A stretch of DNA of 35,727 nucleotides from positions 1 through 35,727 of the forward strand of contig JAKSUY010000011.1 in NCBI GenBank assembly GCA_024408495.1, in the 5' to 3' direction. Origin of the DNA: Bacilli bacterium (GTDB lineage: Bacteria; Bacillota_I; Bacilli_A; RFN20; CAG-826). Both the position numbers and the translations under genes were made by a program. This document shows positions 1 to 35,727 of this stretch, in pieces. How positions within the stretch are numbered: position 1 is the first letter of the stretch; each line of letters opens with the position of its first letter. Under the pieces are notes generated by a model. The model made no database searches. It worked only from the letters and a program-made list of their open reading frames with translations, and was not told where the DNA came from.

Positions 1-173
1 AATCCCTTATTTGTATAATAAGTATCCCAATAAAACATGCATTTAAATAGTCCATCAATACAAGGTGGTACGAATGGGAAAGGCAATTTATATATCCCTT
101 TCTTATTTTCTCTCACCGCATCTTTCCAATGCGATGTTATAAATTGATGAGTCTTAATATATTTATTTTCCAT
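1..173 (-). CDS. Toroid glycosidase N-terminus (trehalase/MGH1-like), cut by window edge
   Basis: Reading leftward from the ATG at 173 there is an open frame to base 1, about 57 codons, beginning MENKYIKTHQF. The segment PPCIDGLFKCMFYWDTYYTN resembles the signature of (alpha/alpha)6-barrel glycosidases (GH37 trehalase, typically FYYWDSYW, and GH63 or MGH1-like enzymes), where an aromatic-aromatic-W-D-[ST]-Y strand lines the substrate pocket. No signal peptide is visible, so a cytoplasmic enzyme is expected. The ATG lies 2 nt after the stop of the upstream metallophosphoesterase gene on the same strand and has no clear Shine-Dalgarno, so translational coupling is likely. The 3' part lies outside the window. 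The family call rests on one motif; the substrate (trehalose, mannosylglycerate or another alpha-glycoside) cannot be told. Confidence 0.7.
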   Translation of the reverse strand, partial: MENKYIKTHQFITSHWKDAVRENKKGIYKLPFPFVPPCIDGLFKCMFYWDTYYTNKG

Positions 174-175
174 AA

Positions 176-3064
176 TTATTGTGCCGGTTGTATATCGATA
201 TATCCAGAAGCGGTACTGGTACTTGTTCTTACCCAGAAATGGTTAACGTTTTGTGTTGGTCTAGTGCCGGTGATATTAGTTACATCAGCTAAATTTAAAG
301 TTACTCGATGATAGCCATCTCCGAGAAGAGAGATAGTTACTCCATTATATGTATCACCCAAGGTGCCATCGCCTTTTACTTTAAAATAACCAAAATAATT
401 GTTCCAGTCTTTAGTATAAAAGAGAATAAAGTCAATAAATGTATCACTACTAGAAGTGAAATAAATATCAATAGTAAATACTCCATCGGTCGGACTTATA
501 GCGGGGGTAAAGACTTTTGAAAATTCAACGCCTTGTTTTAATTCAAATCCACGATATTTAGGTAACGGATATTCATCAATAATATCAATATTATCAAATA
601 AACAATTCATCTCATATCCCGCGCTTGAAGCATTTTGTAATTTCACTTTGATAAAAACACCAGCGATTTCGTCTTTATTGTGAATGTCATAGTCGCTTAA
701 ATCCCAATAAACGGTGTTCCAATTATTATCGGTTACGATATTTTGAGTGGCGCTAAAATCATCTTTCCATTCTTCTTTAGTGCCATTCCATTTAATAACG
801 GATAAGCCGATTACTAAATTTTTATTTGAAAGATTTTTGACATCTACTCTAACAGTCGGAGAAGTAGCGCTATCGCTAACACTCACATAATCTTTACAAC
901 TAACAGTTGAAGTGTTGCGATAATATAAACGATTAGCGATCGCTCCTGCATTATAAGTTTGAATTCCTTTGTAATAAAATTCGGTTGAAGATTGAGAAGT
1001 TTTGCCAGATGTGTCTTTCTTATCACTTACTTCATCGAAACGATTTCTGGTTTGGATGTCAGTATATGTTCTAACCGATTGATAATCAATAGGATCAACG
1101 GTGTCAGTCGGAGAATTATTGCTTGATGTTAAAGTATTAGTGCTTGGATTATCGTAGAAATCATAAGCGGTTACAGTTACAGTATAATTTTCTGCTTCCG
1201 GCACATCCTCTAAGACAAAATAATTATCGCCTTTAGTTTCTAGATTTTTATAGTAATTAGATACTTCATCGTATTTTTTACCATTTATATCAATAAGATA
1301 ATGCTCACAACAATGGTAATCAATAACATCGGGGAATTTAACGGTGGCTTGCGTTCCGTTAACTCCAAACGTAACTTTATCATTGATGTCCCAATTTAGA
1401 CCATCTTTACCATATAGCTTTTGAGCGGAAGCAGTTTTTTGAAATCGTTCGTTCGTGTAGGTAAAGTCTGCTTTTGATTTAATGGGAGAAAATTCCCAGG
1501 TTGCTCCTACTTTCCGTCCGGTTCCGTCTTCGTTGGAAAAATAGCGGTCGATGGTAAATGAATTATTAGTGTTAACGCTAACTAATTGAATTGTAGGAGT
1601 ATAAGCATTATTAAATTTAGCATTGCCAATCATCTTATCCGCAATTTTTTGTCCAGATTGTTCTACGTTATCAAAATTGTACATTTTAGTAGCACCGGTG
1701 CACACCATTCTTGAATAAGAAGAAGTGCCTAAATTAATCGTAGTGAAATTAACTTGATTAATTGATCTTTCCGAAATGCCAGGGAAATGAGTGTCGCCAG
1801 TAAATATTACAGCGTTAGGAGTAGCTTTAAAGATATCTTCAACGGTTGCGCAAGTATCACTTGCGGCTTGACCATGTGTCATTGAAGTATGAAGTGGATA
1901 ATGGTATTGCACAAAGATTGGACCACCCGCTTGAACTGAATATAATTGTTTAGCTTGGTTAAGCCAGGTAACGATTTCGTTTTTTAAGGCGCTACCAACA
2001 TTACCAGCGCTACTTTCAGCGGAAATGGTGATGAAGGGAACGCCGTTAATTACTTTATAATACGAAGGAACATTAACATCAGGATTAATACTATATGCGA
2101 CATCACTTTCATCAACTAGATTAGGACTTTCAATGCGTGCATATTTTCTAAACATAGTAACGGCGTCACCAGTTTCTTTCTCAGTTGTTCCCCACCACCA
2201 TTCGTGGTTGCCCATATTCCATAAGAATTCGGGCCATTTACTTTTATCATTTCCGTATACACTTTTAGTAATTTCATCAAAGTATTGATAATAATGTTCA
2301 TTGGCTTGGTTAGTAACATCACCATTCATTAAAATGGTGTTAATTCCTTGTTTTTTACAAAATTCTAAATGGGATTTAAGCGCGAGTGGGGCATTGGCGG
2401 TTTCGCCAAAGTTTGCAGTTGCGCCTGGATCACCGCTAACTGTAGTTTTATTACATAATTGAACATCGGCAAAAATTGCGTATTTTAAAATGGTTGTATC
2501 TTCTTTTACATTAACTTTAAACGATGTAGTTTTACTGATCCCCTTTTCGCTATACGAGACATTAATAGTTTTCTCTCCTGCGGTTGTTGAATCAAATCCT
2601 TCATAATTACATCCGTTTGAAACATCTTTTTCGGTTTCATCGCTATAAGTAGCAATAACAGTTGGAGTTACAAAATCATCACCAATCTGATAATTTTCTT
2701 TAAATGAAGTTACTTTAATGTCAACTAAAGTTACAACAGTTGGGGTAGGCTCATTAACCGTAATAGTGTAAGTAGTAGTCTTAGTTATACTATTTTCAGT
2801 ATAGGAAACGTTAATGGTTTTATCACCAATTGTTGAAGAATCAAAACCGGTATAGGTACAATCATTAGAAACATCTTTATTTGATTGATCGGTATAATAC
2901 GCATTTACAATAGGCTTAACAACCGATTCATTAATAACATATGTTTTCTTTGAATCTTCGGAAATGGTAATCCTATCTAATTGCTTATTAGTCTTACTAC
3001 AAGAAGCAAAAGAGAATGTTAATGCTAAGAATGAACAAGTAATGAATAGTTGTTTTGCTTGCAT
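176..3064 (-). CDS. Surface lipoprotein metallophosphoesterase with Ig-like and CBM-like domains
   Basis: A 962-residue protein with a lipoprotein signal (lipobox FASC, lipid Cys about 22), so it should sit on the outer membrane face. Two tandem Ig-like repeats follow (about 28-105 and 112-188; each carries KDVSN, GFDS.T and KTINVSY). The calcineurin-like phosphoesterase domain covers about 193-480 with D200-V-Q202, G248-D249, G285-N-H287-E288, H388 and G423-D424-T-H426. This departs from the usual DxH and GHxH: Gln replaces the first His, and Asp replaces the first His of the last motif. Residues about 520-640 resemble the C-terminal domain of the paralogue at 8778. Two beta-sandwich domains follow; the last (about 840-962) belongs to a module shared with other proteins here. 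The start has GAGGAT at a suitable distance. Substrate unknown; a phosphomonoester or phosphodiester on a glycan or lipid is an inference. Confidence 0.85.
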   Translation of the reverse strand: MQAKQLFITCSFLALTFSFASCSKTNKQLDRITISEDSKKTYVINESVVKPIVNAYYTDQSNKDVSNDCTYTGFDSSTIGDKTINVSYTENSITKTTTYTITVNEPTPTVVTLVDIKVTSFKENYQIGDDFVTPTVIATYSDETEKDVSNGCNYEGFDSTTAGEKTINVSYSEKGISKTTSFKVNVKEDTTILKYAIFADVQLCNKTTVSGDPGATANFGETANAPLALKSHLEFCKKQGINTILMNGDVTNQANEHYYQYFDEITKSVYGNDKSKWPEFLWNMGNHEWWWGTTEKETGDAVTMFRKYARIESPNLVDESDVAYSINPDVNVPSYYKVINGVPFITISAESSAGNVGSALKNEIVTWLNQAKQLYSVQAGGPIFVQYHYPLHTSMTHGQAASDTCATVEDIFKATPNAVIFTGDTHFPGISERSINQVNFTTINLGTSSYSRMVCTGATKMYNFDNVEQSGQKIADKMIGNAKFNNAYTPTIQLVSVNTNNSFTIDRYFSNEDGTGRKVGATWEFSPIKSKADFTYTNERFQKTASAQKLYGKDGLNWDINDKVTFGVNGTQATVKFPDVIDYHCCEHYLIDINGKKYDEVSNYYKNLETKGDNYFVLEDVPEAENYTVTVTAYDFYDNPSTNTLTSSNNSPTDTVDPIDYQSVRTYTDIQTRNRFDEVSDKKDTSGKTSQSSTEFYYKGIQTYNAGAIANRLYYRNTSTVSCKDYVSVSDSATSPTVRVDVKNLSNKNLVIGLSVIKWNGTKEEWKDDFSATQNIVTDNNWNTVYWDLSDYDIHNKDEIAGVFIKVKLQNASSAGYEMNCLFDNIDIIDEYPLPKYRGFELKQGVEFSKVFTPAISPTDGVFTIDIYFTSSSDTFIDFILFYTKDWNNYFGYFKVKGDGTLGDTYNGVTISLLGDGYHRVTLNLADVTNITGTRPTQNVNHFWVRTSTSTASGYIDIQPAQ

Positions 3065-3132
3065 AAAGTATCCTCACTTACTTTTAATTTTATTACTTTT
3101 ATTTTAACAAAATAACTTTTAATATTTCTTGA

Positions 3133-3186
3133 TTTTTTAAAGTAAGTATAAAAATACTTGTTTTTGTTAAGATAAAAATTTACAAT
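3133..3186 (+). promoter_or_regulatory. Promoter of the 3227 operon with conserved upstream block
   Basis: The -35 is TTGTTT (3158-3163), the spacer is 17 nt and the -10 is TACAAT (3181-3186), giving a leader of about 35 nt. Bases 3133-3157 are the most diverged copy of a block (T-run, TTAAA, GT, A-run) also found ahead of the 10339, 16453 and 21750 promoters. Within it, AAGTAT-AAAA-ATACTT (3144-3159) is a perfect inverted repeat abutting the -35, a possible operator. No mapped transcript start supports this. Confidence 0.55.
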
Positions 3187-3226
3187 TCTATTAGAGCTTT
3201 ATTAATAAAAAACGTAAAGGAGTATT

Positions 3227-4396
3227 ATGATAAAGAGGCTAAGTAAATTTTTTAGTTTATGTGCTCTCTTTTTCTCGTTCCTTATTTCTTCTTGTTCAGG
3301 TGGATCATCTAATCCGATAAAAGTAACTAGCATTTCTTTTTCTTTGTCTTCTACTTCTATTGAAGAGGGACAACTTTGTTTAATTAATAATCTTGAAGTA
3401 TTACCTGAGAACGCCACTAACAAAAAAGTTCAATTTTGGTCGGAAAACATTGAAGTCGCTTCAGTCAATAGTGACAGTCTAACGGTTGGAGCGATTAAAC
3501 CTGGCGTTACTAAAATATGTGCAAAAGCTTTAGATGGTAGCGAAGTAAAGTTTGACACCGAATTAACGGTTACCGCTAAAGCAATTTATGTTAGCGAGAT
3601 TCAATTAGCCGTTGATCCTTCAACGTTTTACGTTGGTGATAAATTTACTCCTACTGTTAATGTAATGCCATCGAACGCGGACAATCAGCAATATGATATT
3701 ATTTCATCTAATGATAACGTTTCGATTAATAATGCAACTAAAGAGATAACTTGTAACGTAGCGGGTAAGACTACTTTATACGCAATTGCTAAAGATGGTA
3801 GCCAAGTTACTTCTAATGTCGTAGAAATTACTATTAAGAACGTTCCTACATCCGCGATTAAATTAAGCGCAGATAAAACGAAAATAGAAGTGCGCGATAC
3901 CGTGCAGCTTAATGTAACTTATACCCCAGTTGATGCCTTTGACAGGAAGGTTAATTATACTGTTAAATCGGGTTACTCATCTTATCTTAAAGTATCTAGT
4001 AGCGGATTAGTTACTGGTCTAGCCATTGGTACTGGTTATGTGGTTGCTACTTTAGCATCTAATCCATCTATTAGCGATGAAATTGCGATTACTGTTACCG
4101 ATATTCAACCTACATCCGTGTCGATTAGTCTACCAGATACGGTTTATAAAGGCGATGTTTATCAAGCTACAGCGACTGTTCTACCAGTAGACGCCTTTAC
4201 AACTACACCTGTTTTTTCGATAGCTTCTGGTAATGCCGCAATTACCGAGAGCGGACAATTAGTGGTATTAGGCGCTGGTGATGTTAAAGTCCATGTTTAT
4301 TTGAAAGAAAAAACCGATATTATGAATGATTTAACTATTCATGCTTTAGATGAAGAGGATCCATATGACCCATATGGTCCGGATGATGATTTTTAG
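3227..4396 (+). CDS. Lipoprotein with four Big_2 (Ig-like) domains and an acidic tail
   Basis: 389 residues with a lipoprotein signal (LISSC, lipid Cys about 23) and then four bacterial Ig-like group 2 domains (about 29-115, 119-200, 205-290, 292-370). Each has the pattern V..I.L......Y.GD......V.P.......... ending in a G....A strand. The last 15 residues are almost only Asp, Glu, Pro and Tyr with one Gly and a terminal Phe. AAAGGAG precedes the ATG. No catalytic domain is present, so this is a membrane-anchored stalk or adaptor. It lies 11 nt before the GH123-like gene at 4408, which has a signal peptide but no lipobox. The same lipoprotein-then-GH123 order recurs at 16453/18640, suggesting that this protein anchors its partner; that is inference from synteny. 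Confidence 0.85.
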   Translation: MIKRLSKFFSLCALFFSFLISSCSGGSSNPIKVTSISFSLSSTSIEEGQLCLINNLEVLPENATNKKVQFWSENIEVASVNSDSLTVGAIKPGVTKICAKALDGSEVKFDTELTVTAKAIYVSEIQLAVDPSTFYVGDKFTPTVNVMPSNADNQQYDIISSNDNVSINNATKEITCNVAGKTTLYAIAKDGSQVTSNVVEITIKNVPTSAIKLSADKTKIEVRDTVQLNVTYTPVDAFDRKVNYTVKSGYSSYLKVSSSGLVTGLAIGTGYVVATLASNPSISDEIAITVTDIQPTSVSISLPDTVYKGDVYQATATVLPVDAFTTTPVFSIASGNAAITESGQLVVLGAGDVKVHVYLKEKTDIMNDLTIHALDEEDPYDPYGPDDDF

Positions 4397-4407
4397 GAGA
4401 TAAAGAA

Positions 4408-7400
4408 ATGAAGAAAGTTAGATTATTCAGTTCCCTGTCTCTCCTTATGTTAGTGGGTGGAGTAATACCGACCACGGCTACTAGTTTAATGCCGCTTGCG
4501 AGCGCTTCAATAATTAATGCGACTCAAGAAATTAAAGGCGATCAATTTGTCTCTGTAGATAATTTCTTAAATTCAGGGCTCGGTTTTCAAATGGAATTTA
4601 CTTTCACTGTTCCAGAATCCAATACCACTAATAGAATCTGTTTTATGAGCGGGTGGACCCGTTTAACAAATTACTTTAATATGACCTTTAACAAAAACGG
4701 AACGGTGACTACTGAATATGGCAAAGCGTTTATAATTGACAGCAAATGTTATTTTCAATTAATGCTTTTTGATTTAGCACCTATACTTAATTTCGCTGAA
4801 GGCGCAACTGGAAACGAAACACTTGATATGATGTATGTTAATCCAGCTAATGTCCATATGGACAATATCACTACTTCAGTTATCGAGAGCGAGATTAATG
4901 TTAGCGCGCCTGCTAAGGTAAGAGATGGCACTAACAATGGTTTAAGATTTAAATCCCACATACCTAGTATTCAAAGCGGTTATACCTATGGTCACATTAT
5001 TGTGCCTAATTATTACGTTGCTAAATATAGTAGCGACTACTTAACCCATTTAACCCAAGATGGAAGAAAATATCTTGATATACCTTGTGAGCCGGTTTTA
5101 TTAAGTCAAGATGATGAATTATATAAAATATTTGGCACAGGTTATTCTTTGTCTTCTACCATAGTTAATATTAAAAACGAACACTATTTCTTAGATTATT
5201 GCGCGATTCCTTATGAAAAATCTTCGGGTGGTGATTATGTTTTTGGTAATCGTATAAAAGCTACAAAGACTAACTTATATGAAGCGTGCGCTAAGACTAA
5301 AACAAGTAACGATTATTCATCTTATTCTTCTTACGGTAAAGCGTTTATCGATGGCATTCTTAATGCTTGTGAAAATCATCCAACTCCGGTCACAAGTTTA
5401 ACTAATGTTTCAGCTTATGGAGCTTATAACTCTGATCAAGTAACTAAAGGCGCGGATATTTCCTCCTATGCTCGTAATGTAACTATGCGTGCAGGACGAA
5501 ACGAAAAAGAAGGTGCGCAAATTATTTTAAGCGCTAATTCTAACGCTAATAACAAAGAATATTTCGTTAATTTTGAACCGTTTGTAAATAGCGATAAAAC
5601 AGCGCGTATTGAAGCCACTAACATTAAAGCTTATAAAGAAATGTATCAGAACGTTAATTCTAATTGGAGCGAATACGATAATGTGGTAAATGACACCTAC
5701 ATCAACGGAAACGAACAACCGCTTGCCTTTGGCTATTATCCAGATGCGATTGTTCCCTTTGATATCGCTATTGATGCTTGGGAAAATAAATTAGATACCA
5801 ATAATGGCAATAATAATGGTATTTATTTTACCGTTGATGTTCCAAAAGATATTCCTGCTGGAACATATACTTCAAACGCTTTAATTGAAATTAAAGGTGA
5901 AGGTACCATTGTTATGCCAATCGAATTAATGGTTTATGATTTTACTTTACCTAATCGTAATTATTCGAATATGACCGCTACTATTAATATCCAACAAAAT
6001 GAATATCTATATCCTGATATTGATACCGAAGTGGGTAGTAAAATCTATCAATCGGCTTTTGATTTATTAGCGGACCATGGTGTTTCGGGTGGACAACTAC
6101 CTGCGAATAAATGGGCTAAAGCTAACTTACCTGGCTATATTGAAACCGTGAAAAAATATACTTTAGATGATCGGGTTAGCGTGTTCTATTATCCCGATTG
6201 TTATCAATTGATGAGTGTAAAGGTTAAGTACTCCTATAAAAGAAATTTATCACCAAAAACTAAAGAAATAGCATTAGAGGATATGGCAATATATGTCGGT
6301 AAAGATTATACAAATAGCGATGGTACTCCAATGTACGGTCTTGAAACATTATTCACCGAACTAATTAAGGCTTCAACTAGCACGATGAATTTACTAGAAA
6401 AGGGCATCTTTTATTTCCCGCAAGCGGACGAACCGGGTACTAATGAGACCAAACAAGTGCAAAACATTATTTGTCAAAGCGTTGTTTTGAAAGCGGCGGA
6501 GAATGTTTTAACTAACACTGGTTTATTTGATGGTAAACCCAAAGTAAAAGAATCGTTAGAACATGTTAAATATATTGTAACTAGCCAACCTCGTGGTTTA
6601 TTAAAAGGAAAAGTAATTGATGGTAGCAAAGAATACGACGCCACTTTAAAAGAAATTACACCGGTCTCGGGTAATTGTGGTTTAGCATATCTATCAACTG
6701 ACATAAATACTTCTATTTATCAAGTTGATGGTTCATCATTAATTCATATGAGAGGTTATTGTCCACAATTTGATTGTTTCCAAAAGCCAAAGCCTGGTAG
6801 TGATGATGAAAATAAATACGGTTATACCGATATTATGAATTATTTACCAAATGATGAATACACCATGTGGTGGTATGGTTGTTGTATGCCAGTGGCTCCT
6901 TTTGCGGTTAACTTCCTTAATACACCGATGATTAGATATCGCGTTAATAAATGGCTTGAATATAGTTTAGGAGTTGATGGTCAACTCTATTACATGGCTA
7001 ACCGCACTTGTAAAGTGATTAACGACACCCAAGGTGAAGTCCAATATCCTTGCACCGAAGAAGAGGTTTTAGCCGGTCAACATACTTATAATGGAGCGTT
7101 TGGCGATGGAGTACTTATCTATCCGGCTCGTAATCGCTATAAAGCGGTGGATGCTAATTTATATTGGTTAAGTTCATTAAAATTAGAGAATTGGAGTGAA
7201 GGTAATGATGATTATAATTATCTTCATTATGCGAATGAATTAATTAATCGTCTACCTAGCGGAGAGCAAGCAGCAAAAAGAAGCGAAATGAATAATTGTA
7301 TCAATGCATTAACTACTGGCGCTTATTATAATACGAATAATCATAGCGCGTTATATACCCAAAAAGGTAATTTAGCGAATTTAATCGCTAGTTTAGAAAA

Positions 7401-7410
7401 TAATAATTAA
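4408..7410 (+). CDS. Secreted GH123-like (DUF4091) glycoside hydrolase, 1000 aa
   Basis: Type I signal peptide (about 1-35, no lipobox), so exported but not lipid-anchored. Residues about 40-150 form a beta-sandwich like the module shared across this locus. About 155-335 carries the R(D)G...GLRFK.H/I.. pattern seen in other Firmicute surface proteins. From about 355 comes the GH123 N-terminal beta-sandwich, then a TIM barrel with YFPQADEP (Asp674-Glu675), matching the adjacent Asp-Glu catalytic pair of characterised GH123 beta-N-acetylgalactosaminidases, where substrate-assisted hydrolysis via the N-acetyl group is known. The WWYGC, YYMANR and GDG.L.YP signatures of DUF4091 follow, then a C-terminal helical segment. 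Strong SD GGAG. It lies between its putative Big_2 lipoprotein anchor and the ABC ATPase. The family is clear; GalNAc specificity is inferred. Confidence 0.87.
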
Positions 7411-7426
7411 AAAAAGGAGATTAATT

Positions 7427-8776
7427 ATGAGACTACCATGGCAAAAAATTTCTGAAGAAGAAGTAAAAAAGATGTTCGAGGACAAGACCAAACCTGGCAA
7501 ATACGATAACCAATATGTGGTCTTGAAGAATGTCAATAAAGTTTACGACAATAAATTTCACGCAGTTCACAATTTTAACTTAAACGTTAGAAAGAATGAA
7601 TTTGTGGTATTTGTTGGTCCTTCTGGATGTGGTAAATCAACCACGCTTCGCATGATTGCGGGCCTAGAAGATATTTCAAATGGTGAACTTTATATCAACG
7701 GGGAATACGCGAATAATTTATTAGCGAAAGACCGCGATATTGCGATGGTGTTCCAAAACTACGCTCTTTATCCGAATATGACAGTCTATAAAAATATGTC
7801 ATTCGCGCTTAAAGTTAAACATTTTACTAAAGAATTAATTGATGAAAGAGTGCATCAAGCCGCTAAGATACTTGAAATCGAAGATCAATTAAGCAAAAAA
7901 CCAAAAGAATTATCTGGTGGTCAAAGACAGCGTGTTGCGTTAGGACGCGCGATTGTAAGAAACGCTAGAATCTTCTTAATGGACGAACCACTTTCTAACC
8001 TTGACGCTAAACTCCGTGTACAAATGAGAAGCGAAATTATTAAATTACATCGCACACTTAAAGCTACTACTATTTATGTTACTCACGACCAAACCGAAGC
8101 AATGACTATGGCGGACCGCATTGTCGTTATGAAATTAGGATATGTTCAACAAATTGGTACACCGATTGAAATATATCGTAAACCAGCGAATCTGTTTGTA
8201 GCCTCGTTTATTGGTAGTCCCGCGATGAACCTTTTAAAAGGAACTTATAAAAAAGGCGTCATTTACTTCCCTGGAGGCGATAAATATAAATTGCCAAAAG
8301 AGATAGTTAAACGTCATGATGCTTTCTATAAAAATAAGTTTACGGAAGAAAATACTGGTCTAAAAGCATATTTTGATAAGTTGAATAAAGAAAAGGAAGA
8401 ATTTAGCGCCAAAAAGCATTCGAAAAAGGATACAGATGAATTTGAAACTAAATACAAAGAATTATCCGATAAGAAACGTAAATTAGTAGCGAGCCTAGAA
8501 AAGATCGCTCGTGGGGCGGATCATGAAATCATTTTTGGTATTAGACCGGAAGATATTACGGAATGTCCTGCTAAAAAACCTGGAGCGATGAAAGTCGAAA
8601 TTAAATTATCCGAACTTTTAGGCGACCAATATTATCTCCACTTTGATTTCGGTGGTAAAGATGTATTAAGTAAAGTCTTAACGGATAACATCTTACAATC
8701 AGGCGATAAGATTAATTTAAGAATTAACGAAAATAAAATTCATTTATTCGACGCTGAAACGGAATGTCGGATTTAA
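7427..8776 (+). CDS. msmX-like: Sugar ABC transporter ATPase, MalK/MsmX type
   Basis: 449-residue cytoplasmic ATPase energising carbohydrate import. Visible: Walker [10 protein letters not shown] (64-72), Q-loop VFQNYALYP (about 108-116), signature LSGGQ (162-166), Walker B RIFLMDEP (181-188), D-loop NLDAKL and switch His (VTH, 220). The C-terminal regulatory (TOBE/OB) region includes FGIRPEDI. Family members are usually about 365-380 residues; the extra length is a Lys/Glu-rich, coiled-coil-like insert at about 297-363 splitting the regulatory domain, plus a lengthened N-terminus. SD AAAAAGGAG precedes the ATG. No permease lies next to it: the cognate permeases are probably those at 23432 and 24417, and MsmX-type ATPases often serve several importers. 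Function sure; exact partner inferred. Confidence 0.93.
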
Positions 8777-8777
8777 T

Positions 8778-10220
8778 ATGAAATTAAAAATAGTTTCATT
8801 ACCGCTTATCTCGTTATTAATATTTTCATCGTTATTTTCTTGTAATAAACAAGAGAAATATAATAAGACAAAGATTGCTGTTTTTGCCGATAATCAACTA
8901 TCCACAAATAGCGGTGGAGGAACCGCTTATGCGGAGGGATTTTTAAAAAATCATTTACGTTTTTGTAAAGAAAATAATGTTGAAGTCATTGTGATTAATG
9001 GCGATTTAGTTAATAATGCGGTTAACCAATACTACGTTATTTACGAAAATGCTTTAAAAGAGATATATGGTAGTGATGATACTTTATATCCTGAATTTGT
9101 CTACGCGATGGGTAATCACGAATGGTATACCGATACTTCAAGCGAACTTACTGACCCCAAAGCGATTTCTCTATTTAAAAAACACGCGCGGATTGATACT
9201 AAGAATTTAAAAAGGAAAAGTGTGGCGGAAGTAGCTGATCAAAGCGCTGATAAAATCTCGGCGAACTTTTATAAAGTTATTAATGGTATCCCTTTTATTT
9301 CGGTTTCTGGTAGTGGTCCTAATGGTCTACTTTCTTACACCGAACGCGATGAAATAAAATCATGGCTTAAAGAAATTAGCAATTTGCCACGTGTTAAAAA
9401 TGGTTGTCCGATTTATGTATCCTACCATTATGCGATAGAAAATTTGACTTATTCCTTTGGTCAAGGATCATCTAGCTATAGCACAACTTTAGATGAATTA
9501 TTAAAAGATTATCCTCAAGTAGTGCTTTTTTCTGGTGATACCCACTTTGCGGGCGCAAACGAAAGAACCATTAACCAAGTTAATTACACTAATATTAATT
9601 TAGGTTCATCAAGTTACACCCGCCATGTTTCAAGAAGTGCATGTATGGATACGTATGACGAATATTACAATTTAGATAGTGGTCATGCGGGCAAAGATAC
9701 GATGGTTGGTGAAGTAGCCGAAGGCTATAATAAAACACCACACATTCATCTAGTCGAAGTCGATGAAGAAGGGAATGCTACTTATCAAAGATATTTCACT
9801 AATCCAACTCGACAATTAGGATTAACTTGGAATATCCCTAATAAAGTTAATAAAGAGCAATTTAAATACACCAATGCGCGGTTTAAAGATAAGACTTGGG
9901 CGAACTTAATGTATAACAAAGATGGTCTAACTTGGGCGGATGATAAACAAGCAACTTATTCTAAGACAAGTGATAAATTAATTGTTAAATTTGATGATGT
10001 AATTGATTTTAATTATTGTGAACATTATCAAGTAACGGTTACTAATGACACTAGTAAAATCTATAATTTTATTTCTCATTATTATAAGTGGGAGAGTAAT
10101 CCACACACCTATAATTATGAAATAAGGCTATCGGATTTACCTGATGGTAATATTAAATCTATTACTGTAATTGCTTTTGATTTCTTTGATAATCCATCAT
10201 TAAATTCTTTATCCATATAA
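8778..10220 (+). CDS. Lipoprotein metallophosphoesterase, paralogue of the 176-3064 gene
   Basis: 480 residues, lipobox LFSC (lipid Cys about 22). The calcineurin-like phosphoesterase domain begins right after the anchor: D38-N-Q40, G75-D76..N79, G112-N-H114-E115, H217 and G253-D254-T-H256. It has the same two departures from the DxH/GHxH consensus as the longer paralogue, so they are a subfamily trait. The C-terminal part (about 345-480; KDGL.W, DVIDF.YCEHY, AFDFFDNPS.N.L) matches residues about 515-660 of that paralogue. It lacks the Ig-like repeats and the terminal beta-sandwiches. The ATG begins 1 nt after the stop of the ABC ATPase gene, so translation is coupled and it is the last gene of the operon. 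Likely acts at the outer membrane face; substrate unknown. Confidence 0.87.
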   Translation: MKLKIVSLPLISLLIFSSLFSCNKQEKYNKTKIAVFADNQLSTNSGGGTAYAEGFLKNHLRFCKENNVEVIVINGDLVNNAVNQYYVIYENALKEIYGSDDTLYPEFVYAMGNHEWYTDTSSELTDPKAISLFKKHARIDTKNLKRKSVAEVADQSADKISANFYKVINGIPFISVSGSGPNGLLSYTERDEIKSWLKEISNLPRVKNGCPIYVSYHYAIENLTYSFGQGSSSYSTTLDELLKDYPQVVLFSGDTHFAGANERTINQVNYTNINLGSSSYTRHVSRSACMDTYDEYYNLDSGHAGKDTMVGEVAEGYNKTPHIHLVEVDEEGNATYQRYFTNPTRQLGLTWNIPNKVNKEQFKYTNARFKDKTWANLMYNKDGLTWADDKQATYSKTSDKLIVKFDDVIDFNYCEHYQVTVTNDTSKIYNFISHYYKWESNPHTYNYEIRLSDLPDGNIKSITVIAFDFFDNPSLNSLSI

Positions 10221-10236
10221 ATATCAATTTATCTTA

Positions 10237-10310
10237 TTTTTAAACTATGTTAAAAAAATCGTTGACACATTTTTATACTTTGTTGTAAAATTATCATGTA
10301 AGCCCTTACA
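10237..10310 (+). promoter_or_regulatory. Promoter with conserved upstream block and cre-like operator
   Basis: The conserved block (T-run, TTAAACTATGTT, A-run) occupies 10237-10261, followed by -35 TTGACA (10262-10267), an 18-nt spacer and -10 TAAAAT (10286-10291). At 10297-10310, at the expected transcript start, lies TGTAAGCCCTTACA, a perfect 6-bp inverted repeat with a 2-nt centre. It differs from the ideal CcpA cre palindrome TGTAAGCGCTTACA at one central base. Repression by CcpA under good carbon supply is a plausible inference; a dyad for another repressor is possible. Confidence 0.6.
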
Positions 10311-10338
10311 GGCACCTATATAAATTAAGGAGAAATTT

Positions 10339-12198
10339 ATGGGAAAAAGATCAAAATTTGTGGCACTGACGTTCTTTTGTTTGAGCGCGGCTGCCTTAGC
10401 TGGATGTAGTGGCGGTGGAGGCGGAGGTGGTCATAAATTTGAAGAACACCCTGCTGTTGCTGCAACTTGTACGACACCAGGTAATAAACTTTATTACACT
10501 TGTAGTGAAGAAGCTTGCAAAGACAAGATTTTTGATGAAAACAAGAAAGAAACTACTGTTGAAGCAATTACCATTGCGGCTTTAGGTCATGATTATGACT
10601 ATGAGCATAAAACAGTTTCATGGACTGCTGAAGGCGCTCATGCTGAAGCTAAATGCACTAGATGCGATGCTAAGGATGAAGAAACCGTTTCTGAAGAGCC
10701 TAATTTCTATTATGTAAAAGATAGTGATGCGACTTGTACCGAGAAAGAAAAAGGCCATTGGCATGCTAAATTTAAGAACACTAAATTTGGTGAAGCTGAT
10801 AGCGAACAAGTTGAAGTTGGCCCAGAACCAGAAGGTCACGATTATGGTGATTTAGTGCCTGAGGTAGTTAGATGGCGTGATACGGATGGTGTAGCAGCGC
10901 ATTACTATTGTGATAAATGCGAATGTTATTTTGATGAAAATAGAAATGAGGTTGACTACGAAGATTTATTAGATCCTAGTACTCTTGAAACTTTTGAAGA
11001 AAATACAGATTATACGCATGAATTCGAAAATCCGATTTCTGTTACTGATACCATTGTTGTTGATATCAATATTGACAGATCTAGTGAAAAATGGATTAAA
11101 TTTGCGTTATTTGACGATTGGTCTAATTACACAAAATATATAACATTAATAAACGGTACTATTGAAGAAGATATGACTGGAGTTGAAATATATAACCTTG
11201 AGGAAGATGGCTATTCTAGAATAGTATTACATCCATCTGAAATGCCTACCCAAGAAGGAACGCTTGGTAGCGTCAAATTCCTTTATTTAAGAGGGGCACT
11301 CTCTAATGTTGGAGGAACGATTGAATATAATCCAGTTAAAGGTTCTCGAATTAGAGGACTAGAATTCACAGCTAGCCCGAACTGGCCAGCAATTGAAGGT
11401 GAAGCTCCTCTAGATGAATTGCTTTACGTTGATTTCAAATTCAAAAACCCCACCGCTGATTCAAAAATTAGCTTCCGTTTAAATGAAGATTGGGATGCAG
11501 GTGGATATAGTGGCACTGTTACATTAAAATCTGATGGTACTTTAAGTGGTATGTATAAAGGTGTAACCGTTGAAAAGGTTCAAGATGCTGAAGGCTATGT
11601 AAACGGCTATTATCGTTTGACTATTGATCCTCAATATATAGGTTCTTGGGAGACCAGTAGAAATTTTACTGATCATATTTCAAGAGTAGTTATATCTGCA
11701 TCCACAAATTGCGCTGGTTATTGTGCATACAATAACACAGGCGGTATAGATGTTGTTACTCCAACCGAATTAAACTTTACAACCGGTGAAATTCATTTCT
11801 CGTTTACAAATGTTTTGACTATTAAAAGCGGGAGCCAATTGCTTGAAAATAAAGCAATTAACTTTAAAGTTAATGGAAGCGGCACAGGTTATGCTCAATT
11901 CTCATTAATGGATGGAGCTTGGAGCAATTGCGGAGATCTTAAGATCACTTATGAATCTGGCGTAGTGACTAGCGCCTATACAATGTATGCTGGTGGTGGT
12001 AGTGCAACAGTTACATCTCTAGGCGATGGATTGTATAACATTCAACTACCTTTAACTGCGCTAAACGGTGGACAAGTAGGCGCGGCTGAAGAAATAGCCC
12101 AATTCTATGTAGGAAACGGGATTTGTAAAGAAGGTTTAACTTCAATCGGCATTGATTTTGGATCAATTTCGTTAGTTGATATCACACCCGGTGCATAA
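10339..12198 (+). CDS. Surface lipoprotein, Cys/His-rich N-terminus and three beta-sandwich modules
   Basis: 619 residues, lipobox LAGC (lipid Cys 23), then a Gly-rich linker. Residues about 32-215 hold imperfect repeats with GHDY, Cys-x-x-Cys (CTRC, CDKC) and CSEEAC motifs, as in some Firmicute surface proteins; disulfide or metal stabilisation is possible. Three copies of a beta-sandwich follow (about 225-335, 350-465, 480-612), each with a Trp-centred strand (FDDWSNY, NEDWDAGG, DGAWSN), a G-[TV]-...S strand and L..DG[YL]....L.P. The same module occurs in the proteins at 176, 4408, 16453 and 18640. No catalytic motif is seen. Strong SD AAGGAG; its own promoter and terminator make it monocistronic. 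It is most likely a glycan-binding surface protein, by inference from fold and context. I do not recognise a named family. Confidence 0.8.
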   Translation: MGKRSKFVALTFFCLSAAALAGCSGGGGGGGHKFEEHPAVAATCTTPGNKLYYTCSEEACKDKIFDENKKETTVEAITIAALGHDYDYEHKTVSWTAEGAHAEAKCTRCDAKDEETVSEEPNFYYVKDSDATCTEKEKGHWHAKFKNTKFGEADSEQVEVGPEPEGHDYGDLVPEVVRWRDTDGVAAHYYCDKCECYFDENRNEVDYEDLLDPSTLETFEENTDYTHEFENPISVTDTIVVDINIDRSSEKWIKFALFDDWSNYTKYITLINGTIEEDMTGVEIYNLEEDGYSRIVLHPSEMPTQEGTLGSVKFLYLRGALSNVGGTIEYNPVKGSRIRGLEFTASPNWPAIEGEAPLDELLYVDFKFKNPTADSKISFRLNEDWDAGGYSGTVTLKSDGTLSGMYKGVTVEKVQDAEGYVNGYYRLTIDPQYIGSWETSRNFTDHISRVVISASTNCAGYCAYNNTGGIDVVTPTELNFTTGEIHFSFTNVLTIKSGSQLLENKAINFKVNGSGTGYAQFSLMDGAWSNCGDLKITYESGVVTSAYTMYAGGGSATVTSLGDGLYNIQLPLTALNGGQVGAAEEIAQFYVGNGICKEGLTSIGIDFGSISLVDITPGA

Positions 12199-12229
12199 TC
12201 TATACATATTAATTGTGTGATTTAAATAT

Positions 12230-12260
12230 AAGGGTAAGACTTCTAGTCTTGCCCTTTTTA
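12230..12260 (+). terminator. Rho-independent terminator after the 10339 gene
   Basis: AAGGGTAAGAC and GTCTTGCCCTT pair as an 11-bp stem (one G-U) around a TTCTA loop, followed by a T-run. The right arm also supplies the -35 (TTGCCC) of the next gene's promoter, so terminator and promoter are interleaved. Confidence 0.9.
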
Positions 12261-12276
12261 TATAGGTTGATATACT
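12249..12276 (+). promoter_or_regulatory. Promoter of the 12285 gene, apparently leaderless
   Basis: TTGCCC (12249-12254), 16-nt spacer, TATACT (12271-12276). The ATG at 12285 starts 8 nt past the -10, so the transcript should begin at or next to the start codon. No Shine-Dalgarno is present. Confidence 0.6.
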
Positions 12277-12284
12277 AATTTATT

Positions 12285-13142
12285 ATGAATAAACGTTATG
12301 TAGTTGTAGATACTGGTGGGCTTTCTAAATTAAAAGATACATATGAGGCTTTAGATTATATTAAAGAAGCTGGATATGAAGCCTTTGATTTAACGATTTT
12401 CTGGGAAAGTGCACGTGATTCGCTAGGAGTCGTATCTAATTATCAAGAACTAGTGAAACGTTTTAAGGAGTATATGGATAAATTAGGTTTAGTGTGCCGA
12501 CAAACACACGCCTATTTTACTAGTGGAATCTCTCCTGAATTAATCGAAAAGAGATTTAAGATTATTAGTCAAGATATTAAAGTTAGTAAATTAGTGGGTG
12601 CAAAGATCTGCGTTATTCATCCAATTTGGGAATTATCATTAGATGAAAATGTGAAGTTTATTAAAAGGTTTATTCCTCTAATTCATGAATTAGATATTAA
12701 GCTTGCGATTGAAAATGTATGGGGTGTTAAAGATAATAAACCATCTATTATGTGTTCATCTACTGCTTCTAATTTAAAAGAATTATTAGATAAATTAAAC
12801 GATGATCATATTGGTGCGTGTGTGGATATTGGTCATGCGGAGATGGGTAATTTAAACACTTCCGCATCTAGCATTATTAAAACTTTAAAAGATAAAGTAT
12901 TTACTTTACATATCCACGATAACGATAAATATAGCGATTTGCATCAATTGCCTTATAGCGGTTCTATTGATTTTACTAGTGTGTTAGATGCTCTTAAAGA
13001 GATTAATTATCAAGGCGATATTGTCTTTGAAGTTAGTCATTGCTACATGAATATGCCCAAAGAACTATATCCCGCTACGCTTAGTTATCTTAAGAAGATT
13101 GGTGATTATTTCTTAAATTATTTAAATTTATCTATTGTTTGA
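12285..13142 (+). CDS. Sugar phosphate isomerase/epimerase-like TIM barrel (AP_endonuc_2)
   Basis: 285-residue cytoplasmic protein of the xylose isomerase-like TIM-barrel superfamily. Expected metal and substrate ligands are visible in order: H112 (VIHP), E143 (LAIENVWG), D181 and H184 (CVDIGHAE), H209/H211 (LHIHDND) and E249 (VFEV). Family members interconvert ketoses, inositols or sugar acids; which one cannot be read here. Length is typical. It is transcribed alone from a leaderless-looking promoter between two surface-protein units and converges on the minus-strand island. A role in processing a sugar released by the neighbouring hydrolases is inference. The stop is TGA, which shows that TGA is not recoded. 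Confidence 0.85.
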   Translation: MNKRYVVVDTGGLSKLKDTYEALDYIKEAGYEAFDLTIFWESARDSLGVVSNYQELVKRFKEYMDKLGLVCRQTHAYFTSGISPELIEKRFKIISQDIKVSKLVGAKICVIHPIWELSLDENVKFIKRFIPLIHELDIKLAIENVWGVKDNKPSIMCSSTASNLKELLDKLNDDHIGACVDIGHAEMGNLNTSASSIIKTLKDKVFTLHIHDNDKYSDLHQLPYSGSIDFTSVLDALKEINYQGDIVFEVSHCYMNMPKELYPATLSYLKKIGDYFLNYLNLSIV

Positions 13143-13212
13143 CTACATAAGAGTAGTATTGCTAATCATTAATCTTATGCTTTGTATGAGGGTAAAAGAA
13201 TATAAAAAAATG

Positions 13213-14499
13213 TTATTTGTTTAAAACAAGCCAATAACCCGTTTTATTAGAGCCGACTCTTTTTATTCTATTTAATTGTTTTAATTCTTTTACAATCACG
13301 TTTATTCGAGTTGTTCCTAAAGAAGTGATTTTACAAAGTTCATTTGTAGTAACAGATGGTTTTATATTTATGGCTTTTAAGACCTTTATCTGAGATGGGT
13401 TCAGCCCAGAATAATTAGTTTCTCCTCGGTTTAGGGTATATGGAAATTTAAAAATTATATTAATATTATTTTCACTTATATTAAAAGCTTCTTTACCATA
13501 ATGTTTAATTATTTCTGGGATACCGTGTCCGGTTTGTTCGACTAGCCCTAATTGACCAAATATTTTTTGAAGATTTTTATTTATTGGATGACTTATCCCT
13601 TTATAAAACTCTTCTATAGAGCAATCTATAGGTAGGCCACCAGTTGAGATTATTTCAATTCGATCATCGAAGATATAAATTGCCGGAGGAATCATTTTAT
13701 CCCATCTAGTATGTAGACAAGCATTAACCCAAGCCTCTCTCAAAGCAGATTCGTTAAAAAGATGAGTTTCTTTTCTAATTGTTGATGACATATCAACTTT
13801 TGTTTCGTTGAATGACATAGTATAATCCAACGCGTTTTGAAGCGCTAACGCTAAACATTTATACCCAAATTCATTTCTTGAAATAATCTCAGTTTTATCA
13901 GTTCCTTTGAATCTTACTACTTTAATAGAAATATCATTATTATCTGATAATAGGTTTGCTAAAAGATTGAAATTTTTACTTTTGTTTAAAAGCCCAATAT
14001 TTTGCAAAAATGTATTTTTATTTATTGAAAGACCTTTAAGGATATAAAGCTGCGATAATTGATTAAATGTTAAATCTTGATTAGATGATTCGATTTCAAC
14101 AATATTATCGTTTGAGTTTTTAAATATCAGTTGTCTCATTATTTCTGGAGTTATTTTTCTATTTTCATTTCCCGTTCTTATAAAATAATTACCATCTGAT
14201 GAATAAGGTGTATTTGTTCCTTTGGCTTCCACTTTAATTACTATTTTATTTTCGTGCTTTTCTTCAGTTATTTTTGGAACAATAACGGGTTTTATTCTTT
14301 GATGAATTTCTGAACTTATGTCTTTTAATGTTTTATTACCTAAACTAACACCAACTACCGATCCATCATCCTTTACGCCAAAATAAACAACTGCCTTCCC
14401 GTGTTTATTAATCATTGCTGCGATAGATTCCAAGGCCCGAGAAAGTTGACTTAAACTCTCTTTAAATTCAATGAATTCAGTTTCCCTTTCAAATTTCAT
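13213..14499 (-). CDS. AlbA_2 / HATPase_c_4 transcriptional regulator (COG2865-like)
   Basis: 428 residues. An AlbA_2 (Schlafen-like) DNA-binding domain spans about 7-125: E..EFKES, N..GG-like MINKHGKAVVYFGVKDDG, and a terminal Y.R.G.EN. The middle region is lineage-variable. A GHKL/HATPase_c_4 domain lies at about 240-350 (LREAWVNACLH; GLVEQTGHGIPEI), and a C-terminal winged helix at about 370-425. Such proteins are annotated as RecG-like or putative transcriptional regulators, and some accompany mobile or defence loci. ATG 14499 is chosen because AAAGGAAA precedes it and a promoter lies 25 nt upstream. Four copies of an 11-bp repeat overlap that promoter, suggesting autoregulation. It is downstream of, and co-oriented with, the HipA-like gene but has its own promoter. 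Biological role unknown. Confidence 0.85.
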   Translation of the reverse strand: MKFERETEFIEFKESLSQLSRALESIAAMINKHGKAVVYFGVKDDGSVVGVSLGNKTLKDISSEIHQRIKPVIVPKITEEKHENKIVIKVEAKGTNTPYSSDGNYFIRTGNENRKITPEIMRQLIFKNSNDNIVEIESSNQDLTFNQLSQLYILKGLSINKNTFLQNIGLLNKSKNFNLLANLLSDNNDISIKVVRFKGTDKTEIISRNEFGYKCLALALQNALDYTMSFNETKVDMSSTIRKETHLFNESALREAWVNACLHTRWDKMIPPAIYIFDDRIEIISTGGLPIDCSIEEFYKGISHPINKNLQKIFGQLGLVEQTGHGIPEIIKHYGKEAFNISENNINIIFKFPYTLNRGETNYSGLNPSQIKVLKAINIKPSVTTNELCKITSLGTTRINVIVKELKQLNRIKRVGSNKTGYWLVLNK

Positions 14500-14519
14500 T
14501 TAATTCAGTTTCCTTTTTT

Positions 14520-14586
14520 ATTCCACACTTATTCTACACTTTATACTTTGTTTGTCAATATTTTATTCCACACTTATTCCACACTT
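14520..14586 (-). promoter_or_regulatory. Promoter of the AlbA_2 regulator with four 11-bp operator-like repeats
   Basis: On the minus strand: -35 TTGACA (14558-14553), 16-nt spacer, -10 TAGAAT (14536-14531). The plus-strand unit ATTCCACACTT occurs at 14520-14530, 14531-14541 (one mismatch), 14565-14575 and 14576-14586. These are two head-to-tail pairs 45 bp apart flanking the -35; one unit contains the -10. Direct repeats locked to a promoter and about one helical turn long suggest cooperative binding by the adjacent regulator. Confidence 0.7.
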
Positions 14587-14648
14587 TATTCTATTATTTA
14601 TTATTCACTTTTAGCTGTCTTTAAACTCAAATGAATTAATTGGATCTT

Positions 14649-15833
14649 TTATCTTTTGCGACTTATTTTCTCGTTATTCTGGAAACGTTTTAATAGTTCT
14701 AACTTTTTAAAGAACAATTCTTTAATTAATGAATATCGATTCTTTCCCTCTTCAATATCCTTATCGTAAATTGAAAAATCTGGTTTAATCTTTTTTAAAT
14801 CAATACAGTTTTTGTTTTTGACATATTTTAATAGGTCAATTTCCCAAGTAATAAAATTATGAGTCTTGATATTATAAACATCAATATTCTTCAATTGTTC
14901 ATAATTACAATCATAGAACATAGAATTGCCCATATCATATAGTGGGGCAAAACCAATTAACTCTAAAGTATCGGGATTTCTTAATAAAGCGATGTTATTC
15001 ATGTGGCGGTCTATATTAGTGATTAAAAAGTCACTCATAATCATATAATCAATATATTGATCAAAAACCTCTTCTTTCATTCCGTACTTTAGACAAGCGC
15101 TTTTTAATAAGAAATAGTAACTCCCTTCTTTTATTTTATCGGTTTGTAATAATTCCCAAGCGGAGACTAATTCTACATTCTCGTTACAAAAATTATAAGA
15201 ATAACAACCAATTCCTTCTTTATCATTGCTAGTTTTTATTTGACTTAAATAATATTTAGCAAATTGCTTACATCCTAATTGTTCGTGAAGATTACTCACA
15301 AATACTTCATTTAGACTTTGTTGATAGGATTGACCATAATTACCTTTAATTAGAATTCTCTTTTTATCGCTAGTAATGCACCACTTCTTTTGTAATTCGC
15401 CTTGACTAGACGCAGGCGAAAATTTAGTGTCCTTTCGTAAGTCAACGATATTAGCATCTTCGTTCATGGTCAATTCGCCAAAAATATCAACAAAATCGTT
15501 TTTAAATAGATTTACTTGTTTCCAAGTAATATCGCTATCACGTGGTTTAATCCAATAACAATCAGTTAAAGATAAAGCTAAATTATCAACTAAAACATTT
15601 CCCGTTGAGCTATAGCCTAATCTTTCTAAAGCAGTATCAACTCCATGACGGGATTTTGGAATAGCACGATCTCTCCACCAATCGTGAAATTTAGAATCAT
15701 TCATTTGTCCACCTAGAGGGAAATGAGCTTTATTAATTTCGCTTCGAATAATATGGCTAATCTCACCTGACGCAGATATTTCCATTGAACAGACAACAAT
15801 GTCTTTATGCATTAATAAATATTCATTTTCCAT
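14649..15833 (-). CDS. HipA-like Ser/Thr kinase (toxin-like)
   Basis: 394 residues from the ATG at 15833. A start four codons earlier (15845) is open, but GGAG fits the 15833 start, which lies 2 nt after the upstream HTH gene's stop. Kinase features: ATP-binding strand KRILIKGNYG with Lys, helix NEVFVSNLHEQL, catalytic loop NIDRHMNN (D275, Asn279/280) and the metal-binding PLYDMGNSM. These match the HipA C-terminal kinase fold; HipA toxins phosphorylate glutamyl-tRNA synthetase or related targets and induce dormancy. The N-terminal region differs from E. coli HipA, as in many Firmicute HipA-domain proteins, which may serve in phage defence or regulation. It is co-transcribed with the HTH gene. 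The kinase call is firm; toxicity is inferred. Confidence 0.82.
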   Translation of the reverse strand: MENEYLLMHKDIVVCSMEISASGEISHIIRSEINKAHFPLGGQMNDSKFHDWWRDRAIPKSRHGVDTALERLGYSSTGNVLVDNLALSLTDCYWIKPRDSDITWKQVNLFKNDFVDIFGELTMNEDANIVDLRKDTKFSPASSQGELQKKWCITSDKKRILIKGNYGQSYQQSLNEVFVSNLHEQLGCKQFAKYYLSQIKTSNDKEGIGCYSYNFCNENVELVSAWELLQTDKIKEGSYYFLLKSACLKYGMKEEVFDQYIDYMIMSDFLITNIDRHMNNIALLRNPDTLELIGFAPLYDMGNSMFYDCNYEQLKNIDVYNIKTHNFITWEIDLLKYVKNKNCIDLKKIKPDFSIYDKDIEEGKNRYSLIKELFFKKLELLKRFQNNEKISRKR

Positions 15834-15835
15834 CT

Positions 15836-16237
15836 TTATCTCCAATGGATTTGATCCTTCTTATCATATTTCAAATCACGATCAAAGCGATCCTGAAGAC
15901 GATAAAAATCGTTAAACATATCCTTGATATAGATTGGTAGATTCCTCTTTATTACACCATCAAGAGATTCAGTAAAAGTAATGGCATTGCCCTTTTCATC
16001 AAATATCTTTTTACTTTTAGTGTCGATATAGTATTTTTTATCATTATCCGTTTTAATTACTTCAAGATGTTTATTATAGGCAGGAATATTGGCTTCAATT
16101 AGATTAATTACATATTTAGGCGGAGTAGAAACAAATTGTTCCCATTTTCTTAAGGTGCTTAGCGGAATGTTAAAAGCTTTTGCGAATTCGCTTTGCGACA
16201 TCTTGCTTGCTAATCTTAATTCTTTAATTAATGCCAT
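15836..16237 (-). CDS. HTH (XRE-type) regulator, HipB-like partner of the kinase
   Basis: 133 residues from the ATG at 16237. A reading frame extends upstream to 16393, but that start would lie before the promoter (-10 at 16274-16269), and AAGGAT sits 6 nt before 16237, so the shorter start is right. Residues about 1-45 form a helix-turn-helix (LASKMSQSEFAKAFNIPLSTLRKWE), followed by a pre-kinase-style tail (KYYIDTKSKKIFDEKG.A). Its stop is 2 nt before the HipA-like kinase start, the usual antitoxin-toxin order. Two near-identical 17-bp sites overlap its promoter and SD, consistent with autorepression. DNA binding follows from the fold; neutralisation of the kinase is inference. Confidence 0.82.
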   Translation of the reverse strand: MALIKELRLASKMSQSEFAKAFNIPLSTLRKWEQFVSTPPKYVINLIEANIPAYNKHLEVIKTDNDKKYYIDTKSKKIFDEKGNAITFTESLDGVIKRNLPIYIKDMFNDFYRLQDRFDRDLKYDKKDQIHWR

Positions 16238-16240
16238 GAC

Positions 16241-16297
16241 TATATCCTTTTTGGTTACGATTAAATAAATTATATCCAATTTGGTTAGTAAGCGCAA
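16241..16297 (-). promoter_or_regulatory. Promoter of the HTH-HipA operon with two operator-like sites
   Basis: Minus strand: -35 TTGCGC (16297-16292), 17-nt spacer, perfect -10 TATAAT (16274-16269). A 17-bp plus-strand site TATATCC.....GGTTA occurs at 16241-16257 and 16271-16287 (15 of 17 identical, exactly 30 bp apart). Each is a partial dyad TATCC-N5-GGTTA, reminiscent of E. coli HipB operators (TATCC-N8-GGATA) with a shorter spacer. The inner site contains the Shine-Dalgarno; the outer covers spacer and -10. Confidence 0.75.
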
Positions 16298-16393
16298 GAT
16301 AATTTTATTAAAATTTATGGTATTAAATAAACGATATTCCGCTGGTTTGAATTTACTATTACATAGTATTTTTCTTTTTGCCATAATTCTCAA

Positions 16394-16446
16394 TTCTTAA
16401 ACTTTGTTCAAAAAATACTTGAAATGCTTGCTAGATAATGTATAGT
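16394..16446 (+). promoter_or_regulatory. Promoter of the 16453 operon with conserved upstream block
   Basis: The conserved block (TTAAACTTTGTT then an A-run) covers 16394-16418, followed by -35 TTGAAA (16419-16424), a 16-nt spacer and -10 TATAGT (16441-16446). The ATG at 16453 lies 6 nt past the -10, so the message is expected to be leaderless. Its transcription is divergent from the HTH-HipA promoter. Confidence 0.6.
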
Positions 16447-16452
16447 AAAAGT

Positions 16453-18627
16453 ATGCAGAAGTTAAAAATACATAGATGCGTTATTGTTGCTCTACCTTTT
16501 TTACTTACTACCTGCGGAAACAATCAACAAAAAAAAGTTGAGGTTCTGCCAACAAGCATCTCTTTCGCGTTTTCTAACGAAAATGCGGTTGAAGCTGGCG
16601 AAGTCGTCAGTATTCAAAATGTGAAAGTTTATCCAGAGGATGCAACTAACAAAGAAGTTGCCTTTACTCTTGATAGCTATTCTAGTGAAAAGGAGCTTGC
16701 CGCTTTAGATGGTGATAAAATCACCACCATAAACGAAGGCAGTGTTACTGTTACAGCCTATTCGGTTCAAAATCCGTTAGTATCCTTCTCAAAAGAATTA
16801 TGTATTCTCCCTGTTTCTGCTAAAGATGCTCAATTATCGTTATCAAGTAACGAAGTTACGATTGGTGAAACGGTTACCGCAAACGTTAGCATTTTACCAG
16901 CTGATACAAAAGTAACTCGTTATACTTTATTTGCTAGCCCCGCTGATGCGGTCCAAATTAACGATAATCGAATTACTCCAATTAAAACCGGCAATATCGT
17001 ACTTTACGCCAAAACTCCTAACGGAGTCATTTCTAATAAAGTTACCTTAACAAGCAATGAAGAAGTTAAGAGTAAGCACTTAAGAGCTACTTCAACTTCT
17101 TATCACCTTTACCCAGGTGAAAGTGCAGATATCGCTGCCTTTATTGGTTCAAAAGAAGTTGATGCTACTTTTACTACCATTAGTGGTACTAGTGATATAA
17201 TTAGCCTTGATGGTTCTACACTTACCGCTGTTGCAGCTGGTAAAGAAACGATTAGAGCATTTCATAATAACGACACTACTACCGCATTTTTAACAATTTG
17301 TGTAGAAGATGATCTCTTCCTTACCGCTACTCCGGTTGTTGGTGGAACTTTAGATTATGCTAAATTAACCGATGGTGATGTTCCAAGTATGCTTGGAGGT
17401 GACCACACAAGTGTTATTGCCTTAACCACTAATAACGAAAAATATGGTAGTAAGTATCCTTCATTCACCTTTGATTTAGGCCAATCAATTGATACAACGA
17501 AAGAATCCTTATCTTTCGATGTCTTCTCTGATTTAGCTTATAACTGGTCATCGGTAAAAGTTCGCGATAGCGCAGGTGAAATGGTAGGTAAAGAAATTGG
17601 TAAAGATTATGTTTCACATAAGTGGACAAGATTTGATATCCCATTCTCTTCCCACGATATTCGTTATATTCAAATCATTGTTAATTACGAAAAGTCGGAT
17701 GGTGTTGATAGCACGATTTATCTTGATACTCTTAATCTCCGCAAGGGCACTTGCTTTACTAAAGGTCAAACCTTAAGTGAAAATTCAAAAGATTACCGGA
17801 TGCCTTGCTATGATTTATCTACCTTTAGCGAAAATCAACTTTATGTTGAAGTTAAAGCCGAAGGCACAGGTGATGATAATATTACCTTCCAGGACACTTT
17901 ATCTGGAGCATGGTATAACATCACCGGTAATATTAAATTATCATTTACCGATGGTGTCTTAACTAGTGCAACCGGTTATGGAGTGAACTGCCAAATTGCA
18001 ACCCTAGAAGATGGTTGGTATGGTGTGTTTATTCCGTTTAAAGGCGATGGCGCGATTAATGCAACTAATCTTAATTTACTATATAGCGGTGATAAGATTG
18101 CTACCGATGCCTTCTACATTGATTTAAAAGGCATCCGTCCGGCCATTGGTACTTATGTTGAAAAAGGATCAACTATTCAAGTAAGTAGCAATGCAGGTGA
18201 CTTTAACTATATTCCGTATAGTAATATCACTGAAGAAGGTGCTTATGTAGAATTAAAGGTTCGTCCTCAAGGTAATGGCACGATTAAATTCGCTCTTATG
18301 GATAGTAGTTGGGAAAATATTAGTGGTACGATTACCATGGTTGTTGAGAATAGTAAAGTAACTAGAGTTTATACAAGCGGCACTAGTGTCGAAAAGAGTG
18401 GAACATTCGAAGAATTAGAAGACGGTTGGTTTGCCATTCGTTTAACCGAATCACAAATGCAATATCCAAATGGACAAAGCGGAACGGCTCAAGGATTTGG
18501 CCTTATTTATGGCGGTAATTCTTGTACCTGCGATTATTACGAAATTGATAATCATAGTTTCAAGGTTACATATAGTGAAGATATCATCGACCCAGAGGGT
18601 GAAGATATCTACGATGAGGGATGCTAA
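16453..18627 (+). CDS. Lipoprotein with Big_2 domains and beta-sandwich modules, acidic tail
   Basis: 724 residues from ATG 16453, preferred over the in-frame ATG at 16438, which would overlap the -10 box. Signal peptide with an unusual lipobox LTTC (Thr at -1), lipid Cys about 21. Three Ig-like group 2 domains (about 33-110, 115-195, 205-280) precede a galactose-binding-like sandwich (about 285-435, Y.SFTFDLG ... WTRFDIPF). Then come two copies of the shared module (about 445-560 with SGAWYNITG and LEDGWY; 575-700 with DSSWENISG and LEDGWF). The end is acidic and finishes with Gly-Cys. It lies 12 nt before the GH123-like gene at 18640, repeating the arrangement at 3227/4408. Likely a membrane-anchored glycan-binding scaffold for the secreted enzyme; inferred. 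Confidence 0.83.
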   Translation: MQKLKIHRCVIVALPFLLTTCGNNQQKKVEVLPTSISFAFSNENAVEAGEVVSIQNVKVYPEDATNKEVAFTLDSYSSEKELAALDGDKITTINEGSVTVTAYSVQNPLVSFSKELCILPVSAKDAQLSLSSNEVTIGETVTANVSILPADTKVTRYTLFASPADAVQINDNRITPIKTGNIVLYAKTPNGVISNKVTLTSNEEVKSKHLRATSTSYHLYPGESADIAAFIGSKEVDATFTTISGTSDIISLDGSTLTAVAAGKETIRAFHNNDTTTAFLTICVEDDLFLTATPVVGGTLDYAKLTDGDVPSMLGGDHTSVIALTTNNEKYGSKYPSFTFDLGQSIDTTKESLSFDVFSDLAYNWSSVKVRDSAGEMVGKEIGKDYVSHKWTRFDIPFSSHDIRYIQIIVNYEKSDGVDSTIYLDTLNLRKGTCFTKGQTLSENSKDYRMPCYDLSTFSENQLYVEVKAEGTGDDNITFQDTLSGAWYNITGNIKLSFTDGVLTSATGYGVNCQIATLEDGWYGVFIPFKGDGAINATNLNLLYSGDKIATDAFYIDLKGIRPAIGTYVEKGSTIQVSSNAGDFNYIPYSNITEEGAYVELKVRPQGNGTIKFALMDSSWENISGTITMVVENSKVTRVYTSGTSVEKSGTFEELEDGWFAIRLTESQMQYPNGQSGTAQGFGLIYGGNSCTCDYYEIDNHSFKVTYSEDIIDPEGEDIYDEGC

Positions 18628-18639
18628 GGAGGTAAAGTT

Positions 18640-21573
18640 ATGTTGAAGAGTTTAATTGTATTAGCTTCAAGCGGACTAGTAGTCTTAGCTTCCGCATCCC
18701 CAGGAATAGTTTCAAATGCTTCACAAGATATTTGTGATTTCTTTAACGTTGAAGATTGCGCTTATAGCGGTAAAGGTATTTCACTTGAATTTACCTATAC
18801 TCGCCCAAGCGCCACTAGCACAAATACGTTTAATTTCATGGGTGGAGATAACGGTTGGTTCCGAATTACTGATAATTTCAATATGACCTTCTACACCAAC
18901 GGAGTAGTTAAATCCGAAATCGGTAACGTTATCCAAAAAGGTGGTAAATATTATTTCCAATTATTATTTAGCGATTTCTTAAATCACTTAAATACATATG
19001 AAGGTGCAACCGGACACGAAGTGGTGTCACGTATGTATGTTAAATCTTCCGCAGTCACACTTAATATTCAAGGTTGTGAAATTATTGAATCAACCATGAA
19101 CTTAATTGATGAAACTTATATTCGTGAGGGTGATAGTCACGGTCTTAAATTTAAAGCCGTAATGCCAAGTGTTGCTACTGAATCTACTTATGGCATGGCA
19201 ATTGTGCCATTTAGTTATATTGGCGGGGTTAAAGATAATTTTATTGAATATCTTGATGAACATCATTTCGAATACGTTAATTTAACCTGTATGCCAGTAG
19301 CGCTTAATAGCGATGATCCGCTTTATAGCGTTTACGAAGGCGGATACTATATTCAAGCTAGCTTAACGAATATTAAAGAATTTAATTATCATATTAATTT
19401 TGGTTGTGTGGCCTATCAAAAAGACGCAAATGGTAATTATACCTACGCGATTGGTATTAAGAGCGTTCAACATAACCTCTATCAAACTTGCTATGACATT
19501 AAACATAGCGATAAGTATGATACTTATTCTCCTAGTACTCAGGATTATATTGAGCACGTTATTTATGTTTCAGATAACCACGAAACGAATGTTTCAACCG
19601 CTAATGTTAAAGCCTATAGTGTTTATAACACCGAGCAAGTGTTAAAGACCGCTGTTTTACCAAACGTGTTAGATACAACCATTGATATCGATGTTAGTAA
19701 AAACGAAGACGAAGAAGGTCAAATCATCTTAAATACACCGATTAATCTTGATAAGAAATATTACGTTTATTTCGAAGAATTTAGACACGAGAAAGATGCC
19801 AATGCAGTTATTCCAGGTAACGCGGCTAAACTTTCTAAACAATTATACGTTAACGTAGAATCTAACTGGTCTGAATTAAAATCCCACTACGATTACATTC
19901 AAAAGAATCGTGGTGACCTTTATGGTGATACTTTAATTATTCCCGAACTTGGTTGGTTCCCTGAAGGCTTATTACCTTTCGATGTTGCTGTAGCGGCGAA
20001 TGAAAACGTTTTAAATAACGTTAATGGTAGTAACAATGGTATTCACTTTAACATTAATATCCCAAACGATACTAAAGCGGGAATCTATCATTCTCATCTT
20101 GTTATTCAAATCGCCGATGAAGGCACCATTGCCTTACCAGTTAACCTAAACGTTTATGACTTTGAATTACCTGAACAAAATTATTCCAAATTCTTTGTTC
20201 CAGTTAATAAAGAACAAATCCGTGGTTTATATGGTACCGGCACCGATGGTGATAATTCTCCATATTACACTAAAGCACGTGAAGCGTTAAAAGATTATGG
20301 TATTTCACCTGGTATGTTAGATGCTTCTTATTGGCAAGCCTCGGATCGTGATGCTTATGTTGCTGCTGCTAAGAAAGCTACGCTTGATCCTCGCATTAAT
20401 ACCTACGAATTATATTTAACCTACGATAATGTTTCGCTTAAAGTTAAATACAAGAAGACCGATTCAATCTTTAGTGGTACTCAAACTGTTGAAATTGATG
20501 GTCTACCTTTAATTAAAGCAAAAGACCAAGTGGAAGATGGTCACACCATTACCGGTTTAGAAACCGAATTAACCACTTTAGTGGAAGAATCCACGAATGA
20601 AGTAAATTTATTGAAGAAAGCAATGATTTACTTTAATCAAGCGGATGAACCGCCTTCAGGTAATGATGCGGATAAACTACCAAAACAATTACAGAACGTT
20701 TTAGCCGAAAACGTGGTCCGTCGTTCGATTGATTTCGTTTTAGCTAAAGATATCTTTGCGGGTAAAGATGAAGTTAAAGCTTCATTACAAAATTTAAAAT
20801 ATTTTGTCACCAGCGAACCAACCGATTTAATGGATGGTAGCTTATTCTATCAAATTAAGGAAGTATCCGATTGTAGCGCTTCTTGTAGCTTATGCTATTG
20901 CGCAAGTAAAGATGATATTAAGTATAATCATATGACTGGTTACGTTCCTTATTACTATAATTTTGATAAGAACGCTCCTCGTTATAGCGAATTAAATCAA
21001 ATGTTAAAAGACGATGAATACGATATTTGGTGGTATGGTTGTATTCAACCAATTCAACCTTATGCAAGCGTTAACACGAACTCAGATATGATCAGGATGA
21101 GAGTTAATAAGTGGCTACAATATTCTTATAATATTGAAGGTGAACTATATTATATGGCTAATCGTACTCAAGGTTACGCTATCACTCCTGATGGTGGTCG
21201 TGAAGTCGTTCCAATTACTGATGAGAAAGCAGTAATTGAAGGACAAGCCATTTACGAAGGTTGTTATGGTGACGGACAATTGTTATATCCAGTTAATAAC
21301 ACTTATGGTGTTTATGATTCAAATTTATACTATATTCCATCCATTCGTCTAACTAACATTGGTGAAAGTAATGATGACTATAATTATCTCCACTACGCAC
21401 ACGAACTTATTTCGCACCTTTCAAGCGCTCAACAACAAGTTTATAACAAACGCGTAGATGATATCTTATCTAGTATCACTACAGGCGCTCGTTATCATAC
21501 CACCGATAGCAACGTATTTAATACCGCTCGAATTGCTCTAGCGGATTTAATTGACGAGCTTGTTCATTATTAA
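18640..21573 (+). CDS. Secreted GH123-like (DUF4091) glycoside hydrolase, 977 aa
   Basis: Paralogue of the 4408 protein over its whole length. Short type I signal peptide (about 1-28), no lipobox. The N-terminal beta-sandwich (about 30-150) carries GWFRITDNFNMTF, close to [14 protein letters not shown] in the paralogue. The GLKFKAVMPS region (about 165) follows, then the GH123 N-terminal sandwich and a TIM barrel with YFNQADEPP (Asp669-Glu670, the expected adjacent catalytic pair). WWYGC, YYMANR and GDGQLLYP complete the DUF4091 signature. SD AAGGAGGT. It is the last gene before a strong terminator. Expected to act outside the cell on beta-linked N-acetylgalactosamine-type sugars; two divergent copies suggest different linkages or aglycones. 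Specificity is not readable from sequence. Confidence 0.87.
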   Translation: MLKSLIVLASSGLVVLASASPGIVSNASQDICDFFNVEDCAYSGKGISLEFTYTRPSATSTNTFNFMGGDNGWFRITDNFNMTFYTNGVVKSEIGNVIQKGGKYYFQLLFSDFLNHLNTYEGATGHEVVSRMYVKSSAVTLNIQGCEIIESTMNLIDETYIREGDSHGLKFKAVMPSVATESTYGMAIVPFSYIGGVKDNFIEYLDEHHFEYVNLTCMPVALNSDDPLYSVYEGGYYIQASLTNIKEFNYHINFGCVAYQKDANGNYTYAIGIKSVQHNLYQTCYDIKHSDKYDTYSPSTQDYIEHVIYVSDNHETNVSTANVKAYSVYNTEQVLKTAVLPNVLDTTIDIDVSKNEDEEGQIILNTPINLDKKYYVYFEEFRHEKDANAVIPGNAAKLSKQLYVNVESNWSELKSHYDYIQKNRGDLYGDTLIIPELGWFPEGLLPFDVAVAANENVLNNVNGSNNGIHFNINIPNDTKAGIYHSHLVIQIADEGTIALPVNLNVYDFELPEQNYSKFFVPVNKEQIRGLYGTGTDGDNSPYYTKAREALKDYGISPGMLDASYWQASDRDAYVAAAKKATLDPRINTYELYLTYDNVSLKVKYKKTDSIFSGTQTVEIDGLPLIKAKDQVEDGHTITGLETELTTLVEESTNEVNLLKKAMIYFNQADEPPSGNDADKLPKQLQNVLAENVVRRSIDFVLAKDIFAGKDEVKASLQNLKYFVTSEPTDLMDGSLFYQIKEVSDCSASCSLCYCASKDDIKYNHMTGYVPYYYNFDKNAPRYSELNQMLKDDEYDIWWYGCIQPIQPYASVNTNSDMIRMRVNKWLQYSYNIEGELYYMANRTQGYAITPDGGREVVPITDEKAVIEGQAIYEGCYGDGQLLYPVNNTYGVYDSNLYYIPSIRLTNIGESNDDYNYLHYAHELISHLSSAQQQVYNKRVDDILSSITTGARYHTTDSNVFNTARIALADLIDELVHY

Positions 21574-21598
21574 TATTTAGTATCAAGGATTATTGATT

Positions 21599-21631
21599 AA
21601 GGGCGTCTAATTAATAATGGCGCCCTTTTTA
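21599..21631 (+). terminator. Rho-independent terminator after the 18640 gene
   Basis: AAGGGCG (21599-21605) pairs with CGCCCTT (21621-21627) around a 15-nt loop, followed by T's. The 3' end (GCCCTTTTTATATAG) is identical to that of the terminator at 12230. Confidence 0.85.
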
Positions 21632-21662
21632 TATAGTGTTTTAAAAACATATATAAAGATAA

Positions 21663-21714
21663 TTTTTAAACTTTGTATAAAAATGTTGATATTGTTAGCA
21701 ATTTTATATAAAAT
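21663..21714 (+). promoter_or_regulatory. Promoter of the ABC transporter operon with conserved upstream block
   Basis: The conserved block (T-run, TTAAACTTTGTAT, A-run) covers 21663-21685, followed by -35 TTGATA (21686-21691), a 17-nt spacer and -10 TAAAAT (21709-21714). A leader of about 30 nt carries a full AGGAGG Shine-Dalgarno before the ATG at 21750. Confidence 0.7.
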
Positions 21715-21749
21715 AATAATCAAAGATTGTTATTCATAGGAGGACTTTT

Positions 21750-23426
21750 ATGAAAATAACAAAAACATTATTACTTTTTACTGGTGTAGGGTTAGTTGCT
21801 CCGCTTATTGCTTCATGCGGTAGTGGCACTCCTGTGGGAGGCGCTGATACGGTTCAAATTCGTGCTTATAAAGCAGGGTTTGGTGTTGATTGGCTCTATG
21901 AATTAAAAGATCAATTTGAAAAGACCTTTCCGGGTAAAAAGATTGAGATTGTCGAAGCTAGTGCGTTAGTTGGCGAAGCCTCGATTAATGAAATTAAGAC
22001 TCCGGGCAAAAACCAAATTGATTTATATTTCTTATCGGATGGCCACGTTTCTGATGTAGTTAGTAGTAGTGCGGGTATCTTAAGAAAGAAAGATAAATGC
22101 CTCTATGAAGATTTAACCGATGTTTTTAATTCCAAAGCGATTGGCTTTGATGGCAAAGAAGAAAGTGAGACAATTGCCTCAAGAATGTATAACGGTTATA
22201 AAGATTATTCAACTTATGTTGGTTATGTTACTCAATTTACAGGCAAGATGTACACTATTCCTTGGGCGGATAGCGTTTTAGGTATTACCGCTAACCCGTC
22301 TGTATTAAATAAATTTAATATTGATTATAAAGATATTTTAACTAGCAATGATTTAAAAACGGCGATTGAAACCATTTATAACGCCCATAAGAAAGAAACA
22401 ATTGACGGTAAAGAAATCGAACTTAAGCCTTATAGCTGGGCGGGTAATAATGCGCCTGGATATTGGACATATTTATTTGAAACTTGGTTCTCGCAATATA
22501 GTGGAGTTTCTAAATACGAAGACTTTATGCGTTGTACGCCTAACCATGATGGTAAATTCTACGAAAAAGGCTACGAAGTTTATAAAGACGAGGGAATTTT
22601 AAAATCCTTACAAGCGATGGATAGTATTTTAGATTTAAATTATTCTCCGGCCGGATCTTCTGGTATGAAGCATACAGATGCTCAAACCGACTTTATTAAA
22701 GGAAAGACCGCATTCATGGTTTCTGGCGACTGGATGCTTAAAGAAATGAGTACAACCGAAGCCTATTTTAACTTAACGAAAGAATGCGTCATGATGAAGA
22801 CTCCAATAATTTCTGAACTTGGCACCAAAATCGGTTTAACCGAAGAAAATTTAAAAAAGATTATTAAATTAATTGATGCGCAAGGCAAAACTGCAGATAA
22901 CGAAGCGATTAAAAAAGAAGTTTCTGGAGTTACTGATGAACAAATTAATACCGTTAGAGAAGCAAGAAGTACGCATGATTCATTAGGTGTTTCCCATAAT
23001 ATTGTAGTCCCATCTTATTCCGATGCGCTTCCTTTAACTAAACAATTCATTAGATTTATGTATTCTAATGATGGATGCCGTGTCTGCCGTAATAAAGGTT
23101 ATATGAACCTTCCTGTTTCTTATAAGACTGAAGCAGGTGATTCAACTTCTACTTTCCAATCATCGGTTGATGAAGCTTATAATTTTCCAGAAGTTCATAT
23201 GATTTCTGGTGCGGGTGAATTAAACGATGTAAGACAAATGTCAAAAATTATCTTATTCAATAAATCCGAATGGTCACACCCAAATACATTTAAAACAATT
23301 ATGCAAAGCAAATTTGATGGTAAACCATTAGCGATGGATAAAATCTATAATGATGAAGCTGAGTACATGAAACTAAATTGGAAAAGCGTCTTTATGACTA
23401 ATGGCGGGTATTCTGGCGATTATTAA
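21750..23426 (+). CDS. Sugar ABC transporter solute-binding lipoprotein (family 1)
   Basis: 558 residues, lipobox LIASC (lipid Cys about 23). The N-terminal lobe starts V.IRAYKAGFG.DWLYELKDQFEKTFPGKKIEIVEAS, typical of carbohydrate-binding family 1 proteins (extracytoplasmic clamshell). Later FIKGKTAFMVSGDWMLKEM is the common family strand-helix. At 558 residues it is longer than the usual 420-450, like binding proteins for larger oligosaccharides. SD AGGAGG. First gene of an operon with two permeases, a GH123-like lipoprotein and a repeat lipoprotein, so the ligand is probably a glycan fragment made at the surface. Exact ligand unknown. Confidence 0.92.
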   Translation: MKITKTLLLFTGVGLVAPLIASCGSGTPVGGADTVQIRAYKAGFGVDWLYELKDQFEKTFPGKKIEIVEASALVGEASINEIKTPGKNQIDLYFLSDGHVSDVVSSSAGILRKKDKCLYEDLTDVFNSKAIGFDGKEESETIASRMYNGYKDYSTYVGYVTQFTGKMYTIPWADSVLGITANPSVLNKFNIDYKDILTSNDLKTAIETIYNAHKKETIDGKEIELKPYSWAGNNAPGYWTYLFETWFSQYSGVSKYEDFMRCTPNHDGKFYEKGYEVYKDEGILKSLQAMDSILDLNYSPAGSSGMKHTDAQTDFIKGKTAFMVSGDWMLKEMSTTEAYFNLTKECVMMKTPIISELGTKIGLTEENLKKIIKLIDAQGKTADNEAIKKEVSGVTDEQINTVREARSTHDSLGVSHNIVVPSYSDALPLTKQFIRFMYSNDGCRVCRNKGYMNLPVSYKTEAGDSTSTFQSSVDEAYNFPEVHMISGAGELNDVRQMSKIILFNKSEWSHPNTFKTIMQSKFDGKPLAMDKIYNDEAEYMKLNWKSVFMTNGGYSGDY

Positions 23427-23431
23427 TCTTT

Positions 23432-24415
23432 ATGAAGTCGGAAGCGATTAAAAACGAAAAATTATTGCCTTTAGTTCCTAACACAAAGAACAAAAGCGGT
23501 CATTTATCGCGTAGAACAAGCGAAATAATTTTTGTTTGCTTGATGCTTTCACTTCCGGTTATTCAATTTATCATCTTTTGGATTGTTCCTAACTTTAAAT
23601 CGATATTACTCGGATTTCAAGATGCCAGGGGTGGATTCTCTACTCAACAATTTACCGAATTCTTCTCTCTTTTCCAAAAAGATCCGATTTCGGGTGAATT
23701 TAGCGCGAAGAGTGTTGAATTATTTACCGCGGTTGGTAATAGTTTGATTTATTTCGCGGTTAATATCTTTATTTGTACACCTATTGTTGTATTTTTCTCT
23801 TATGTTTTATTTAGAAAAGTACCTTTACACGGTGTTTTTAAAATTATTTTTTATCTTCCGTCTATTATCGGTGGAACGGTAATGGCAACTATTTATTATC
23901 AATTATTTAATAATAGTGGCCCTTTATTCCAATTATTAAAAGATTGGGGATGGATTAGTGAAAAAGTAGCGATGCTAACTTTATTCGAATCTCCCGAAAC
24001 CGGTTTCTTAATGATTTTAATTTATTCTATATGGACCTGTGTTGGTATCAATATGATTATGTTCTATGGAGCGATGAAAAGAATTCCGAATGAAATCTTT
24101 GAATCAGCTTCAATTGATGGAGTAGGTTTCTTCCGTCAATTTATTAATTTAGTGGTACCACTGATTTGGCCAACTATTACTACTTTAATTATTTTCTCGT
24201 TAGCGGGAATATTTGTGACTTATGGCCCAGTCATGATTTTGGCACCTAATAACCGCAACGCAACAATGATTGGTTGGTATATCTTCTCTCGTGTTGATAA
24301 TGGTGAATTAAATTATCCGGCGGCGGTTGGCTTATTATTTACCGCTATCGGTCTACCTTTTGTTATGTTTGTTCGTTGGTTACTTAATAAAATCGGGTCT
24401 AATACGGAGTATTAA
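23432..24415 (+). CDS. Sugar ABC transporter permease, MalF/UgpA type
   Basis: 327 residues, about six transmembrane helices; the first is at about 32-52 after a charged cytoplasmic N-terminus. The EAA-type loop contacting the ATPase is visible near the C-terminal third: AMKRIPNEIFESASIDGVG, then a conserved P. No Shine-Dalgarno is evident before ATG 23432, which lies 5 nt after the binding-protein stop, so re-initiation or coupling is likely. Forms the membrane channel with the next permease; ATP hydrolysis is probably provided by the ATPase at 7427. Confidence 0.93.
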   Translation: MKSEAIKNEKLLPLVPNTKNKSGHLSRRTSEIIFVCLMLSLPVIQFIIFWIVPNFKSILLGFQDARGGFSTQQFTEFFSLFQKDPISGEFSAKSVELFTAVGNSLIYFAVNIFICTPIVVFFSYVLFRKVPLHGVFKIIFYLPSIIGGTVMATIYYQLFNNSGPLFQLLKDWGWISEKVAMLTLFESPETGFLMILIYSIWTCVGINMIMFYGAMKRIPNEIFESASIDGVGFFRQFINLVVPLIWPTITTLIIFSLAGIFVTYGPVMILAPNNRNATMIGWYIFSRVDNGELNYPAAVGLLFTAIGLPFVMFVRWLLNKIGSNTEY

Positions 24416-24416
24416 T

Positions 24417-25352
24417 ATGGAAGAAAGATTAATTGTATTATCCCGCGAACAGGCTAAATATGCCCATAAGAAATTCTCTTTTAAGGGATGGCGGGCGATG
24501 TGGAAAAAGAAATCAGTAAGCGAAAGAGTTTTCCTTTGGATTATGTTTGTAATATTTATCGCTTACGGATTCTCTTTACTTTTCCCGCTTATTTGGACAT
24601 TAATCAATTCCTTTAAACCTCAACTTGAATACGATATTGATAGTTTTGGTTTCCCGCACGAATGGACTATTCAAAACTATATTGATTTAGCCCAGATGAT
24701 GAGCGAACAAAAAACTAGTTTATTCGCCGCGATTTGGAATTCAATTTGGATGTCGACTCTTTCCACTCTTTTAGGATTAATAGCTTCTAGTTTAACCGCT
24801 TATGTAGTGGCTAAATATCGCTTTAAAGGATCTTCGGTGATTTATGCGGTTGCCATTTTTATTCAAATTATCCCCCTTGTGGGCGCCGTTACGGGTATGT
24901 ATTCACTTATTTGGAGCACTCTCCAAGTGGGTGACCAACCTTTCTTAATTTGGCCGATGTGGTTTGGCGGTTTTGGTTTTGCTTTCTTAATGCTTTATGG
25001 AGCCTTTAAATCCGTACCTTGGAGTTACGCTGAAAGCGCGTTTATTGATGGCGCTGGTCACTTTACTACTTTTGTAAAAGTAATGATTCCTCAAGTTAGA
25101 CCAGTATTAGCTTCGCTATTTGTGGTTAACTTTATTAGTGCGTGGGGTGATTATATGACCGCTCACTTATATATGCCTTCTTATGCTCCGTTAGCGTTGG
25201 CCGTCTATATCTTAAGAGATGACGCTACGCGTGTGTCGGTACCAGCTTTCTTAGCCGTTGTTACTATTTCGATTTTACCAACTTTAATCTTATTTATTTG
25301 CTTCCAAAAATTAATTATGGAAAATACCACGACTGGTGGTCTAAAAGGATAA
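24417..25352 (+). CDS. Sugar ABC transporter permease, MalG/UgpE type
   Basis: 311 residues from ATG 24417, chosen because GGAG lies 7 nt upstream and the ATG is 1 nt after the previous permease's stop. An open frame reaches back to 24327, but that would overlap the first permease. About six transmembrane helices; the EAA loop is FKSVPWSYAESAFIDGAGH followed by IPQVRP. Cytoplasmic N-terminus rich in Lys/Arg. Partner of the 23432 permease in an importer of the CUT1 (oligosaccharide) class. Confidence 0.93.
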   Translation: MEERLIVLSREQAKYAHKKFSFKGWRAMWKKKSVSERVFLWIMFVIFIAYGFSLLFPLIWTLINSFKPQLEYDIDSFGFPHEWTIQNYIDLAQMMSEQKTSLFAAIWNSIWMSTLSTLLGLIASSLTAYVVAKYRFKGSSVIYAVAIFIQIIPLVGAVTGMYSLIWSTLQVGDQPFLIWPMWFGGFGFAFLMLYGAFKSVPWSYAESAFIDGAGHFTTFVKVMIPQVRPVLASLFVVNFISAWGDYMTAHLYMPSYAPLALAVYILRDDATRVSVPAFLAVVTISILPTLILFICFQKLIMENTTTGGLKG

Positions 25353-25369
25353 TTTAAAAGGAGAACATT

Positions 25370-27274
25370 ATGAAAAAAAGAATCATCGCTTCATTAGCCT
25401 TGTTGGGCTTTTACATTCCTGCTATCACTTCGTGTGGTGGAGGTAGTAGTGAACAGGCTAAATTATTTTATGCTTATCCAACCGAAAATTTAATGGCGGA
25501 TTGGGATTATCTTAGTGAAAAAGATGAATACGGTGAAGTTATTGAAGAAAATAAAGAATACCGTGCTCGCGACAACACGCTTAGATTTAATCTAATGAAA
25601 GGCGAAAATGAAAGTGTACAGTTAATTATTAGCGCCAAACAATACATTAACTCTTTTGACTTTACTTTACCTGATGTTACCGATGGCACTAATACCATTA
25701 GTAAAGATAAATTTACCGTTTCAGCCGCGTGGTATCAAATGGTTTCGGGTAGTAACGAAAGACAAGCCTTCGCTGGATTTTATCCTGATGCTTTAATTCC
25801 ACTTGAAAATTATAAATTCCGCCGGATGAATCATATTCAAGAAAATATGAATCAAGCATTATATTTTAATTTTATATCTGATGAATCGATGGCAGCTGGT
25901 ACCTATAAAGGAACCGGTGTCTTAACTTTAGATGAAAAAACTTATAATATTCCTTTTGAAGTCACTATATATGATGCGGTGATGCCAAAAAAAGTTCACC
26001 AAAAATCATCTTATCTTATTTGGTATGAAAAGATTCCGCTTGGTGAATTAAAGAATTCGGGTGCAGAAATGGAAAAGAAATATTATGACTTCATTGTGAG
26101 TAAACGTCTTTCTCCGGATGGTTTACCCGATGCCTATGAATCCAGTGCTAGTAAATTTGCTGAATCTTTCGCTGATGAAGTCGCCTATAACGATATGATT
26201 GCTTCTTATCGTTTCCCTTGTTCAACGCCTAGCTTTAATCCGGATGATAAATCGGGATATATTAAGACAGTAAAAGAAAGGTTTAAACCTTATCTTGAAG
26301 CATTAATCAAAAAAAATATCGAACTACGTGATAAAGATTATAAAGATAAAGTTAATTTCTTCGATAAAATTGTTATATACGTTAATGATGAACCGACTGC
26401 ATCTAGTTATGAGAAAGTTAGAACCGATGATAAGATTTGGTATGATTTAAAAATTGAATTAGCAAATAAATTAAATAAATATTCTGATTTAAAAGAATCG
26501 TTCTTAAATATGCCTGATATCGTAACTACTCCATATAACGATTTATTAATCGGTAATGAAGAAAGCGGCGGCGTTCAATGTTGGTGCCCACAATACCAAA
26601 ACTTCGCCACTAAAGAATATCGTGATTTATATCAAAGCCGTCAAGCTCTAGATAAAGGCGGTAATTATTATGTTGATGTAGAAGAAGGCGGTCAAATCGT
26701 TCAGAAGAAAGGCCGTGTTGGTGGAGAATCAGTCTGGTGGTATGGATGTATGGATCCTTGTTCTCCATTCCCATCTTTACACCTTGATGCGGATTTACTT
26801 AATACGCGTACTATTCGCTATATGCAATTCAATTATAAAATTGAAGGCTGCATTTTCTGGTCAGTTGACTATTACGCTAAATATACAGGCGGAGCGGAAA
26901 CTAATCGTGACATTTGGAATGATCCAATCTCTTGGGCACATTGCGCAGGTGATGGTCAATTAGTGTACCCAGGTGTAACTTTCGGTATAAAAGGTCCGAT
27001 TACCACACTAAGACTTGAACAACTTTTAGCGAGTAATGAAGAATATGAATATTTATGGATGATTCAAAATTTTGTAAACGAATACAATAAAGAAAAAGGC
27101 ACTCAACATGATGTTATTAGTAAATTAGAAGAGAAATATTTCTCACGTATTTATACCGATGTCATTTGCGGTGATAGTGATGTTGAATTTAATAATGTTC
27201 GTCTTGAAATCCTTAAATTAGTGACTGATATGACCGCAAATCGCGATCAAACGATTGAGGCTTTAATGGCGTAA
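25370..27274 (+). CDS. GH123-like (DUF4091) glycoside hydrolase lipoprotein, 634 aa
   Basis: Third DUF4091 protein here, but shorter and itself a lipoprotein (lipobox AITSC, lipid Cys about 22), so it needs no separate anchor. It lacks the N-terminal beta-sandwich and GLRF regions of the two long paralogues. The GH123 N-terminal sandwich is at about 30-205, then the TIM barrel with IYVNDEPT (Asp340-Glu341, the adjacent catalytic pair), VWWYGCMDP (compare WWYGC in the paralogues) and GDGQLVYPG. SD AAAAGGAG. Its place directly after the permeases suggests it generates the transported sugar near the membrane. GalNAc specificity is an inference from the GH123 family. Confidence 0.88.
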   Translation: MKKRIIASLALLGFYIPAITSCGGGSSEQAKLFYAYPTENLMADWDYLSEKDEYGEVIEENKEYRARDNTLRFNLMKGENESVQLIISAKQYINSFDFTLPDVTDGTNTISKDKFTVSAAWYQMVSGSNERQAFAGFYPDALIPLENYKFRRMNHIQENMNQALYFNFISDESMAAGTYKGTGVLTLDEKTYNIPFEVTIYDAVMPKKVHQKSSYLIWYEKIPLGELKNSGAEMEKKYYDFIVSKRLSPDGLPDAYESSASKFAESFADEVAYNDMIASYRFPCSTPSFNPDDKSGYIKTVKERFKPYLEALIKKNIELRDKDYKDKVNFFDKIVIYVNDEPTASSYEKVRTDDKIWYDLKIELANKLNKYSDLKESFLNMPDIVTTPYNDLLIGNEESGGVQCWCPQYQNFATKEYRDLYQSRQALDKGGNYYVDVEEGGQIVQKKGRVGGESVWWYGCMDPCSPFPSLHLDADLLNTRTIRYMQFNYKIEGCIFWSVDYYAKYTGGAETNRDIWNDPISWAHCAGDGQLVYPGVTFGIKGPITTLRLEQLLASNEEYEYLWMIQNFVNEYNKEKGTQHDVISKLEEKYFSRIYTDVICGDSDVEFNNVRLEILKLVTDMTANRDQTIEALMA

Positions 27275-27287
27275 GGAGGATAAGAAG

Positions 27288-29384
27288 ATGAAACGATTAA
27301 ATATATTTACATCATTCGCTGTTCTAGTGCTTGGTGCTTCTTGTTTAGCAAGTTGTAATAACGGTCCTTTAAAACTTGAAATCAGCGATTATTTTGATAC
27401 CGCTTATATTGGTGAAGTGTACGACTTTGGCGATTACATTAATCAAGAAAACGGCGTTAATTATAGCATTGAATGCTATTACCAGAATTATTATGATGGG
27501 ACTGAGCATCAATTAGCCGTTGATGGTCTTACTTTTGTACCAACTGAACCTTATGCCGTATCAGTAATAACTACCGCTAAAAAAGGTGGATCACAAATTA
27601 AGAAGACGGTTCAAGTGCCAGTCGAATTAAGAGGCGATCCAATTGATGAATTAATTAAAACCGGCGGTTATTCCGGTTGGTCCGATCCCGGATGGAATAA
27701 ATCACTTCAAAATGCAGAGATGTATTTACATAATAACGATACTAATAACCAAAAATCCGCAACTTCAGTCATTTGTGCTTATAACGGCACGAATGAATGG
27801 ACATGGGGCGCAACTCTTTTATGTATTCATAACTTTAGATGCCTTGATCATTGGACTGATAAAACTTGGGAAAACGCAATTATTTCGATGTGGGTATATA
27901 ACCCAACCGATTATAACATCGAATTCCAATTACGTGTTGTTGATAATTTAACTGGCAAAATCAATATTGACTGGGGTCATGAACTTAATAAAGGTATAGT
28001 GCAATATGCGTATCCTTCAACTGATACCGAACATACCGAAAATGGTTGGTCAAGAATTATTTTCCCGTTAAAAAAGATTGGTCTTAACCATACGCTTTAT
28101 GAAAACGAAGATGGCACGCGTAACGATTCTTTAGTCATTAAATCGCAATATAAAGGACCTGCAGTAGAAGGTGTTTATAATTATCAATTTTATGTTGATG
28201 GTCTTGATGTTGTTAATCATGACTATAACGATTTCTATAAAGAAATCGATACCAGATATCCGGATCGAGTAGAAAATCGGATTGTCGCTAACTGGGTTGA
28301 TGAAGGAATTATTAAAACCGCTAATTATAAAGATAAAGAGGGTGATAACCCTGATATGGTGTTAGAAGGCGATTCTTCGCTTCGTTATACTTTTGATTAT
28401 GATAAGGCTGAACACCCTGAATATAATTACGGAGCCGCTTGTATGTGTATGAACGATTCTGATACATGGGATGAATTCACCGCACAAAGCGATGCCGACT
28501 TAGAAAACGCTGTCTTTAAATGCAAAGTATATAACACCAGTGATGAAAATCTTGAATTTGCGTTACGAATTGTTGATGCTTATTCTGGTGTTAATTACGA
28601 CTGGAGTTCGGATGCTAGTATGTATAAGCATTTCATTGCGGAACCAAACAAATGGACTGATATCGTTTTCTCTTTAAGAAAGGTTGGTATTAGAAATAGA
28701 ATTATTAAGCAATCAAGCGAACTTGATAATCAATTTATTCTTAAGGTTCAATATCAAGGAGACCGTACAAAAAAATATAATTTCTCCTTCTATGTTGATT
28801 GTATTGATGTCGTTAAATACGAAAAAGATAAATTCCCTGATTTAGACACTAATGGATTAACTCCAACCCAAAATGCTGTATTCGGGGCGTGGATGGAAGA
28901 TGGATTTACTCGTGAAGCTTATTTTGGGACTGATACCACAAAAGTAAAAGTTAGCGATTCTTCAATCCATTATACTTATAATTATTCTCCTACTACCCAA
29001 GAATATGGTTTACAAGCAATTGGTATGAAAGATAAATCTTTCCATTATACGACTACTGATAAATATTGGACTAATTCGACTTTAAAAATGTGGATTTATA
29101 ACAATAGCAATGCTCAACTTGAATTTGGTATTCGCGCTGCGCAAGGATCTATAGATATAGATTGGCCAACTTCAGAAGATATTTGTCCTCACGTAAAAGC
29201 AAACGCAAAAGAATGGACAGAAGTAACATTTGATTTAAAGAAAATGGGTATTACTGAACCGATTTATGGAAACGAAGGAACGCACGAATTTACACTTAAA
29301 GTAAAATATTTAGGCACTGTTACTGGTGCAATAAATTTCGATTTCTATGTCGATGGAATCGATGTCGTATCTAATCCTTCATAA
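27288..29384 (+). CDS. Lipoprotein with three tandem ~200-residue beta-sandwich repeats
   Basis: 698 residues, lipobox LASC (lipid Cys about 23). After a short N-terminal domain, three repeats (about 120-320, 325-520, 525-698) share the order: W..P/DG start, G....C/IGM, LK.W.YN.S/T...EF.LR.VD, DW, W..I.F.L.K.G, K.QY.G and a closing FYVDG.DVV. This looks like a carbohydrate-binding-like jelly-roll family, without catalytic residues that I can see. Strong SD AAGGAGG, last gene of the transporter operon. Probably a multivalent surface glycan binder feeding the transporter. I do not recognise a named family. Confidence 0.8.
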   Translation: MKRLNIFTSFAVLVLGASCLASCNNGPLKLEISDYFDTAYIGEVYDFGDYINQENGVNYSIECYYQNYYDGTEHQLAVDGLTFVPTEPYAVSVITTAKKGGSQIKKTVQVPVELRGDPIDELIKTGGYSGWSDPGWNKSLQNAEMYLHNNDTNNQKSATSVICAYNGTNEWTWGATLLCIHNFRCLDHWTDKTWENAIISMWVYNPTDYNIEFQLRVVDNLTGKINIDWGHELNKGIVQYAYPSTDTEHTENGWSRIIFPLKKIGLNHTLYENEDGTRNDSLVIKSQYKGPAVEGVYNYQFYVDGLDVVNHDYNDFYKEIDTRYPDRVENRIVANWVDEGIIKTANYKDKEGDNPDMVLEGDSSLRYTFDYDKAEHPEYNYGAACMCMNDSDTWDEFTAQSDADLENAVFKCKVYNTSDENLEFALRIVDAYSGVNYDWSSDASMYKHFIAEPNKWTDIVFSLRKVGIRNRIIKQSSELDNQFILKVQYQGDRTKKYNFSFYVDCIDVVKYEKDKFPDLDTNGLTPTQNAVFGAWMEDGFTREAYFGTDTTKVKVSDSSIHYTYNYSPTTQEYGLQAIGMKDKSFHYTTTDKYWTNSTLKMWIYNNSNAQLEFGIRAAQGSIDIDWPTSEDICPHVKANAKEWTEVTFDLKKMGITEPIYGNEGTHEFTLKVKYLGTVTGAINFDFYVDGIDVVSNPS

Positions 29385-29406
29385 AATTTTACGATTATCT
29401 TATAAT
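29378..29406 (+). promoter_or_regulatory. Possible promoter of the GH20 gene, very short leader
   Basis: TTCATA (29378-29383), 17-nt spacer, perfect TATAAT (29401-29406), overlapping the stop of the previous gene. The ATG at 29417 starts 10 nt past the -10, giving a leader of only a few bases, and no Shine-Dalgarno is present. Confidence 0.5.
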
Positions 29407-29416
29407 ATTTAACATT

Positions 29417-31201
29417 ATGGTTACGATGAGTCTTGTCGAAAGCGTTAATATCGCTAAAGAAAAATTAGGAAAGAATATATTTAAAGATTTAAATATATCT
29501 TTTAGCGATTCTTCAAAAAATCTATTAATTAAAAGAGATGGTAAAAATATTAAAATTTTCTATCACGAATTAGTGGAACTTTTTCGAGCCTTAACTTATA
29601 TTAAAGAACATATTAACGAAAATAAATACGAAATAGTTATTAAACGGCAATTTAAGAAAAATGGATTAATGCTTGATTGTTCAAGAAACGGGGTTTTTAA
29701 TCTTAACGCTCTTAAGGAAATGATTCTTCTTGAAGCGTTAATGGGGCAAAATCGTTTATTACTTTATATGGAAGATGTTTATACTTTAAAAAAGTATCCA
29801 TATTTTGGTTATTTCCGTGGACCTTATACTAAAGAAGAATTAAAAGAAATAGTTAATTATGCGTCTAGTTTTGGAGTAGAACTTGTTCCTTGTATCCAAA
29901 CTTTAGGACACTTAGCTAGGTTTCTTCATTGGGCGCCTAATATACCATTATCAGATGGTCCTACCACTTTATTAATTAACGAAGATAAGACCTACATCTT
30001 TATTGAAGAATGTATTAAATTCTTACGCGAATGTTTTAAATGCACCGATATTCACATCGGAATGGATGAATCAACCGAAATTGGTTTAGGTAGATATTTA
30101 GATAAACATCCTTACACTAATCGCGTAAAATTGTTTACAACTCACCTTGCACGTGTAATTAAAATATGCGAAAAATATAATTTTAAACCAATGATTTGGT
30201 CTGATATGTTTTTCCGCCTTAATACGAAGAAGCAAGAATATTATCGTGACACTCCCTTACCAAAAGAAACATTAAAACTTATTCCCAAAGGAGTCTCGCT
30301 GGTGTATTGGGATTATTATCACGAGGATAAGAAAATCTACGATCAGATGAATCAATACCACAAAGACACTAAGCGAAAAATCGTCTTTGCTGGCGGTGCC
30401 TGGGCTTGGAAAGGCTTTGCCCCTTCTATCGCTCAATCATTAAAAAGATCGCGTGCGGCAATCGCCTCTTGTGTAGATTATCATATTGAAGATGCTTTTA
30501 TAACTGTTTGGGGTGATAACGGAAATGAATGTAGTAAATTTACTGCCTTGCCTACACTTGCGTTATATGCTTCTTATGACTATTTTAAAAAAGATGATAA
30601 TAAAACTATTTCATCTTTGCTTAAAGCAATTACAGGAGAAGATTTAGATAATTATCTATTAATGGATTTACCTGATATGCCTGATAATAAGGTATTGCTC
30701 GCTCAATACAATCCAAGCAAATATTTCTTCTATCAGGATCCTTTATGTGGAATATTTGATGATCAAGTTGAGCCACACTATGCCAAGAATTATTTAAAAC
30801 ACGCCGAGACTTTAAAGAAAGCAGCGAAAGTTAGCCGTGATTATGCTTATTTGTATAATAATCTATCTCTTCTTTGTTCTATCTTGTCGCTTAAAGTAGA
30901 TTTAGGCGTTAAATTACGCAAAGCATATAAAGCACATAATTTAAATCAGTTAAAGCAAGTTATTCAAAGAGTTCCACAAATTATTAAATATTTAGATCAA
31001 TTTAAAAAAGATTATAAAAGACAATGGGATAAAGAAAATAAAACCTTTGGTTTTGATGTGATTGACGGTCGTTTAGGTTATTTAAAAAATCGTCTTGAAA
31101 CGACGTTTGAAACCGTTAACCTTTATCTAAAAGGCCAAATTAAACAAATTGAAGAATTAGAAGTTAAAGTGCTTCCTTACGACGGTTGTGATAACCACTA
31201 A
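29417..31201 (+). CDS. Cytoplasmic GH20 beta-N-acetylhexosaminidase
   Basis: 594 residues, no signal peptide. The N-terminal alpha/beta domain precedes a TIM barrel with RNGVFNL (about 93), MEDVYTLKKYPYFGYFRGPY (about 118-137; a layout I associate with intracellular streptococcal GH20C-type enzymes), PCIQTLGH, and the catalytic pair in HIGMDESTE (Asp217-Glu218), where the Asp orients the substrate N-acetyl group and Glu is the acid/base. The C-terminal third is helical. The start is ATG 29417 or the in-frame ATG at 29426. It removes terminal beta-GlcNAc or beta-GalNAc from imported oligosaccharides; GH20C-type enzymes accept both. Follows the transporter operon on the same strand. Family sure, specificity open. 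Confidence 0.9.
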   Translation: MVTMSLVESVNIAKEKLGKNIFKDLNISFSDSSKNLLIKRDGKNIKIFYHELVELFRALTYIKEHINENKYEIVIKRQFKKNGLMLDCSRNGVFNLNALKEMILLEALMGQNRLLLYMEDVYTLKKYPYFGYFRGPYTKEELKEIVNYASSFGVELVPCIQTLGHLARFLHWAPNIPLSDGPTTLLINEDKTYIFIEECIKFLRECFKCTDIHIGMDESTEIGLGRYLDKHPYTNRVKLFTTHLARVIKICEKYNFKPMIWSDMFFRLNTKKQEYYRDTPLPKETLKLIPKGVSLVYWDYYHEDKKIYDQMNQYHKDTKRKIVFAGGAWAWKGFAPSIAQSLKRSRAAIASCVDYHIEDAFITVWGDNGNECSKFTALPTLALYASYDYFKKDDNKTISSLLKAITGEDLDNYLLMDLPDMPDNKVLLAQYNPSKYFFYQDPLCGIFDDQVEPHYAKNYLKHAETLKKAAKVSRDYAYLYNNLSLLCSILSLKVDLGVKLRKAYKAHNLNQLKQVIQRVPQIIKYLDQFKKDYKRQWDKENKTFGFDVIDGRLGYLKNRLETTFETVNLYLKGQIKQIEELEVKVLPYDGCDNH

Positions 31202-31212
31202 TTGTATATAAT
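31186..31212 (+). promoter_or_regulatory. Possible promoter of the GH36 gene, leaderless
   Basis: TTGTGA (31186-31191), 15-nt spacer, perfect TATAAT (31207-31212). The ATG at 31219 is 6 nt past the -10, and no Shine-Dalgarno is present. The short spacer makes the -35 uncertain. Confidence 0.5.
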
Positions 31213-31218
31213 TAAGTT

Positions 31219-33309
31219 ATGGACGATTCCTTCCTTACATTTAAATACTTAGAATTACGACTTGATTTTAAATTAAGTAAAAATAAAGACATTTATTTTA
31301 TCTACGCCGGCTTAGATAAAAATAAAACTATTATTAAAAATAATGAGCAAAATTTCGCTAAAGTCGTTCAAGCAGAATATACTAACGGAATAAATAATAC
31401 TAACCGAGGTTTAAAATTAAACGAGACTAGTTATGGTAATAATCACAAATATGTTACTCATTCGTTTAAGAATAATAAATTAGGAAAAGAACTAATCATT
31501 ACTACTAAAAACCAAATTTTAAGAATTGACACGCATTTTCAATTTTATAAAGGCACTAAATCTATATCAACGTATAACGTGGTTAAAAATATTTCTCATA
31601 ATGATATAACATTAACTTTTATATCTAGTTTCTATTTATTAGGCATCGTTCCATCTAATCAAAAAAATAATTATTTATATAGAGCCACCAATTCATGGCA
31701 CACCGAAGCTCAATGGTCTAAATTTAATTTTCTTGATTTAGGAATTTATAATGGTAACAATCATACTTCCATGAATCGATTCACTATCAATAATACTGGC
31801 GGATGGTCTACTAAGGAACATTTACCAATGTTAGTAGTAGAAAACGATAATAATAGCACGCTAGTTCAAATTGAAAATAATGGTTCATGGCATTTAGAAG
31901 TTGGTGACTATGCTAATTATGTTTACCTATTAGCCTCTGGTCCAGAATTTAATGATAACCAATGGAAAAAGATTATAGCACCAAAAGAAACGTTTAAAAG
32001 TGTTCAAGCAACTTTAAGTTACGGGGGCGATTTTGAAGAAGTGATTCAAGAAATTACTAAAGCGCGGCGCTTAATGCGAAGAGACGCTGAAGATTTAAAA
32101 CATTTACCGGTTATCTTTAATGATTATATGCACGCTCTTTGGGATACCCAAACACGTGATTTAATTCTTCCGCTAGTGGATTTAGCTGCTGAATTAGGTT
32201 GCGAAGAATTTTGCATGGATGCGGGGTGGTTTGCTAAAGGCAATCAGTGGTGGTCTATTCTAGGACAGTGGGAAGAATATAAGGAAAATTTCCCAAATGG
32301 CGGTCTAAAAGCGGTTTGTGATTACATTCGTTTGAAAAAAATGAAAGTTGGTTTATGGATTGAAATAGAAACAGTGGGGATTAATTCGCCTATCTTAAAG
32401 AAAATGAAAGATGGTTATTTCTTTAAAGTCGGCGGAGTGAATAGTGTAAATAATCGTCGCTATCAACTTAACTTTGCTAACAAGGATGTATATAAATACG
32501 CCCTAAAAGTAATTGATAATTTAATGAATAAATATCAGTTAGATTACCTTAAAATTGATTATAATGTCGATTGTGGAGTCGGCAACGAATATAACAGTGA
32601 TTCGCTAGGTGATGGTTTATTAAAACATAATCGTGCTTATATTAAATGGTTAAACGAAGTAATGAATAAATACCCGCATCTAACAATTGAAAATTGCGGA
32701 AGCGGTGGATGTAGAATGGATTATGAAATTCTTAAATATTGTCCGATTCAATCCACATCTGATCAGACTAATTACCGTAAATATCCATATTTATCAACTA
32801 ATGTTTTCACTGCATGCCCTCCTGAACAAGCTGCGGTTTGGTCTTATCCATTAAATGATTATGAGAAGACCATACCGACCGATGAAGTAGTAATTATGAA
32901 TATGTGTAACGCGATGCTTGGTCGCATTCATTTAGCAAGTTTTATTAATAAATTGCCAGAATCCCAAAAAGCATTAATTAAAGAAGGCATTAAATATTAT
33001 CATTCGATTATTTCACTTAAAAAGCGTTCATTGCCTGTTTATCCTAAAGGAACCGCTAAATTTTTTGATAATGAAGTGGTAGGCGGCATCATGGACGAGA
33101 AGAAAATTATTCTCGGCGTTTGGAATACCAGTGGTAATCCTAATACGGTTAAAGTAGATTTAACTAAATATCATGTCAGTAAAATAAAAATAGGCTACCC
33201 CACTAGTCGAGCGACAAAATTTACTTATAACCAAAAAACCAAAATTTTAGAAGTCACATTTAAAGAAGCCTATGGTGGCCGCATCTTAGAATTAACTAAA
33301 TCTAATTAA
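31219..33309 (+). CDS. GH36 alpha-galactosidase / alpha-N-acetylgalactosaminidase-like
   Basis: 696 residues, no signal peptide, usual GH36 length. An N-terminal beta-supersandwich (about 1-285) precedes a TIM barrel with FCMDAGWF (family FV.DDGWF), LWIEIE (family LWFEPE), nucleophile D447 in YLKIDYN (family YIKWDMN), ENCGSGGCRMD (family ENCSSGGGRFD) and acid/base D515 in QSTSDQTN. The 68-residue gap between the two Asp residues fits GH36. Deviations at KIDYN and EIE make it a divergent subgroup, so alpha-GalNAc is as plausible as alpha-Gal. A C-terminal beta-domain closes the protein. It probably acts on imported oligosaccharides after GH20. Its stop codon is interlocked with that of the convergent ROK gene. 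Confidence 0.87.
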   Translation: MDDSFLTFKYLELRLDFKLSKNKDIYFIYAGLDKNKTIIKNNEQNFAKVVQAEYTNGINNTNRGLKLNETSYGNNHKYVTHSFKNNKLGKELIITTKNQILRIDTHFQFYKGTKSISTYNVVKNISHNDITLTFISSFYLLGIVPSNQKNNYLYRATNSWHTEAQWSKFNFLDLGIYNGNNHTSMNRFTINNTGGWSTKEHLPMLVVENDNNSTLVQIENNGSWHLEVGDYANYVYLLASGPEFNDNQWKKIIAPKETFKSVQATLSYGGDFEEVIQEITKARRLMRRDAEDLKHLPVIFNDYMHALWDTQTRDLILPLVDLAAELGCEEFCMDAGWFAKGNQWWSILGQWEEYKENFPNGGLKAVCDYIRLKKMKVGLWIEIETVGINSPILKKMKDGYFFKVGGVNSVNNRRYQLNFANKDVYKYALKVIDNLMNKYQLDYLKIDYNVDCGVGNEYNSDSLGDGLLKHNRAYIKWLNEVMNKYPHLTIENCGSGGCRMDYEILKYCPIQSTSDQTNYRKYPYLSTNVFTACPPEQAAVWSYPLNDYEKTIPTDEVVIMNMCNAMLGRIHLASFINKLPESQKALIKEGIKYYHSIISLKKRSLPVYPKGTAKFFDNEVVGGIMDEKKIILGVWNTSGNPNTVKVDLTKYHVSKIKIGYPTSRATKFTYNQKTKILEVTFKEAYGGRILELTKSN

Positions 33310-34532
33310 ATATCTTTAAAAGATGGATTAATTTTAAATTCATCCATTCTTAATCTTTTTTGATTAAGCTTCTCTAATGATTTATGAAAATAAATTGTTT
33401 GAGCTTGGTAACAGGCACCGATGAGTGAACTTTCCGCGCCTAGTGTAGACTGAATTATCCTTGTACGGACGCGATTAACCGACAAGTCGGTTACATACCT
33501 ACAGATTTTTTTAAATATTTCATCGCTTATCGCGCCTTCGATTACGACATAATCTAAATCAAGTAACGAACATAGACTGATAATAGTAATTGCGTTATAC
33601 TTACAAGCTTCATCAAGCGCTTCAAGAGTAAAAGGATCGTTATTTTTGTAATTATCAATAATAACTTTTTCGATGTTGATAACTTCATCGTATTTTAATT
33701 TAGGCAGTCCTTTTTTAAGATTAATGTTATTAATGACTTCCCACAAAGAATAGACACGGCCGTTCATATCGTTTTTAAGTGCGATAGGATCATCTAAGAT
33801 ATAATTAGGAGTTTCGCCAGCAAATCCATGAGCACCTGTGTAAATCTTCCCATTATTAATAAACGATATGCCGCCGAAAGTGCCAATTCGAAAAAGCATA
33901 CCATTTAGGAATTTGTATGGGAAATTGCCAGTTTTTAATTCTGCTAAACAACCAATTCTAACATCGTTATACATCTCGACATCGACACTAAAAACGTTTG
34001 TAAAATAAGAAACCGGATTTAGTTTTTGGTCTTCAAGACGGAACACAGAAACATATTCATAAGTTTTAGTGTCGATTATGCCGGGAGATGAAATGCAAAT
34101 CGAAAGGAGTTTGCGATTATTAACTTCTGGGCGATCCAATAGATCTTTTAACATATTCTCCGCCTTAGCGAGATGATTTTTAGTTATAAATAAAGAATCT
34201 TCTTTACTAGCGGAATTAATTAATTTGCCATCCAGTGAATACAAAGCGACTTTAATTATTTTCGTAGAAAAATCAATTCCACAAACAACGCCGGCATTGT
34301 TATTAATTTCAACAAATAAAGGTATCCTTCCGCGTTTATTTATAGCTTGCTTAGAAGAGTATTTACATAGCCCACACGCGGTCAATTCATCAACGATGTG
34401 GCGAGTTGCGCAAAAAGAAATTTCTAAATAATCAGATAAATCTGTAATAGTCCGTTTTTCTTTTCTTAAAGCATCAATAAGTAATAACTGATTGTTTAGA
34501 CGGACATTATTTCGGTTTTCAAGCTTTTCCAT
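33306..34532 (-). CDS. ROK-family transcriptional repressor (NagC/XylR-like)
   Basis: 408 residues. N-terminal winged helix (about 5-65: ITDLSDYLEISFCATRHIVDEL, then KRGRIP wing), followed by the ROK sugar-binding fold: GIDFSTKIIKVALYSLDG, ISSPGIID (about 145) and GAHGFAGE (about 230). The ExGH motif (here AGETPNY) and the zinc-binding CxCGxxGCxE cluster are missing, so it cannot be a sugar kinase and the zinc site is lost. ROK repressors typically sense a sugar or sugar phosphate and control adjacent glycan genes. Promoter TTGACA (34568-34563), 17-nt spacer, AATAAT (34545-34540); the ATG is 7 nt beyond, leaderless. Targets unknown; the hydrolase genes are likely. Confidence 0.88.
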   Translation of the reverse strand: MEKLENRNNVRLNNQLLLIDALRKEKRTITDLSDYLEISFCATRHIVDELTACGLCKYSSKQAINKRGRIPLFVEINNNAGVVCGIDFSTKIIKVALYSLDGKLINSASKEDSLFITKNHLAKAENMLKDLLDRPEVNNRKLLSICISSPGIIDTKTYEYVSVFRLEDQKLNPVSYFTNVFSVDVEMYNDVRIGCLAELKTGNFPYKFLNGMLFRIGTFGGISFINNGKIYTGAHGFAGETPNYILDDPIALKNDMNGRVYSLWEVINNINLKKGLPKLKYDEVINIEKVIIDNYKNNDPFTLEALDEACKYNAITIISLCSLLDLDYVVIEGAISDEIFKKICRYVTDLSVNRVRTRIIQSTLGAESSLIGACYQAQTIYFHKSLEKLNQKRLRMDEFKINPSFKDI

Positions 34533-34539
34533 AAATATT

Positions 34540-34589
34540 ATTATTTATGCCCAATATTCTTTTGTCAACTTATTCAATAATAGTATAAA
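34540..34589. promoter_or_regulatory. Divergent promoters sharing one -35 element
   Basis: TTGTCAA (34562-34568) reads TTGTCA on the plus strand and TTGACA on the minus strand. Plus: 16-nt spacer to TATAAA (34584-34589), ATG 34599. Minus: 17-nt spacer to AATAAT (34545-34540), ATG 34532. The two RNA polymerase sites overlap and should exclude each other. Confidence 0.6.
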
Positions 34590-34598
34590 ATTATATAA

Positions 34599-35654
34599 AT
34601 GGAATCAAAACAAGATTGTCCGTATAAAAATATTTCCGCTCCGCGATTTTACAATCGCTTTTTATCAGTAGTAATCGATGCCGCTATTGTAGCGGTAACT
34701 ACATTAGTATTTTCTTTTCTTACGGTTTTTATTTTTAATAAATCCTCCTACTATGCTAGCTCTTCTATTTATATGAAAGATGAAGCTCGAGTGTGTTACC
34801 GGTTAAACGAAGAATCGCATCTATTTACTTATAATGGTGAAGGGGAAGGCGATGATCATTATGCTAGTTATATTAAACAAGATGAAATTTTTAAAAAGAA
34901 CCTTTACTCACATATCTTGTTATCCTTCAACAAAGATAATACTTATTTTATTGAACGTGGCATTACCTCCTTGAGCATAGACCCAAGCATTCAACCGGCT
35001 GATTATGCGACCGATGAAATCACTTATTTTTATTATTCGTTTGTTAAAGATAAAAATGAGGAATACGGGATTGTTGATTTATCGAGTAAAAGTTTTCAAC
35101 AATATCATTTTGACTTATTTAAGCAATTTGAACCTAAAATTAACGATGTTTCATTTTGGGAATTAAACAAGGTGGGCGATTTTCCAGTTCTTAAAGGCGA
35201 ATTTGCCTATAAGGCATACATGTATCTTGTAAGTGACAGCAAAAGTGAATTTACTCCAACTTATCAACAGCTCAATACTCAATATGTTAATATGTGGAAT
35301 GCTGAACACGATGTATTAACTAATTCCTCAACATATAAACTTCACTATGATAATTATCAAAATAAATATCGTGAAAATGCCGCCTGGGTTGATTTATTTT
35401 TATTCTTTGTTTTTTTCCTTTCTTTCTTAGCTGGCTACTTTTTGCCAACAATGTTTACTCGGCTTCATCGTTCATACGGAAAAAGAGCCGAAAGAATTTT
35501 TGTAGTGTCTTATAGTGATAAAAAAGCGACTAAGGCACAAATTGCTTTGCGTGCTCTTTTGAAGATTTTTCCGTATTTTGGTTTTAGTTTTGTTGGGTAT
35601 ATGTTTCTTTCGCTTTTTAATCCGTGTTGGACCTATCCTCTTTTTTATCTATGA
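34599..35654 (+). CDS. RDD-family membrane protein with large loop
   Basis: 351 residues. An RDD-type start (APRFYNRFLSVVIDAAIV) leads into a first transmembrane helix (about 22-47). A polar stretch of about 215 residues follows (about 48-262) before the next helices (about 264-283 and 325-345), separated by a basic loop with RSYGKRAERIFVV and ATKAQIALRALLK as in RDD proteins. Usual RDD proteins are near 150 residues with short loops, so this one has an extra, probably extracytoplasmic, domain that I do not recognise. Near-leaderless start at ATG 34599. Function unknown; transport or envelope roles are suggested for the family. Confidence 0.75.
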   Translation: MESKQDCPYKNISAPRFYNRFLSVVIDAAIVAVTTLVFSFLTVFIFNKSSYYASSSIYMKDEARVCYRLNEESHLFTYNGEGEGDDHYASYIKQDEIFKKNLYSHILLSFNKDNTYFIERGITSLSIDPSIQPADYATDEITYFYYSFVKDKNEEYGIVDLSSKSFQQYHFDLFKQFEPKINDVSFWELNKVGDFPVLKGEFAYKAYMYLVSDSKSEFTPTYQQLNTQYVNMWNAEHDVLTNSSTYKLHYDNYQNKYRENAAWVDLFLFFVFFLSFLAGYFLPTMFTRLHRSYGKRAERIFVVSYSDKKATKAQIALRALLKIFPYFGFSFVGYMFLSLFNPCWTYPLFYL

Positions 35655-35657
35655 TCA

Positions 35658-35727
35658 ATGGGCGTTTCTTTATCCTCGTTTCATGTTTTATTTATCATAG
35701 TAGTGGTTATTTTACTTATCTTTACCA
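35658..35727 (+). CDS. Possible start of a membrane protein, cut by window edge
   Basis: The ATG 3 nt after the RDD stop opens a frame beginning MGVSLSSFHVLFIIVVVILL, a convincing transmembrane helix, and stays open to the window end. An overlapping ATGA at 35651 opens a different frame with a less clear helix. No Shine-Dalgarno; too short to name. Confidence 0.35.
   Translation, partial: MGVSLSSFHVLFIIVVVILLIFT

Follow-up and report, generated by a model that had tools for sequence, protein, structure and literature searches.

MarR repressors classically bind palindromic operators as dimers. At the sites of ChxR, a regulator of the OmpR/PhoB type, repeats follow one another head-to-tail at intervals of about one helical turn; winged helices of this type insert the recognition helix into the major groove and contact the minor groove with the wing (PMC3960148). 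Proteins that join an AlbA_2 domain to a HATPase domain (COG2865-like) carry no annotation beyond "RNA-binding domain-containing" or "ATP-binding" protein. They were found in 98 of the 392 genomes of the phylum searched, mostly without a constant neighbour. In the literature open without subscription, we found no DNA site described for COG2865, AlbA_2 or PF04326 proteins, and where these proteins were named there, they were annotation items or Schlafen/SAMD9 parts; an earlier description of such operators in subscription literature is possible.

The repeat array and the regulator gene

The window, that is, the whole stretch of 35,727 nucleotides analysed here, contains on its minus strand a gene for a protein of this kind, preceded by short direct repeats. 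The features are:

Positions 13213-14499, minus strand: regulator gene, 428 aa, with SLFN_AlbA_2, HATPase_c_4 and winged helix (Pfam; model pLDDT 89)
Positions 14152-14484, minus strand: SLFN_AlbA_2 domain (PF04326), residues 6-116 (Pfam E 3.6e-21)
Positions 13489-13683, minus strand: HATPase_c_4 domain (PF13749), residues 273-337 (Pfam E 2.2e-13)
Positions 13222-13404, minus strand: winged helix, residues 366-426, predicted reader of the repeats (model and co-variation with repeat words)
Positions 14576-14586, minus strand: predicted operator unit 1, AAGTGTGGAAT, exact copy upstream of the -35
Positions 14565-14575, minus strand: predicted operator unit 2, AAGTGTGGAAT, exact copy upstream of the -35
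Positions 14553-14558, minus strand: -35 hexamer TTGACA, 6/6 consensus, 16-bp spacer, between the pairs
Positions 14531-14541, minus strand: predicted operator unit 3, AAGTGTAGAAT, one mismatch, includes the -10
Positions 14531-14536, minus strand: -10 hexamer TAGAAT, consensus match, inside the deviating copy
Positions 14520-14530, minus strand: predicted operator unit 4, AAGTGTGGAAT, exact copy over the expected transcription start
Positions 14510-14515, minus strand: likely ribosome-binding site AAGGAA, 10 nt 5' of the ATG, by sequence

On the plus strand, direct reading and pattern matching gave exact copies of ATTCCACACTT at 14520-14530, 14565-14575 and 14576-14586, and ATTCTACACTT, one C>T mismatch away, at 14531-14541. 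The start-to-start distances are 11, 34 and 11, and TRF called two repeat pairs of period 11. The original prediction of four head-to-tail copies was right in positions and number, but one copy carries a mismatch. In the gene sense, the unit is AAGTGTGGAAT(A), and the order is AAGTGTGGAAT-AAGTGTGGAAT, 23 bp including TTGACA, and AAGTGTAGAAT-AAGTGTGGAAT. Coherently with what had been predicted, the two pairs flank the -35 and include the -10, which lies in the third unit. Indeed, the mismatch of this unit (TGGAAT to TAGAAT) improves the -10, so that the deviating copy itself supplies it. Apart from the array, 14460-14517 holds an imperfect direct repeat (about 26-28 bp) that extends over both the start codon and the ribosome-binding site of the gene.

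When the 149-bp intergenic region was shuffled 2000 times with dinucleotides preserved, four copies (non-overlapping, of any 11-mer, with at most one mismatch) were never reached; three, the most seen in any shuffle, occurred in 56. Across the 1.28-Mb assembly, the paired unit (at most three mismatches) occurs three times, twice at 14520-14586 and once elsewhere, and a reversed control pattern had no match in the whole assembly.

The PF04326 and PF13749 matches of the 428-aa protein both exceed the Pfam cut-off, and MarR_2 (PF12802, residues 364-418) matches weakly, at 24.3 bits against a cut-off of 27; no receiver or Trans_reg_C domain was found by Pfam. With AlbA_2, HATPase_c_4 and a C-terminal winged helix, the protein is COG2865-like by Pfam and model. 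The AlphaFold2 model (mean pLDDT 89, 42 sequences) places the recognition helix at residues 396-408 and the wing between strands 412-415 and 422-425, with the tip GSNKTG at 416-421. A PDB sequence search gave no match; the best solved structural match of the model is DIP2311 (3lmm), with the N-terminal part resembling SAMD9/Schlafen domains and the C-terminal part MarR. In the comparison with Schlafen-type nucleases, the modelled AlbA_2 fold appears to match SAMD9/SLFN, and E6, E8, E11 and K13 are nearly invariant among homologues.

A convergent gene (12285-13142) lies downstream. Upstream, on the same strand, lies a pair formed by an HTH gene (15836-16393) and a HipA_C-like gene (14649-15845), whose product matches the PADLOC candidate PDC-M03A (E 4.5e-14); the two genes (14649-16393) possibly form a toxin-antitoxin-like or defence unit.

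Arrays and unit words in front of homologues

A scan of genome contigs gave 80 related loci, and whole-genome searches added many more; the contig scan was seeded with GSNKTGYW, and part of the wing conservation seen in this set is therefore retrieval bias. By eye, repeats of 11-12 bp are present in most homologue upstream regions. With no sequence assumed, a tandem array (p<=0.01) was detected in 74/184 homologue upstream regions versus 6/223 control regions, taken from upstream of other genes at these loci, and the period was 11 or 12 in 69 of the 74 significant arrays. When spaced and inverted copies were allowed (p<=0.025), the counts became 119/184 and 30/223; about a third of the homologues had no significant repeat of any kind. 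In a second set, fetched later, arrays were found in 35/58 homologues (p<=0.02). The original prediction had proposed a search for tandem 11-bp repeats upstream of homologues and would have been refuted if these lacked any repeats; such arrays are present in both sets, and in the first they are far commoner than in the control regions.

Of 174 pairs of neighbouring copies in homologue arrays, 161 are spaced by 11 or 12 bp, and of 20 wider spacings 13 are 21-24 bp, so the copies share roughly the same helix face. The unit of about one helical turn proposed for the window (11 bp) thus recurs as a period of 11-12 bp. Units overlap positions -36 to +5 of the best promoter match, promoters being consensus matches, in 52 of 78 homologues; in some, every copy is upstream of the best -10 match. 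Copies occur in both orientations relative to the gene, most of them upstream of the expected start, and one clade has an inverted copy between the -10 and the ATG.

Other arrangements were also found. In Persicobacter plasmids, the gene stands directly behind another coding sequence with no array in front; on a Pseudanabaena plasmid, the homologue comes immediately after a DNA methyltransferase gene, with no gap; and a Mycoplasmopsis plasmid copy beside hsdS/hsdR has a TGACAAAACTAG array. Distant homologues are arranged differently. The distant paralogue of the window genome (L005, wing GINRSTYY) has the long direct repeat GCAACGGAAACATTTGAGTTG at L005:1380-1465, with repeats 31 bp apart and no 11-bp array, and its relatives L106, L194, L199, L218 and L222 have repeats 31-32 bp apart. 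Long repeats of this type are predicted to be a second operator class in the superfamily. Furthermore, seven loci (L019, L022, L048, L072, L150, L154 and L203) have a second cluster of the same word farther upstream, tens to more than 100 bp from the promoter array, which might serve to loop the DNA or to control a divergently oriented gene.

The variable part of the unit is a word of about 8 nt that is particular to each lineage and is usually joined to a constant ATAA(A). In most arrays, this core is preceded by the lineage word, such as AGTGTGGA (the variable word of the 14520-14586 unit), AGTAGCAA, AGTATACC, AGTGGGTG, ATGGCGGA or ATGATAAG, among others. Paralogues within one genome differ in word, as with the three words of one genome (G029). 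Proteins with a GPDKGGYW wing (L093, L095-L097 and L285) share TTTTCTGGTTG arrays without ATAA, and those with a K[KR] wing often have ACTTT(A/G) in place of ATAA, which suggests that the wing sets the constant core of the unit. The K[KR] wing goes with an ACTTT core in 8/10 versus 34/102 (p=0.006, post hoc); this link is only a lead, because ATAAAGT words also include that string.

The domain that the repeat words follow

Among 78 non-redundant homologues with arrays, word similarity correlated with the identity of the winged helix (0.49) much more than with that of the middle part (0.23) or of AlbA_2 (0.10). Within the winged helix, the strongest pairs link two residues of the recognition helix to bases of the word: residue 401 to positions -6/-7 and residue 397 to -5. 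An Asn-Lys wing (418-419) accompanied the ATAA core in 44/47 versus 8/31. Position-wise mutual information was also high for AlbA_2 columns, via shared ancestry, and we therefore relied on partial Mantel, held-out and tree tests. The partial Mantel correlation for the winged helix given AlbA_2 was 0.48 (p=0.002), and that for AlbA_2 given the winged helix was not significant (r=0.035, p=0.19).

Three rules were fixed before new genomes were fetched, and all were borne out in the new homologues: Asn-Lys wing with ATAA (13/14 versus 7/20, p=0.001), Arg401 with G at -6 (6/7 versus 1/14, p=0.0009) and Pro397 with ATA (5/5 versus 4/16, p=0.006); these p-values overstate independence, as some new homologues are close to the first set. 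With one vote per clade, the associations were not significant (R401 p=0.24, wing p=0.11). A tree built from the N-terminal parts shows two gains of R401 (L040 and L052) that coincide with gains of G-6 (p=0.025), in a clade where 26 other members have neither, and two gains of P397 coincide with ATA (p=0.014). After correction for ancestry, a residue-level code is therefore a preliminary proposal. At the level of domains the assignment is firm: the co-variation points to the C-terminal winged helix, not AlbA_2, as the reader of the repeats. The original prediction gains support in its candidate DNA site for an AlbA_2/HATPase regulator, since the repeats co-vary with the regulator's winged helix, and is corrected in the reader that its wording implied, as the words track the MarR-like C-terminal domain.

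The proposed operator and its relation to known systems

Taken together, the repeats are very probably the autoregulatory operator of the 13213-14499 gene, bound head-to-tail by the winged helix of its product, which would repress it. Each 11-bp unit would accommodate the C-terminal winged helix of a single subunit: recognition helix 396-408 would read the variable word AGTGTGGA from the major groove, and the constant ATAA would be read in the adjoining minor groove by the wing GSNKTG (416-421). Subunits placed head-to-tail, perhaps cooperatively, on one DNA face across the -35, the -10 and the start would exclude RNA polymerase. The gene would thus repress itself until a signal, possibly a ligand, releases it, with the HATPase domain as a possible sensor. 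For the relieving signal and the role of AlbA_2, the ATPase domain and E6/E8/E11/K13 are the obvious places to look.

The array overlaps the regulator's own promoter in the window and in the 52 of 78 homologues mentioned above, and the direction of control is most probably repression; because these promoters are consensus matches, repression rather than activation is what we infer. We consider it unlikely that the array, with the same reader, activates the promoter, or that a ligand switches between activation and repression. The upstream pair (14565-14586) does lie just before the -35, where activators bind, many PhoB-type sites do activate, and the homologues with all copies upstream of the best -10 match fit this too. 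However, the -35 is perfect, units 3 and 4 lie over the -10 and the start, which is unsuited to an activator, and the core promoter is overlapped in most of the homologues compared. A different reader is far less probable still: AlbA_2-type domains can bind nucleic acids, and a SAMD9 domain of this fold has been solved with DNA (7ksp), but AlbA_2 identity does not track the word given the winged helix, and the best residue-base links fall on helix 396-408.

Equally improbable is that the repeats serve another host protein, replication or an RNA leader. A general host factor would not explain why paralogues in the same genome carry different words or why the words track the winged helix. Short tandem repeats are typical of iterons, and "iteron-like", as the array was first called, describes its geometry well; nothing points to replication, as the contigs are chromosomal, the neighbours varied and no replication gene recurs among 72 neighbour proteins. 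Part of the array is near the expected transcript start, which would suit an RNA leader, but both orientations occur and most copies are upstream of that start; spacing, orientation and promoter overlap make this role unlikely for most arrays and agree with an array of protein over the promoter. Finally, the region is A+T-rich and the window has other short tandem repeats, yet the shuffles, the strong excess over control upstream regions and the co-variation with a protein domain leave chance a negligible probability.

Returning to the autoregulatory operator, its location at the regulator's own promoter, the lack of a constant neighbour and the rarity of the paired unit in the rest of the genome fit a regulator that would mainly control itself. 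In 58 relatives, the paired unit was found at the own promoter, at the promoter of a 73%-identical homologue (in G024) and in two matches inside coding sequence. The third site of the own assembly (L003:1501-1521, one mismatch) lies between Asp23-like and MgtE-like genes, and no paired unit was found upstream of the second mgtE copy or of same-genus orthologues whose upstream DNA was read. It may be a second target or, as the assembly is 6% contaminated, a contamination. Homologues had no constant neighbour gene and no recurring partner except AAA_14/DUF4143 in 5/72. The idea of a phage-borne switch was dropped, as viral-contig scans (three alignments) were practically without homologues and plasmids and phages had few.

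More tentatively, these proteins may form a family of self-addressed regulators with private tandem operators, in which the winged helix serves dosage only and AlbA_2 is the effector, possibly a nuclease. If so, the operator word would be predictable from a few recognition-helix and wing residues, several paralogues could stand side by side without cross-talk, and the level of the Schlafen-like AlbA_2 effector would have to stay low. In any case, the arrays offer a predicted binding site for many AlbA_2/HATPase proteins from sequence alone, assigning DNA reading to the winged helix would free AlbA_2 for another role, and the residue-base pairings offer a first step towards a specificity code, so that the DNA-binding code of this little-known family may become readable from genomes. 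Single genomes with several different words may hold naturally orthogonal pairs of regulator and operator.

Among described proteins, COG2865-like AlbA_2/HATPase proteins, including DIP2311, share the overall domain build. The C-terminal domain resembles MarR structures in fold and matches MarR_2 weakly, but the units are mostly direct repeats, with inverted pairs in some homologues (one clade). Plasmid iterons are likewise short tandem direct repeats near one helical turn, whereas the present array is on a chromosomal contig, inside a promoter and without a linked replication gene. OmpR/PhoB operators (pho box) also consist of direct repeats spaced by about one helical turn, the period of the present arrays being 11-12 bp. 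The window protein, with AlbA_2 and HATPase_c_4 in place of receiver and Trans_reg_C domains, does not belong to that family; moreover, the arrays described here reach eight or more copies, the word differs between close paralogues, and the site is mainly at the regulator's own promoter.
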